Origin: Acetobacter malorum
Lineage (GTDB): Bacteria > Pseudomonadota > Alphaproteobacteria > Acetobacterales > Acetobacteraceae
Reading direction: 5' to 3'
DNA length: 64,000 nucleotides
Assembly (NCBI RefSeq): GCF_002153605.1
Contig: NZ_JOPG01000003.1
Location: 1 to 64,000 of the forward strand
Positions 1 to 64,000 of the stretch are shown piece by piece. Each line of letters starts with the position of its first letter. The stretch's first letter is position 1. The translations under genes and the position numbers were made by a program. The notes under the pieces are model-generated. The model was given only the letters and a program-made list of their open reading frames with translations, was not told the origin of the DNA and made no database searches.

Positions 1-91
1 CCCCCCAGCCGATAAAAGCAAGGAAGATGACGATGGCGCAGACACGCCCAAGCCAGGATTCAACAAAAACGCGACGCAGATAGGAAATCAT
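1..91 (-). CDS. Membrane-anchored peptidylprolyl isomerase (SurA/PpiD type), N-terminal fragment
   Basis: Reading leftward from an ATG at 91, thirty codons stay open to the window edge. They encode a short basic start (MISYLRR), then ESWLGR, then a hydrophobic run, which is a single N-terminal membrane anchor. Alphaproteobacterial PpiD/SurA_N chaperones, which fold outer-membrane and periplasmic proteins, typically begin this way and often lie divergent to tpiA. The 222 bases between this start and tpiA should hold both promoters; they include a small inverted repeat TAACG-aac-CGTTA near 180-192. Only the anchor is visible, so the catalytic family is inferred from start and context. Confidence 0.6.
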   Translation of the reverse strand, partial: MISYLRRVFVESWLGRVCAIVIFLAFIGWG

Positions 92-313
92 GAACCCAAG
101 GATCCGTTGAGACAGAACACCATGCCACGGGCAAACCCGGGCGCGGCACCATAAGCGGACCAGCCGCTCTTGACCAGCGGTAACGAACCGTTAAGGACCG
201 AAACACGCACGCAGCATCTTGCCCCACAGCCCGAGTGTATGGTTTAGCCTGTTCCGACGGCCTCAGTGACGCAAGGATGATGCGGGCACAGGCAGCACGG
301 AAGGACGAGGCGT

Positions 314-1054
314 ATGACCAGACAGATTATCGTCGGCAACTGGAAGATGAACGGCACCAGCCGTGATTCGCAGGCGCTTGTTGAAGCTCTGCTGGCAGGG
401 CTCCCGGCGACTGTGCCGGATATTGTAACCTGCCCGCCCTTCACGCAGCTTGCGCTACTGGCAGACAAGCTGAAAGGCTCTCCCATCGCTCTGGGTGCGC
501 AGGATTGCCATAAGGATGTGTCTGGCGCGCACACCGGGGATATTTCTCCCGCCATGCTGACGGACCTTGGCGTATCCTACGTTATTCTTGGCCATTCCGA
601 ACGCCGGCAGGAACACGGGGAACTGGATGAAACCGTGCGTGAAAAAGCGGTTGCCGCCACAAAAGCCGGCCTGACCCCCATTGTCTGTATTGGTGAGACG
701 GAAGACCAGCGTGAAAGTGGTGAGCACTTCGACACGCTGGGCTGGCAGATCAAAGGCTCCCTGCCCGACAATTTCTCCGGTATTCTGGCCTATGAGCCGA
801 TCTGGGCCATTGGCACAGGGCGTGCTGCGACTGAGGACGAAATTGCCGAAACCATGAAATTCCTGCGTGAAGAGCTGGTTCGTCAGTTTGGCGAGGCTGG
901 CAAAACTGTCAGGATTCTGTATGGTGGCTCCGTTAATGCCAAGAATGCGGCTTCCATTCTGTCGATTGCAGATGTAGCAGGTGCCCTTGTAGGGGGTGCC
1001 AGCCTGAATGCAGAGGCATTCCTATCCATTATCGGCGCGGCTTCTGCTGCCTGA
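314..1054 (+). CDS. tpiA: Triosephosphate isomerase
   Basis: Cytoplasmic TIM-barrel enzyme interconverting dihydroxyacetone phosphate and glyceraldehyde 3-phosphate. It has 246 residues, normal for the family. The substrate-binding lysine is in GNWKMN (K11), the electrophilic histidine in GHSERR (H94), the catalytic glutamate in AYEPIWAIGTG (E161), and the phosphate-binding YGGSV near residue 203. The ATG at 314 follows a purine-rich GGACGAGG. It is the first gene of a plus-strand run with secG, 26 bases downstream. It also links the glycerol pathway found elsewhere in the window to glycolysis, since GlpD makes its substrate. Confidence 0.98.
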   Translation: MTRQIIVGNWKMNGTSRDSQALVEALLAGLPATVPDIVTCPPFTQLALLADKLKGSPIALGAQDCHKDVSGAHTGDISPAMLTDLGVSYVILGHSERRQEHGELDETVREKAVAATKAGLTPIVCIGETEDQRESGEHFDTLGWQIKGSLPDNFSGILAYEPIWAIGTGRAATEDEIAETMKFLREELVRQFGEAGKTVRILYGGSVNAKNAASILSIADVAGALVGGASLNAEAFLSIIGAASAA

Positions 1055-1080
1055 TTTCCGCACTTTATCGGGAACTCGAC

Positions 1081-1419
1081 ATGACCACAGCCCTGCTGAT
1101 TCTGCATATTTGCGTGACCATAGCCCTGATTGGCACTGTGCTGATCCAGCGCAGTGAAGGGGGCGGCCTCGGCATTGGCAGCAGTCAGGGTATGGGGGCA
1201 TTCATGTCCGGCCGTGGCACAGCCAACCTGCTGACGCGCACCACGGCAGTGCTCGCCGGGCTGTTCATGCTGTTGTCTCTGGTGCTGGCGATTCTGAACC
1301 GTGGGTCTTCCACTGGTGCCGGGCATGACATTCTGGCTCAGCCCCCGGCTCCTGCCGCTGTCACAGCGCCTGCTCAGCCTGCCGCACCGCCGGCTGCTCC
1401 GGCACCGTCCAAACAGTAA
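1081..1419 (+). CDS. secG: Protein translocase subunit SecG
   Basis: Small inner-membrane subunit of the SecYEG translocon that assists SecA-driven protein export. The 112-residue protein has the SecG plan: a first membrane helix (about residues 3-20), the conserved loop with IQRSEGGGLG and a glycine/serine stretch, a second helix (about 53-73), and a low-complexity Ala/Pro tail. The tail from about residue 90 is rich in AP repeats, as is common in alphaproteobacterial SecG. It lies 26 bases after tpiA in the tpiA-secG-pyrG order widely seen in this class, probably in the same transcript. Confidence 0.95.
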   Translation: MTTALLILHICVTIALIGTVLIQRSEGGGLGIGSSQGMGAFMSGRGTANLLTRTTAVLAGLFMLLSLVLAILNRGSSTGAGHDILAQPPAPAAVTAPAQPAAPPAAPAPSKQ

Positions 1420-4034
<2,615 letters not shown>

Positions 4035-4065
4035 CTGATTACCAATTAGGCATCGGTCACAAGTG

Positions 4066-4109
4066 AAAAGCGGAAAGAGGGTCTTCTGGGCCAGCTTTCC
4101 GCTTTTTTT
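4066..4109 (+). terminator. Intrinsic terminator of the tpiA-kdsA run
   Basis: A perfect 12-bp stem (AAAAGCGGAAAG at 4066-4077, CTTTCCGCTTTT at 4095-4106) with a 17-nt loop runs directly into a T-tract ending at 4109, 32 bases after the kdsA stop. This is a textbook rho-independent terminator. Confidence 0.9.
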
Positions 4110-4423
4110 GTAGCGGCTGTTTCATTTGTGCAGCGTGACAAGGATATCCGGCTTTATTTTTGGTCCGGATTAGTTGGAGTTTTTTGGATAAGGCGTGGAG
4201 AATGGAAGATAACGTTTCCCCTTCCGTTTAGTGCTTTTCCAAAAGTGCACTGCGTCGTGTTAGATTTCCGAAGGCTTTCAAACGGTAATTCTGTGAGGGG
4301 GGCAGATCTCCCGGTAGCCGACTCATTGCTAATCGGAATACCCCCTCAATCCCATGCACGGTTTGTCATGAAAGCGTGGCGTAATGTTACTGCGCGCCAA
4401 AAATGCCTTTACGCCAAGCGTGC

Positions 4424-4456
4424 AAAAAAAAATGGGGAGCCGCAGAGGCTCCCCAT
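4424..4456 (-). terminator. Intrinsic terminator of gyrB
   Basis: On the minus strand a perfect 10-bp stem (ATGGGGAGCC / GGCTCCCCAT) with a 5-nt loop is followed by nine T residues (A-run 4424-4432 on the plus strand). It lies 30 bases past the gyrB stop codon. Confidence 0.92.
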
Positions 4457-4485
4457 CAAAGAATGCCAGAAGTAAGGTCGCTGCC

Positions 4486-6969
<2,484 letters not shown>

Positions 6970-7033
6970 TTATACTCCGGCCAGCGCAGTCCGACCAGAT
7001 TGGAAGCTCTCTTTTATGGGATTGTTTCCCGAT

Positions 7034-8143
7034 TTATCCGAGAAATTCTCCTTGTTTTAGTGCGACAAATCGTGCCTGCGTCCGTAAATCCTCAAAAGGT
7101 GCTTCATCAGTTCCGGTCAGGATCACAGTGGTGCGGAAGTCTTTGACAATTTCCAGCAAAGAACCACGTCGTGCGCGGTCCAGATGCACCAGTGGTTCAT
7201 CCAGCAACAGGACCGGCGGCATCCCGCGATAATCTTCCACCAGCCGGGCATGAGCCAGAACTGTGCCCATCAGGAGGGTCTTTTGCTGACCCGTGCTGGC
7301 AGTGGCCGCCGGAAGGCCTGTTTGCAGATCAGAGAGCCGGAAATCTGTACGATGCACACCAAATGTGGCGCGCCCGCGTTCCCTGTCCTGCTGCCGATTG
7401 GCGGCAAACTGCTCGCGCAGCCAGTCTTCCACAGTCAGCGCCGGGTTGTATTCCAGCTGGTCTGCCACACCGCAAAGCAGCGTAACATTCACGCCGGGAA
7501 ACGCGCCCAGACTGGACTGCGCAAACAGGCAGAGCTGCTGCACCATCTCGCGCCGACCAGCAGCAACGGCGACGCCATGTCGAGCCATGGAAGCCTCCAG
7601 CCCGCTCAGCCATGAAGATTCAGAAAAACGGGTTTGGAGTAGCCGGTTCCGCTGCGTCATAGCGCGGTCATAGGCTAACAGTTCGCGTGCATGATGCGGT
7701 GTGACGGCCATGACCAGTCGGTCCAGAAAGCGTCGTCGGCCAGAAGTGCCCTCGCTGAAGAGGCGGTCCATCTGAGGCGTGATCCACACAGCCGAGAGTG
7801 TATCGTCCAGCGCATCACGATTACGGACCTGCTGGCCATTCAGCAGATAGACGCGGCGCGCGGACTCTCCTGCCCCGGCCATGCCAGTGCCGAGTTCCAG
7901 AACATCCTGATCAAAGGAAAAACGGGCAGAGATACCCCAGCTTGCGGTGTTGTCGCGTCCCAGCTGCGCTAACGGCGCGCCACGCAACCCACGACCTGGC
8001 GTCAGAAGAGAAAGGGATTCAAGCAGGTTGGTTTTGCCGCTTCCGTTCTCGCCGGTAAGCACAACAAGAGAAGCGTCTGGTGACCACACCAGACGCTCAT
8101 AATTACGAAATTCGGAAAGGGTCAGTTTAAGAAGCTGAGCCAC
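7034..8143 (-). CDS. recF: DNA replication and repair protein RecF
   Basis: SMC-like ATPase that helps RecOR load RecA at single-strand gaps. It has 369 residues. The N-terminal Walker A is GENGSGKT (K37), preceded by the RecF-typical SEFRNYERL. The signature region STGQQKTLLMG and the Walker B segment PPVLLLDEPLVHLD lie in the last third. It sits between dnaN (37-base gap) and gyrB, the classic order of this cluster, and is probably cotranscribed with dnaN. Confidence 0.96.
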   Translation of the reverse strand: MAQLLKLTLSEFRNYERLVWSPDASLVVLTGENGSGKTNLLESLSLLTPGRGLRGAPLAQLGRDNTASWGISARFSFDQDVLELGTGMAGAGESARRVYLLNGQQVRNRDALDDTLSAVWITPQMDRLFSEGTSGRRRFLDRLVMAVTPHHARELLAYDRAMTQRNRLLQTRFSESSWLSGLEASMARHGVAVAAGRREMVQQLCLFAQSSLGAFPGVNVTLLCGVADQLEYNPALTVEDWLREQFAANRQQDRERGRATFGVHRTDFRLSDLQTGLPAATASTGQQKTLLMGTVLAHARLVEDYRGMPPVLLLDEPLVHLDRARRGSLLEIVKDFRTTVILTGTDEAPFEDLRTQARFVALKQGEFLG

Positions 8144-8180
8144 TTTTTACCCGATAAGGCTCAGAAAGATGCCTATCGCC

Positions 8181-9305
8181 TTAAACGCGCATCGGCATCA
8201 GCACGTACAGTGCTGAGGGGCTGTCGACATCGCGGACGATTGTGGGCGCTGAACTATCAGAAAACGCAAACTCAACGTCCTTTTCCACCTGATCAGTAAT
8301 GTCGTTCAGGTAACGGGCCTGAAAGCCGATCTCCAGAGCTTCCGCATCATAAGAGATCCGGGTCTTGTCCAGCTCTTCCGTCGCCATACCCTGTTCCGGA
8401 CTGCTGGCAGAGAGCGTCAGAAGGCCAGGTTCCAGCGCCAGTTTGACCGGACGAGACCGCTCCTGACTGATAGCGGCCACACGCGCGACCGCGTCCGAGA
8501 AGTCTTTTTTGCCAACGCGCAGAATACGCTTGTTGTTGAGCGGAATTACGCGGTCATATTCCGGGAAGGTGCCATCAATCAGCTTGGAGGTCAGCATGAC
8601 CGGGCCGGCCGTGAACTGTACGCGGGTCTCCGAGAGGGCCACCTCAATTTCTTCTGGTGCCTCATCAATCAGCTTGCGCAGTTCCGCCACCGTTTTGCGT
8701 GGAATAATCACGCCCGGCATGGTTTCAGCGCCCGCGGGAAGTTCTGTTTCCACACGAGCCAGACGGTGTCCGTCGGTTGCAACAGCACGGAGCAGCTTTC
8801 CGGCGTCCGTGTCAGCAGCATGGAAGAAAATACCGTTCAGGTAGTAGCGTGTTTCCTCAGTGGAGATCGCGAAGCGCGTCCGGTCAATCAGCGAACGCAG
8901 CACCCCTGCCCCGACTTTGAAGTGACACGGCAGATCACCTGTGCCCATGGACGGGAAATCGTCAACGCTCAGTACGTTCAGGCGGGTAGCGTAGCGGTCT
9001 GCGCGGAGCAGCAGCGGCCCTTCACTGTCGGCCTGATCCAGTTCCACTTCCACACTGTCGGGCAGTTTGCGAACAATTTCATACAGAACCGACGCCGGGA
9101 CGGTTGTCGCACCATCCCGTTTGATGGTCGCCGGAATTTCTTCCACCACCTCGATTTCCATATCGGTGGCTTTCAGGCTCAGTCGCCCGTCTGCCGCCTG
9201 AATCAGAACGTTAGCAAGGATGGGGATGGTGTTACGCTTTTCAGCAACACTCTGGATGTGTGCCAAAGCTTTGAGCAGTATTGCGCGCTCAGCTGAAAAC
9301 TTCAT
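8181..9305 (-). CDS. dnaN: DNA polymerase III beta subunit (sliding clamp)
   Basis: Forms the dimeric ring that tethers DNA polymerase III to DNA. It has 374 residues, the normal size. It starts with the family-typical MKFSAERAILLKALAHIQ, contains LLRAVATDGHRLA in the middle domain, and ends with ALYVLMPMRV, where the C-terminal residues line the clamp partner-binding pocket. The ATG at 9305 lies 142 bases downstream of the dnaA stop. A hairpin in that gap may reduce readthrough. Confidence 0.98.
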   Translation of the reverse strand: MKFSAERAILLKALAHIQSVAEKRNTIPILANVLIQAADGRLSLKATDMEIEVVEEIPATIKRDGATTVPASVLYEIVRKLPDSVEVELDQADSEGPLLLRADRYATRLNVLSVDDFPSMGTGDLPCHFKVGAGVLRSLIDRTRFAISTEETRYYLNGIFFHAADTDAGKLLRAVATDGHRLARVETELPAGAETMPGVIIPRKTVAELRKLIDEAPEEIEVALSETRVQFTAGPVMLTSKLIDGTFPEYDRVIPLNNKRILRVGKKDFSDAVARVAAISQERSRPVKLALEPGLLTLSASSPEQGMATEELDKTRISYDAEALEIGFQARYLNDITDQVEKDVEFAFSDSSAPTIVRDVDSPSALYVLMPMRV

Positions 9306-9407
9306 CTATGCCTCTTTCCTGCATGACCGGCCCCACGCAGGAATTCAGGCGGGCCGGGATCTATCCTGTTGAAAACTAACAGCAGTAACGGTGCAGTCAA
9401 TCTTTGA

Positions 9408-9439
9408 GTGCCTGCATCCCCGTGTGGGTGTGCAGGCAC
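9408..9439 (-). terminator. Hairpin between dnaA and dnaN
   Basis: A 9-bp perfect inverted repeat (GTGCCTGCA at 9408-9416, TGCAGGCAC at 9431-9439) follows the dnaA stop. The minus-strand tail lacks a U-run, so it may be an mRNA-stabilising or partial terminator hairpin rather than a full terminator. Confidence 0.35.
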
Positions 9440-9447
9440 CTGTCGGT

Positions 9448-10881
9448 CTAGCTTTCCAGCATCCGACGCATCAGTTCGACATCCTCTGCAAAAGCGGGAT
9501 CTCGCTCCATTAGTTCCGCCACACGCGAGACAGCGTGCATGACGGTTGTATGGTCACGGTTTCCGAATTTGCGGCCGATCTCGGGTAAAGAACGGCTGGT
9601 GAGCTGTTTGGCGAGATACATGGCAACCTGACGTGGCCGGGCAACGGCTCGGGCACGACGCGCAGAGGACATATCCGTCAGACGGATATTCCAGTGCTCC
9701 GCTACCCGCTTCTGGATTTCCTCAATCGTCACACGACGATCATGCGCTTTGAGGATGTCGTGCAGAACGTCCTGCGTGGCTTCCAGTGTCACTGGGCGCC
9801 CAAACAGATTGGCATGAGCAATCAGGCGGTTCAGGGCGCCTTCAAGCTCACGCACGTTCGACGTGATTTTATGCGCAAGGAATTCCAGAACTTTGCCGGG
9901 CACAACCACGCCGGATGCAGCGGCTTTGGATTCCAGAATGGAAATACGAAGCTCAAACGTGGTGGCGTGAATATCCGCTACCATGCCGCAGCCCAGCCGG
10001 GTCCGCAGACGATCTTCCAGCCCGGACAAATCAGACGGCGATTTATCCGCAGAGACCACAATCTGCCGTCCGGCATCCACCAGCGCGTTAAACGTATGGA
10101 AGAATTCTTCCTGTGTATTGTCTTTGCCGATCAGGAACTGAAGATCATCAATCATCAGCACATCCACGGAGCGGAGCTGTTCCTTGAACTCCATGGTCGA
10201 CTGAGACCGGATGGCCGCAATAAAGCGATACATGAACTTTTCAGCGGACATGTAGGCAACAGAGACATTGCCGCTCTGCACCAGTTCCGCGCCAATGGCA
10301 TGCATCAGATGCGTTTTACCGAGACCCACCCCGCCATACAGAAAGAGCGGGTTAAAGCCGACGCTGGAGGGCTTTTCCGCCACACGCCGTGCGCAGGCAT
10401 AAGCAAATTCATTCGGCTTCCCCACCACAAACGTATCAAACGTAAAGCGGGTATCCAGTGTGGTGACGAGGTCACTCCGCACTTCCGGCGCGCTGCGGGG
10501 GGCGTCTTCCACCTCAATGCTGGGGGCCGCAACCGGCGCGTCCTCGGTGGCAAGTGCAAGTGGCGGTGCCACCGGGTCACCAGGGCGCGCAACCTGAAGC
10601 TCTACCCGACGAATGGTGGGCTGAACCTGATTCCATAATTCGCTCAGGCGGTCGCCATACTGGCTGCGTACCCAGTCACGCAAAAAACGGGTAGGAAGGA
10701 GGAGTGTAATCTCGTCACCATCCACAGGCCCCAGCGCGATCTTGGTCAGCCAGGTGCGGTATTCAACCTCCCCGACTTCCCCTTTCAGCCTTGAACAGAT
10801 CTGTAACCACGATTCCTCAAGCGCCTTGCCATCCTCTGCTTGGGGGAAAGCCCTTTCGTCATCGTCCACTCCGATTGTCAT
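9448..10881 (-). CDS. dnaA: Chromosomal replication initiator protein DnaA
   Basis: AAA+ initiator that binds DnaA boxes and opens the origin. It has 477 residues. Domain I is N-terminal ([21 protein letters not shown]), followed by a Pro/Ala-rich linker (about 115-150). The AAA+ core begins at [15 protein letters not shown], with Walker [11 protein letters not shown] (K189) and the sensor/Walker B region [10 protein letters not shown]. The C-terminal DNA-binding domain carries the signature DHTTVMHAV. It heads dnaA-dnaN-recF-gyrB on the minus strand. Its 5' region up to the rpsT terminator holds no other gene. Confidence 0.98.
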
Positions 10882-11217
10882 CTACGCTCCCGAGCGGTCA
10901 TAAACGCGGCCAGCCGCGCGTGATTTTCGATAAGGGGCCGCTTGCACGGCCACCAGGCAGCCGGGCTTCCGGCAGGCCTACACTGCCGCCATAAAACGCG
11001 GCGCAGGAGCGCGCATAAAGACGCTCTCCTGAGGGTGGAGACTAGCTGCCAGAACTAAAGCACGGCCGAGGGAGGAGCAATGAAAATCTCTGTGCTCTTG
11101 CCCTCATCTCTGCCATGCCATGCCGAGGGCTACACAAAAGTAAAGCCGAACCACCCCAGGATGATTCGGCTTTACAAAACGCATGTGTCTAAAGGCTGCG
11201 GATGCAGCCTGAAGGTC
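10882..11217. other. dnaA upstream region and rpsT 3' end; no gene
   Basis: 336 bases between rpsT and dnaA. They contain the rpsT terminator (11136-11175) and the dnaA leader, with GC-rich inverted repeats such as AGGAGCG near 11003 and CGCTCTCCT near 11022 (two-base bulge). I found no DnaA box matching TTATNCACA here. A plus-strand ATG at 11080 has a good GGAGGAG ribosome site, but its frame runs antisense through rpsT and resembles nothing. Confidence 0.5.
11136..11175 (-). terminator. Intrinsic terminator of rpsT
   Basis: An 11-bp perfect stem on the minus strand (GTAAAGCCGAA at 11165-11175 reading leftward, TTCGGCTTTAC at 11140-11150) is followed by TTTTG. It lies just beyond the rpsT stop. 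Confidence 0.8.
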
Positions 11218-11487
11218 TCAGGCGGTGGCCAGAGACTTCACACGAGCAGACAGGCGGGAAATTTTGCGTGCAATGGTGTTTGCATGCACAACGCCCTTGA
11301 TCACGCCGCGCTGCAGTTCCGGCTGAGCAACGCGCAGAGCTTCACGAGCTTCGTCATGGTTGCCAGCAGCAATTGCAGTTTCGACCTTCTTGATGAAGGT
11401 GCGCATGCGAGACTTGCGGGCTGTGTTACGAGCAGTCCGCTTTGCGGTCTGCCGGATGCGCTTACGCGCTGAAGCGATATTCGCCAT
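11218..11487 (-). CDS. rpsT: 30S ribosomal protein S20
   Basis: Small-subunit ribosomal protein that binds 16S rRNA. It has 89 residues and is strongly basic. It starts [13 protein letters not shown] and contains [20 protein letters not shown], the standard S20 pattern. It is flanked by its own upstream region, which holds the DnaA-box-like pair, and by a strong terminator, so it is probably monocistronic. Its location just upstream of dnaA is seen in several alphaproteobacteria. Confidence 0.97.
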
Positions 11488-11567
11488 GAGTTTCTATTTT
11501 ATCCAGCACAAAAGAAATGGTAGCAGCCCGGCAATGCCAGGGTGGCTGCAAAGATGTAGCGGTGCTG

Positions 11568-11588
11568 TAATCCACAGCGGTATCCACA
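11568..11588. promoter_or_regulatory. Tandem DnaA-box-like sequences upstream of rpsT
   Basis: Two direct repeats 12 bases apart, TAATCCACA (11568-11576) and GTATCCACA (11580-11588), each differ from the strong DnaA box TTATCCACA at one base. The flank at 11600-11635 is AT-rich. They lie in the mutM-rpsT gap about 700 bases upstream of dnaA. They could be part of an origin or a DnaA-responsive promoter; this is inference from sequence only. Confidence 0.4.
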
Positions 11589-11620
11589 GTCAAGTCGCTT
11601 CCCTCATTATAGAGGTAATT

Positions 11621-12460
11621 TCACCTTATTTTCTGCCGCAAGGGGCAGAAAAATGTGGAACGTCCTGCTTGTGTGATCTGCTCAACCCCAGTGCAGGCCG
11701 GAGGCCCGGGGCAATCCGGGCATGGTTGTCCCTTGCGCCCATAAACGCGCCAAGCATGCTGAAAATAGCCCAGCCCGCCTTCCGGGCGCACATAATCTTT
11801 CAGGCTTGAGCCGCCAGCGGCAATCGCTTCATTCAGAACATCCTTAATGGCCTGAACGAGCCGCTTTGTTTCCTGAGGCTTCAGGGTGCCGGCTGCGGTC
11901 GTGGGATGGATGCCCGTGCGATACAGGGCTTCACAAACATAAATATTGCCCAGACCGGAGACAACTTTCTGATCCAGAAGCGCCGTTTTAATAGGAGATT
12001 TCCGACCTTTGAGGGCAGTGTGAAGCACAGGCCCCGTAAACGCAGGTTCCAGCGGCTCCGGCCCCATAGCGGCGAGAAATTTATACTGCTCTTCCTGCTC
12101 GGTAGGCACGATGTCCAGCATCCCGAAGCGGCGCGGATCAACAAACCCGCAGCGGCGCCCATCCGCCGTGATGAAGGTGGCATGTTCATGCAGCGCAGGC
12201 GCCGTCGGAGAATCGAGAATAATGCGCCCCGACATGCCCAGATGCAGCACGACAGACAGATTATTCGACAACCGCATGAGAATATATTTCCCGCGGCGAC
12301 GAAAGCCCGTAACGGTCTGCCCGACGACGGAAATACGAAAATCGGCAGGAATCTGCCATCGCAGGTCCGGCCGACGGAGAATGACATCGCTGATTTCGTG
12401 GCCTTGCAGAGCGATCTGCATACCACGCATCACGGTTTCGACTTCAGGGAGTTCCGGCAT
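11621..12460 (-). CDS. mutM: Formamidopyrimidine-DNA glycosylase (Fpg/MutM) with atypical zinc finger
   Basis: Base-excision repair glycosylase/AP lyase removing 8-oxoguanine and ring-opened purines. I chose the ATG at 12460 because mature Fpg must start with the catalytic Pro2-Glu3, and this gives [10 protein letters not shown]; a start 21 codons upstream would bury it. Length is 279 residues. The late helix-two-turn-helix region and the GRSTFFC hairpin arginine are present. The C-terminal zinc finger is odd: cysteines are at 247, 250, 256 and 272, but the position of the usual final cysteine (CPxCQ) is Arg275 (CPLRQ). The gene is divergent from ubiE, 29 bases away. Confidence 0.93.
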
Positions 12461-12489
12461 GAGTGCAAAGCAGGGTATAGGGTAACACC

Positions 12490-13275
12490 ATGACCGACAA
12501 TAGCTTTGCGCCCTCCCCCTCATCTTCCGCCGCGCCGCAGGTGGAAGAAACCGATTTCGGCTTCCGCTCCGTCCGGAAGGAAGAGAAGAAACCCCTCGTC
12601 CGCGCTGTGTTTGACAGCGTTGCGGGTAAATATGACGTCATGAATGATCTGATGTCTCTGGGGATTCACCGGATCTGGAAACGTATTTTTGTCACGGAAC
12701 TGGGGCCTCAGCCCGGTCTGTCCCTGCTGGATCTGGCAGGTGGCACGGGTGACATCAGCTTTGGCTGGCTGCAGGGCGGCGGCGGTCCGACCATTATGAC
12801 CGATATTAACGCCAGCATGCTCTCCGTCGGACGTGACCGTGCATTGAGCCGGGGTTTTGTCTCAGACCTCTCCTTCGCTGTGGTGGATGCGGAAGCCATT
12901 CCGCTGAAAGATATGTCGGTTGATCGCGTTTCCATCGCCTTTGGCCTGAGAAACTGCACCGACAAGATGGCAGTGATTCGGGAAGCCCGCCGCGTGCTGC
13001 GTCCGGGTGGCCGTTTCATGTGCCTTGAATTCTCCCGCGTGCAGGTTGCCGCGCTGGCTCCTATTTATGATGCCTGGTCCTTCAAGGTTCTGCCGACTAT
13101 GGGCAGCATGGTGGCGGGTGACCGGGAAAGCTACCAGTATCTGGCAGAAAGCATTCGCACCTTCCCGGATCAGGAAACGCTGGCGGAAATGTTCCGTGAG
13201 GCTGGTCTGTCTCATGTCCGCTATCAGTCCCTGTCTGGCGGGATTGCTGCCATTCACTCTGGCTGGCGTCTCTGA
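12490..13275 (+). CDS. ubiE: Ubiquinone/menaquinone biosynthesis C-methyltransferase
   Basis: SAM-dependent methyltransferase adding the C2 methyl group in ubiquinone synthesis, the quinone used by acetic acid bacterial oxidases. It has 261 residues. UbiE marks are the N-terminal [17 protein letters not shown], the SAM-binding motif DLAGGTGDI, and IAFGLRN and [12 protein letters not shown]. It starts 29 bases from the divergent mutM start, so the two promoters must overlap. It is followed after 6 bases by coaBC and is probably in one operon with coaBC, dut and the ABC transporter. Confidence 0.96.
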
Positions 13276-13281
13276 CCCTTT

Positions 13282-14532
13282 ATGACTACCCCCCCCGCCC
13301 TTCGCTCTGTTCTGCTGATTATCAGCGGAAGCATCGCCGCCTTTAAAGCGCCGGAACTCATCCGGTCTTTGCGGGCTGATGGCATACAGGTGCGCTGTGT
13401 GCTCACACAGGGGGGTAGTCAGTTTGTCACACCGTTGACGTTGCAGGCGCTCAGCGGTCAGCCTGTTCATACGGATCTGTTTTCCCTCACGGCTGAGCAG
13501 GAGATGGGGCACATTGCTCTTTCCCGCTCGGCGGATCTGATTGTTGTTTGCCCTGCATCAGCCAATCTGCTTGCCCGCATGGCAGGAGGGCTGGCGGATG
13601 ATCTGGCCAGCACAGTGCTGCTGGCGACGGATACCCCCGTTATGGTGGCTCCGGGCATGAATGTGCGGATGTGGGACCATCCCGCTACGCAAGCCAATAT
13701 TCAGACGCTCAGGCAGAGAGGCGTGACTTTTCTTGGTCCCGTTGCCGGTGAGATGGCTTGTGGTGAATATGGCCCTGGCCGGATGGTGGAGCCTGCCGAT
13801 GTGCGGGATGCTATTCTGGCATTTTTCCGCCAACAGAGTCGTCAGGTCGGCCCTTTGGCAGGCAAAACTTGTCTTGTAACGGCAGGCCCGACACATGAGC
13901 CTCTGGACCCCGTGCGGTATCTCGCCAATCGCTCATCAGGCAAGCAGGGTTATGCGCTTGCTGAAGCGCTGGCGGATCTGGGTGCGGAAGTGACGCTTAT
14001 CAGCGGCCCAACAGCTTTACGTCCCCCGCCCGGCGTGACTGTTTCCTTTTGTGAGACAGCGCGTGAGATGCGTGATCTCGCTCTCAAGGCCGCGCAAAAG
14101 ACGTCATTTGATGCAGCCATCTGCACGGCAGCCGTGGCGGACTGGCGACCTGCGCATGTGCAGGATCAGAAAATCAAAAAAACAGGCAAGGATGACCTGC
14201 CCCCGCCGCAGGCCCTATTGCCGAACCCGGATATTCTGGCCGAACTTTCAGAACCCTCGCCTTCCCGTCCGCGTCTTGTTATTGGTTTTGCAGCCGAGAC
14301 GGAAACGGTGGAGGCCCATGCCCGTGCCAAGCTGGCTCGCAAGGGATGTGACTGGATTGTTGCCAACAATGTTGGGGCGGGTTCGGATGTGATGGGCGGT
14401 TCCGAAAATCAGGTGATCCTGATCACGCCGGATAAGGCAGAGCACTGGCCGCGCCTGAGTAAGGAAGACGTGGCCCGCAGGCTTGCCAGAACGCTTGCAG
14501 ACTGGTTTTTAAAGCCTCACAAGTCGTTATAA
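13282..14532 (+). CDS. coaBC: Bifunctional phosphopantothenoylcysteine decarboxylase / phosphopantothenate-cysteine ligase
   Basis: Two consecutive steps of coenzyme A synthesis: ligation of cysteine to 4'-phosphopantothenate, then FMN-dependent decarboxylation. It has 416 residues. The N-terminal CoaC flavoprotein half (about 1-190) includes IALSRSADLIVVCPASAN and APGMNVRMWDHP. The CoaB half (about 195-416) starts with TAGPTHEPLDPVRYLANRSSGK. It is spaced 6 bases after ubiE and 24 bases before dut. The coaBC-dut neighbourhood is common in proteobacteria. Confidence 0.96.
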   Translation: MTTPPALRSVLLIISGSIAAFKAPELIRSLRADGIQVRCVLTQGGSQFVTPLTLQALSGQPVHTDLFSLTAEQEMGHIALSRSADLIVVCPASANLLARMAGGLADDLASTVLLATDTPVMVAPGMNVRMWDHPATQANIQTLRQRGVTFLGPVAGEMACGEYGPGRMVEPADVRDAILAFFRQQSRQVGPLAGKTCLVTAGPTHEPLDPVRYLANRSSGKQGYALAEALADLGAEVTLISGPTALRPPPGVTVSFCETAREMRDLALKAAQKTSFDAAICTAAVADWRPAHVQDQKIKKTGKDDLPPPQALLPNPDILAELSEPSPSRPRLVIGFAAETETVEAHARAKLARKGCDWIVANNVGAGSDVMGGSENQVILITPDKAEHWPRLSKEDVARRLARTLADWFLKPHKSL

Positions 14533-14556
14533 GAACTATGAGATATGGAGTGCCTG

Positions 14557-15036
14557 ATGCCTGCAACTGAATCCCGGAACACCGGCCTTACAGTGCGGGT
14601 GCAGCGCCTGCCACACGGGCAGGATCTACCGCTGCCGTCTTACGCCACGGCAGGTGCAGCCGGGATGGATCTTCTGGCGGCCGTGCCGGAGCCTGTCACG
14701 CTCCAGCCGGGTGGTCGTACTGTTATACCGACCGGTCTGTGCATTGCTTTGCCCCCCGGATACGAGTTGCAGGTGCGCCCCCGTTCCGGCCTTGCGTTGA
14801 AGCACGGGATTATTCTGCCGAACTCGCCCGGCACTATTGACGAAGATTATCGCGGTGAAGTCGGCGTCATTGTTCTGAATGCGGGCGATCAGCCCTTTAC
14901 CGTTGAACATGGTATGCGCATTGCTCAGGCTGTTATTGCGCCGGTTGAGCGTGTCTCCTGGGCCGAGTGTGACAGTCTGGACGCAACCGCCCGCGGCACA
15001 GGCGGTTTTGGCAGTACAGGAACCGGACTGCCATGA
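14557..15036 (+). CDS. dut: Deoxyuridine 5'-triphosphate nucleotidohydrolase (dUTPase)
   Basis: Hydrolyses dUTP to dUMP, keeping uracil out of DNA and feeding dTMP synthesis. It is a trimeric dUTPase of 159 residues with all five motifs: [42 protein letters not shown], and the C-terminal [10 protein letters not shown] that closes over the active site. I prefer the ATG at 14557, with GGAG six bases upstream, over the ATG at 14545. The stop overlaps the start of the ABC permease by four bases, an unexpected coupling. Confidence 0.95.
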
Positions 15037-16790
15037 CGGCAGCGCGACCAGATTTTTCTCTTTCTTCTCAAAACCCGTCTACGCGTCTGCCGTTACGCCA
15101 CCTGAATACAGCAGACGCCATCCTTCTGATCTGCGTGGTGGGGCTGGCTATTCTGGCCGGCAACAGTGTGCGGCATATGTTAGCACCACTTGCTGCTCCG
15201 GCGCAGGCTCCGATCCATCTCGATGTCCTGTATCTGCCCGGCTATGCCTTGCGGACCACTCTGAGGATGTTCGCGGCCCTCGGGGTCTCCCTCGTTTTTA
15301 CCTTTCTTTACGCAACACTGGCTGCCAAAAGCAGCCGGGCGGCACAAATTCTGGTGCCCTTGCTGGATATCCTCCAGTCCATTCCCATTCTGGGCTTCCT
15401 GAGTTTTACGGTAACTTTCTTTCTCGGGCTCTTTCCCGGACAGGTGCTGGGGGCCGAACTGGCAGCCGTCTTCACCATCTTCACCTCTCAGGCATGGAAC
15501 ATGGCCTTTGGGATGTATCAGTCCTTACGGAGTGTCCCCACAGAGCTTGAAGAAGCCGCACGATGCTTCGGGCTAACCGCCTGGCAAAAATTCTGGCGGC
15601 TGGAAGTGCCTTGCGCCATTCCCTCGCTTGTGTGGAATTCCATGATGTCCATGGCCGGTGGCTGGTTCATGGTGGTTTATTCAGAAACCCTTACGGTCGG
15701 CAACACTCAGGTGGCCCTGCCGGGGATTGGGTCTTACGTTGGTGTTGCCATCAGGCAGCAGAATATCGGCGCTGTGCTGGCAGCCATCCTCGCCATGATG
15801 GTTATTATTCTGGTGTATGATCAGATTCTGTTTCGCCCCCTCACCGTCTGGGCAACGCGCTTCCGGCTTGAAACAACGGTGCAGGATGAAGCGCTGGCAG
15901 AGCCGTGGGTGCTTCGGCTGCTTCGCCGCACACGTGTCCTGCGGAACAGTATCAATCTATTCCTGTCTTTTATGCGCAAGATCGGCTCTCTCCCTCTGGG
16001 ACGCCGACAAGGACGGTTTCAGTCTTCGCAGACGGCCGTTTCAAAACGGCTCTCTGATGCTCTGTGGTGGGGGGCGCTTGGGCTGATTTTCCTGTGTGCG
16101 CTGGAACAGGCGTGGGTTTACGGCAGGACGGCGTATACGCTCGGGCAAATTGGGCATGTTGTCGTGCTGGGGTTTTATACGCTTCTGCGTGTTGTCAGTA
16201 TGCTGTGTCTTGCCTCACTCATCTGGGTGCCTGTAGGCGTCTGGCTGGGGCTCAAGCCTGTGCGGGCGCATCGGGCACAACTGATCGTGCAATATTGCGC
16301 AGCATTCCCGGCCAACCTGTTTTTCCCCATTTTTGTGGGCGGAATTATTTATTTTCATCTGGCACCTGATATCTGGCTTACCCCTTTGATGATGTTGGGG
16401 GCGCAATGGTACATCCTCTTCAATGTCATTGGGGGCACCTCATCTTTTCCGCCCAATTTGCTGGAAGTTGGCGAAAATTTTGAAGTCAAAGGCTTGCTCT
16501 GGTGGCGGAAAATCATTCTGCCCGGCATTACGCCTTATTACCTTACAGGGGCTCTGGCGGCCTCGGGCGGGGCATGGAATGCCGCTATTGCCTCAGAAGT
16601 GGCGCAATGGGGGAGCGTGACGCTGAAAGCGCACGGCCTTGGAGCCTATATTGCGCAGGCCACGACCGAAGGCGACATTAGTGAGGTTGCGCTGGGTGTT
16701 GTCGTGATGGCGTTGTTTGTGCTCATCCTCAACTGGCTGGTTTGGCGTCCTCTTTCCGATTACGCACACCGCCGACTGAAACTGACCTGA
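15033..16790 (+). CDS. Fused two-domain ABC transporter permease, NitT/TauT type
   Basis: Integral membrane protein of 585 residues made of two binding-protein-dependent permease domains in tandem (about 60-270 and 340-580). Each has an EAA-like cytoplasmic loop that contacts the ATPase: EEAARCFG...P near residue 174, and a weaker one around residue 478 ([10 protein letters not shown]...LPG). The sequences resemble nitrate/sulfonate/taurine-type permeases. Start ATGA overlaps the dut stop, and the ATPase follows after 14 bases. No periplasmic binding protein is encoded nearby, so the substrate is unknown. Both halves in one chain suggests a functional pseudo-dimer. Confidence 0.85.
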
Positions 16791-16804
16791 TACAGGACCG
16801 AACC

Positions 16805-18163
16805 ATGACGTCCCCTTCCCTTGCCGATCACCAGACAGCCAGACAAGCCACAGCGCTGGTTGAGGCGCGGCATGTCAGTCAGTCCTATCATAAAGACAGT
16901 GCTGTTGATCTGCTGGTGCTGGATGATGTCAATCTGACGCTCAACACGGGCGAGATTGTTGGTCTGCTCGGCCGGTCCGGTTCTGGGAAGTCAACATTTT
17001 TGCGGATTCTGGCCGGGCTGCTTTCTCCCTCATCTGGTGAGGTCCTCTGGAAAGGTGCCCCCCTGAAGGGGTCAGCCGATGGCGTAGCCATGGTTTTTCA
17101 GTCCTTCGCGCTCTTCCCCTGGATGACAGTGGAAGAGAATGTGGCTCTCGGGCTGGAAGCCAAGGGTGTTGCTGGCGAAGAGCGTGACAGGCTGGTGGAA
17201 AATGCCATCGATCTGATTGGCCTTGGCGGCTACGAAAACGCATGGCCAAAGGAGCTTTCTGGCGGGATGCAGCAGCGTGTGGGGCTGGCCCGTGCGCTGG
17301 TCGTGCAGCCGGATCTGCTTCTGATGGACGAGCCTTTTTCCGCCCTGGACGTGCTGACTGCTGAAAATCTCCGGACAGATCTGGTTGAGCTCTGGTCAGA
17401 AAAAAAGCTGCCCGTTCAGGCCATGCTGGTGGTGACCCACAATATTGAAGAAGCTGTTCTGATCTGTGATCGGATCATGATTTTCTCTTCCAATCCCGGC
17501 CGTATTGCCCATGCGCTGACGGTCCCGTTTGCGCACCCCCGTGACCGGGAAGATCCAGCCTTCCGTCAGTTTGTGGACCATATCTATGCGCTGATGACAC
17601 AACGTGCGCCGATTATTTCTGAGGCTGATCTGGCTATGGGCGTGAAGCAGGCCATCCAGGCAACGCCGTCCCTCATGGCTTTGCCTATGGTGTCCATCAC
17701 GATGATGATCGGGATGATGGAAGCGCTGGCGGCCCCTCCACTCAATGGCCGGGCTGACCTGCCCATGCTGGCAGAAAAGCTGCAACTGGAACTGGATGAC
17801 CTGTTCCCGTTAGGCGAATCCCTCGAATTACTGGGCCTCGCGGAACTGGAGGATGGTGACATCCTGCTTACCAATGAAGGGGTGCATTTTGTGCTGAGTG
17901 ACCTTGATGAGCGCAAAGCCATCATGAGCCATGCTTTGCTGCATCATGTGCCACTGGTCAAAATGATTTGCACTGTGCTGGATGAGCGCCCGTCTCACAG
18001 CGCAAATGCTGACCGCTTCCGGGATGCGCTGGAAGAGGCGATGTCACCCGACTATGCCCGCCAGACGCTCCAGACCGTTATAGGCTGGGCACGCTTTGCG
18101 GAACTGTTCGATTTTGATGAGGAAGGGGATCGCTTCTATCTGGAAGAAGCGATCTCTGAATAA
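16805..18163 (+). CDS. ABC transporter ATPase with C-terminal AAA-associated domain (NitT/TauT type)
   Basis: Energising subunit for the preceding permease. It has 452 residues from the ATG at 16805; an upstream in-frame start would lie inside the permease gene. The ATPase domain (about 15-255) has Walker A GRSGSGKST, the Q-loop MVFQSFALFPW, signature LSGGMQQRVGLARAL and Walker B LLMDEPFSALD. The extra C-terminal about 170 residues match the AAA-associated C-terminal type found on a subset of nitrate/sulfonate-like ATPases, whose role is poorly known and may be regulatory. It is convergent with msrA, whose stop lies 9 bases away. Confidence 0.87.
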   Translation: MTSPSLADHQTARQATALVEARHVSQSYHKDSAVDLLVLDDVNLTLNTGEIVGLLGRSGSGKSTFLRILAGLLSPSSGEVLWKGAPLKGSADGVAMVFQSFALFPWMTVEENVALGLEAKGVAGEERDRLVENAIDLIGLGGYENAWPKELSGGMQQRVGLARALVVQPDLLLMDEPFSALDVLTAENLRTDLVELWSEKKLPVQAMLVVTHNIEEAVLICDRIMIFSSNPGRIAHALTVPFAHPRDREDPAFRQFVDHIYALMTQRAPIISEADLAMGVKQAIQATPSLMALPMVSITMMIGMMEALAAPPLNGRADLPMLAEKLQLELDDLFPLGESLELLGLAELEDGDILLTNEGVHFVLSDLDERKAIMSHALLHHVPLVKMICTVLDERPSHSANADRFRDALEEAMSPDYARQTLQTVIGWARFAELFDFDEEGDRFYLEEAISE

Positions 18164-18172
18164 ATCAGCAGT

Positions 18173-18721
18173 TCAGACGTCTGCGCGTTTGAAGTGGGAC
18201 GCGTAGAGTTTGCGGGCCTTAGCAACCTTAGGTGCAATAACGGCCTGACAATAGCCTGTGTTCGGATTGCGCTCATAGTAATCGAAATGCATGGCTTCAG
18301 CGGGCCAGAAGGTCTCTAACGGGACAATCTCGGTGACAATCGGCGCATCCCATAGGTCAGCCTTTTCAATTTCCGCCTTAACCATCAGGGCAGCGTTTTT
18401 CTGCTCTTCATCCGCGTAGAAAATGGCAGAGCGATATTGTGTGCCAATATCGTCCCCCTGCCGGTTCAAAGTGGTGGGGTTGTGGAGTGTGAAGAAAATT
18501 CTCAGCACATCCTCATATCCGATTACGTTCGGATCGAACTCCAGCCGAATGACTTCTGCATGGCCGGTCTGGCCGGTGCAAACCTGTTTATAGGTCGGTT
18601 CTGCCGTATGGCCGCCCGCGTAACCGGGGGCGATGGAGAGAATCCCCGCCATGTCCCGAAAAACAGCTTCCATGCACCAGAAGCACCCGCCGCCAAGAAC
18701 GATAGACTGGGACATGCTCAT
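18173..18721 (-). CDS. msrA: Peptide methionine sulfoxide reductase MsrA
   Basis: Reduces S-methionine sulfoxide in proteins and free methionine, a repair step after oxidative damage. It has 182 residues. The catalytic cysteine lies in GGGCFWCMEAVF near the N-terminus, followed by PGYAGG and the HAEVIRLEFDP segment. It lacks a signal peptide, so it is cytoplasmic. It is downstream of valS on the same strand, separated by a hairpin, so it is probably transcribed mainly on its own. Confidence 0.96.
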   Translation of the reverse strand: MSMSQSIVLGGGCFWCMEAVFRDMAGILSIAPGYAGGHTAEPTYKQVCTGQTGHAEVIRLEFDPNVIGYEDVLRIFFTLHNPTTLNRQGDDIGTQYRSAIFYADEEQKNAALMVKAEIEKADLWDAPIVTEIVPLETFWPAEAMHFDYYERNPNTGYCQAVIAPKVAKARKLYASHFKRADV

Positions 18722-18742
18722 TCCTTCACTGTATTGCGTTCT

Positions 18743-18781
18743 GAGGCCTGTGGCGCTCCTTTAAAAAGCGTCACAGGCCTC
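18743..18781 (-). terminator. Strong hairpin between valS and msrA
   Basis: A nearly perfect 15-bp inverted repeat (GAGGCCTGTGGCGCT at 18743-18757, AGCGTCACAGGCCTC at 18767-18781) follows the valS stop. There is no U-tract on either strand, so it is a likely 3'-end structure but not a standard intrinsic terminator. Confidence 0.45.
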
Positions 18782-18794
18782 AAAGCTAGGTGGT

Positions 18795-21488
18795 TCAGGC
18801 GATGCGGGCGAGTGCCGCTTTCAGCCGAATACTTTCACCTTGCTGCGCCTCCAGACGACCCCGCATTTCCTGAACGATTTCAGGTTTAGCGCGTGAAACG
18901 AAATTTTCGTTCCCGAGTTTTTTCTCAGTCTTGGCAATTTCATCGTCTGCCTTGGTAAGCTCCTTCTTCAGGCGCTCCTGCTCGGCGGTAATATCAATCA
19001 GCCCTTCCAGCGGAATGATCAGCGTTGCTTCATCCACAACGGCCTGAGCCGAACCACGCGGCACGTCACCCTGTTGCGGGGCAACATGAGAAACCCGCGC
19101 CATGCGGCCAATGGCTTCCTGCCAGCGTTCAGCCCGCTCCATGGTTTCCGGTGCAGCATCCTGCAGGAAAACCGGGGCTTTCTGTGACGGCGGGACATTC
19201 ATTTCCGCACGGACCGTCCGGATTTCAGAAATCAGCCGGATGATGTGATCGCACTCTGCCTGAGCTGCTTCAGCCCCAGCTACAACGATCGGCTCTGGCC
19301 ATGCCTCAGAAATCAGGCTGCCCTGTTTACCAAAACCGAATTCGGTCCAGAGTTCATCCGTTACAAATGGCATGACGGGCTGCAACAGCCGCAGAATAAT
19401 ACCCAGAACATACGCGGCAACAGCGCGGATTTCAGCGGCTTCTGCTGCATCATCGGACGCAAAAATTGGCTTGGCGAATTCAAGGAACCAGTCACAGAAG
19501 CGGTTCCAGACAAAGCGATAGCAGCTCAGCGCGTATTCATCGAAGCGATAGGCTTCCAGAGCTTTGGTTGCCTCCTGAATAGCCGTGGAAGCTTCCGCAA
19601 TAATCCACTTACCAAGAGGAGATGTCACGCTGTGCGGGTCAAATCCGTCCTGCGCCTTCACGCCATTCATTTCACAGAAGCGGGCCGCGTTCCAGATTTT
19701 GGTGACAAAGGCGCGGTAGTCTTCAACCTTTTTCCGGCCCAGCTTCACGTCACGGCCAATGCCTGTCAGCGCGCAGATGGTGAAGCGCAGCGCATCAGCA
19801 CCGTAGGCGTCAATAAGCTCAAGCGGATCAATCCCGTTGCCTTTGCTCTTGGACATTTTCTGGCCGCGTTCATCCCGCACCAGACCGTGGATGAAAATGT
19901 CGCGGAACGGCACGTCATGCATGAAGTGCTGGCCCATCATGATCATCCGGGCGACCCAGAAGAAAATGATGTCAAAACCGGTTACCAGAACGTCGGTCGG
20001 ATAATAGCGTGCGAGTTCAGGTGTCTTATCCGGCCAGCCCAGTGTGGAAAACGGCCACAGACCAGATGAGAACCACGTATCCAGAACATCTTCATCCTGA
20101 GACAGGGTTTCGGTCTTGCCGTAATGGGCATCGGCCTGCTTCTGCGCGTCCTCTGCATCATGCGCCACAAACACGTGCCCGTCCGGGCCATACCATGCCG
20201 GGATACGGTGCCCCCACCAGAGCTGGCGGGAAATGCACCAGGGCTGGATGTCTCGCATCCACGCAAAGAACGTATTTTCCCACTGTTTGGGCACAAAGGA
20301 AATTTTACCGCTGGTGACGGCCTCAATGGCAGGTCCGGCCAGCTTGCCGGCATCGCAATACCATTGTGTGGTCAGACGCGGTTCAATAACTGCGCCGCCC
20401 CGCTCTGCATGGGGAACCTGATGGCGGTGCGGCTCAATCTTCTCCAGCCATTCCAGTCTTTCCAGCTCAGCGACGATGTTCTTACGGGCGTCCTCTCGGG
20501 AAACACCTGCCAGACTTCTCACAAAAGCCGGGTCAGCAAGACCGTCAACGCTGGTCAGTTCTTCTTCAATTTCGTCCAGAACAACGCGTGCCTGCTCATC
20601 CAGAATGGAGAGCATAGGCAGGTTGTGTCGACGCCCCACCTCGAAATCGTTAAAATCATGCGCCGGGGTGATCTTCACCGCACCGGTGCCTTTTTCCGGG
20701 TCGGAGTGCAGATCGGCTACGATGGGAATCAGGCGTCCCGTCAGTGGGAGGCGAACAGACTGGCCAACCAGCGCTGCGTAGCGCTCATCTTCCGGATGGA
20801 CAGCAACAGCGACGTCGCCCAGCATGGTTTCAGGCCGTGTCGTAGCGACCGTAATGGTTTCACCGGCTTTGCCCTCAACGGGGTAACGGATGTACCAGAG
20901 CTTCCCTGCGACGTCTTTGCTTTCGACTTCAAGGTCGGAAATGGCGGAGCGGAACATCGGGTCCCAGTTGACCAGACGACGGTCCCGGTAAATCAGCCCT
21001 TCCTTATAAAGGGTGACAAAAACCTCCTTGACCGCGCGGGACAGCCCTTCATCCATGGTAAAGCGTTCACGCGGCCAGTCGAGAGACGCCCCCAGTCGAC
21101 GCAACTGGCGCGTAATGCCGCCACCAGACTCTTCTTTCCATTTCCAGACGCGCTGGACGAAAGCTTCGCGCCCCATCTCCTGTCGGGTGGTGTTTTCTGT
21201 GGCCAGTGCCCGCTCGACAACCATCTGCGTGGCAATGCCAGCATGGTCGGTGCCAGGCTGCCACAGGGTATCAAACCCCTGCATCCGCTTCCAGCGCACC
21301 AGCGTGTCCTGCAGGGTCATGGTCAGAGCATGCCCCATATGGAGGGTGCCTGTCACATTCGGCGGTGGAATCATGATAGTGAACGACTTCTTGCCGCTCT
21401 GCGGGTTAGCCGAAAATGCCTTTTCGCTCTCCCACAGCTCGTAAAGTTTCTTCTCTGTCTCAGCAGGCTCAAAAGTCTTGTTCAGCAT
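18795..21488 (-). CDS. valS: Valyl-tRNA synthetase
   Basis: Class I aminoacyl-tRNA synthetase charging tRNA-Val, one isoacceptor of which is encoded at 45326. From the ATG at 21488 it has 897 residues; a TTG three codons upstream is less likely. The HIGH motif appears as HMGHA after PPPNVTGT, and KMSKS as KMSKSKGN. An editing domain lies between them. The C-terminal segment (EQERLKKELTKADDEI) is the family's tRNA-contacting coiled coil. The region upstream also contains the tolC terminator. Confidence 0.97.
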   Translation of the reverse strand: MLNKTFEPAETEKKLYELWESEKAFSANPQSGKKSFTIMIPPPNVTGTLHMGHALTMTLQDTLVRWKRMQGFDTLWQPGTDHAGIATQMVVERALATENTTRQEMGREAFVQRVWKWKEESGGGITRQLRRLGASLDWPRERFTMDEGLSRAVKEVFVTLYKEGLIYRDRRLVNWDPMFRSAISDLEVESKDVAGKLWYIRYPVEGKAGETITVATTRPETMLGDVAVAVHPEDERYAALVGQSVRLPLTGRLIPIVADLHSDPEKGTGAVKITPAHDFNDFEVGRRHNLPMLSILDEQARVVLDEIEEELTSVDGLADPAFVRSLAGVSREDARKNIVAELERLEWLEKIEPHRHQVPHAERGGAVIEPRLTTQWYCDAGKLAGPAIEAVTSGKISFVPKQWENTFFAWMRDIQPWCISRQLWWGHRIPAWYGPDGHVFVAHDAEDAQKQADAHYGKTETLSQDEDVLDTWFSSGLWPFSTLGWPDKTPELARYYPTDVLVTGFDIIFFWVARMIMMGQHFMHDVPFRDIFIHGLVRDERGQKMSKSKGNGIDPLELIDAYGADALRFTICALTGIGRDVKLGRKKVEDYRAFVTKIWNAARFCEMNGVKAQDGFDPHSVTSPLGKWIIAEASTAIQEATKALEAYRFDEYALSCYRFVWNRFCDWFLEFAKPIFASDDAAEAAEIRAVAAYVLGIILRLLQPVMPFVTDELWTEFGFGKQGSLISEAWPEPIVVAGAEAAQAECDHIIRLISEIRTVRAEMNVPPSQKAPVFLQDAAPETMERAERWQEAIGRMARVSHVAPQQGDVPRGSAQAVVDEATLIIPLEGLIDITAEQERLKKELTKADDEIAKTEKKLGNENFVSRAKPEIVQEMRGRLEAQQGESIRLKAALARIA

Positions 21489-21508
21489 GATATCCAACCA
21501 GAAAACAT

Positions 21509-21542
21509 AAAAAGGCGGAAGGCATGTCCTGCCCCCGCCTTT
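21509..21542 (-). terminator. Intrinsic terminator after the TolC-like gene
   Basis: On the minus strand AAAGGCGG (21535-21542) pairs with CCGCCTTT (21511-21518) across a 16-nt loop, and five T residues end the stem. It lies about 130 bases past the tolC stop and just ahead of valS. Confidence 0.7.
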
Positions 21543-21669
21543 GCAGAGTTATAGTCCGAGCTTCCCGTGCAGGAAACATCTGACAGGGCTACTTTTCATC
21601 GAAGGGACAAAAAACAAGACTGTCAGACTAAAAGCCGATCTATATTTGTTGGCAACCCGGTGCCAGTTT

Positions 21670-23103
21670 TTAACGACCAGGCTGGTTCACAGCATAGTCG
21701 TTCAGCCCCCACAGACGATCTTTTACAGCTTTGTAATAAGCTTTGTCGTCATAGAGTGGAACGTTCAGTTGGAGATCTGCTGCTGTCAGACGACCGATGG
21801 CAGAGGCGACATTATAGGACGCGAGAACCATGTTGCTCAGGCTCTGCACCAGTGCGACCTGAGCCTGAAGCAATGTTTCCTGCTGCTGCAGGACTTCCAG
21901 CGTTGTGCTGGTGCCCACAATAGCCTGACGCTCAACACCATCAAGAGCGACCGTACCGGCTTTAATGGCCATCCGGTTGCTGGAGATAGCCGCCTGATAG
22001 GAAACCAGCTTCTGCCAGTTTGAAACGGCGTCCTGTGCGGCTGTCCGGCGCTGAATATCAACTTCGCGATGGGCTGCCTGCGCCTGCTGTTTGGCCTGCC
22101 GGACAGCCGCATATTCCGAACCACCCTGATAAACAGGAATATTGAAATTCAGCATGGCATATTTATTTTCATCAATCTGATGATTCAGGCTTTGGTTGAT
22201 TTGCCTGCTGTAAGCTGCCGTTGCTGAAATCTTGGGCATGATAGCCGCCATAGCCACAGCGACTGCATCTTTCTGAGAGGATTCGGTGAAAAGAGCGTTA
22301 ATCACGTCAGGATTGTTCTTGACCGCCATAGCGGCCGCAGTCTGTTCGTTTTTAACGGGCAGCACGAGAGGTTGAGGTGGCACAAGATTAGGGGGAGGAG
22401 CCATCCCCACAATCTGCATGTAGGTGGCTTGCGCTGTCTGAAGGGTGCCTTCGGACTGCTGTCGCGTGGCTTTCGCTGACGCGTAAGCAGATTCAGCCTG
22501 AGCCACGTCGGTCCGGGTAATTTCCCCGACCTTGAAGCGTTCATTGGTAGCCCGCAGCTGCTGCTGCAGAACGCGTTCGTTATTGATGTTGAGCTGCAGA
22601 AGCTGTTCGTCTTCAATTACGCTCACATAAGCGTTTACAACATTTTTGAAGACCTGCTGTTCAACTGAAATCAGGTTGGCGCGTGCTGCCATGACTTTAT
22701 TGACGGCCTGATGCGTGGACGCTGTCGTTTTGCCGCCACTATAGATCGGCTGCTGAATAGTAACACCTGCTGTATAGCCGGGGGTATCATAAACACGTAG
22801 ATAACCAGGCTGATCTGCTGAGCCTTGATAATCGTTTGTCCCCTTGTAATAACTGAGACCGACACTCCCTGTCACTGTAGGACGCCAGCCAGCCAGCGCT
22901 GTGGGGACTTGCTCATCTGTTGCACGTAATGTTGCACGTGCCTGCTGCAGTGTGGGGTTGGTCAGATAAGCTGAGGCAAGAGCTTCCTGCAGCGTATGCG
23001 GAATAAAGCTGGGGGAGCCGCTTCCATCATACTTCTGGGCCCACGCAGTGGAACTGCAAAGCATGGCGGCCATGCCCATCCCGACCCCGTAAATACGCCG
23101 CAT
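21670..23103 (-). CDS. tolC: TolC family outer-membrane efflux channel
   Basis: Trimeric outer-membrane channel for efflux pumps or type I secretion. It has 477 residues. A signal peptide (MRRIYGVGMGMAAML...AWAQ) precedes two outer-membrane efflux repeats: one opening with LQEALASAYLTNPTLQQARA and a second around IMPKISATAAYS. The long coiled-coil alpha-barrel segments with many Gln/Ala/Arg are visible. No membrane-fusion or inner-membrane pump gene is adjacent, so it probably serves several systems. The 280 bases between its start and tRNA-Cys are AT-rich and should hold its promoter. Confidence 0.9.
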   Translation of the reverse strand: MRRIYGVGMGMAAMLCSSTAWAQKYDGSGSPSFIPHTLQEALASAYLTNPTLQQARATLRATDEQVPTALAGWRPTVTGSVGLSYYKGTNDYQGSADQPGYLRVYDTPGYTAGVTIQQPIYSGGKTTASTHQAVNKVMAARANLISVEQQVFKNVVNAYVSVIEDEQLLQLNINNERVLQQQLRATNERFKVGEITRTDVAQAESAYASAKATRQQSEGTLQTAQATYMQIVGMAPPPNLVPPQPLVLPVKNEQTAAAMAVKNNPDVINALFTESSQKDAVAVAMAAIMPKISATAAYSRQINQSLNHQIDENKYAMLNFNIPVYQGGSEYAAVRQAKQQAQAAHREVDIQRRTAAQDAVSNWQKLVSYQAAISSNRMAIKAGTVALDGVERQAIVGTSTTLEVLQQQETLLQAQVALVQSLSNMVLASYNVASAIGRLTAADLQLNVPLYDDKAYYKAVKDRLWGLNDYAVNQPGR

Positions 23104-23383
23104 TTGTTTCTCCTGCCTAAATTAGAGCACAAATAAATAGTTGCCACTTCATGCCACGATGAAGGGTGCATTTCTATCTTTTATCATCTAAAAAATCTGA
23201 ATCATGACAAAAGCTGGCGTTTCATTGCGTTAAAAAGCGCAATTACGAAAATCAAAAGAAAACCGACTGGCCATTACAGTTTTCTGCAGTTTTCCTGGAA
23301 ACGCATTCGCTTAGGCAGCTTTACAAATAACTACCCACTAAATTTTGGAAAAACCACATGAGATTTTTAGCTTAACTAAAAAC

Positions 23384-23457
23384 TGGAGGTCCGGGCGGGA
23401 ATCGAACCCACGTACGCGGATTTGCAGTCCGCTGCATCACCATTCTGCCACCGGACC
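23384..23457 (-). tRNA. tRNA-Cys (GCA)
   Basis: A 74-nt cloverleaf on the minus strand. The acceptor stem is GGTCCGG/CCGGACC with discriminator T and an encoded CCA. The anticodon arm GCGGA-CTGCAAA-TCCGC carries anticodon GCA (Cys). The T arm GTGGG-TTCGATT-CCCGC is standard. It lies alone upstream of tolC. Confidence 0.97.
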
Positions 23458-23666
23458 GGCGTGGTGTGTGGGCCTTATCTCTCTTAAAGCCGCTTTGGTC
23501 AAGTCATTGTATGAATGATTTTTAGCACACTTCATGACAAGGCTTTGCGGCGTTTTTTTATCGGTCTTCAACCCGGAGAGCGGGCCGTAAGTTTGTTTGG
23601 TGGCCACCCTCGTGGCATCCGCCAGATACCGGACAGGTAAACTCACCGGAGATGCTGGATTTCATC

Positions 23667-24473
23667 CTATCCGCCTGCGTGCTCTTTCTGTCCCACATCC
23701 AGACTTTGCAGGATATGCTTGCGCAGGAATGCCGGCAGCAGGCGTTCAGCAACACGCAAGACCCGAAATGGCCAGGGGAAAATAAGCTCTTCCTGCCCGT
23801 TCTTGATGGCTTTCATGATCCGGCGAGCAGCACTGCCTGCTGAGACCAGAAACGGACGCGGCCCTTCCAGTCTCTGGCTCATCGGGGTGTCGACAAAACC
23901 CGGCACAACGAGGGTCAATTGAATATTTTTGGGTCGCCAGGCCAGATTGGCGGCCTGAGCAAAGCAGGCGAGGCCTGCCTTGGAGCTACTGTAGGATGCC
24001 GCAAATGGTAGTTCATAGAAGCCGGCGACAGACCCAATCAGAACAATTTTTCCGTAGCCTTGATGGAGCATGCTTTGTGCTGCTGCCGTCGCAAGCGTTA
24101 CCGGCGTTGCATAATTGACCAGCGCGAGCTTCAGAACGCCGGCAGGGTCTTCTGTCTGCTGATCGGGTGATTTGATATCGGACAACCCTGCTCCCAGGAT
24201 AACCAGATCGAGACCGTGTCTAGCCTGATCTTCCCGGATAGCGCTAAGGGCTGCCTCACCATTGGAGAGATCAATCTGACGAGGGAAAACCTCAGCTCCA
24301 CGGGCGCAGCACAGCTTGGCAATGGTGTCCAGCCGCTCTTTATTGCGCCCCCAGAGCATGAGGGTGCGGCCCGGTTTCGCATAGCGTTTTGCCAGCTCCA
24401 TCCCAATGCCGCCAGTGGCTCCGGTAATCAGCACAGACCGGAGTTCGTGCCCGCTCGTTGAGACCTTGTTCAC
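23667..24473 (-). CDS. Short-chain dehydrogenase/reductase
   Basis: NAD(P)-dependent oxidoreductase of the classical SDR fold; the substrate cannot be told from sequence. It has 268 residues with a GTG start at 24473. The cofactor-binding motif is TGATGGIG at the N-terminus, NYAT stands in for the structural NAG region, the catalytic Ser is in LIGSVAG, and the Tyr/Lys pair is in SYSSSKAG. The C-terminal part, with PWPFRVLRVAERLLPAFLRK, is hydrophobic and basic as in membrane-associated SDRs that act on lipids. It is divergent from the acyltransferase-like gene, 73 bases apart. Confidence 0.85.
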   Translation of the reverse strand: MNKVSTSGHELRSVLITGATGGIGMELAKRYAKPGRTLMLWGRNKERLDTIAKLCCARGAEVFPRQIDLSNGEAALSAIREDQARHGLDLVILGAGLSDIKSPDQQTEDPAGVLKLALVNYATPVTLATAAAQSMLHQGYGKIVLIGSVAGFYELPFAASYSSSKAGLACFAQAANLAWRPKNIQLTLVVPGFVDTPMSQRLEGPRPFLVSAGSAARRIMKAIKNGQEELIFPWPFRVLRVAERLLPAFLRKHILQSLDVGQKEHAGG

Positions 24474-24546
24474 ACTTCCCCCTTTTCCATTCCGTCGGAA
24501 TGATGCATCACCTTGCGGTTTCCAGGCCCAGTTTGATGGAGTACCG

Positions 24547-25692
24547 ATGACTACCCCGAACCAGATCGTCGTTTCCGCCGTCTCGGGCGCTCGTCAGCTT
24601 TCGCTCTTCATCAAGCTTCCGCGCCTTCTTTACAACGACCAGCCCAGCTATGTCCCGCCTCTGGATATGGAGCAGCGCGATATGCTCCACCCGCGTCGGT
24701 CGCCGTTCTTCAGCCATGGCACAGCATGTTACTTTCTGGCCTGGCGGGATGGGAAGCCCATCGGGCGAATATCCGCTCAGATTGATACACTCGCTCTTGA
24801 GCAACCTGGCCCCAGAACAGGTTTTTTTGGTGCACTGGATGCTTTGGACACCGAGTGCGTCAAACCCCTGCTGGATGCGGCAACGGGCTGGCTCAAAGCG
24901 CAGGGTATTGAACGGATCAGAGGACCTTGGACCCTGAATTATCATGGTGAATCGGGCACTATGATTGAAGGGCAGATGGAACCTCCCATGATCGGTACAG
25001 GCTGGCACCCGGCTACACTGGGGCCAGCTATTGAACAGGCCGGCTTCTCGAAAGCCATGGATCTGCTGTCTTACAGAATGGAAACCAGCCCGGCAGCCGA
25101 GCAGGCCAACCGGATTCCCGCCAATCTGCGCCAGCGGCTGGGTGGCATCACGGTGCGCGGGCTACGCAAGGACCATATTGATGAAGACGCGGACATCCTG
25201 CGGTCGATCTATAACGACGCATGGGAAGGCACGTGGGGCAATGTCCCCATTACAGAAATTGAAATCCGCTCCCTGCTCAAAGCGTTAAAGCCCGTTTTGC
25301 GGCCGGAGCAGTATGTTCTGGTTGAATTTAAAGGGGAGCCGGTTGCGATTGCGCTGGTTATCCCGAATATTTTTGACCTGAATGGTGATGTTGGCGGTGC
25401 GCCCTCCCCGCTTGGCTGGGTCAAGCTGGCGTCGCGTTTGATTGCGCATGATTTTTATTCTGCGCGCGTAATTCTTCTGGGCGTAAAGAAAAAGCTCGCT
25501 GGTACGGCCCTCAGCGCCATTATTCCCGGGTTGCTGATTGATGAGCTAATGAAGCGCGGTCGGGACCTGCCTTATCGTACGATTGAGCTGGGCTGGGTGC
25601 TGGAAACCAACATGCCTATTCGCAACCTGATCGAGCGGATTGTGCCTGTTCCCTACAAGCGGCATCGCATGTACGAAAAGCTGCTTTCCTGA
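24547..25692 (+). CDS. GNAT-fold acyltransferase-like protein (YghO-like)
   Basis: Protein of 381 residues from the ATG at 24547, which has GGAG seven bases upstream; longer in-frame starts would overlap the divergent SDR. I recognise the pattern of YghO-like proteins annotated as GNAT superfamily: an early FIKLPRLLYNDQPSYVPPL, then RDGKPIGRISAQID, GPWTLNYHGESGTMIEGQMEPPMIGTGWH split by loops, and a second acyltransferase-like half with YRTIELGWVLETN. The substrate is unknown. Pairing with a lipid-type SDR across a shared promoter region hints at a common pathway, which is inference. Confidence 0.6.
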   Translation: MTTPNQIVVSAVSGARQLSLFIKLPRLLYNDQPSYVPPLDMEQRDMLHPRRSPFFSHGTACYFLAWRDGKPIGRISAQIDTLALEQPGPRTGFFGALDALDTECVKPLLDAATGWLKAQGIERIRGPWTLNYHGESGTMIEGQMEPPMIGTGWHPATLGPAIEQAGFSKAMDLLSYRMETSPAAEQANRIPANLRQRLGGITVRGLRKDHIDEDADILRSIYNDAWEGTWGNVPITEIEIRSLLKALKPVLRPEQYVLVEFKGEPVAIALVIPNIFDLNGDVGGAPSPLGWVKLASRLIAHDFYSARVILLGVKKKLAGTALSAIIPGLLIDELMKRGRDLPYRTIELGWVLETNMPIRNLIERIVPVPYKRHRMYEKLLS

Positions 25693-25702
25693 TGGCGTCA
25701 GG

Positions 25703-25731
25703 TCAGGCTGAAAATTCTCTTTTCAGCCTGA
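25703..25731. terminator. Bidirectional hairpin between convergent acyltransferase and thiL genes
   Basis: A perfect 12-bp stem (TCAGGCTGAAAA at 25703-25714, TTTTCAGCCTGA at 25720-25731) with a 5-nt loop lies between two convergent genes. Each strand has an A/T-rich stem top but no external U-tract, so it probably serves both 3' ends. Confidence 0.6.
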
Positions 25732-25740
25732 TCGTCCCGC

Positions 25741-26715
25741 TTAAAGATGGCTCCAGCCACCTTTGGTGAACGTCATGGACTGGCCATTGCCGTCAAGAAC
25801 CTGTACGCCCACTTTTCCTTCGTGAAACTGGCCAATACGAGTTACCGGGACGGAGCCGTGAGGGGTTTCTAATGCCCCAGCCTGTTTGAGGGCAGCCTCG
25901 TGGGCAGGCGGGACTGCAAACAAAATCTCGTAATCGTCGCCACCCGTGAGGCATACGTCCAGCCAGTCGGGACCACAGGCTATAGCTGCATCGGACCGTG
26001 GAACAGCATGAGCAGTCAGGGTCACAGCCAGCCCATTCTCACGCGCAAGGTGGCCTGCGTCCTGCAGGAGGCCATCAGAGACGTCCATGGCTGCGGAGGC
26101 CAGACCATAGAGTGGCAGGCCTATACGGGGCTGAGGGAGCCTGTAACGGCTTGCAAGGTAACCGGAGGGGTCACTCAGATGCCTTTGCAGGACACGCAGA
26201 CCTAGCGCGCCGTCACCAATCGTTCCGGTCACCCAGAGGCCATCCCCGGCCTGTGCGCCGACGCGTCGGATAGCCTGCCCGCGAAGAACGGAGCCCAGAA
26301 TGGTCAGAGAAAGGACGAGAGGCCCCGACGTGGAAGTTGTGTCCCCTCCCAGCAGACTGAGGCCAAAATGCTTCTGATCAGCCTTCAGACCGCTACAGAA
26401 GGCTGTAAACCATGCATCATCCAGTCCCGGAGGGCGGGCCAGTGTAAGCAACCACCCCTCAGGGGTCGCGCCCATGGCGGCAAGATCGGACAGATTGCAG
26501 CGGAGGAGCTTGCGCCCGATTGTCTCAGGGGGATCGTCTGGCAGGAAATGAACGTTTTCCACCATCGCATCGGCGGCAATAACCAGTTCCATGCCTGCCG
26601 GGGGTGTAAAAACAGCAGCATCATCCTTCAGGCCCAGCGCTGCCGGGCCTGCAAGCTCGGAAAAGTGCCGATGGATGAAGCTGAATTCCTGCGGCAGATC
26701 AGTCAGCGGGACCAC
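25741..26715 (-). CDS. thiL: Thiamine-monophosphate kinase
   Basis: Phosphorylates thiamine monophosphate to thiamine diphosphate, the final step of cofactor synthesis. It has 324 residues with a GTG start. Visible ThiL features are GLKDDAAVF (metal-binding aspartates), LRCNLSDLAAMGATP, LLGGDTTST, AMDVSDGLLQDAGHLA and CLTGGDDYEILFAVP. The start lies 17 bases inside the end of nusB, so the two are translationally coupled. The nrdR-nusB-thiL order matches the usual proteobacterial nrdR-rib-nusB-thiL cluster with the riboflavin genes missing. Confidence 0.95.
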   Translation of the reverse strand: MVPLTDLPQEFSFIHRHFSELAGPAALGLKDDAAVFTPPAGMELVIAADAMVENVHFLPDDPPETIGRKLLRCNLSDLAAMGATPEGWLLTLARPPGLDDAWFTAFCSGLKADQKHFGLSLLGGDTTSTSGPLVLSLTILGSVLRGQAIRRVGAQAGDGLWVTGTIGDGALGLRVLQRHLSDPSGYLASRYRLPQPRIGLPLYGLASAAMDVSDGLLQDAGHLARENGLAVTLTAHAVPRSDAAIACGPDWLDVCLTGGDDYEILFAVPPAHEAALKQAGALETPHGSVPVTRIGQFHEGKVGVQVLDGNGQSMTFTKGGWSHL

Positions 26716-27226
26716 CTTCTTTTTCTTCGTCTTCCGTCGGACCGCTGACCAGTCTTTTCATAATGGTATCCAGCACTCCGTTAACCAGCTTGGGTTCATC
26801 ACCCGAGAAGAAGCCGTGTGCGATGTCCATATATTCGTTAATCAGCACACGTGCCGGCACGCTGGCTTCCAGCGCTTCCCCTATAGCTGCCTGAAACAGG
26901 GCACGCAGAACCGGGTCCAGACGCGCCACAGGCCATGAGGCCGGAAGTGTTTGAGTCAGCTGTTCCAGAATAACACCGCGTTCCGCAACACCTTGCCTGA
27001 CAATGGTGCAGAAAAGCTGCGTGTCTGCCTCAGGGATGCATCCTTCGTCATAAGACGCATTATCCAGCGTGGTGCCAAACCGGTGCACCAGAAACTGCTG
27101 AATGACGCTTTCCGGGCGATCTTCATTCTGCTCAATCTGAAAAAGAGCCTGAATGGCGGCAACGCGGGCAGCGGTGCGGGGCCGTTGCGCGCCTTTAAGT
27201 TCTGAATGGTCCTGCAGCTCTGTCAT
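26699..27226 (-). CDS. nusB: Transcription antitermination factor NusB
   Basis: RNA-binding factor acting with NusE (S10) at boxA to prevent early termination in rRNA operons. It has 175 residues and is all-helical. It begins with the family's RTAARVAAIQALFQIE and has ILEQL...LDPVLRALFQAAIGEALEA and the NEYMDIAHGFF segment. A ribosome site, GGAG then AGGGA, precedes the ATG. The C-terminus extends past the core with a charged tail (EDEEKEGG). It overlaps thiL and lies 37 bases after nrdR. Confidence 0.94.
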   Translation of the reverse strand: MTELQDHSELKGAQRPRTAARVAAIQALFQIEQNEDRPESVIQQFLVHRFGTTLDNASYDEGCIPEADTQLFCTIVRQGVAERGVILEQLTQTLPASWPVARLDPVLRALFQAAIGEALEASVPARVLINEYMDIAHGFFSGDEPKLVNGVLDTIMKRLVSGPTEDEEKEGGPAD

Positions 27227-27263
27227 TCCCTATCTCCTGCTACCCGTGTGAGGGAGCGGGGTT

Positions 27264-27764
27264 TCATGGCTTCTTTATGCCACGAGGTCCAGTCTTTTCC
27301 TGCGAATCAGGCTCTAACGAGTCCATTGACGTCAGAATTTCCGAAAAATCCCGCCCTTCCGTGAAGTCTCTATAGACACTCGCAAAGCGGACATATCCGA
27401 CAGTATCGACCTCTCTTAACCCATCCATCGCCAGTTCCCCGATACGCGCGGAGGGCACCTCTGTTTCCCCGGCCGCCTCAAGCTGCCTTACCAGACCTGT
27501 GACAATCTGTTCGATTCTGCTTTCAGACACAGGACGCTTGCGCAGAGCGATCCGGATGGAACGGGTGATTTTCTCCCGCTCGAAAGGCGCACGCCGACCA
27601 TCAGCCTTGACGACAATCAGATCGCGCAGCTGTACACGTTCAACTGTTGTGAAACGCTGGCCGCAGGACAGACAGGCTCTGCGCCGGCGAATGGCAGAAC
27701 CTTCCTCGTTGGGACGACTGTCCTTGACCTGACTATCCGGGTTCCCACAAAAAGGGCAACGCAT
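27264..27764 (-). CDS. nrdR: Transcriptional repressor NrdR
   Basis: Zinc-ribbon/ATP-cone repressor of ribonucleotide reductase genes. I chose the ATG at 27764 (MRCPFCGNP), the usual NrdR start; a GTG seven codons upstream would place the GAAAGG ribosome site within the gene. It has 166 residues. The zinc ribbon pairs are CPFC and CLSC (GQRFTTVE), followed by the ATP cone with [15 protein letters not shown]. The tail after RDFTEGRDF is longer than average. No nrd genes are in the window, so its targets lie elsewhere. Confidence 0.96.
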
Positions 27765-27836
27765 CGTGACGTGAGCCTTTCTCACTCTGGCACTGAAAGG
27801 GCCGATGCTTTTTCAAGCTTGGCCTTCTGGCGCGAC

Positions 27837-27858
27837 ATTGCGGTATAGTGACCGCAAT
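27837..27858 (+). promoter_or_regulatory. Inverted repeat over a probable -10 element upstream of the PCu(A)C-like gene
   Basis: Perfect 8-bp arms ATTGCGGT (27837-27844) and ACCGCAAT (27851-27858) flank ATAGTG. A -10-like TATAGT sits inside (27844-27849), with TTGGCC about 19 bases upstream. It lies 60 bases ahead of the start at 27918, in the gap with divergent nrdR. The layout suits a repressor operator; the regulator is unknown. Confidence 0.5.
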
Positions 27859-27917
27859 AAAATTCTTTTGCCCCACCAGTTTATACCGGTCCCGGGCTAT
27901 TAAAAACTGGAGTTACG

Positions 27918-28406
27918 ATGAAAATGCGTTTTCGTGCTGGCTGTGTCGCTGCAATGCTGGCTGGCTTTGCTCTCGCAGGCCCCGTTTTGGCGGAAGATCG
28001 GGACCCTGATAAATCCCTGCCCGGCCAGACTGACGCTCAGAAAGATATCACCATTACCAACACGAGCATGCAGTTCATCAAGAGCGAAAACCGCATGGCA
28101 GGCGTTTATTTTACAATCGCGAACGATGGTGGCAATGCCCACCTGATGACCGATGTCCGGTCTTCTGCATGTCGGACACTGGTGGGGCACCACTCTGATC
28201 AGGAAAGCACGCCGGGCACACTGTCCCTGTTTACGCATCTTTCCTTACCCGCGCATACAACGCTCGTGTTTCCGCGTGGAGGGTATCATCTGCTGTGTCT
28301 GGATCCGGACGCCTCCATCCAGCCGGGGCAAGATGTTTCCTTTACCTTCAGCTTTCTGGGCGGTTCGTCTAAAACCGTAACAATGAAAATGGATCAGGCT
28401 CAGTAA
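27918..28406 (+). CDS. Periplasmic PCu(A)C-like protein with altered copper ligands
   Basis: Small secreted protein of 162 residues: signal peptide to about A25 (VLA|E), then a cupredoxin-like domain of the PCu(A)C (DUF461) type that in other bacteria delivers copper to cytochrome oxidase. The family's H-x(n)-M...H-x-M copper site is changed. Histidines remain at H91/H92 and H124 (GGYHLL), but the methionine positions are hydrophobic, and C127 follows H124 with another cysteine at C85. It may bind metal through His/Cys or hold a disulfide. It is monocistronic and convergent with glpK. Confidence 0.7.
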   Translation: MKMRFRAGCVAAMLAGFALAGPVLAEDRDPDKSLPGQTDAQKDITITNTSMQFIKSENRMAGVYFTIANDGGNAHLMTDVRSSACRTLVGHHSDQESTPGTLSLFTHLSLPAHTTLVFPRGGYHLLCLDPDASIQPGQDVSFTFSFLGGSSKTVTMKMDQAQ

Positions 28407-28434
28407 GCGCGCTCTGCTAGCAGGGTTTGTTTTC

Positions 28435-28473
28435 CTCCCGGCTGCTGCCTCATCATGAGACACAAGCCGGGAG
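28435..28473. terminator. Hairpin between convergent PCu(A)C-like gene and glpK
   Basis: Nine-bp arms CTCCCGGCT (28435-28443) and AGCCGGGAG (28465-28473) lie between two convergent stops. The U-tracts are poor on both strands; a shared 3'-end hairpin is the best reading. Confidence 0.45.
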
Positions 28474-28491
28474 AGAAAAGTAGTGCAAACG

Positions 28492-29991
28492 TTAAACGGA
28501 GCTGGGGTTCGTCAGCGTCCGCTTAACGGCCTGATGCCAGCCCGCAATCATGGTTTTACGCTGCTCGTTGGCCATGGAGGGCTTGAACAGCGCGCCGCGG
28601 GCCCATTCAGACGCCAGCGTCTTTTCATTTTCCCAGACCCCGGTTGCCAGACCGGCAAGGAAGCCGGCACCCAGAGCTGTCGTTTCAATGTTGCTCGGAC
28701 GCTCAACATTGACTTGCAGCATGTCGGCCAGGAACTGACAGAACCAGTCATTGGCGGCCATACCGCCATCAACGCGCAGAGCTTCAGTGGTCCCTGCCCC
28801 GTCCTGCGTCATGGCTGTGACCAGATCCAGCGTCTGATAGGCCACAGATTCCAGAGCCGCACGCGCAATATGAGCAGCTGTCGCATCAAGCGTCAGACCG
28901 CAGATCAGGCCGCGAGCATCCGGGTCCCAGTGCGGAGCGCCAAGCCCGACAAATCCCGGCACCATGTAAACGCCATGGCTGTGTGGCACGCGCGTCGCCA
29001 TATCGTCTGTCTGTGATGCATGCGTAATCAGATGCAGGCCATCACGCAGCCACTTGATAGCGGCACCCGCCACAAAGATGGAGCCTTCCAGCGCGTAAGA
29101 CGTCTTGCCGTTGATACGGTAAGCAATGGTCGTCAGCATCCGGTTTTTGGAGGTGACTGGCTTTTCACCCGTATTCAGCAGCACAAAACAGCCTGTCCCG
29201 TAAGTCGCTTTCGCCATGCCCTGAGAGAAACAAGCCTGCCCGACAACAGCGGCCTGTTGGTCCCCTGCCATACCGGCAATGGGGATGGTACGGCCGAACA
29301 GAGCGGGATCTGTCTCACCAAAAATGGTGCTGTTGTCTTTTACCTCTGGCAACAGAGCAGCCGGAATACGGAACAACCGCAGCAGATCATCATCCCACTT
29401 CTGTGTGTGGATATCGAACAACAGGGTTCGCGCGGCATTGGTGATATCCGTGGCATGCACCTTCCCGCCCGTCAGACGCCAGAGCAGGAAGGAATCAATC
29501 GTGCCGAATGCCAGTTCGCCTTTTTCGGCTCTGGCGCGTGCGCCGGACACATTATCAAGCAGCCAGGCCAGTTTGGTGGCGGAAAAATAGGGGTCCAGTA
29601 GCAGGCCCGTCCGTTCACGGACAAGCGCTTCAGCTCCTTCATCCCGCAGTTTCTGGCAGACAGATGCTGTGCGGCGATCCTGCCAGACAATGGCACGATG
29701 GATCGGCTTACCCGTTGCGCGTTCCCACACGACGATGGTTTCGCGCTGGTTGGTAATACCAATCCCGGCAATGCGGCTGGTGCCACCGGCTTTTTCCAGC
29801 GCTGCTGTGGCTGTGGCCTTTGCGTCGTTCCAGATGTCTTCCGGACAATGTTCTACCCAGCCGGGTTCAGGATAGTGCTGAGCAAACTCCTGGCGAGCAC
29901 TTGAAATTTCCTGGGCATTTCGATCGAACACAATACTGCGCGTAGAGGTCGTGCCCTGATCAATCGCCAATACGTAGTCTTGCTTGCTCAT
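28492..29991 (-). CDS. glpK: Glycerol kinase
   Basis: Phosphorylates glycerol to sn-glycerol 3-phosphate with ATP, the entry step of the pathway. It has 499 residues of the FGGY family. The N-terminal ATP-binding loop is [11 protein letters not shown], the glycerol-contact region includes [10 protein letters not shown], and the family signatures KATYGTGCF and the late [12 protein letters not shown] are present. It follows glpF by 27 bases in the order glpD-glpF-glpK on the minus strand. Its early coding sequence contains TTCGATCGAA, which resembles a compressed GlpR half-site pair. Confidence 0.97.
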
Positions 29992-30018
29992 CGCACGTTA
30001 TCCTTATGGCTGGAGCAA

Positions 30019-30843
30019 TTAATCTTGAGCAACGTCAGGCTGCCGTGCCCGAACGATCGCTGGCATGAAGGGTTTTACAACCCCCTGATAGAACCCGGCC
30101 CCCACTACACCGCCCAGAAGCGGTCCGGCAACCGGCACCCACCAGTAATTTCCAGGAGACGGGAAAGCTGCTTCCCCCCACCCGGCAAAGTAGCAGAACA
30201 GGCGAGGTCCAAAATCGCGCGCCGGATTAATGGCCCACGCTTCCAGATAGCCCGCAGAAGCGCCGATTGTTGCCACCAGCAGGCCGATAATCAGAGCGCC
30301 GGAGTTCGCCTGCGGAGCCTGCGTGTTGTATTCACAGGTCACCGCAAAAATTCCCAGAAGCAGCATGGCTGTCAGGATGGTTTCGTCCACAAAAGCATGC
30401 ATCGGGGTGATGAAGTCGCCCGAATGGGTAAAGAAGACGCCTGCGGCTGCCCCGTCATGCCGCCAGTCCAGATGGTTGACGGCAGCATAATGCGCGATGA
30501 CGGGAGAGAAGAGCGTGTAAACAATCACCGCGCCCAGAAAGCCGCCTACAACCTGTGCGGCCCAGTAGGGCACAACTTTTTTCCATGAAAAACCACGGTA
30601 ACAGGCCAGCGCCAGTGTTACTGCGGGGTTGGCGTGTGTGCCGGAGACTGCGCCCGTGACGTAAATGGCAATCGTCACGCCCAGTCCCCAGACAATACAG
30701 ACGCCCCAATACGCCATTTTATAGGGGCTGGGGTCGTAGAGCGCATACATCGCTGCTACGGAATCCCCAAAAACAATAATAATGAAGACCGCAATACATT
30801 CAGCGATCAGCTCGCCAATCAGGGCGCGTTGGGTGGTGGTCAT
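30019..30843 (-). CDS. glpF: Glycerol uptake facilitator (aquaglyceroporin)
   Basis: Inner-membrane channel letting glycerol diffuse in. It has 274 residues and six predicted membrane helices. Both pore signatures are intact: NPAVTL (first half) and NPARDFGPR (second half), the latter with the Arg of the selectivity filter and the Asp that marks glycerol facilitators rather than strict water channels. It lies between glpD (54-base gap) and glpK. The gap has a long pyrimidine run but no clear terminator. Confidence 0.96.
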   Translation of the reverse strand: MTTTQRALIGELIAECIAVFIIIVFGDSVAAMYALYDPSPYKMAYWGVCIVWGLGVTIAIYVTGAVSGTHANPAVTLALACYRGFSWKKVVPYWAAQVVGGFLGAVIVYTLFSPVIAHYAAVNHLDWRHDGAAAGVFFTHSGDFITPMHAFVDETILTAMLLLGIFAVTCEYNTQAPQANSGALIIGLLVATIGASAGYLEAWAINPARDFGPRLFCYFAGWGEAAFPSPGNYWWVPVAGPLLGGVVGAGFYQGVVKPFMPAIVRARQPDVAQD

Positions 30844-30897
30844 ACTTTCCTCTTTTTTGTTTTTTTATTTGGAAAGAGATGGCTCGGAATTAAAAAA

Positions 30898-32418
30898 TCA
30901 GGCTACCTTCTTCTTAACATAGTCCGCAACAGCGTTCTTTTCTGCCTCGTTCAGGTGTAGGCCCATCTTGCTGCGACGCCACAGAACATCTTCCGGTGCG
31001 CGCGCCCATTCCTTGCCGATGAGGTAATCAACTTCACGCGTGGTGAGATCCCCACCCAGAAGTTCGCCCATATCCTGCATAGAGGCGGCCTCACCGATAA
31101 TCTCATAGGCCCGGCTTCCATAATTGCGCATCAGGCGCCATGCAAGCTGTTCCGGCAACCACGGAGCCGCACGACGCAGACGAGCCAGTGCGCCAGCAAA
31201 GCCCCCTTCCCCGATATCACCACCAGGCAGCACTTCGCTGGCGGTCCAGCTTGCTCCGGCAACCACCGGCAACACGGGGGCCAGTTTTTCCAGAGCATGC
31301 TCAGCCAGCTTGCGGTACGTGGTGATCTTACCACCAAAGATGGAAAGCAGTGGAGCGCCGTCCGTCGTGTCCAGATCCAGCACGTAGTCACGCGTGACGG
31401 CAGATGCGTTGGCTGAAGCATCGTCATAGAGCGGACGCAGGCCAGCATAGCTCCAGACAACATCGCTTTCTTTGACCTGCGTCTGGAAATAGCGGTTCAC
31501 GCTTTCACACAGATAGGTCACTTCATCCAGCGCAATCCCGACGGTGCCGGGAGCTTCCTTCCACGGAATATCCGTGGTGCCGATCAGCGTATAATTCTGC
31601 TCATAAGGGATAGCGAACACGATACGCTTATCCGGGTTCTGGAAGATATAAGCCTGCGGCCCCTCAAACACACGCGGGACAATGATATGGCTACCCTTGA
31701 CCAGACGCACGGATTTGGAATTAGGAATTTTCAGTGTTTCAGAAAGCAGCTTGGCAACCCACGGGCCGGCCGCATTGACCAGCGCACGGGCGCGTACCGT
31801 GCTGGTCGTGCCTGTGGCACGATCTTCCAGAACAGCTTCCCAGACGCCATTTACCCGGTCTGCTTTGATCAGGCGGGTGCGGGTACGGATTTCGGCACCA
31901 CGCTCAGCGGCATCCAGCGCATTCAGCACAACCAGTCGGCTATCCTGCACCCAGCCATCCGAATACACGAAGCCTTTGGTATATTCAGGCTTGAGCGGGC
32001 GACCGGAAGAATGCGTGCGGAAATCAACCGCACGGGACTTGGGCAGCGTCATGTTGGACGCCAGATGATCGTACAGGAACAGGCCTGCCTTGAGCATCCA
32101 TGCCGGACGTACCAGTTTGGAGTGCGGCAGTACGAAGCGCATCGGCCACATGATGTGCGGTGCCATGGCCAGAAGGCGCTCACGTTCTGTCAGCGCTTCA
32201 CGCACCAGACGGAATTCATAATATTCCAGATACCGCAGGCCACCGTGAATCAGTTTGGTGCTGGCGGAAGACGTATAACTCGCCAGATCATCCTGTTCGA
32301 CAAGCAGAACGGAAGCCCCGCGCCCAACGGCATCGCGCGCAATACCTGCGCCATTAACGCCGCCACCAACAATCAGAAGATCATAGGGCTGTGCAGGAGA
32401 AGGAGCGGAATCTGACAT
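30898..32418 (-). CDS. glpD: Aerobic glycerol-3-phosphate dehydrogenase (FAD, quinone-linked)
   Basis: Membrane-associated flavoenzyme oxidising glycerol 3-phosphate to dihydroxyacetone phosphate and passing electrons to ubiquinone. I take the ATG at 32418 because GGAAGA lies just upstream; a TTG four codons earlier would contain that site. It has 506 residues. The FAD-binding Rossmann motif is VGGGVNGAGIARDAVGRG near the N-terminus, followed by SSASTKLIHGGLRYLE and a C-terminal domain. A GlpR-type operator lies 40 bases upstream. It is first of glpD-glpF-glpK. Confidence 0.97.
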   Translation of the reverse strand: MSDSAPSPAQPYDLLIVGGGVNGAGIARDAVGRGASVLLVEQDDLASYTSSASTKLIHGGLRYLEYYEFRLVREALTERERLLAMAPHIMWPMRFVLPHSKLVRPAWMLKAGLFLYDHLASNMTLPKSRAVDFRTHSSGRPLKPEYTKGFVYSDGWVQDSRLVVLNALDAAERGAEIRTRTRLIKADRVNGVWEAVLEDRATGTTSTVRARALVNAAGPWVAKLLSETLKIPNSKSVRLVKGSHIIVPRVFEGPQAYIFQNPDKRIVFAIPYEQNYTLIGTTDIPWKEAPGTVGIALDEVTYLCESVNRYFQTQVKESDVVWSYAGLRPLYDDASANASAVTRDYVLDLDTTDGAPLLSIFGGKITTYRKLAEHALEKLAPVLPVVAGASWTASEVLPGGDIGEGGFAGALARLRRAAPWLPEQLAWRLMRNYGSRAYEIIGEAASMQDMGELLGGDLTTREVDYLIGKEWARAPEDVLWRRSKMGLHLNEAEKNAVADYVKKKVA

Positions 32419-32457
32419 TTTTTCTTCCAATTACACCAAAACGGGACACTGGCCTTA

Positions 32458-32469
32458 TTCGTATCCGAA
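32458..32469 (-). promoter_or_regulatory. Probable GlpR operator upstream of glpD
   Basis: The sequence TTCG-TATC-CGAA matches the core of the enterobacterial GlpR operator (TTCG-W-TA-W-CGAA spacing). On the minus strand it overlaps a possible -10 (ATACGAAT), with TTGTTT about 17 bases upstream, so bound repressor would block glpD transcription. A second inverted repeat, AAGCCA-N7-TGGCTT, lies at 32475-32493. Confidence 0.65.
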
Positions 32470-32512
32470 AAGGTAAGCCAAAAACAATGGCTTTAATGTG
32501 ACGCAAATCGGC

Positions 32513-33316
32513 TCAGGAATCCTTTTTTGTTTTCTTTTCCGAAAATGCGCTTTCGTTTGCGATGTGCAGACGAACCCCCGCCTCTTTTAGAAGGTTACGA
32601 ATGCCTTCAGGGGGCGCCTGATCTGTATAGAACGCACTGACCTCGGAAATGTGCCCGACACGGGCCATCGGCCGTCGTCTGAACTTTGTGTGATCAGCCA
32701 GAAGAAAGACGGTGCGCGAGTTTCGGATAATGGCCTGCGCAGCAGTAATTTCATCGACATCAAAGTCCAGCAACGTGCCGTCCTCATCAATGCCGCTGAT
32801 GCCGATCACCCCAAAATCAGCCCGATACTGCTCAATCATGGCAGCAGCTGCCGGGCCGACAATGCCGCCATCACGCAGTCTTACCGTGCCGCCTGCAATC
32901 ACAAGATTGCATTCCGGGGCTGGCGTCAGCAGGCTGGCAACATGAATGTTGTTGGTGATGACGCGCAAGGCTCTGTGCATCCTCAGAGAGCGCGCAAAAG
33001 CCTCGGTCGTGGTGCCAATATTGATAAACAGGGAGGCACCGTCCGGGATTGCCGCCGCTGCGCGCTCTCCAATGGCCTCTTTCTGTGACAGATTGAGAAT
33101 CTGACGATCTGAGTAAGCAATATTTTCGGCAAAAGAGAGGGCACTGGCTCCCCCATGGTGGCGCGCCAGAGCACCTTCTGCCGCCATGCTGTTCACATCG
33201 CGCCGGACCGTCTGCACCGTGACATGCAGGGCCTTTGCCAGATCCTCATTCGCCACATAACCCTGCTGCTGCACAAAGTGCAGGATACGGGCGCGTCTTT
33301 CATCTACGGAGGCCAT
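32513..33316 (-). CDS. glpR: Glycerol-3-phosphate regulon repressor (DeoR family)
   Basis: DeoR-family repressor expected to release DNA when it binds glycerol 3-phosphate. It has 267 residues. The N-terminal winged helix includes GYVANEDLAKALHVT and VQTVRRDVN. The C-terminal DeoR sensor domain has FINIGTTTEAFA, GGTVRLRDGGIVGPAA and the late FLLADHTKF. Its start is one base from the recQ stop, so it is read from the recQ transcript, while its own target operator lies between it and glpD. Confidence 0.94.
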   Translation of the reverse strand: MASVDERRARILHFVQQQGYVANEDLAKALHVTVQTVRRDVNSMAAEGALARHHGGASALSFAENIAYSDRQILNLSQKEAIGERAAAAIPDGASLFINIGTTTEAFARSLRMHRALRVITNNIHVASLLTPAPECNLVIAGGTVRLRDGGIVGPAAAAMIEQYRADFGVIGISGIDEDGTLLDFDVDEITAAQAIIRNSRTVFLLADHTKFRRRPMARVGHISEVSAFYTDQAPPEGIRNLLKEAGVRLHIANESAFSEKKTKKDS

Positions 33317-33317
33317 G

Positions 33318-35207
33318 TTATACTCCCTGTGCGGTCTTCAGAACCGCCAGAACGGCTTCCCCATAGCGCTCCAGCTTGGAACGACCAACGCCTTTCACTT
33401 CACCGAGTTCGGCAAGACTGGTCGGCATTTCCAGCGCAATATCCCGCAAGGCGGAGTCATGAAAGATCAGATAAGGCGGGATCTCCTGTTCCCGTGCCTC
33501 ATCCAGCCGCCAGCTTCGGAGAGCCGCAAACAAAGCCTGTTTCTCTTCAGGCAGCTCGGCCAGCGCTTCCGGGGCACGGCTGCGGCTGGCAGCTTTTTCC
33601 AGTTCCTGCGTGGCATCAGCCCGCAAGTTAACAGATTCTTCGCCCCGCAGAATAGGCCGGGCGACCTCCTGATTAAGGGCAAGGCCGCTATATTGCCCTT
33701 CACTCCGCAAGGCCCCCCGGGCAATGAGCTGACGCCCGACGCCACGCCAGAACGGTTCGCTCTTGTCTTTCCCAATACCCCAGACAGACAGCGTGTCATG
33801 ATGGTTACGCTCAACCGCCTCGGTCAGCTTGCCGCGTAAAACGGCGATAATATGCAGTGCGCCAAATCTTTGCCCGGTGCGATAGACGGTGGACAGAAAC
33901 TTTCTGGCGGCATCCGTGCCATCAAACGTCACCACGGGATAACGGCAGTTATCGCAATGGCCGCACGGGCCTTCCAGCGTCTCACCAAAACAATGCAGCA
34001 ACGCTCGTGTACGGCAGCCAGTCGTTTCCGTCAGGGCGATCATGGCTTCCAGACGGCTACGCATAATCCGCTTTTCGCTGTCCGGTGCACTGGACTGGTC
34101 CAGCCAGTAACGCGCGCGAGCCATATCCTCGCCACCATAAAGCAGAACGGTTTCAGACGGCAGGCCATCACGCCCTGCCCGCCCGATCTGCTGATAATAG
34201 GCTTCCGGAGAGCCGGGCATATCGAGATGGATAACAGCCCGCACGTCGGGCCGATCAATCCCCATCCCGAAAGCTACCGTCGCGACAATTACAATCGGCT
34301 CCCCTGAGCGGAACCGCAGTAAAGCGGCCCGCTTTTCAATCGCGGAGAGACCGGCGTGGAAAGCCAGCGCTGTCCAGCCCTTATCCCGCAGGGCGGAAGC
34401 AATACGCTCCGTGCGTGCGCGGCTGCCGCAATAGACGATACAGGCCTCGTCCCTGTGCCGTTCAAGCACAGCAGTGAGTTGCCGCATTTCTGAGGCTTTG
34501 GGGAGCGCGGCGATATTGAGGTTGGACCGATGGAAGCTGGAAACCAGAACCTCGGCGTGCGGCATATCCAGCGCACTGAGGATATCTTCCCGTGTGCGTT
34601 CATCGGCTGTGGCTGTAAGCGCAATGCGCGGAACATTGGGAAAATGTTTGGGGAGCGAGGCCAGCGCACGATATTCCGGCCGGAACTCATGCCCCCATGC
34701 AGAAATACAATGAGCTTCGTCAATCGCTATGATGGAAATAGGTTGCCGAGTCAGCCGCTCCAGCGTGCCGGGTGAAAGCAGGCGTTCAGGGGACACATAC
34801 AGCAGATCAACGCGCCCGGCAGCCAGATCCGAGCGAATTTTCGCCGCTTCATCCCCTTCCAGTTCGGAATGGAGTGCTGCGGCGTTAATGCCAACCTGCC
34901 GTAACCCCGCCACCTGATCGTCCATCAGGGCAATTAAAGGAGAGATCACCAACCCCATGCCGGGGCGGCACAGAGCGGGGACCTGATAGCAAATACTTTT
35001 GCCACCACCTGTTGGCATCAGGACTAAGGCGTCACGGCCTTCCATGACGCATTCCACCGCCTGCCCCTGCAGGCTGCGGAAATCAGGAAAGCCAAAAACG
35101 GCGTGCAGGACGTCTTTTGGACTGGCACCCACAAACCGGTCACGCCCCCCGGCATCCCGCGCCAGAGCAGGAGCCGGAGGTGTCATGTCAGTTTGTAGTT
35201 CAGTCAT
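33318..35207 (-). CDS. recQ: ATP-dependent DNA helicase RecQ
   Basis: 3'-5' superfamily 2 helicase for recombination and fork repair. It has 629 residues. The helicase motifs are LMPTGGGKSICYQ (I), IDEAHCISAWGHEFR (II and RecQ aromatic loop), LTATAD (III) and QQIGRAGRDG (VI). The RecQ zinc site uses cysteines in CRTRALLHCF and CGHCDNC. A winged-helix domain and a C-terminal HRDC domain (LRSWRLDEAREQEIPPYLIF) follow. It is spaced 6 bases after the lipoprotein gene and one base before glpR, an unusual operon partner. Confidence 0.97.
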   Translation of the reverse strand: MTELQTDMTPPAPALARDAGGRDRFVGASPKDVLHAVFGFPDFRSLQGQAVECVMEGRDALVLMPTGGGKSICYQVPALCRPGMGLVISPLIALMDDQVAGLRQVGINAAALHSELEGDEAAKIRSDLAAGRVDLLYVSPERLLSPGTLERLTRQPISIIAIDEAHCISAWGHEFRPEYRALASLPKHFPNVPRIALTATADERTREDILSALDMPHAEVLVSSFHRSNLNIAALPKASEMRQLTAVLERHRDEACIVYCGSRARTERIASALRDKGWTALAFHAGLSAIEKRAALLRFRSGEPIVIVATVAFGMGIDRPDVRAVIHLDMPGSPEAYYQQIGRAGRDGLPSETVLLYGGEDMARARYWLDQSSAPDSEKRIMRSRLEAMIALTETTGCRTRALLHCFGETLEGPCGHCDNCRYPVVTFDGTDAARKFLSTVYRTGQRFGALHIIAVLRGKLTEAVERNHHDTLSVWGIGKDKSEPFWRGVGRQLIARGALRSEGQYSGLALNQEVARPILRGEESVNLRADATQELEKAASRSRAPEALAELPEEKQALFAALRSWRLDEAREQEIPPYLIFHDSALRDIALEMPTSLAELGEVKGVGRSKLERYGEAVLAVLKTAQGV

Positions 35208-35213
35208 AGAAAA

Positions 35214-35594
35214 TCAGGGCGCTACCAGTTCAATTTCCACGCGACGCGCGCCAACAGTCATACCCTCGCCATTGCTCGGAGCGCGCGGTGTCTGGCGAAT
35301 GCGATCCCCGGAGACACCATCCTCATGCAAGGTTGCCGCCACCAGTTTGGCACGCTGAATAGCAATCAGAGCGTCTGCTGAGAGGTCTCCGCCGCCGGCA
35401 CCAGCATAGCCTTCAACCTGCACAATGCTGCCAGGGTTGCTCTCTGCCTTGCGTGCCGCTTCCGCAATCACGTTTCTGGCAGTGTCATTCAGTTCCACAG
35501 ACTGATTGGAAAAGAAGACGACATATTTACGCCCCGGCTGGGAGGCGCACGCAGCAAGAATGGTCAGGCCCAGAAGAGGCAGGAGGCGACGCAT
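35214..35594 (-). CDS. Small OmpA-like lipoprotein
   Basis: Predicted outer-membrane lipoprotein of 126 residues from the ATG at 35594 (GAGG nine to twelve bases upstream). The signal peptide MRRLLPLLGLTILAAC ends in a lipobox cysteine (C16). The mature part has an OmpA_C-like beta-alpha pattern (YVVFFSNQSVELND, VEGYAGAGG, RAKLVAATLHEDGV, RRVEIEL), though the peptidoglycan-binding Asp/Arg signature is not clearly conserved. It lies six bases upstream of recQ and probably starts the transcript for recQ-glpR. The specific role is unknown. Confidence 0.7.
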   Translation of the reverse strand: MRRLLPLLGLTILAACASQPGRKYVVFFSNQSVELNDTARNVIAEAARKAESNPGSIVQVEGYAGAGGGDLSADALIAIQRAKLVAATLHEDGVSGDRIRQTPRAPSNGEGMTVGARRVEIELVAP

Positions 35595-35715
35595 GATGTT
35601 TATCCTCAACACGATAAAAAGACGCTCAAAGTAATTCTGTAAATTTGCCTGTAAAACTTACGGGAAGCCAACTCTTTTCGCGCTCTGCGCATCGTAAAGC
35701 ATCCCGGTCCGCAGC

Positions 35716-37410
35716 TCAGGCCGCTGCGGCCGTCGCAACCCCACCAGACAAACGCCAGATCCGGTCCAGTGATTCCACGCCAGTCAGACGATGTGCAATC
35801 AGGATCACGGTGCGGCCTTTTGTCACAGTGTTGAGGGTACGCAGAAACTCCTGCTCTGTTTGCGCATCAAGGCCGGTGGCTGGTTCATCCAGAATCAGGA
35901 TGGGAGCCTGTGTCAGCAGGGTTCGGGCCAGTGCGATACGCCGCCCCTGCCCGCCAGACAGTTTGATACCCCCTTCACCCAGCCAGGTATCCAGCCCGTC
36001 CGGCAGGGTTTTTACCACGTCGGCCACGGCGGCCTCTTCCAGCGCTTTCCACAGATCATCTTCCGTGGCGTCCGGGCGGCCAAGCAGCAGGTTGGCACGA
36101 ATGCTGTCATCAAACAGATGCGTGGCCTGAGACAGCCACGCCATGCGCCGACGCAGGGAGTCCGCTTTAATGTGGGAAATCTCTTCTCCACCCAGCGTGA
36201 TGCTGCCCGCTTCCGGCGCCGCGGCTTTAAGCAGCAAGGCCGCAAGGCTCGATTTCCCCACACCTGAGGGACCAAGGATGGCGACCCGTGTGCCTGCCGG
36301 GATATCCAGTGTCAGCCCATCAAACACCAGCGGCCGATTAGGCGCCCAGCGGAATTTCACACCTTCAAGATGAATGTGGGTATCTTCTGGCGCGTCTGTC
36401 TGCGCCTCAGGCTGTGTAGTGTCAGGCGTGCTGACGGCCACTTCTACCACGCGCCGTGCGGCTGCACCCATCACACCGGCCTGCAAGCCGGCGCGGGTCA
36501 GCGCTCCAGCACTTTCAAAAGAGGCCACAGTCAGGAACAGGATACCGACAGCAGCGAGTGCCGAAATATGCAGAGAAAATGCTCCGGCAGCAGCCAGCAG
36601 AACCAGAAAGATTGCGGCCTGTCCGCAGAGAAAGGCCGAGGCATTGGCATAGGCTGACCGACGCGCAAGCCGCATCTGACCAGCAAGCAGAGTGGCATCA
36701 TCTGCCTGAACATGGGAGAGAATGCGGCCTTCTGCGCCAAAAGCGCGAATTTCCCGCAGGCCGCCCACCAGATCCAGAACCCCAATGCGTAAGGCTGCGA
36801 GGTTTTTCCCCAGACGCTCACCCTCTGCCTGACCAGACTGAGCAATCAGGTAAGGCACGAGAAATGCGGAGCAGGCAAACAGCACACCCACGAGTGCGCC
36901 CAGCACCACACTCTGCCGACCCAGTTGGATGACCAGAATGGGCAGCGTCAGGCACGCACAGGCAAACGGCACCAGAATGCGCAGATACAGACCATCCAGT
37001 GTGCCAATGTCTGAAACGAGGCGGGAGAGCATATCCCCTGCCCGCCGGAACCCAAGCCCGGCAGCTGCACCCTGTGCAAGAGAATGGAAAAACCAGACAC
37101 GCAGATCAGCCAGTGCCCGAAACATGGCATCATGCGCAAAAAGGCGCTCCGCATAGCGCAAAATGACGCGCCCACCACCAACCCAGCGTAACAGGGCTGT
37201 CGTGATGACCACTTCCCCCAGCACGCTACTAGCTAGCCGCAGCCCGGAGGCCTGCATCAGCACCAGCCCAAGGCAAAGGGCGATGAGTGCCAGCATAACG
37301 CCAATAAGCAGCCGGGGAGCCTGCCGATGCCAGAGGCCCAGAATGCGCAAGATGGCCTGGCGATCCGTCAGTGCCGGTGTGCCGTCTTCTGTCTGATCTG
37401 AAGTTTTCAT
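35716..37410 (-). CDS. cydC: Thiol reductant ABC exporter subunit CydC
   Basis: Half-transporter that with CydD exports cysteine/glutathione to the periplasm and is needed for cytochrome bd assembly. It has 564 residues from the ATG at 37410; longer frames run into cydD. The membrane domain comprises about six helices (about 30-310). The ATPase domain has Walker A GPSGVGKSS, signature LSGGQGRRIALARTL and Walker B ILILDEPATGLD. It starts one base after the cydD stop, so the two are coupled. No cydAB oxidase genes are in the window. Confidence 0.92.
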   Translation of the reverse strand: MKTSDQTEDGTPALTDRQAILRILGLWHRQAPRLLIGVMLALIALCLGLVLMQASGLRLASSVLGEVVITTALLRWVGGGRVILRYAERLFAHDAMFRALADLRVWFFHSLAQGAAAGLGFRRAGDMLSRLVSDIGTLDGLYLRILVPFACACLTLPILVIQLGRQSVVLGALVGVLFACSAFLVPYLIAQSGQAEGERLGKNLAALRIGVLDLVGGLREIRAFGAEGRILSHVQADDATLLAGQMRLARRSAYANASAFLCGQAAIFLVLLAAAGAFSLHISALAAVGILFLTVASFESAGALTRAGLQAGVMGAAARRVVEVAVSTPDTTQPEAQTDAPEDTHIHLEGVKFRWAPNRPLVFDGLTLDIPAGTRVAILGPSGVGKSSLAALLLKAAAPEAGSITLGGEEISHIKADSLRRRMAWLSQATHLFDDSIRANLLLGRPDATEDDLWKALEEAAVADVVKTLPDGLDTWLGEGGIKLSGGQGRRIALARTLLTQAPILILDEPATGLDAQTEQEFLRTLNTVTKGRTVILIAHRLTGVESLDRIWRLSGGVATAAAA

Positions 37411-37411
37411 C

Positions 37412-39133
37412 TCACGCAGCTCCCTGCCGTGCCACAACGCGCCCCATTTGCAGATCCACACGCCGTCCGTTGAACATATGGACGGCGGCGGAATGGGTGG
37501 CGAGAACAACAGTCCGACGCAGCGCCAGACGTTGCAGGCTTTCAAAAACGCTTTTCTCTGTGGCCGGATCCAGATGAGCTGTTGGTTCATCCAGCAGCAA
37601 AATGGGGGCGTTTTTCAGATAGGCACGGGCAATGGCAATACGCTGGGCCTGACCACCAGAAAGGCCAAAGCCCCCTTCCCCAATCCGTGTTTCGAGACCA
37701 TCGGGCAGAGACGGCAAAAACTGGTCCACGGCAGCCGCTTTGACGGCGGCCATCAGATCCGCCTCATCCGCATCCGGGCGCGCAAACAGAATATTGTCTT
37801 TCAGCGTGCCGGCGAACAGAACAGGCTTCTGGCCAATCCATGAAATCATGCGGGACAAGGAATCCGGGACAATACTGTCCAGCGGCGCTCCGTTAAACCG
37901 CACACTCCCACTATCCGGCTGGATGAAGCCAAGTAGCAGTTCCATAATGGTCGATTTACCAGAACCGGAAGGACCCGCCAGAATCAGCGTCTCCCCGGCG
38001 GGAACGGTAAAGCTGACATGATCCAGCGCAGGACCACGTGCCGGATCCCACGTAAAACAGACATCTTCCAGAGACACCATCACGCCAGACGCATTAACGG
38101 TGCGTGCCCCGTCCGGTGAAGGACGGGGCTGAGCCTCTGGCAAATCGAGAATAGCTGTCGCTGCCCCCTGAGCATGAGCGCGATCCTGATAGGCCAGCGC
38201 CAGACCACGTAAAGGGGCAAAAAATTCGGGGATGACCAGCAGCACGAACAGTCCGCTGGTGAGCGTATAAGCCAGAGCCGGGGAAACGCCCCCTGAAAGC
38301 AGCGCCATGGCCTGCTTGCCGTCCATAATGGCGATCAGCACCAATGCAACAACCATAGCGCAATCAATGGAGGCGGAAGACAGAAACGCAACGCGCAGAA
38401 TTTTCATGGTGCGCTGGCGCAGTTCCTCGGCAGCCTGTCCCAGTCGTTCTGTTTCATCATCCGCGCGGCCTGCCAGAACAATGGTGGCAATCCCTTTCAC
38501 ACGGTCCAGAAAACGGGCCTGAAGGCGGGTCATTGCCAGAAACTGGTTGCGGGATGCCACGGCAGCGCCAATACCGAACAGAGCCTGACCGAATGGCACG
38601 GCAGCGCCACACAGGCCGAGCACCAAAGCTGCTCGAGGCTGAACGAAGGCTACCGGTAGTAAAATCAGAAGAGGCGCGGCAATCCATAAAACAGAGGCCG
38701 GCACCCAACGGGCAAAAAAGCCGTCCAGAGCTTCAATACGATCCACAGCGATTGTCGCCAGCTCGCCGCTATGGGTTTTACGGAGAAGTGCCGGGCCACC
38801 CGTCAGGATCGAGGCCAGCACCTCACCGCGCAACCTGCGCCGGGCGTCAATTCCAGCCTTAGCTGCGGCTGTATCGCTCAATGCCATAATAAGGGCACGA
38901 AGGAGCGCTAACCCTGCAAAAGCCAGCACAGGCCACAAGGCAAGCGTTTGTGCGCTGCCACCCGAGACAAGGCCAACGAGGGCATGTCCGAGAACGGTTG
39001 CTACACACCATGCCTGCCCGACACCCAGTAGACTGGACAGCAGCCCGAAAACTACAACAGGTCGCGCTGCCTGACGCCCCAGACGCGACTGTGTCCGCGT
39101 CCAGCCACGTATCGCTGCTTTGTCACCACTCAT
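37412..39133 (-). CDS. cydD: Thiol reductant ABC exporter subunit CydD
   Basis: Partner of CydC, 573 residues. An N-terminal membrane domain (about 20-320) is followed by an ATPase domain with Walker A GPSGSGKST, Q-loop ISWIGQKPVLFAG, signature LSGGQAQRIAIARAY and Walker B ILLLDEPTAHLD. The sequence pairs with CydC as a heterodimer, the order cydD-cydC being usual. The 132 bases upstream, before the stress kinase gene end, should hold the promoter of this two-gene unit. Confidence 0.92.
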   Translation of the reverse strand: MSGDKAAIRGWTRTQSRLGRQAARPVVVFGLLSSLLGVGQAWCVATVLGHALVGLVSGGSAQTLALWPVLAFAGLALLRALIMALSDTAAAKAGIDARRRLRGEVLASILTGGPALLRKTHSGELATIAVDRIEALDGFFARWVPASVLWIAAPLLILLPVAFVQPRAALVLGLCGAAVPFGQALFGIGAAVASRNQFLAMTRLQARFLDRVKGIATIVLAGRADDETERLGQAAEELRQRTMKILRVAFLSSASIDCAMVVALVLIAIMDGKQAMALLSGGVSPALAYTLTSGLFVLLVIPEFFAPLRGLALAYQDRAHAQGAATAILDLPEAQPRPSPDGARTVNASGVMVSLEDVCFTWDPARGPALDHVSFTVPAGETLILAGPSGSGKSTIMELLLGFIQPDSGSVRFNGAPLDSIVPDSLSRMISWIGQKPVLFAGTLKDNILFARPDADEADLMAAVKAAAVDQFLPSLPDGLETRIGEGGFGLSGGQAQRIAIARAYLKNAPILLLDEPTAHLDPATEKSVFESLQRLALRRTVVLATHSAAVHMFNGRRVDLQMGRVVARQGAA

Positions 39134-39265
39134 AAACTAGGCATTTATACCGGACAGCGAAGGACGCAAACACCTAAGGACGCCGCTCCCTACTGCGGGC
39201 AGAGCATAGCGCCCATGCCGGGGTGTCTGAGCCTCGCGTTTTTTCTGTATTAAAAGAGACTTTTT

Positions 39266-41065
39266 TCACTCCCTGATCAGCGGAAATACAAATTTATAGA
39301 CAGTCCCGTTTTCCCCGCTGCGGGAGAGTTGAGCATTAAGCTGCCGGGCAAATCCACGGATCAGTTTTCGGCCAATCCCATGCCGTTCTCCCGGCGTGTC
39401 CTCATCAAAACTGCATCCGATTCCATCATCTGCAATCGTCAGGGTCACAATCTGATCCACCAGACGCAGCGCGACGGAAATGGTACCTCGTCGCCCATCC
39501 GGAAAGGCGTATTTGATGGAGTTGGTGACAATCTCGGTCATAATCAGCGCCAGAGGGACTGCCTGATCCGGGTTCATCCGGAAGTCATCGGATTCAACTT
39601 TGAGCGTAATCCGCCCCGTTTCCCCTTCCCCCGCAACATGTAACGTTTGTTCGCACAGCTCCCGCAGGAAGCTGGCCATATCCAGACTGTCCAGCCGATC
39701 TTCCGCATAAAGGGTTTTGTGCAAGGTGGCCAAAGCCCGCACCCTGTCACGTGCCAGAGCAAATTCTGCCCGGACCTCGGGATGAGAAATCCGGCTCGCC
39801 TGCAAGTTCAGCAACGACGCCACAATCTGGAGATTATTTTTTACCCGGTGGTGAATTTCACGCATCAGCAGTTCCTGATGCGCCATTGCCTTGTTCAGAC
39901 GGGCCTCGTGCCGGCTCAGTCGGCGAGTGGCGCGGGTAAAAGCTTGCCCTAGGCGCTGGAGTTCCAGCGGCATGGCGCGGGTGATGCGGGCATCAAAAAC
40001 CCCCTCCATCTGCCATTTTTGCACGGAATAGGTCAGGCGGCGCAGCGGCCAGACCAGAACGATGTTGGCAGCCAGTGTCACGCCAATCAGGCCAGCCACG
40101 AGAAGGATCATTAAAGCCGAAATTTCCAGCACCATCGTGCGCAGCGCATCGGCTTCACGCGGCGTTCTTTGTGTTGCCACCAGAATATCGGCCCCACCAG
40201 CAATCGCCCCCAGCGCATAGCCTCCTTCCGAGGTAGGTATGGAGACAACCGAGCCCTCACTGGCATCAAGCTTCTGCTGCAACTGACGCACCACAGCGGC
40301 GGAAGGTGGCACCCAGCGGCAGTCCGTACAGACGGAAGACAGCGTTCCATCCTGATTGATCAACCAGGCCTGAAGCGGATTACTCTCATCAGAAAACGCC
40401 TGCCAGCCAGCACTGTTGGCCAGATAGGCTGCCTTTCTGGATAATTGCAGGATACCGACCAGATAGCCGCGTGTTTCCGGAATGGAGAGAAAAATTGCCG
40501 GAACCGTAATGCGCAGGAACGTTCCCTTGGAATCGGGATTTCCATCTTCCTGCACGGCCTCCAGCAAGGTTCCCTGAAAGGAGGGAGCTGGTTCTGTGAC
40601 ACCGATATTCTGGCAACCACTACCCGGCGGCGAGACGGTCTGGATAAGCTGCCCGTCGTTATCCAGAATACCCAGAAAACAGTACCGCTGCCCGCTCATG
40701 GTCTCAGCCAGACGCAGGGCATGGCCAATCTGTTCCGGGGTTAGCCCCATTCCACCAATGGTTTCCAGCGCACTCCGCAGGCGGTCCGTATCGTGCCTGA
40801 ATTGCAGGTCCAGCCGCGCAATAGCCGTGGCAGCACGCTGAGCGCTGCCAACCATCAATTCATTATAATTATGAAGGGCCAGAACAGTGCTGATTGCCAG
40901 AACGGGGATACCCGATAGGCAGATTAGCACCCGCATCCGCGCACTGGTGGTTGCGAAAATGTGGCCCAGTCCGGATAGCAGGGAGAGGAGGACATAGCGC
41001 ACTGAGCGCCACTGCCGCCTCCCCTTCACCTGCTGCTCGGGACTATTCTCCGCGATCTTCTTCAA
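39266..41065 (-). CDS. HisKA_2-type sensor histidine kinase of the general stress response
   Basis: Membrane sensor kinase of 599 residues. The first helix is at about 45-65, then a predicted periplasmic sensor domain (about 66-310) with cysteines C129, C151, C246 and C249 (CTDC). A second helix is at about 310-335, followed by a HAMP-like segment. The HisKA_2 motif EIHHRVKNNL carries the phospho-acceptor histidine (H405/H406), and a HATPase with GIGCSFDED and HGIGRKLIRGF ends the protein. This kinase class phosphorylates PhyR in other alphaproteobacteria. The TTG start at 41065 lies inside the end of nepR (23-base overlap); a GTG at 41029 is an alternative. Confidence 0.85.
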   Translation of the reverse strand: MKKIAENSPEQQVKGRRQWRSVRYVLLSLLSGLGHIFATTSARMRVLICLSGIPVLAISTVLALHNYNELMVGSAQRAATAIARLDLQFRHDTDRLRSALETIGGMGLTPEQIGHALRLAETMSGQRYCFLGILDNDGQLIQTVSPPGSGCQNIGVTEPAPSFQGTLLEAVQEDGNPDSKGTFLRITVPAIFLSIPETRGYLVGILQLSRKAAYLANSAGWQAFSDESNPLQAWLINQDGTLSSVCTDCRWVPPSAAVVRQLQQKLDASEGSVVSIPTSEGGYALGAIAGGADILVATQRTPREADALRTMVLEISALMILLVAGLIGVTLAANIVLVWPLRRLTYSVQKWQMEGVFDARITRAMPLELQRLGQAFTRATRRLSRHEARLNKAMAHQELLMREIHHRVKNNLQIVASLLNLQASRISHPEVRAEFALARDRVRALATLHKTLYAEDRLDSLDMASFLRELCEQTLHVAGEGETGRITLKVESDDFRMNPDQAVPLALIMTEIVTNSIKYAFPDGRRGTISVALRLVDQIVTLTIADDGIGCSFDEDTPGERHGIGRKLIRGFARQLNAQLSRSGENGTVYKFVFPLIRE

Positions 41066-41270
41066 TGAGCTTCAGCAATTCTTCAGGAATAGGCTCGTTC
41101 GCCACGTCATCGAAAAGCTGGTGCAGCCCGCGCTTTAACCAGAGATCAAAGGCCTGATCTGACGTTGTTTCTGGTTTTTTTCGTGGCTTTTTATCCATCG
41201 TCTTGCCCATCTGGCGGCATTGCTGCACTCGGCCGGATGGAAAGGTCACATCGTCCGCGTAAATCGTCAT
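41043..41270 (-). CDS. nepR: Anti-sigma factor NepR
   Basis: Small anti-sigma factor that holds EcfG until phosphorylated PhyR captures it. It has 75 residues from the ATG at 41270; internal ATGs at 41210 and 41198 would give the more usual length of about 51-55. The conserved NepR helix region appears in FDLWLKRGLHQLFDDV and EPIPEELLKLIEE. The disordered, Lys-rich N-terminus is typical. It lies between ecfG and the kinase gene, overlapping the latter, so it is probably translated in step with it. Confidence 0.85.
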   Translation of the reverse strand: MTIYADDVTFPSGRVQQCRQMGKTMDKKPRKKPETTSDQAFDLWLKRGLHQLFDDVANEPIPEELLKLIEEDRGE

Positions 41271-41308
41271 CTGACATGCCCAAGCCGCTCAGTCTCTTCC
41301 GCTTCTTT

Positions 41309-41326
41309 GGTGGGCTAATGCCCACC
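41309..41326 (-). terminator. Short hairpin between ecfG and nepR
   Basis: A perfect 7-bp stem GGTGGGC/GCCCACC with a 4-nt loop lies between the ecfG stop and the nepR start. It lacks a U-tract; it may set the ratio of sigma factor to anti-sigma factor, which is inference. Confidence 0.3.
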
Positions 41327-41338
41327 CATTCGTATTAT

Positions 41339-41911
41339 TCAGACAGCCTTAGAAGCGTTCTGACTGTCCTGCTGGCCCAGCTTGCGGCGCAGGGCTGCTG
41401 CCTGTGCTTTAAGCCGTTCATTACCAACATGCTCTTCACCCGTCATCCAGGCTTCAAGCTGCCGTCTTGCACGGAATACACGACTTTTGGCGGTACCAAC
41501 AGCGCACCCAGCAATATCAGCCAGTTCCTGATAGCTCATTCCTTCCAGCACACCCAGAACAAGAGCTTCCCGCTGGTCGTCTGGCAGACGTGCAAGAGCT
41601 GCATCAAGGTCTTTCAGAACAATCCGGTCTTCATGCGGGGCGTTCGTCGCCAGGAAGGAGGCTGGCATATCATCAATATCTGTAGTGTCACGCTTCTTGC
41701 GCAGGTCCGAGATAAAGCGGTTGCGCAGAATGCGGTGCATCCATGCTGCAAAGTTTGTGCCCGGCGCAAAGCTGTTCTGGGCAGCAAGCGCATTGCAAAC
41801 GGCATCCTGCACCAGATCTTCCGCTGCCGCGCGATTGCGGGTGAGAGCGAGAGCCTGAACGCGCAGTTTAGGGAGAATACCGATAACCTGATCGTGGAAT
41901 GAAACTGTCAT
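41339..41911 (-). CDS. ecfG: EcfG-type (ECF15) RNA polymerase sigma factor, nepR-linked
   Basis: Alternative sigma factor for the general stress regulon. I chose the ATG at 41911 (MTVSFHDQ), which has GGAG nine bases upstream. It has 190 residues. Region 2 includes AAEDLVQDAVCNALA and FAAWMHRILRNRFISDLR. Region 4 has LPDDQREALVLGVLEGMSY, QELADIAGC and VGTAKSRVFRARRQL. Its place beside nepR in the kinase-nepR-ecfG-phyR cluster identifies it as the primary EcfG. A second, similar sigma gene lies 99 bases upstream. Confidence 0.88.
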   Translation of the reverse strand: MTVSFHDQVIGILPKLRVQALALTRNRAAAEDLVQDAVCNALAAQNSFAPGTNFAAWMHRILRNRFISDLRKKRDTTDIDDMPASFLATNAPHEDRIVLKDLDAALARLPDDQREALVLGVLEGMSYQELADIAGCAVGTAKSRVFRARRQLEAWMTGEEHVGNERLKAQAAALRRKLGQQDSQNASKAV

Positions 41912-42010
41912 GATCTTTTTCTCCGCCTTTTGCATTGTCTTGCAGGGTGAATGAATGGCGGAGAAGAAAGGTTACATGGATTTCTAAAAAAATTTGCGTC
42001 ACGTTTCTGG

Positions 42011-42595
42011 TCACGCTGACGGCTCATCCGCCGCGTCCGGATTTTCCACAAGAGATTGCAACTGTGTACGGGCGCGGGAGACACGGGTTTTCATAGTGCC
42101 AACCGTTACACCACAGACCAGAGCGGCATCCTCATACGTCATCTCCTGCGCGCCAATCAGCACCAGAGCTTCCCGCAGGAGCGGAGAAAGACGCCATAAA
42201 AAATGGTCCAGTTCCCGGATGGTCTCCCGTTCCTGTGTCGGGGAGCGGCTTTGCGTCACCCGATCAGGGCTTGCCGCGTAATCGCTCAGGACTTCCCGCT
42301 CCCGGTTGCGATTCCTGGCGTGTTCCAGAAAAAAATTTCGTAAGATGGAAAAAAGCCACGCTTTGAGGTTGGTGCCCGGCATGAACTGTTCTGACTTGCT
42401 GAGCGCTCGCAGAACCGTTTCCTGCACCAGATCATCCGCCAAAGTGGCGTCTCTTGCCAGAAAACGGGAAAATGCGCGCAGCGACGGAACTAACGCTAAC
42501 AGCTCTGTGCGAGAGAACGATGTCGTGGCAACATTGTCAGAATGTTGTCGGTCCCGAATCAGAACACTTCCCCTTTTCTGCAAACGATGACACAT
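42011..42595 (-). CDS. Second EcfG-like RNA polymerase sigma factor
   Basis: ECF sigma factor of 194 residues, similar in plan to its neighbour: region 2 with DATLADDLVQETVLRAL and NLKAWLFSILRNFFLEH, and region 4 with LSPLLREALVLIGAQEMTY and VGTMKTRVSRAR. It is probably a paralogous EcfG. The ATG at 42595 follows GGTGAC and sits within a TGACA-CA-TGTCA repeat. It is divergent from phyR, 56 bases away, so the two share a regulatory region. Whether NepR binds it is unknown. Confidence 0.82.
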   Translation of the reverse strand: MCHRLQKRGSVLIRDRQHSDNVATTSFSRTELLALVPSLRAFSRFLARDATLADDLVQETVLRALSKSEQFMPGTNLKAWLFSILRNFFLEHARNRNREREVLSDYAASPDRVTQSRSPTQERETIRELDHFLWRLSPLLREALVLIGAQEMTYEDAALVCGVTVGTMKTRVSRARTQLQSLVENPDAADEPSA

Positions 42596-42651
42596 GTCAC
42601 CGTTACGGTCGTGCTTAATCTAAGCCCTACTCCACGCGAAGGAGCCTTGTC

Positions 42652-43401
42652 ATGCCAGAGTCGCTGCGCAGCGCTTTAATTCAGGCGTTACCCTACGGCA
42701 GGCGTTATGCCCGCGCACTGACAGGGAGCCAGCCCAGGGGAGATCTGCTTGTTGCGGAAAGCCTGCGGACCCTCACCACGAGCCGCCCGACAGATGATCT
42801 GCCTTCTCTTTGCAGGCTTTATCAGGCGATTTCCAGGCATTTTGCAACGCAGCCGGAGAACGATGGGCCGGAGCATGGCCTCACCATCGTGCAGCGCCAG
42901 CTCCTTCTGCTGACAACACTGGAAGAAGTCTCCCTGGACATGGCGGCCAGAATTGTCGGGCTCTCGAGCAAAGACGCTTCTGAAGACCTTGAAAGTGCCT
43001 ATACCTATCTCAAGACAGGTATCCAGACATCCGTCCTGATTATTGAGGACGAACCGATTATCGCCATGGATATTGAAGATCTCGTGCTGCAATGCGGGCA
43101 CAAGATTGCAGGAGTAGCCCACACACAGGCCGACGCCATTCGGCTGGCGCAGGAAACGCGGCCCGGCCTGATTCTGGCAGATATCAATCTCGGTGCTGGC
43201 GGCGATGGCATGCGCGCTGTGGCTGAAATTACCAAAAGCCACTCCGCTCCGGTCATTTACGTCACCGCCTATCCTGAACGTCTGCTGACAGGCGAAACGT
43301 CCGAGCCCAGCTTTGTTATCACCAAGCCATTTGAACCTCTGACGCTGGCTGTTGCCACGTATCAGGCCGTCAGCAATCAGGCTCTCGCGCGCTCAACGTA
43401 A
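42652..43401 (+). CDS. phyR: Anti-anti-sigma response regulator PhyR
   Basis: Partner-switching regulator: a sigma-like N-terminal domain (about 1-115) mimics EcfG and binds NepR once the C-terminal receiver is phosphorylated. It has 249 residues. The receiver begins at SVLIIEDEPIIAMDIEDL, the phospho-acceptor is D177 in LILADINLG, and the conserved Lys is in VITKPFEP. The GAAGGAG ribosome site before the ATG is strong. It is divergent from the second sigma gene and completes a four-component stress cluster on both strands. Confidence 0.93.
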   Translation: MPESLRSALIQALPYGRRYARALTGSQPRGDLLVAESLRTLTTSRPTDDLPSLCRLYQAISRHFATQPENDGPEHGLTIVQRQLLLLTTLEEVSLDMAARIVGLSSKDASEDLESAYTYLKTGIQTSVLIIEDEPIIAMDIEDLVLQCGHKIAGVAHTQADAIRLAQETRPGLILADINLGAGGDGMRAVAEITKSHSAPVIYVTAYPERLLTGETSEPSFVITKPFEPLTLAVATYQAVSNQALARST

Positions 43402-43445
43402 GATAGCCTCTTGCGTCCGCAGGCGCTGTGCCACAGAAACAGGGA

Positions 43446-45269
43446 ATGGCTCCCCCTCTCCTTCTCCTCCAGGACATTACTCTCACGCTTGGCGGAAATC
43501 CTCTGCTCGATAAGGCAGGTTTTTCTGTTTCAGCGGGTGAGAGGCTCTGTCTGGTCGGCCGTAATGGGTCCGGCAAATCCACTCTCCTGAAAATTGCGGC
43601 AGGCGTTATCCAGCCTGACTCAGGAACGCTGTTTCTGCAGCCCGGCGCCACCCTGCGTTATCTGCCGCAGGAACCGGACCTGTCCGGTTACGCCACAACA
43701 GGCGATTATGTGCTGGCACAAATTACCGACCCTGCCTCGGAATGGCGGGCTGCAGCCATGCTGGACGCACTAGGGCTGACCGGAAAGGAAAACCCGGCCA
43801 ACGTGTCCGGTGGTGAAGCCCGACGCTGCGCTATTGCCGGTGCACTGGCATCTGCTCCAGATATCCTGCTGCTTGATGAGCCCACCAACCATCTGGACAT
43901 GCCAACCATTGAATGGCTGGAGCGTGAACTTCTCAGCCTGAACTGCGCCATGGTCATTATCAGTCATGACAGGCGGCTGCTTTCCACCCTCTCCCGCTCG
44001 GTTGTCTGGCTGGATCGCGGCATGACCCGGCGTCTGGACCAGGGGTTCAGTCGGTTTGAAGCCTGGCGCGAAGAGATGCTGGAGCAGGAAGAGCGCGATG
44101 CGCACAAGCTGGACCGGCAAATTGCGCGAGAAGAAGACTGGATGCGGTATGGTGTGACAGCCCGCCGCAAACGGAATGTGCGTCGTGTTGGTGAGTTGGC
44201 AGCTCTGCGGGCAACCCGACGAGAGGCTGTCCGCGCACAGGGCACAGTGACGCTCAATGCTCAAAGTGCTTCCACGTCCAGCCGTCTGGTTGCCGTGGCG
44301 GAAAATATTAGCAAATCGTGGGGTGAACGCTGCATTATCCGCAATCTGGATCTCCGTGTGCTGCGCGGAGACAGACTTGCAATTGTTGGGGCCAATGGGG
44401 CTGGCAAAACAACCTTGCTGCGGCTTCTCGTGGGACAGGACCAGCCCGATAGCGGCACAATTGCTCTGGGGCCATCACTCTCCATGGTCACGCTGGATCA
44501 GCAGCGCCGCACATTAGACCCTGAGAAAACACTCGCTGACACGCTGACAGGCGGCGGTGGTGACATGGTGCAGGTCGGTACCGAAAAGCGCCACGTTATT
44601 GGCTACATGAAGGATTTTCTCTTCAAACCGGAGCAGGCTCGCACACCTGTGGGTGTTCTCTCAGGTGGGGAGCGTGGCCGCCTGATGCTTGCCTGTGCGC
44701 TGGCACAGCCTTCCAACTTGCTGGTGCTGGATGAGCCGACGAACGATCTGGATCTGGAAACCCTCGACCTGCTTCAGGAAATGCTCGCCAGTTATGACGG
44801 CACTGTCCTGCTGGTAAGCCATGACCGTGATTTTCTGGACCGTGTCGCCACCTCTGTTCTGACCACAGAGGGTGACGGAATCTGGACGGATTATGCTGGT
44901 GGATACAGTGATATGCTGGTCCAGAAAAAAGGCGGCATCGAAGAAACTGTTGCCTCCGAAAAACCTGTTGTCCGATCAGCCCCGTCAGCCAGAGAGACAT
45001 CAGGCGCTTCTCGGGTCCCAGCAAAAAAGCTGAGCTACAAGGATCAGTTTGCGCTGGATAATCTCCCTAAGGAAATGGAAAAGCTGGAGCGGGACGCTGA
45101 AGCTCTGCGCACTAAACTAGCAGATGCTGGTCTGTATAGCCGGGATCCGAAGCTCTTCCAGAAATACAGTGCAGACCTTGAGAAGATTGAGGCGAAACTC
45201 GCTGAATCTGAAGAAAAATGGCTGGAACTGGAGATGAAGCGCGAAAGTCTGGCTGCCGGGGAAAATTAA
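43446..45269 (+). CDS. uup: ABC-F family ATPase (Uup type)
   Basis: Cytoplasmic ABC-F protein with two ATPase domains and no membrane part; family members act on ribosomes or on DNA replication intermediates. It has 607 residues from the ATG at 43446 (a GTG six codons upstream is possible). Walker A motifs are GRNGSGKST and GANGAGKTT, the two signatures are VSGGEARRCAIAGAL and LSGGERGRLMLACAL, and both Walker B motifs read LDEPTN. The C-terminal charged coiled coil (LEKIEAKLAESEEKW) supports Uup rather than EttA. It is preceded by phyR with 44 bases between. Confidence 0.9.
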   Translation: MAPPLLLLQDITLTLGGNPLLDKAGFSVSAGERLCLVGRNGSGKSTLLKIAAGVIQPDSGTLFLQPGATLRYLPQEPDLSGYATTGDYVLAQITDPASEWRAAAMLDALGLTGKENPANVSGGEARRCAIAGALASAPDILLLDEPTNHLDMPTIEWLERELLSLNCAMVIISHDRRLLSTLSRSVVWLDRGMTRRLDQGFSRFEAWREEMLEQEERDAHKLDRQIAREEDWMRYGVTARRKRNVRRVGELAALRATRREAVRAQGTVTLNAQSASTSSRLVAVAENISKSWGERCIIRNLDLRVLRGDRLAIVGANGAGKTTLLRLLVGQDQPDSGTIALGPSLSMVTLDQQRRTLDPEKTLADTLTGGGGDMVQVGTEKRHVIGYMKDFLFKPEQARTPVGVLSGGERGRLMLACALAQPSNLLVLDEPTNDLDLETLDLLQEMLASYDGTVLLVSHDRDFLDRVATSVLTTEGDGIWTDYAGGYSDMLVQKKGGIEETVASEKPVVRSAPSARETSGASRVPAKKLSYKDQFALDNLPKEMEKLERDAEALRTKLADAGLYSRDPKLFQKYSADLEKIEAKLAESEEKWLELEMKRESLAAGEN

Positions 45270-45325
45270 TTGCTTTCCCGGCTTGCCAAGCCCCCACTGC
45301 TCAGCTAATAGGATCCCCACAAACC

Positions 45326-45400
45326 GGGTGCGTAGCTCAGCGGTAGAGCATCGCCTTCACACGGCGGGGGTCACAGGTTCAATCCCTGTCGCACCCACCA
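45326..45400 (+). tRNA. tRNA-Val (CAC)
   Basis: A 75-nt cloverleaf with encoded CCA. The acceptor is GGGTGCG/CGCACCC, the D arm GCTCAGCGGTAGAGC, and the anticodon arm TCGCC-TTCACAC-GGCGG with anticodon CAC (Val). The T arm ACAGG-TTCAATC-CCTGT is standard. It lies between the ABC-F gene and an AT-rich gap. Confidence 0.97.
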
Positions 45401-45798
45401 CGATAAACCGCAGTTTTCTGCGGGTCTTGCGTGGCTTCCGGTTGTTATTCAAAAATAAACACATTAGTCCGATTTAGTTCGTAGTATTGGCCTTTGGCAC
45501 GAATAAATCTATGCCAGACCCGTACCGTTTTTTTGCGATTTATTGTGACAGGCATCACCTTCATCTCCCGGATCAGGATTGCGAGGGTATTGCACGCATA
45601 TTCGCATCGGCTTGCGTATTTCATCCTTCGCATGTCGTAAAATTTGCCTAAGAACCATATAAACTGGCAGCCCAGAATATAGCGCAAGGCTCCCCTTCTT
45701 CTCACTCTTGCGGATTCATGCGACGCTTTTCGTAAGCAGGGTGAACGTTTCTGTGCAATCTGCTTTTCTTCGCAAACGTAGAAATAAAAGGTGTCACA
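45401..45798. other. AT-rich gap downstream of tRNA-Val; no confident gene
   Basis: 398 bases clearly richer in A/T than the surroundings. A short hairpin CCGCAG-TTTT-CTGCGG (45408-45423) directly follows the tRNA and may end its transcript. A minus-strand frame (45445-45705, 86 codons, rich in Arg/Tyr/Phe) resembles no family I know; it may be spurious or the remnant of something once integrated at the tRNA. The right end must hold the promoter of the glutathione transferase gene. Confidence 0.45.
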
Positions 45799-46407
45799 AT
45801 GAAGCTGTATTACGCGCCGGGCGCATGTTCACTGGCGGCACATATCGTAATGAACGAAGCAGGCTTGCCGCATGAGCTTGTGCAAGTGAACCTGAAAGAG
45901 AAAAAAACGGCCGATGGCCGGGATTATACAACCATCAATCCTCGGGGTGCGGTGCCAGCACTCGAAATTTCTCCGGGTGTTGTTCTGACGCAAAATGTTG
46001 CCGTCCTGACTTATATTGGCCAGCAATCAGACAATAAGGCTTTCCATCCGACGCCAGACACCACCGAATTTTACCGCCTGCTTGAAGCGCTGGGCTTCTG
46101 CGAAGATGTGCATAGTGCCATTGGCGCACTTTTCGCGCCGAACGTGCCAGATGTAACCCGGGAGAGATTGCAGGTCCTTATCACGCGGCGTCTTACTCAG
46201 GTTGAAGCACAACTTGCAAGCGGCACCAATGGCTACCTGCTCCCTACCGGGTTCACGCAGGCTGACGCTCTTATGGCAGTTATCCTGAACTGGACCGGGC
46301 CGCTGAAAATAGACATTTCTGCTTACCCTAAAGCCGTTGCGTTGCGGGATGCTGTCTTTAGCCGTCCTGCAGCTCAGAAGGCACTGAAGGAAGAAGGGCT
46401 GATCTAA
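45799..46407 (+). CDS. Glutathione S-transferase (bacterial beta type)
   Basis: Conjugates or reduces electrophiles and peroxides with glutathione. It has 202 residues. The N-terminal thioredoxin-like domain begins MKLYYAPGACSLAAHI, the beta-class pattern with the catalytic cysteine (C10). The cis-proline region is GAVPALE, followed by the SNAIL-like TQNVAVLTYI. The helical C-terminal domain carries TQADALMAVILNW. It is monocistronic between an AT-rich promoter region and the terminator of the convergent response regulator gene. Confidence 0.93.
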   Translation: MKLYYAPGACSLAAHIVMNEAGLPHELVQVNLKEKKTADGRDYTTINPRGAVPALEISPGVVLTQNVAVLTYIGQQSDNKAFHPTPDTTEFYRLLEALGFCEDVHSAIGALFAPNVPDVTRERLQVLITRRLTQVEAQLASGTNGYLLPTGFTQADALMAVILNWTGPLKIDISAYPKAVALRDAVFSRPAAQKALKEEGLI

Positions 46408-46427
46408 AAGCTTCTGATTATTCAGCC

Positions 46428-46467
46428 AAAAAAAATACGGATCAGACTGCGATAGTCTGATCCGTAT
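46428..46467 (-). terminator. Intrinsic terminator of the OmpR-type regulator gene
   Basis: A perfect 14-bp stem (ATACGGATCAGACT / AGTCTGATCCGTAT) with a 5-nt loop is followed on the minus strand by eight T residues (A-run 46428-46435). It lies 22 bases after the regulator stop and may also stop plus-strand reading from the transferase gene. Confidence 0.93.
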
Positions 46468-46489
46468 GAGATGATCGTGTCGCTACGAG

Positions 46490-47209
46490 TTAGTGTGCTG
46501 GTACTGCCGCTACTTCCGGGTTCAGGCGATAGCCACCCCCTTCTGTAATCAGCAGAGTAGCATTAGCGGGATCGGGCTCAATTTTCTGGCGGAGGCGATA
46601 GATGTGCGTTTCCAGCGTGTGTGTGGTGACCGCAGCATTATAGCCCCAGACCTCGTTCAAAAGCACCTGCCGCGGCACGGGGCGCGTGCCTGCGCGGTAG
46701 AGGAACTTCAGAATAGCCGTTTCTTTTTCCGTCAGACGGATGCGGCGGTTCTTCAGAGGTTCCTGAAGCAGCTTGGCGGAGGGACGGAACGTGTATGGCC
46801 CGATGCTGAACACCGCGTCTTCACTGTTCTCAAAAAGGCGCATCTGGGCACGCAGACGGGCCAGCAGTTCCGCAATCCGGAAAGGCTTGGCCACGTAATC
46901 ATTGGCACCGGCATCCAGCCCACGAACAATGTCCGCTTCATCATCTGACCCGGTCAGCATGATGATGGGCATGCGCAGGCCGTCTTTACGCAGTTCGGCG
47001 CAGAAGTCACGTCCATCGCCATCGGGCAGGCTGACATCCAGCAGCAGGGCATCAAACCGGCTATCCGGCGCCTTCAGTTTTTCCCGCGCCTCAGCCAGAG
47101 ACGCAGCTTCCTGAACCGTAAACTCCCCTTCAAGCTGCAATTGCTCAACAAGGGTCTGGCGAAGTATCCGGTCGTCATCAACAACCAATATTGGACGTGC
47201 ACCCGTCAT
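46490..47209 (-). CDS. OmpR/PhoB-family response regulator
   Basis: Two-component transcription factor of 239 residues. The receiver has the acidic pocket VVDDDR, the phospho-acceptor in LLLDVSLPDGDG (about D59), the switch Thr in IIMLTGS and the Lys in YVAKPF. The C-terminal winged helix includes LTEKETAILKFLYRA, VLLNEVWGYNAA and the recognition segment THTLETHIYRLRQKIE. No kinase gene is adjacent, so it is an orphan here. It is divergent from the L,D-transpeptidase-like gene. Confidence 0.92.
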   Translation of the reverse strand: MTGARPILVVDDDRILRQTLVEQLQLEGEFTVQEAASLAEAREKLKAPDSRFDALLLDVSLPDGDGRDFCAELRKDGLRMPIIMLTGSDDEADIVRGLDAGANDYVAKPFRIAELLARLRAQMRLFENSEDAVFSIGPYTFRPSAKLLQEPLKNRRIRLTEKETAILKFLYRAGTRPVPRQVLLNEVWGYNAAVTTHTLETHIYRLRQKIEPDPANATLLITEGGGYRLNPEVAAVPAH

Positions 47210-47358
47210 TGGGTTTTCATCTCCTCAGTGTCAGCCTTCTGGTCGGGCTGTCTCGTCTGTTCGTCTTCTCGTAAACTTGTCACGATTCCGCTCAGACCTC
47301 TAGTGTGAGCGTGCTATGCGACCTTCACGAAAAATCTGCGAACGGGCAATGTTTGACT

Positions 47359-47874
47359 ATGATGATACACCTCCTGTCTGCTTCATACAGCGGTTCTGAC
47401 GCACAACTGCATTGCGGACACAAAGTCATGAGCGCCGTAATTGGAAAGAACGGCCTGACTGACCAAAAACAGGAGGGCGATCATGCGACACCCATTGGTA
47501 TTTTCGCTCTCAGAAAAGTGTATTACCGGGCAGATCGGCTGATAAAGCCGCAAACAATACTTCCGGCTGAACCACTTAGCCCTCATGATGGGTGGTGTGA
47601 TGACCCGCAGAGCCCTGATTACAACCGCTTTGTGCGCCTCCCTCACCCAGCCCGACATGAGCAATTATGGCGGGAAGATCACGTCTATGATCTCATAGTC
47701 GTGATGGGATACAATGATAATCCTCCCGTCTCCGGGCGCGGTTCGGCCATTTTCATGCATTTACAACGCCCGGATCGTACCCCGACAGAAGGCTGCCTTG
47801 CCCTCAGCGAATCAGATTTGCGTGCCTTGCTGGCTGCCGGAGCAGATACCGTGCAGGTTCACGTTCCGGGTTGA
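47359..47874 (+). CDS. L,D-transpeptidase (YkuD) catalytic domain protein
   Basis: YkuD-fold protein of 171 residues from the ATG at 47359; a GTG at 47305 is possible and neither has a clear ribosome site. Family features are ATPIGIFAL, the His-containing IFMHL and the catalytic cysteine in PTEGCLAL. YkuD enzymes form or modify 3-3 peptidoglycan crosslinks. No signal peptide or membrane segment is visible in either start version, which is odd for a cell-wall enzyme. It is divergent from the response regulator and convergent with the antiporter gene. Confidence 0.8.
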   Translation: MMIHLLSASYSGSDAQLHCGHKVMSAVIGKNGLTDQKQEGDHATPIGIFALRKVYYRADRLIKPQTILPAEPLSPHDGWCDDPQSPDYNRFVRLPHPARHEQLWREDHVYDLIVVMGYNDNPPVSGRGSAIFMHLQRPDRTPTEGCLALSESDLRALLAAGADTVQVHVPG

Positions 47875-47890
47875 AAAGCCAGTCTGGCGG

Positions 47891-49717
47891 TTATGAAGCC
47901 TCCTGTTCCGGTTCCGCCTGCACAGGCGGGACAAGAGCGATGACGCATTGTCCGACTTCCGGCTGAGATAGGGCTTCATCCTCAGCAGACACAATCGTCA
48001 TGGAAACCCCCTTCTGCAAGACGATGACCACCAGAAGGTTACTGCTTTCCTGCAGGAGAGTTTCCTGATTCTCTTGCGTGACCTCAACGCTCCTGAACAC
48101 CCACCCTTCCCGGATGAGTGTGTCCAGAAGTGTGAAGTTCCACGCAGGTTCCCCAAGCACCTTACCACGGGCATCCCGGCTCAGGCCGCGATACAAGTCC
48201 AGCCGGGCAATGCCAGGACTGACCTGATAAACACGCTGACGGCCGAAATGGGGGGCAAGATGGGCGCAGACCAGTCCGTTATAAATGGCGTCTGGCGTTG
48301 CGGCGATCAGATAATCTCCGGGCCGCTCTTCCAGACTTTCCGCCCCTTCTTCTGACAGAACTTCTGCTCTGAGCACGGGCACGCCAGCTTTCTCAGCCCT
48401 TTGCAGATCCTGACGCGAGTTATCGACCAGCAGGACGGGTGCGCCTGCCTGATGGACGGCAATGGCGAGACCCGTTGACCAGTCATTTGCCCCGACAATT
48501 GCCAGAGCCTGTTCATCCGACAAGGTCAGCTTCAGCCTGCGGCCAAGCGGACGCAGCGAGAAACCGTGTAGGATCATGGTAGACGCGATCACGGCAAACA
48601 CGGCGGGCATGACCAGACCGGCTCCCGGATAGCCTGCATCCTGCAACCGCAGCCCGGCAATACCGGCCACAGCGGCTGCCACAATCCCGCGCGGAGCAAT
48701 CCAGCCCACAAAGATGCGTTCTGCCCAGCTCAGACTGGACCCCATGGTTGCAAGGAAAATCCCCAGAGGCCGCACCAAGAACAGAACGGCCAGCGTCAGC
48801 GCGCCAATAGACCATGAAAGGTTGGAAAGCTGTGTCCGCTGGAGGTCTGCTGTCAGCAGCACGAACAGTACCGAGACAATCAGAACTACCAGAGATTCCT
48901 TCATCCGCTGGATTTCGGCCATGCCGGGAATACGCAGATTAACGAGCGCCATGCCGAAGACGGTGGAAGCGATCAGCCCCGCCCCGTCCATGGTAAGAGT
49001 GCCCAGCGCGAACAGAACAAGCGCAATGGTGATCAGAATAGAGCTTTTCAGCACTTCCGGCATCAGGTCCCGCACCAGAAGCCAGCGCACACCCAGTGCC
49101 GCACCAATCCCCAGTCCAATGGTCAGCCCGGCGCTGGCCAGCATATGCGGCAGAATGAAGCCGAAGAATGTGCCGGACCCTTCACCTGGCCGCATCAGCA
49201 GCACTTCCAGCACCAGCGTTGCCAGAATGGCCCCGACAGGGTCATTCACAATAGCTTCCCATCGCAGAAAGGCGGCTATTTTAGGTTGAAGCTTGGCACT
49301 GCGGAGCAAGGGCAAAACGACCGTCGGGCCGGTCACGACAATAATAGAGCCAAACAGGAACGCCGGCCCCCAGCCCATACCGCCAATATAATGGGCCGCC
49401 ATACTACCAAGAATGAGATTGATCGGCAGAGCCACGAGGGTAAGGCGCAGAACCCCTTCCCCTGCTTCTTTCAGTTGCCTGAAGTCCAGTATCAGGCCGC
49501 CTTCAAACACGATAAGGGCAACCGCGAGGGATACGAGGGGGTGAAAGGCCGCCCCAATCATCTCGGACGGATGCAGGATTTCCAGCACAGGCCCATAAAG
49601 CAGACCAAGGCTGAACAGCAGCACAATAGCCGGCAGACGGAAACGCCACGCCGTCCACTGTGCAAGCATGCTGCCGCCCAGAACACAAAAGAGGAAGATC
49701 AGTACACTTTCACTCAT
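47891..49717 (-). CDS. Cation/proton antiporter with C-terminal nucleotide-binding regulatory domain
   Basis: Inner-membrane monovalent cation/proton antiporter of the CPA type. It has 608 residues from the ATG at 49717; other in-frame starts lie at 49723 and 49747. About twelve membrane helices (residues 1-390) include FEGGLILDFRQL, VTGPTVVLPLLR and NDPVGAIL, the last holding the conserved Asp pair region. The cytoplasmic part begins with an RCK/TrkA_N-like Rossmann unit (ALAIVGANDWSTGLAIA, LLVDNSRQDLQ), probably regulatory. The transported ion (Na+ or K+) is not decided by sequence. Confidence 0.87.
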   Translation of the reverse strand: MSESVLIFLFCVLGGSMLAQWTAWRFRLPAIVLLFSLGLLYGPVLEILHPSEMIGAAFHPLVSLAVALIVFEGGLILDFRQLKEAGEGVLRLTLVALPINLILGSMAAHYIGGMGWGPAFLFGSIIVVTGPTVVLPLLRSAKLQPKIAAFLRWEAIVNDPVGAILATLVLEVLLMRPGEGSGTFFGFILPHMLASAGLTIGLGIGAALGVRWLLVRDLMPEVLKSSILITIALVLFALGTLTMDGAGLIASTVFGMALVNLRIPGMAEIQRMKESLVVLIVSVLFVLLTADLQRTQLSNLSWSIGALTLAVLFLVRPLGIFLATMGSSLSWAERIFVGWIAPRGIVAAAVAGIAGLRLQDAGYPGAGLVMPAVFAVIASTMILHGFSLRPLGRRLKLTLSDEQALAIVGANDWSTGLAIAVHQAGAPVLLVDNSRQDLQRAEKAGVPVLRAEVLSEEGAESLEERPGDYLIAATPDAIYNGLVCAHLAPHFGRQRVYQVSPGIARLDLYRGLSRDARGKVLGEPAWNFTLLDTLIREGWVFRSVEVTQENQETLLQESSNLLVVIVLQKGVSMTIVSAEDEALSQPEVGQCVIALVPPVQAEPEQEAS

Positions 49718-49829
49718 GGGCATCCATCTTAATAAACCCTGCTCCACGCCTGTGCGTGACGCAACAGCAATGAATTATGCACAGGCTCAATAAGTTAGAT
49801 ACTCAATTCTTTGTCGAGCAGATCTACTC

Positions 49830-51146
49830 TTAAAGCTCTGCGGCCTCAGCATCCGGTTCCGGCTTGCGCTCCAGCACGGCAGCAAAAAATCCATCAGTTT
49901 CATTCTGATGCGGCGTCAGTGAAAACATGGAAGTGCCCCGCAAGGATTCAGGCAGCGCTGTGCTGTCTGACGGTACAAGCTGGAAATCCGAGTGACGAGT
50001 CAGGAAGGCCTCGACCTGACTGGCATTTTCTGCCCGCAGCACGGAGCAGGTGGCATAGACCATCCGGCCGCCCGGTTTGACGAGAGACGAGGCTCTGTCC
50101 AGAATTTCGGCCTGCTTGACCAGCAGTTCTTCCAGATCCTGTTCCGTCATCCGCAAGCGGGCATCGGGGTTACGCCGCCATGTGCCTGTGCCGCTGCACG
50201 GTGCATCAACCAGCACGCGGTCAAATGATTTAGCGCGACGCTTGGCCCATTTGTCACCGGCTTTCAGCAAATGCCGTTCCACATTATGCACCCCGGCGCG
50301 ACGCAGGCGACGCACTGCACCATCCAGACGAACTTCAGACACATCGCACGCAGCAATATGCCCTTTGTTTTCCATCATCATGGCCATAGCCAGCGTCTTG
50401 CCACCAGCCCCGGCGCAGTAATCCAGCACGCGCATCTCCGGGGTTACCCCCATGATGGCAGCAACAAGCTGGCTGCCTTCGTCCTGAATTTCAATCCGAC
50501 CGTCTTTGAAAGGCGTGGTGGACGTAACGGGCAGACGCCCGTTCAGCCGCAGGCCCCACGGAGAAAGCGGCGTTAAAATAGCATGCAGCCCTTCACGCCC
50601 CAGCGCATTCTGCGCATCCCGCCGGTTTGTGCGCAGGATATTAACACGCAGATCCAGCGTTGCAGGTTCGGAAAGAGCTGCCAGTTCGGCGTCCAGTTTG
50701 TCGCCAAATGTTTCTTCCAGACGGGGCAAAAGCCAGTCTGGCAATTCCAGCCGGACAGCGCGCGGCATATCCGCATTGTCCAGTGTGCCACCCGCCAGAG
50801 CGGCGACAACATCCTGCTCGGCATAGGTCAGCGCACCGGGAGCAAAGCGACCCTCAGCAAAGAGATCCGCAATTTCCCGCGCAGGCCAGCCTTTGAGCAC
50901 AAGGTTGGCGGCAGCAAGAGTGCGAGGCGTAATATCGGCCCCGCATTTGGTCAGCCACCAGCCAAGCCGACGCCAGGCCCGCATGATCTCCCAGACCATG
51001 CCGGAAACTGCCCGACGGTCTCCCCCACCGATATAACGCCGTTCACGAAAAAAGCTGTTGGCAACGGCGTCAGCCGGTTTTCTGGGAGCAGCCTCCATAG
51101 CTGTCAGAAGATCAATGGAGGCACCCAGCCGAGCAGAAGGAGTCAT
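49830..51146 (-). CDS. rsmB: 16S rRNA m5C967 methyltransferase-like protein (RsmB/Sun)
   Basis: SAM-dependent RNA cytosine-5 methyltransferase. It has 438 residues. The SAM-binding motif is DYCAGAGGKTLAM, the two catalytic-region cysteines are in DAPCSGTGTWRR and YATCSVLRAEN, and the C-terminal FFAAVLERK is typical. An N-terminal helical domain related to NusB is expected in RsmB and fits residues 1-150, though identity there is weak. It lies 9 bases after guaB, so the two are cotranscribed. Confidence 0.88.
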   Translation of the reverse strand: MTPSARLGASIDLLTAMEAAPRKPADAVANSFFRERRYIGGGDRRAVSGMVWEIMRAWRRLGWWLTKCGADITPRTLAAANLVLKGWPAREIADLFAEGRFAPGALTYAEQDVVAALAGGTLDNADMPRAVRLELPDWLLPRLEETFGDKLDAELAALSEPATLDLRVNILRTNRRDAQNALGREGLHAILTPLSPWGLRLNGRLPVTSTTPFKDGRIEIQDEGSQLVAAIMGVTPEMRVLDYCAGAGGKTLAMAMMMENKGHIAACDVSEVRLDGAVRRLRRAGVHNVERHLLKAGDKWAKRRAKSFDRVLVDAPCSGTGTWRRNPDARLRMTEQDLEELLVKQAEILDRASSLVKPGGRMVYATCSVLRAENASQVEAFLTRHSDFQLVPSDSTALPESLRGTSMFSLTPHQNETDGFFAAVLERKPEPDAEAAEL

Positions 51147-51155
51147 AGGTAAGGT

Positions 51156-53301
<2,146 letters not shown>

Positions 53302-53351
53302 ACCCTGCTATCTCCTTCTCGGCACAGCACAAAAACGCAAAGACTTTACCT

Positions 53352-53367
53352 TATAGCCTATTGCATA
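53352..53367. promoter_or_regulatory. Degenerate MntR-like half-site between mntR and mntH
   Basis: Read on the minus strand this is TATGCAATAGGCTATA. The right half GGCTAT equals that of the enterobacterial mntH operator; the left half is poor. It lies in an AT-rich part of the divergent promoter region. It is much weaker than the site upstream of the receptor gene. Confidence 0.35.
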
Positions 53368-53423
53368 TTTCTGAGATCCGTTTCTAATGCTTCAAATCAT
53401 TTTTCGATAAAGCCCTTAATCTC

Positions 53424-54779
53424 ATGCCAGCCTCCCCGGTCTCACACCTCCGCACAGCCCTGAATTCTGTTTTTTCCGCACAGGAGAGCCGGCTGAGTCT
53501 GCCCGAAGCACACGCTTCCATTGCTGTGCCGGAAGGGGCGTCCAGACTGCGGCGTTTTCTGGCCTTTGTGGGGCCGGGTTACATGGTGTCCGTCGGGTAT
53601 ATGGACCCCGGAAACTGGGCGACTGACCTAGCTGGCGGCGCGCAGTTTGGTTTCACGCTGCTGTCCGTCATCATGCTGTCCAACCTGATGGCTATTTTGT
53701 TGCAATCGCTTGCCGCCCGGCTGGGAATTGCGACCGGGCATGATCTTGCACAGGCTTGCCGGGCCTATTTTCCGCGCAGTGTGAACATTCTGCTCTGGCT
53801 GGCCTGTGAGGTGGCGATTGTTGCATGCGATCTGGCGGAAGTAATTGGCACCGCGATCGCGCTCCAGTTGCTGTTCGGCATGCCGCTGCTTCTGGGTGCC
53901 TGTCTTTCTGCGCTGGATGCCATTGTGCTACTGTTGCTGATGCGTCTGGGCTTCCGGTGGCTGGAGGCGTTTGTCATGGCGCTGCTCAGCCTGATTGCCG
54001 TGTGCTTTGCCTTCCAGATTGCTGCGGCAGCCCCGCCAATTGCGGCCATCATGAAGGGCTTTATCCCCTCCCCGGTTATTCTGACCAACGCGCAGATGCT
54101 GTATGTGGCCATTGGCATCGTCGGGGCGACGGTCATGCCGCACAATCTCTATCTGCATTCCGCGCTGGTGCAGACCCGCACCTATGCGCGGACGTCTGCT
54201 GGCCGACGGGAGGCTATTCGCTGGGCCACGCTGGACAGCACCATAGCCCTGATGCTTGCCCTGTTTGTGAATGCGGGCATCCTGATTGTTGCTGCTGCGG
54301 CTTTCCATACAACTGGACATCAGGACGTTGCGGAAATTGATCAGGCCTACAAGCTGATTTCTCCTCTCCTCGGCCTTGGGATTGCCTCCACGCTATTTGC
54401 CGTCGCTCTGCTGGCGGCAGGCACCAATTCGACCGTGACCGGCACACTGGCCGGGCAGATTGTCATGGAAGGGTTTTTGCACCTCCGCATGGCGCCCTGG
54501 GCACGACGGTTGCTGACAAGGGGGCTGGCTATCGTGCCGGTTATTCTGGTCACGCTGCTCTGGGGTGCAAAAGGCACCGGAGATCTGCTGGTGTTGAGTC
54601 AGATCGTTCTCTCCATGCAGCTTCCCTTTGCGGTCATTCCGCTGGTCTGGTTTGTCTCTGACCGTCAGAAAATGGGAGAGTTTGCGCTTTCCCGCCCTGT
54701 CTCACTCCTTTCATGGAGTGTGGCGGCCGTGATTCTGATCCTGAATTTCAAACTGCTTTACGACACGATGTGCGGATAA
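53424..54779 (+). CDS. mntH: Proton-coupled Mn2+ importer MntH (Nramp family)
   Basis: Inner-membrane divalent metal/proton symporter. It has 451 residues and eleven predicted helices. The first-helix metal-binding motif is [13 protein letters not shown], and the sixth-helix region is [20 protein letters not shown], where the Met and flanking residues complete the Mn site. A hydrophilic N-terminal 40 residues precedes the core. It is divergent from mntR, as expected for a self-contained manganese uptake unit. The receptor gene follows on the same strand with its own promoter and operator. Confidence 0.95.
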
Positions 54780-54857
54780 CCCATCCCGCACCCTCGCCCT
54801 TCTGTCTGCTTCCTTCTGACTTTTTTACCTGTGAAAGAGACGCACAAAGTGTTTCAG

Positions 54858-54887
54858 TTCAACCTTAGATATAGCAAATGCTATGAT
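54858..54887 (+). promoter_or_regulatory. MntR operator within the promoter of the TonB-dependent receptor
   Basis: ATAGCA-AA-TGCTAT (54871-54884) is an inverted repeat with 6-bp arms that matches the enterobacterial MntR box (ATAGC-N4-GCTAT). It overlaps a -10 element TATGAT (54882-54887); TTCAAC 18 bases upstream could be a poor -35. Transcription would start near 54894, downstream of the earliest in-frame GTG at 54831. Confidence 0.75.
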
Positions 54888-54935
54888 AAAATCATATTTG
54901 TTCATTCTGATGCTAAGGGTAAATTATATCCGGCT

Positions 54936-57179
54936 TTGTCTCGCGCCGTAAAATCGGCCCCTTATGCGGCTCTGGTGGTTTGGTGCACCGTTCCCGTTGC
55001 GCAGAGCTGTGCGGAAACTTTGCCTCTCGTCCACGCCGGTCAAAACAAAACATCGGGGCATCTGAAAGCCCCGGCTTTCCCCTCCGGTATCCTGCCTGCA
55101 TCAGGGCAACATACAGAGACACAGGAACGACGGACGCCACAACGCCAGATGGACGTCGCGGCAGGAAAAACAGAATCTGTCACGGTCCACGCAGCGTTCA
55201 ACTCAGCGCGGGCGCGTATTGCGCCTAACCTAGGGGCCGTCGCCTACCGCATGGGGCAAGCGCAGATCAATACGACACCGGGCGGAGAGAACGCGGCCTT
55301 TAATCAGGTCTTGCTCCGCATGCCTGGCGTGGTGATGGATTCATTTGGGGAGGAACATGTTCGCGGCGAGCATGGCGGTCTGACCTACCGGATTAACGGT
55401 GTTCTGTTGCCGGAAGGTTTGAACGGGTTTGGCCAGGAACTGGACACCCGGATTATTGACTCTGTCACACTGATGACAGGCACCCTGCCCGCGCAATTCG
55501 GCTTTCGGACTGCGGGGATTGTGGATGTGACGGCAAAGTCCGGAAACTCTCTGAATAATCGGGAAGTCTCTCTGTATGGCGGCAGCTATAATAGTTTTAA
55601 CCCGTCTTTTCAGGTCGGCGGCACAAAAGGGCAATGGGAGTATTTTGTTTCAGGGTCGTTTAACCGGAACAATATCGGCATCGAAAACCCAACCCCGGCT
55701 TTTCGTGCCACTCATGATGTGACTGAGCAGGGAAAAGCTTTTGGTTACGCGTCTTACCATTTTGATGACACAAGCCGCATCAGTCTGCTGACGAGCGTTT
55801 CGGATGCAAATTTCGAAATCCCCAACGCAGCCGGGCTTCCCAAGCTATACGCCATTCAGAATGTGGGAGATGTTCAGTCTCAGGACGTGAATGACCGACA
55901 GAATGAGCAGAATTACTATGTGGTTCTCTCTTACCAGAAAACCGGGCAGAGGCTGAACTACCAGATCTCCCCCTATTTCCGGTATGGCGGCATTCATTAC
56001 ACGCCGGACCCGGTGCGGGATATGGTCTTTCAGGGCGTGGCGGAGAAGGAAAACAATACCTTCACCACGGGCGGTCTTCAGTTCGATGCTTCGTATGAAG
56101 CCTTCACAGCGCACACCATCCGCTTTGGCGTGCTGGGGCAATATACGTCTGAAAAATTGTGGACGCGCACAGATGTCCTGCCGGTTGATGAGACTGGTTT
56201 CCAGACTTCCACGAACCCGGTCTCCATTCAGGATAATACCGGTAACTGGGCAGCAGAAGCTGGCGCTTATCTTCAGGATGAATGGAAGCTGCTAAAAGGC
56301 GTCACGCTGAATTACGGTGTGCGATATGATCGGTTTGAATCCTCTTTCGATCATGAAGGGCAAGCCAGCCCTCGCGCTAACCTCGTCTGGGAGGTTGACC
56401 CGTCCACGACCGTACATTTTGGCTATTCACGCTATTTTGCCCCACCAACAGCCCAGTATATTGGCCAGTCTACCCTGCTAAAATTTGCGGGAACCACCAA
56501 TTCCCCTGAAAATTTCAACGCGACAGCCACCAAGGTCGAGCGGTCCAATTACTTCGATATTGGTCTGTCGCATCGCTTCCCACAGGGGCTCTCCATCACC
56601 GTGGATGGCTTTTACAAACAGGCCAGAAATCTTGGAGATCTGGGGCAGTTTGGGCGCGCCGTTATTTTAACGCCCTTCAGCTACAGAACCGGCAAGGTTT
56701 ACGGTGCGGAATTTGGCGGGAACTACCATTACAAAGGCCTGACGGTTTTCGGGAATTTTTCCTTTGTGAACACCGCCGCCAAGGACGTGAATTCGGCGCA
56801 GTATCAGTTCCCGGCAGACGAGCTGGCTTATATCAAAAACCATGCCATCAAGCTGGACCATGAAGGTGAATTTACATCCAGCGCTGGGGCATCGTATGGC
56901 TGGGCAGGTAACAAAGCCTATGTGGATTTCCTTTACGGCTATGGTCTGCGCTCAGGCTTCGCCAATACTGGAAAGCAACCCAGCTATCACATCATCAATA
57001 TTGGATATGAGCACACCTTTAAAAATATCCGCCCCCTTAAAGGGCTGAAACTGCGCATGGATGTCATGAACCTGTTTGATGAGCGCTATCAGATCCGGAA
57101 TGGCAGTGGTCTGGGGGTTTTCATGTCACAATATGGACAACGCCGGGCCGGATACCTGACAACTGTGATCCAGTTCTGA
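54936..57179 (+). CDS. TonB-dependent outer-membrane receptor, probably manganese-regulated
   Basis: Outer-membrane gated porin energised by TonB. The open frame begins with a GTG at 54831, but that start lies upstream of the promoter and MntR box, so I choose the TTG at 54936. This gives 747 residues with a clean signal peptide (MSRAVKSAPYAALVVW...QSCA) after translation of TTG as Met. AAGGG lies 16 bases upstream, which is long. The plug contains LLRMPGVVMDS, YRINGVLLPEG and LPAQFGFRTAGIVDV. The barrel ends with aromatic-rich strands and a final Phe (TVIQF). Neighbours mntR/mntH and the operator suggest a manganese chelate as substrate, which is inference. Confidence 0.82.
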   Translation: MSRAVKSAPYAALVVWCTVPVAQSCAETLPLVHAGQNKTSGHLKAPAFPSGILPASGQHTETQERRTPQRQMDVAAGKTESVTVHAAFNSARARIAPNLGAVAYRMGQAQINTTPGGENAAFNQVLLRMPGVVMDSFGEEHVRGEHGGLTYRINGVLLPEGLNGFGQELDTRIIDSVTLMTGTLPAQFGFRTAGIVDVTAKSGNSLNNREVSLYGGSYNSFNPSFQVGGTKGQWEYFVSGSFNRNNIGIENPTPAFRATHDVTEQGKAFGYASYHFDDTSRISLLTSVSDANFEIPNAAGLPKLYAIQNVGDVQSQDVNDRQNEQNYYVVLSYQKTGQRLNYQISPYFRYGGIHYTPDPVRDMVFQGVAEKENNTFTTGGLQFDASYEAFTAHTIRFGVLGQYTSEKLWTRTDVLPVDETGFQTSTNPVSIQDNTGNWAAEAGAYLQDEWKLLKGVTLNYGVRYDRFESSFDHEGQASPRANLVWEVDPSTTVHFGYSRYFAPPTAQYIGQSTLLKFAGTTNSPENFNATATKVERSNYFDIGLSHRFPQGLSITVDGFYKQARNLGDLGQFGRAVILTPFSYRTGKVYGAEFGGNYHYKGLTVFGNFSFVNTAAKDVNSAQYQFPADELAYIKNHAIKLDHEGEFTSSAGASYGWAGNKAYVDFLYGYGLRSGFANTGKQPSYHIINIGYEHTFKNIRPLKGLKLRMDVMNLFDERYQIRNGSGLGVFMSQYGQRRAGYLTTVIQF

Positions 57180-57243
57180 CCCCGCGCCAGTCAGGGTGAC
57201 ACAAGCTCTCAAACGATTGATAATGAGGTTTTTTTAGGCGTAA

Positions 57244-57281
57244 GACAAAATTTGTTCTGCAAATGTCCCTTACATTTTGTC
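57244..57281 (+). promoter_or_regulatory. Inverted repeat upstream of the large helicase gene
   Basis: Perfect 8-bp arms GACAAAAT (57244-57251) and ATTTTGTC (57274-57281) are separated by 22 bases, about 80 bases ahead of the gene start. It could be an operator pair two to three helix turns apart, or a 3' hairpin of the receptor transcript. Confidence 0.35.
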
Positions 57282-57358
57282 CCGTCAGGCCCCATAACAA
57301 CGCCAGAGATTTTTGTGCGGTTCTTGCCCGCGCAAACTGAGTTCTGGAGAGATGACGC

Positions 57359-60300
57359 ATGGATTTAGAGCATACGGAAGAGGTTTCCATTGTAACGGAA
57401 ACACCGCAACCAGCCCCGGTTCCGGCTCCTCCCGCGTCGCCTGTGCTCAAAGTCTCCCTTCAGGACGCGCTGAACGCCTCGCTCTGGGAAAATAGCGTCC
57501 CCGTTCTGCTGGAACTGGCCCTGCAGAACGAAACGGATCGCAGCTTTTCTCAGATTGACGTGACGGTCAGCAGTGAGCCCCCCGTTATTCGCCCGCGCGC
57601 GTGGCATCTCCAGCAGATCGACCCCGGGCAGTTTCGCACTCTGAAAGATCTTGATCTGAAACTGGATGGGGCTTTTCTGAGCACCCAGACCGAAGCCTCC
57701 CGCGCGACAGTCACCTTTCTGGCAACAGATAAAGAGACCGGAGAAGAGCTGACCCGTCACACAACCGACGTGCGTGTTCTGGCTCGCAATGAATGGGGCG
57801 GCCTGTCCGGTATCCCAGACATTCTGGCCGCTTTCGTGATGCCGAATGATCCGGCCATTGCCCGTATCCTGCGCAGTGCGACGGAGATTCTGAAAAAGGA
57901 AGGCCTGTCTTCGTCTCTGGAAGGGTATCAGGGCTCCAAAGAACGGGTTTGGCAGCAGGCACAGGCGATCTGGTGCGCCATCTGTCAGCTTGATCTGGCC
58001 TATATCAACCCGCCTGCATCCTTTATCGACTACGGGCAACGTGTCCGTCTGCCCAGCCAGATTGTAGAAGACCGTCTGGCGACCTGTCTGGACACCGCCG
58101 TGCTGTTTGCAGCCTGTCTGGAAGCCGTGGGTATCCGTCCGATTATTGTTCTGACGCAAGGCCATGCCTTTACCGGCTTCTGGCTGGCAAAACTGGATGC
58201 CGGGGTTTCCGTCATGCAGGATCTGCCTGCTTTGCGGAACCGTTTGAAATTGCAGGATCTGGCGGTGTTTGAAACAACGCTGGTCACGGCAGGTCGCAAG
58301 CCAAGCTTCTCGGTTGCGTGTGAAAAAGGGGAAGCCAACCTGCGCCACGCAGGCGAGGATGAAGAGAACACGTTCCGCGAGATTATCGACATCCATCGCG
58401 CCAGACTGCGGCGCATTCATCCGTTATCCTGCTCCCTGCCCTCAGCCCCGGCTGAGGATCAGCCAGACGCGGAAGAACCGGAAGCCGCCCTGCCCGCTTT
58501 TGAGCCTGCTCCTGTTCTGCGGGAAGACCCGCAGGAGGTAGAGGAGGACAAACCCTCCACACCAGCAGACCGCCTGCAGCGCTGGTGTAACCGCCTGCTG
58601 GATATGTCAGGCCGCAATCGGCTGCTCAATCTGCCCCGCTCGGACAAGCAGCTGATTGTTGTCGATTGCCCGAACCCGTCCGAGCTTGAAAATCATCTGG
58701 CCGCTATGCGGTCTGGCCGACTGACAAAGCCCCTGCGCTTCTGCCCCTGGCCGGACATGATGGATGAGGGCGACCCACGTCAGGCCAGCCTGCATCATGA
58801 ACGGCACCATGAGGATGCGGCCCGCGCTTACGCGGAGGAAGCTCTGGGGCGCAACGAACTGCTTGTCTCCCGCAAGGAAAACCAGCTTCAGGCCGCCCTG
58901 ACGGAGCTTTACCGGCGTGCCCGCGCCGCCGAGCACGAGGGCGGGTCCAATGTGCTGTTCCTGACCATTGGCGCTCTGGCCTGGACGGCAGAAGGACGGG
59001 ATAAGCCTTATCTTGCTCCGTTGATCCTTATCCCGGTTATTCTGGAACGGCCCAGCGTCAAATCCGGCTTCGTCCTGCGTGCCCACCCGGATGAAAGCCG
59101 GATTAACGCGACATTGCTGGAAATGCTTCAGGCCGATTACGGTCTGCGTTTCCCGGCGCTGGAAGGCGAGACACTGCCGGAAGATGAGTCCGGGCTGGAT
59201 GTTGACCGTATTCTGGAACTCTTCCGCGTTGGCCTGCGCTCCGTGCCCGGCTGGGAAGTGCGGGATTACGTCACGCTGACCACGCTCTCCTTTGCCAAGT
59301 TCCTGATGTGGAAAGACCTGCAGGAACGCAGTGACAAACTCCGGACCAGCGAAGTCGCCACCCGCCTGCTGGATGGCATCACTGCGGAAGATACCGAGGC
59401 AGCGCCCCTGCCCCGTTTTTTTGAAGTTGATGGTTCTCTGGACGAGGCACTCGTCAAGGCAGATCTCATCTGCCCGATGGAAGCAGATTCCTCGCAGCTC
59501 AAAGCCGTTGCGCGTGCAGCATCCGGAGAAAGCTTTGTGCTGATCGGGCCGCCGGGCACCGGGAAAAGCCAAACCATTACGAACATTATTGCCAACACAC
59601 TGGCGCAAAACCGTACCATTCTGTTTGTAGCGGAAAAGCGGACAGCACTGGAAGTGGTGCGCAACCGCCTGAAGCAGATTGGGCTGGCGGAATTCTGTCT
59701 GGATCTGTTCTCCCCCAAAGCGAGCAAACTGGCTGTGCTGGGCCAGCTTGAAGCTGCTCAGACCGTGCTGGAAAATTTCAGCCCGGATGAGTGGGACCGC
59801 AGCCGGCAGCAGTTGGACCAGATCCGTACCGAACTGAACAACTACGTTGTTGTGCTGCACCAGAAATGGCGTAACGGCTGGACGGCTTATCGCGCCATTG
59901 GCGTGACGCTCCGCGCCGATGATGCGCAGACACTCGTCATTCCGCTGTCATGGCCAGATTGTAACGCCCATACCGCGCAGGATTACCAGACGCTGGCCGA
60001 TACGGCGGAAAACATCGCCAGCCTGTATGACCGTATTGGCGATGTCGTGCAGTCGCCCAAACTGGCTGGCCTTGAGCATGTTGAATGGTCTCCCATCTGG
60101 GAAGGCCGCCTGCTGGATGCCGTCTCCGCAGCTCTTGCCAGCCTGAGCCGCCTGCGCACAGCAGCAGAGGATGCTGCGCGCGCTCTTGGACTAGGCACGT
60201 CAGACTTGTCTCTGCGCCGCCTGCGTCAGCTCAACATCCTGTGCGGTCAACTCCTGAAACCGGAAGCCTGCGCATGGGCTTTCCCGGACACCTCTCAGCA

Positions 60301-63300
60301 GACCCTCGACAGTCTTCTGGCTGAAAAAATGCCGATTGCGCGGCACGCACAGCTCAAAGGCGAGCTTCGCACGAAGTGGAAGCCGGAAGTGCTGAACCTG
60401 CCGCTGGAAAGCATGGTTCAGGAATGGCAGGAGTCCAAGGAAAAATGGATTTTTGCCCGGTCTAAAATTCAGAAAGGCCTGCGCAAAAAGCTGGAGAGCC
60501 ACACCACCGCCCTGCCGGACGAGTGTGAGGACGATCTGGTCCGTCTGGCAGCAATACAGGCACTGGAAAAGCAGCTAAAGGATGCACAACACCACACGGT
60601 TGTTGGACCAGTCTGGCAAGGTCTGGACACAGACTTCAGCAAGATTGAGGCGATGCATGCATGGGGGGCAAAAACGCGCTCGGCGCTGGCCGCCTGCGCG
60701 GGTGATACAGCCGCACTGCTGGCAGCCCGCACGCACCTGAACGCACTCCTGCGCGACGGGATGGATCTGCTACGCACCGGAGGTCCGGTCCATCACGCAC
60801 TCACGGCATTTCAAGGCACTTTGGCTGAATGCCAGACCAGTCTGGAAGCGCTCGGCGCTCTGAGTGGGTCAGACGCGCTGGCGCTGGTCGAAAACAGCCA
60901 GCCGACATGGCCGGATACCATGACGGAAACCTTGCAGGCCTGGAAACAGTCCGCGCGAGACCTGAGAGACTGGTGCTCCTGGAAACATGCCTGCCAGGAT
61001 GCTGTCCGGCTTGGCCTGACCCCGCTGATTACAGCCATTGAGCATGGTCTGGTGGCCTCACACGATGTCACGCGCGTGTTTGAAGCCAATTATGCCCGCT
61101 GGTGGGTGCGCTTTGCGATTGACCAGTCCCCTCTGCTGCGTGGCTTTGTTGCGGCAAAGCATGAAAAGCAGATTGAGCGGTTCCGCACGCTGGACCGCAC
61201 ATTGATGGAAATGTCCGTCAGGCTTATCCGCTCACAACTGGCCGGGCAGATCCCGGATGCCCGAACCCGCCAGACAGACCCGGAATACAAGGTGCTGACG
61301 CGGGAACTGGCCAAGAAAATGCAGCATCTTCCCATCCGGCAGCTGGCGGAAAAAATGCCCACGGCCCTGCGCCGCCTGACCCCTTGCCTGATGATGAGCC
61401 CGCTTTCCGTGGCGCAATATCTGCCTGCGGATGCCACAGCATTTGACCTCGTGATTTTCGATGAGGCCTCACAGATCCCGACATGGGATGCGATCGGGGC
61501 GATTGGCCGGGGTAAGCAGGTCATTGTCGTGGGTGACCCCAAGCAGCTCCCCCCCACAGACTTCTTTAACCGAACCGCCTCCGATACGGATGAGGTGATG
61601 GAAACCCAGACGTGCGATCTGGAATCCATTCTGGACGAGTGCCTCGGCGCAGGTGTGCCGCCCGTCAATCTTTCGTGGCATTATCGCAGCCGGCATGAAA
61701 GCCTGATCGCCTTTTCCAATCAGGCCTATTATGGCGGCCAGCTCATTACCTTCCCGTCGCCCGTCACGAAGGACCAGGCGGTTTCCTTCCGTTTTGTGCC
61801 GGGTGGCGTCTATATGCGCGGCGCGGGTCGCACAAACCCGGTGGAAGCCCGTGCGGTTGTGGCGGAGGCGCTGCGCCTGCTGCAGGATGGCTCCGAGCGG
61901 TCTCTGGGCATCGTCACCTTCAATAGTGATCAGCAAACCCTGATTACGGATCTGATGGACAAGGCCCGGAGTGAAGACCCGGCCCTTGAGCGCTTCTTTA
62001 GTGATGACGCTGCGGAACCTGTTCTGATCCGCAATCTGGAAAACGTGCAGGGTGAAGAGCGTGATATCATGCTGTTCTCCCTCACCTACGGGCCGGATCA
62101 GGCTGGCAAAATTACTTTGAATTTTGGCCCGCTGAACCGCGATGGTGGGGAGCGCCGCTTAAACGTCGCCATCACCCGCGCTCGTGAGCGCCTGATTGTG
62201 TTCGGGTCTCTGCACGGAGACCAGATTGATATTGCCCGCACGCAGGCCGTCGGGGTGCATGACCTGCGCAAATTCCTCACCTTTGCTGAACATGGCGCTA
62301 CCGCACTGGCGGGACTGCATGAAGGCTCTGTCGGGGACTTTGATAGTGATTTTGAAAAGGAAGTGGCTGCGCTGCTCCGCCTGAAGGGCTGGCAGGTCGT
62401 ACCGCAGATTGGCGTTTCCGGCTTCCGGGTTGATCTGGGCGTTGTGGACCCGGACCGTCCGACCACCTTCCTTGCCGGGGTCGAATGCGATGGCGCGACG
62501 TATCATCGCAGCGCGACCGCGCGCGACCGCGACCGGCTGAGGCAGGCTGTTCTGGAAAATCTGGGCTGGACCATCCTCAGAATCTGGTCAACCGACTGGT
62601 GGACCAACGCTCAGCGCGAATGTGACCGGCTGGACAAAGCCCTGCATGCACTGCTGACCAAAATACGGGAAGAGCGTGCCGCGCAGGAAGAAGAGGAACA
62701 CGCCCACGCTGCTCTCCTCCATGCTGAAACTGACCCTGCTGAGGCACAAGACGCTGCCCTGACGCAGGATGACGCTCAGGACCCGAAGGAGCATTCAGAC
62801 CACCCTGATAACGCTGTATCCAATAAAACCACGTCAGGCGATCCGGGTCTTTACGCTCGGGCACCAGAGGGCCTACTGCCGCAGGCCAATCCGGTTTTAC
62901 CGCGTAATGAACAGGAAACTTCTGAAGATCAGCCGGATGCAGTGCCCGATCAGGCTTTGTTTTTCAAGGATACCTATACCCCGACGCTCATTCGCCTGAT
63001 TCAGCAGGAAGTAAAGACACAGGGCCCGGTGCGGGAAGATCTGCTGGTGCAGTCCATCTCCCGCCAGCATGGCTTTGCTCGGGCGGGACGAGAAATCCGC
63101 GAGCGTCTTCAGGGACTGATCCCGGCATCCTTCCCGCGCACGCAGGAAGATGTCGGCACCTTTGTCTGGCCGGAAACAGTCTCGCCGGATGCGCCACTGG
63201 CTTTCAAAGCCCCGACCCCGCACGAAACGCTGGACCCGGCAACTGTGCCACTTGCCATGCTGGTCAGTCTGGCAAAAACACTCTTGCTGACCGGCCTGCC

Positions 63301-63424
63301 GGATGAGGAGCTCATCACCACCATGCGCAAAGCCTGCGGCATGGGGCGTATGGGAGCGGCAACACGAGCCCGGTTTGAAGCCGCTCTGGCACGCAGCCGC
63401 GCCCCGGAAAACAGTCCCTCCTGA
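57359..63424 (+). CDS. DUF4011 / SF1 helicase / Vsr-like nuclease protein with transglutaminase-like domain
   Basis: Giant protein of 2021 residues; GGAG lies 9 bases before the ATG. Order: a beta-rich N-terminal region (about 30-140); a transglutaminase-like domain (about 165-330) with C243 (ATCLDTA), H269 (GHAF) and possibly D280; a variable linker; DUF4011 (about 400-610) opening with RLLDMSGRNRLLNL; an SF1 helicase with Walker A GPPGTGKS (K736), Walker B IFDEAS (D1368-E1369), GDPKQLPP and motif VI AITRARER (about 1604); a Vsr/MTES_1575-like nuclease (about 1657-1765) with GFRVDLGV and GVECDG; a charged linker; and DUF3320 (about 1868-1940). Proteins of this DUF4011-helicase-Vsr plan have been reported as single-gene antiphage factors. 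Its target here is unknown. Confidence 0.88.
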   Translation: MDLEHTEEVSIVTETPQPAPVPAPPASPVLKVSLQDALNASLWENSVPVLLELALQNETDRSFSQIDVTVSSEPPVIRPRAWHLQQIDPGQFRTLKDLDLKLDGAFLSTQTEASRATVTFLATDKETGEELTRHTTDVRVLARNEWGGLSGIPDILAAFVMPNDPAIARILRSATEILKKEGLSSSLEGYQGSKERVWQQAQAIWCAICQLDLAYINPPASFIDYGQRVRLPSQIVEDRLATCLDTAVLFAACLEAVGIRPIIVLTQGHAFTGFWLAKLDAGVSVMQDLPALRNRLKLQDLAVFETTLVTAGRKPSFSVACEKGEANLRHAGEDEENTFREIIDIHRARLRRIHPLSCSLPSAPAEDQPDAEEPEAALPAFEPAPVLREDPQEVEEDKPSTPADRLQRWCNRLLDMSGRNRLLNLPRSDKQLIVVDCPNPSELENHLAAMRSGRLTKPLRFCPWPDMMDEGDPRQASLHHERHHEDAARAYAEEALGRNELLVSRKENQLQAALTELYRRARAAEHEGGSNVLFLTIGALAWTAEGRDKPYLAPLILIPVILERPSVKSGFVLRAHPDESRINATLLEMLQADYGLRFPALEGETLPEDESGLDVDRILELFRVGLRSVPGWEVRDYVTLTTLSFAKFLMWKDLQERSDKLRTSEVATRLLDGITAEDTEAAPLPRFFEVDGSLDEALVKADLICPMEADSSQLKAVARAASGESFVLIGPPGTGKSQTITNIIANTLAQNRTILFVAEKRTALEVVRNRLKQIGLAEFCLDLFSPKASKLAVLGQLEAAQTVLENFSPDEWDRSRQQLDQIRTELNNYVVVLHQKWRNGWTAYRAIGVTLRADDAQTLVIPLSWPDCNAHTAQDYQTLADTAENIASLYDRIGDVVQSPKLAGLEHVEWSPIWEGRLLDAVSAALASLSRLRTAAEDAARALGLGTSDLSLRRLRQLNILCGQLLKPEACAWAFPDTSQQTLDSLLAEKMPIARHAQLKGELRTKWKPEVLNLPLESMVQEWQESKEKWIFARSKIQKGLRKKLESHTTALPDECEDDLVRLAAIQALEKQLKDAQHHTVVGPVWQGLDTDFSKIEAMHAWGAKTRSALAACAGDTAALLAARTHLNALLRDGMDLLRTGGPVHHALTAFQGTLAECQTSLEALGALSGSDALALVENSQPTWPDTMTETLQAWKQSARDLRDWCSWKHACQDAVRLGLTPLITAIEHGLVASHDVTRVFEANYARWWVRFAIDQSPLLRGFVAAKHEKQIERFRTLDRTLMEMSVRLIRSQLAGQIPDARTRQTDPEYKVLTRELAKKMQHLPIRQLAEKMPTALRRLTPCLMMSPLSVAQYLPADATAFDLVIFDEASQIPTWDAIGAIGRGKQVIVVGDPKQLPPTDFFNRTASDTDEVMETQTCDLESILDECLGAGVPPVNLSWHYRSRHESLIAFSNQAYYGGQLITFPSPVTKDQAVSFRFVPGGVYMRGAGRTNPVEARAVVAEALRLLQDGSERSLGIVTFNSDQQTLITDLMDKARSEDPALERFFSDDAAEPVLIRNLENVQGEERDIMLFSLTYGPDQAGKITLNFGPLNRDGGERRLNVAITRARERLIVFGSLHGDQIDIARTQAVGVHDLRKFLTFAEHGATALAGLHEGSVGDFDSDFEKEVAALLRLKGWQVVPQIGVSGFRVDLGVVDPDRPTTFLAGVECDGATYHRSATARDRDRLRQAVLENLGWTILRIWSTDWWTNAQRECDRLDKALHALLTKIREERAAQEEEEHAHAALLHAETDPAEAQDAALTQDDAQDPKEHSDHPDNAVSNKTTSGDPGLYARAPEGLLPQANPVLPRNEQETSEDQPDAVPDQALFFKDTYTPTLIRLIQQEVKTQGPVREDLLVQSISRQHGFARAGREIRERLQGLIPASFPRTQEDVGTFVWPETVSPDAPLAFKAPTPHETLDPATVPLAMLVSLAKTLLLTGLPDEELITTMRKACGMGRMGAATRARFEAALARSRAPENSPS

Positions 63425-63435
63425 CTTAACTCCCT

Positions 63436-63480
63436 CTCCATCCGGAAGACAGCATCAGAACAGCGATCTTTCGGATGGAG
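63436..63480 (+). terminator. Hairpin downstream of the helicase gene
   Basis: A 14-bp stem with one G-U pair (CTCCATCCGGAAGA at 63436-63449, TCTTTCGGATGGAG at 63467-63480) begins 12 bases after the stop. No U-tract follows, so termination is possible but not classical. Confidence 0.45.
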
Positions 63481-63548
63481 CAACGGAACGCTTACACCCT
63501 GCACCCCGTTCAGACTGAAAAGTCTCTTCTTCTGCAAAGGGTGCCGGT

Positions 63549-64000
63549 ATGTCTCCTCACGACCTGTTTCCGCGCCGCATTCTTCCTCTTCCTATTGAAG
63601 ACTACGCTCTGCTGGGGGATTGTCACACTGCGGCACTGACCGGGCGTGACGGCACCATAGACTGGTTGTGCCTGCCACGGTTTGACAGCCCCGCCTGTCT
63701 GGCGGCGTTGCTGGGTAATGGAGAACATGGGCACTGGGCCTTACACCCGGCAGAACCCGTTCTGAGTGTGCAGCGTCGTTATCGTGATGACACGCTGATT
63801 TTAGAAACCACATTTACCACCCAAAATGGTGACGTAACATTGACGGAGTGCATGCCTGTTGAACAGGAGCACCGCACCCTGATCCGCTGTATTACGGCCG
63901 TCCGCGGACAAGTGCAGATGCGGTGCAGCCTGCGTCTGCGGTTTGATTACGGGCAAACTATTCCGTGGGTTACCAGCCTGCCTGATGGAAGCGGCCTCTG
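63549..64000 (+). CDS. GH15-type glucoamylase/trehalase-like glycosidase, N-terminal part
   Basis: An open frame from the ATG at 63549 runs off the window after 150 codons. It reads like the N-terminal beta-sandwich of bacterial GH15 glycosidases (glucoamylase or trehalase type): IEDYALLGDCHTAALT, GTIDWLCLPRFDSPACLAALL and a later QRRYRDDTLILETTF. These enzymes cleave alpha-glucosidic bonds with an inverting mechanism; the catalytic (alpha/alpha)6 barrel lies beyond the edge. There is no signal peptide, so it is probably intracellular. The upstream GTGCCGGT offers no clear ribosome site. Confidence 0.85.
   Translation, partial: MSPHDLFPRRILPLPIEDYALLGDCHTAALTGRDGTIDWLCLPRFDSPACLAALLGNGEHGHWALHPAEPVLSVQRRYRDDTLILETTFTTQNGDVTLTECMPVEQEHRTLIRCITAVRGQVQMRCSLRLRFDYGQTIPWVTSLPDGSGL

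Follow-up and report, generated by a model that had tools for sequence, protein, structure and literature searches.

A candidate manganese operon of Acetobacter malorum with a predicted MntR operator inside the coding sequence of a TonB-dependent receptor

What controls the TonB-dependent receptor gene that lies beside mntR and mntH in Acetobacter malorum, and where would that control act? The window analysed here is the whole 64,000-nt stretch of contig NZ_JOPG01000003.1 (positions 1 to 64,000), in which the gene order is mntR on the minus strand, then mntH and the receptor gene on the plus strand. The preliminary description of this DNA had placed an MntR operator over the -10 element of a promoter belonging to the receptor itself. 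Here, we propose that mntH and the receptor form one operon that Mn-MntR represses twice, once at the promoter and once within the receptor gene, a reading to which we assign a probability of about 0.62. The features concerned are as follows.

52774-53208, minus strand: mntR, manganese-responsive DtxR-family repressor (start ATG 53208; a longer GTG frame reaches 53301)
53352-53367, plus strand: TATAGC-CTAT-TGCATA, conserved candidate promoter/operator motif of mntH, recognised by conservation of TATARCN4TGCATA
53383-53388, plus strand: TCTAAT, putative -10 element 16 nt after TTGCAT, suggested by a weakly conserved T..A.T
53424-54779, plus strand: mntH, NRAMP Mn2+ importer (NF001923, 623.8 bits against a cut-off of 430)
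54849-57179, plus strand: TonB-dependent receptor gene (most likely start GTG 54849; longest frame from GTG 54831; TTG 54936 in the preliminary description)
54871-54884, no strand assigned: predicted MntR operator ATAGCAAATGCTAT, inside the receptor frame within codons 8-12 (Y-S-K-C-Y)

The mntR product scores 225.8 bits with NF008273 and passes the curated NCBIfam cut-off of 153, and DtxR-type N- and C-terminal domains (PF01325 and PF02742) were found in it. Its alignment with the E. coli MntR structure 2h09 has E 7.7e-44, and it also aligns with B. subtilis MntR (1on1), to which it is identical at all six manganese ligand positions; in B. subtilis we take these ligands to be D8, E11, H77, E99, E102 and H103. 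The earlier statement that the neighbouring MntR carries the full manganese ligand set is thus borne out, as is the adjacency of mntR and mntH to the receptor, since both genes lie above their curated cut-offs.

The receptor box is an exact ATAGC-N4-GCTAT palindrome in the window, and TATGAT at 54882-54887 overlaps its right end; both are found where the preliminary description had put them. The E. coli-type MntR operator, whose consensus we take to be AAACATAGCAAAGGCTATGTTT, has the same ATAGC-N4-GCTAT core, and the window's MntR is clearly related to the E. coli protein of known structure. In contrast to the E. coli-type operator, the Acetobacter box lies in the receptor coding sequence, and the box before mntH is an asymmetric variant. 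We compared receptor orthologues at about 51% identity or more in 34 distinct genomes, the window's included, which came from 15 of the 61 genomes of one set (window included) and from 22 of 299 family genomes (E <=1e-170); in the remainder of the 61-genome set, the best receptor matches were at most 43% identical, or there were none. A search for mntR at E <=1e-12 was positive in 15/15 and 16/19 orthologue genomes of the two sets. At the receptor start, the box is present with at most one mismatch in 31/31 genomes with mntR and in 0/3 genomes without it, counts that are inflated by the relatedness of the genomes and are not independent. The genomes lacking the receptor-start box (G106, G195 and G121) coincide with the three that gave no mntR match. 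In G106, mntH and the receptor are still paired, and 14 kb of its sequence holds neither a palindromic box within one mismatch nor TATAGC-N4-TGCATA within two mismatches, while in G195 a one-mismatch core, not counted as a receptor-start box, stands some 790 nt upstream of the receptor match. No box within one mismatch was found at the 16 paralogue loci examined (about 40% identity).

The preliminary description had proposed a genome scan for ATAGC-N4-GCTAT sites, and its outcome depends on the pattern used. The loose pattern does not rise above its reversed control in the 3.09 Mb genome, with 2 exact places versus 4 for the control (not significant) and, with one mismatch, 78 versus 62 (not enriched). 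Within the window, up to two mismatches gave 26 matches versus a shuffled mean of 16.4, and an exact site arose by chance in the 156 nt between mntH and TTG 54936 in 32 of 200,000 mononucleotide shuffles. The sharper A/T-core pattern ATAGYAWWWGCTAT, written after seeing the boxes of the family and hence post hoc, has the receptor box as its sole match in the window's genome (0 for the reversed control). Across the 34 orthologue genomes, it matches in 27, at the receptor in 26, and misses five receptor boxes, those of G034, G097 and G069 with a C in the core and those of G208 and G317 with an outer mismatch. Its matches away from the receptor are a receptor remnant behind mntH in G276 and long open frames in G024 and G010; it also matches one place in G195. 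Taken together with the conservation, ATAGCAAATGCTAT is very probably an MntR operator. In G276, the receptor remnant that persists behind mntH (C164:52088; L234:2289-2302) carries a one-mismatch box, and a further receptor, with a promoter motif of its own, is present at another place in that genome. Inside the receptor coding sequence of the window, at 55576-55589, ATGGCGGCAGCTAT resembles an MntR site with one mismatch; it also occurs in L004 and is probably due to chance.

The receptor has a TonB-dependent barrel (PF00593, E 2.6e-29) and is found at 85-92% identity in records named A. persici, A. orleanensis, A. malorum, A. cerevisiae and uncultured Acetobacter. Its plug region matches no plug family at E 1e-3, and many plug residues are invariant in 28 orthologues. 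An AlphaFold model built from these 28 orthologues has a mean pLDDT of 58 (below 50 over most of the plug) and is too weak to locate a metal site. A 41% identical paralogue in the same genome (C84) has no metal context in its neighbourhood, as judged by eye. The best-surviving alternative to our reading keeps the receptor under MntR control and gives it another cargo, which could be haem, an iron chelate or a metallophore, taken up within a broader response. The fold search with the pLDDT 58 model is consistent with this, since its best matches are general TonB receptors (PqqU, B12, FrpB, FhuA, siderophore and haem receptors), as is the only solved sequence relative, the colicin I receptor (E 6e-4). 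In Stenotrophomonas, an MntR-controlled receptor is induced by joint limitation of Mn and Fe (PMC13217887). However, the Acetobacter receptor lies directly behind mntH in 18/31 genomes and behind an mntH remnant in 2 more. In addition, three acidic residues, E168, E197 and D199 (counted from the GTG as 1), are invariant in the 28 orthologues and mostly non-acidic in the 16 paralogues; they would fit a hard divalent metal, which proves nothing about the cargo. On this evidence, we consider a cargo other than manganese possible and on balance unlikely.

In the proposed operon, the promoter would stand before mntH, where the motif is found. Exact TATARCN4TGCATA precedes mntH and/or the receptor in 27/31 mntR-bearing genomes, and the other 4 have a one-mismatch copy before mntH. 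The right arm of the window's copy, TTGCAT at 53361-53366, could be the -35 element of the mntH promoter. A weak T..A.T is seen 16-17 nt past TTGCAT in 61 distinct aligned sites, as would be expected of a -35/-10 pair; the sites were picked by the motif core, so the alignment is uninformative on the core itself. The pattern also matches single scattered places, such as one on C103 in the window's genome, and these look like chance matches. In G108, which has two copies of mntR (C39 and C94), both copies adjoin a TATAGC-N4-TGCATA motif and an mntH; two mntR copies are also present in G194:C1.

It is also conceivable that MntR reads the inner box while TATAGC-N4-TGCATA serves as a promoter element or binds a different metal regulator, of Fur/Mur type for example, so that two regulators would act at the locus. 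The asymmetry of the motif, which is oriented towards the following gene in the inspected cases, agrees with this, as does its -35-like right arm with T..A.T downstream. In addition, the strict form of the motif, TATAGCMYRTTGCATA, is missing from 180 of the 210 family genomes that have mntR. However, although TATAGC-N4-TGCATA is a poor palindrome, its left arm matches an MntR half-site perfectly, and TATAGCMYRTTGCATA occurs only together with mntR: all 30 of the 299 family genomes that carry it are among those 210, versus 0/89 genomes without mntR (E <=1e-20). We regard this alternative as rather doubtful.

TATAGC-N4-TGCATA also precedes Fe/Mn-type superoxide dismutase genes in G034, in G024 (two loci), in G001 and in the window's own genome. 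The enzymes of G034 and G000 were verified by Pfam and the others by 81-83% identity to the G034 enzyme; Fe and Mn models both match, each below its cut-off. A small gene separates motif and superoxide dismutase in 3/5 loci, and in G034 this gene has weak, below-cut-off TPR-like matches. At G000:C8:52755-54855 (L179:4756-6856), outside the window, the motif is followed by a cut TPR-like gene (by eye), an IS4/5-family transposase gene and the Fe/Mn superoxide dismutase gene; an IS4/5-family element probably separates sod from the motif in the window's genome.

The position of the motif relative to the receptor bears on where receptor transcription begins. When the receptor is not behind mntH (11/31 genomes), a motif copy is found 109-243 nt before the receptor box in 11/11, of which 10 are exact and one, in G013, has one mismatch. 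When the receptor is behind mntH, the 300 nt before the box hold no motif copy (0/18). Two of these 18 genomes, G010 and G343, have mntH matches in two pieces; in G010 (L082, A. persici-like), mntR also matches in two pieces, which reflects sequencing errors or decay. In G097 (L106) and G085 (L107), the mntH between motif and receptor is a remnant, and a full-length mntH is present elsewhere in the genome. The motif before the remnant lies 299 nt before the box in G097 and 494 nt before it in G085 (one mismatch), and these remnants are, judging from the sequences, natural deletions that moved the receptor nearer to the motif. Because the genomes with detached receptors and those with remnants retain copies, the receptor keeps the promoter motif in front of it with or without mntH in between, and the receptor promoter is probably located before mntH. 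A strict promoter scan found no plus-strand promoter-like site in 53209-54960, neither at the box nor at the mntH motif. A terminator scan of the window found none between mntH and the receptor; in some genomes (G008), a terminator between the two had been suspected by eye and was discarded, since the scan found none there.

We next considered the position of the box within the receptor gene. In 25/31 genomes, the receptor frame has a start codon exactly 16 or 22 nt upstream of the box and stays open across it; these starts are ATG in 19, GTG in 5 and TTG in 1, and the GTG 22 nt before the box is common to the window and 4 close relatives. Of the ATGs within 40 nt upstream of the box in this group of 25, 22 are in phase, as against 2 that are not. 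Shine-Dalgarno-like runs ahead of these starts were assessed only by eye. In G145, no further in-frame start follows the box until codon 124, within the conserved receptor. Because an upstream in-frame start with an open frame is conserved, GTG 54849 is the likely receptor start in the window. The operator thus probably lies inside the receptor coding sequence, an arrangement that is common and not universal. In G035, G013, G033, G028 and G139, there is no open in-frame start before the box, which lies ahead of the gene or right at its beginning, with the first in-frame ATG of G139 inside the box; in G343, an ATG 22 nt upstream is in phase with the box, and the receptor frame is broken further on. 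Codon choice within the box differs from that in the receptor body. Of the 25 coding genomes, 22 use AGC and 3 use AGT for the serine of the box, versus 24% AGC in the receptor body, and the last tyrosine codon of the box is TAT in 25/25, versus 61% in the body, so that selection seems to act on the DNA of the box and not on the peptide. Past the box, five chosen genome pairs give a modest codon-position bias (26/30/48, p 0.019), which is absent in several other pairs of the 22 compared, above all those with G085.

These results bear on the earlier proposal that the box covers the -10 element TATGAT of the receptor's own promoter, that translation begins at TTG 54936 and that MntR blocks the binding of RNA polymerase. 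TATGAT is indeed present, with TCAACC 17 nt upstream (the pair scores 8/12). It is present in 6/31 genomes, and the right half of the box continues into TATAAT in G004, G208 and G317. Moreover, in the four genomes in which mntR faces the receptor (G035, G013, G033 and G028), the first in-frame ATG comes 37 nt after the start of the box. However, the conserved upstream start with its open frame, together with the distant next start of G145, argues against translation from downstream of the box, detached receptors bear the mntH-type motif further upstream, column counts (by eye) show no conserved -35 before the box, and the strict scan was empty there. A local promoter over the box was rejected as the main promoter on the upstream starts and the motif before detached receptors, and we consider the earlier proposal improbable. 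A chance match of the palindrome, which the lack of genome-wide enrichment of the loose core pattern might suggest, has practically no standing and was rejected on the shuffles, the unique ATAGYAWWWGCTAT match and the codon choice held to the palindrome, along with the conservation at one place in every mntR-bearing genome and the absence without mntR.

The preferred reading, an operon repressed at two boxes, would work as follows. mntH and the receptor would be transcribed as a manganese-starvation operon from one promoter before mntH. At sufficient manganese, Mn-MntR would occupy two boxes, the imperfect one (TATAGC-N4-TGCATA) at this promoter and the perfect one about 1.5 kb downstream, in the first codons of the receptor, where it may stop RNA polymerase during elongation or prevent a local start. 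At low manganese, both boxes would be freed, and the inner-membrane importer would be made together with the outer-membrane, TonB-driven receptor, whose cargo would be manganese or a manganese chelate. More tentatively, and at less than even odds in our estimate, the weaker promoter box may set the threshold of the importer while the stronger inner box serves as a metal-set road-block, with the early codons Y-S-x-C-Y held by the operator and not by the protein.

A related arrangement is known from Stenotrophomonas maltophilia (PMC13217887, 2026). There, an MntR-controlled TonB receptor lies beside mntR-mntH in a module of a CQNC-type TBDR and a pTFP, and deletion of mntR raises expression of receptor and mntH reporters. 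The likeness to the Acetobacter locus is a TonB-dependent receptor by mntR and mntH with an MntR box. In S. maltophilia, the receptor box is placed between -35 and -10, 75 bp ahead of the start, whereas the Acetobacter box is in the coding sequence; the S. maltophilia mntH box lies 10 bp before the mntH start. The plug of the S. maltophilia receptor carries a CQNC motif, and the receptor has a thioredoxin-fold partner in the periplasm. In contrast, CQNC is absent from all 28 orthologues of the Acetobacter receptor, so membership of the CQNC receptor family was rejected; the cysteines of the window's receptor are at precursor positions 11, 46 and 54 only, with none past residue 54, and no thioredoxin-fold gene is directly downstream, the next listed frame on the receptor strand, at 57359-63424, being one of 2021 aa. 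The Acetobacter receptor is of a different type from that of S. maltophilia, set apart by these features and not by direct alignment of the sequences.

MnoT of Burkholderia thailandensis is a TonB-dependent outer-membrane Mn2+ transporter that is induced at low manganese and that, in an oxidative-stress response involving OxyR, acts together with the T6SS effector TseM (PMC8602904). MnoT and the Acetobacter receptor are alike in TonB dependence and in low-manganese expression, predicted here for the latter, in a comparison by description only. Among titles and the beginnings of abstracts, with subscription journals mostly outside the search, we found nothing on an MntR-receptor system of acetic acid bacteria. 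A 2006 comparative study of alpha-proteobacterial metal regulons may already list some of these sites. The earlier remark that manganese-regulated TonB-dependent receptors are little described was fair, except that the Stenotrophomonas case was published in 2026 (PMC13217887).

The passage of manganese across the outer membrane is poorly known, and in the literature consulted the TonB-dependent cases are MnoT and the Stenotrophomonas receptor. The Acetobacter locus adds another MntR-linked receptor type and another operator layout, with the box in 31 genomes of one family. It also offers a testable manganese regulon of mntH, the receptor and, in some species, the superoxide dismutase locus. 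The predicted operator is placed in coding sequence and moves with its gene. If the two unequal boxes act as proposed, the costly outer-membrane receptor would be made only at deeper manganese shortage.
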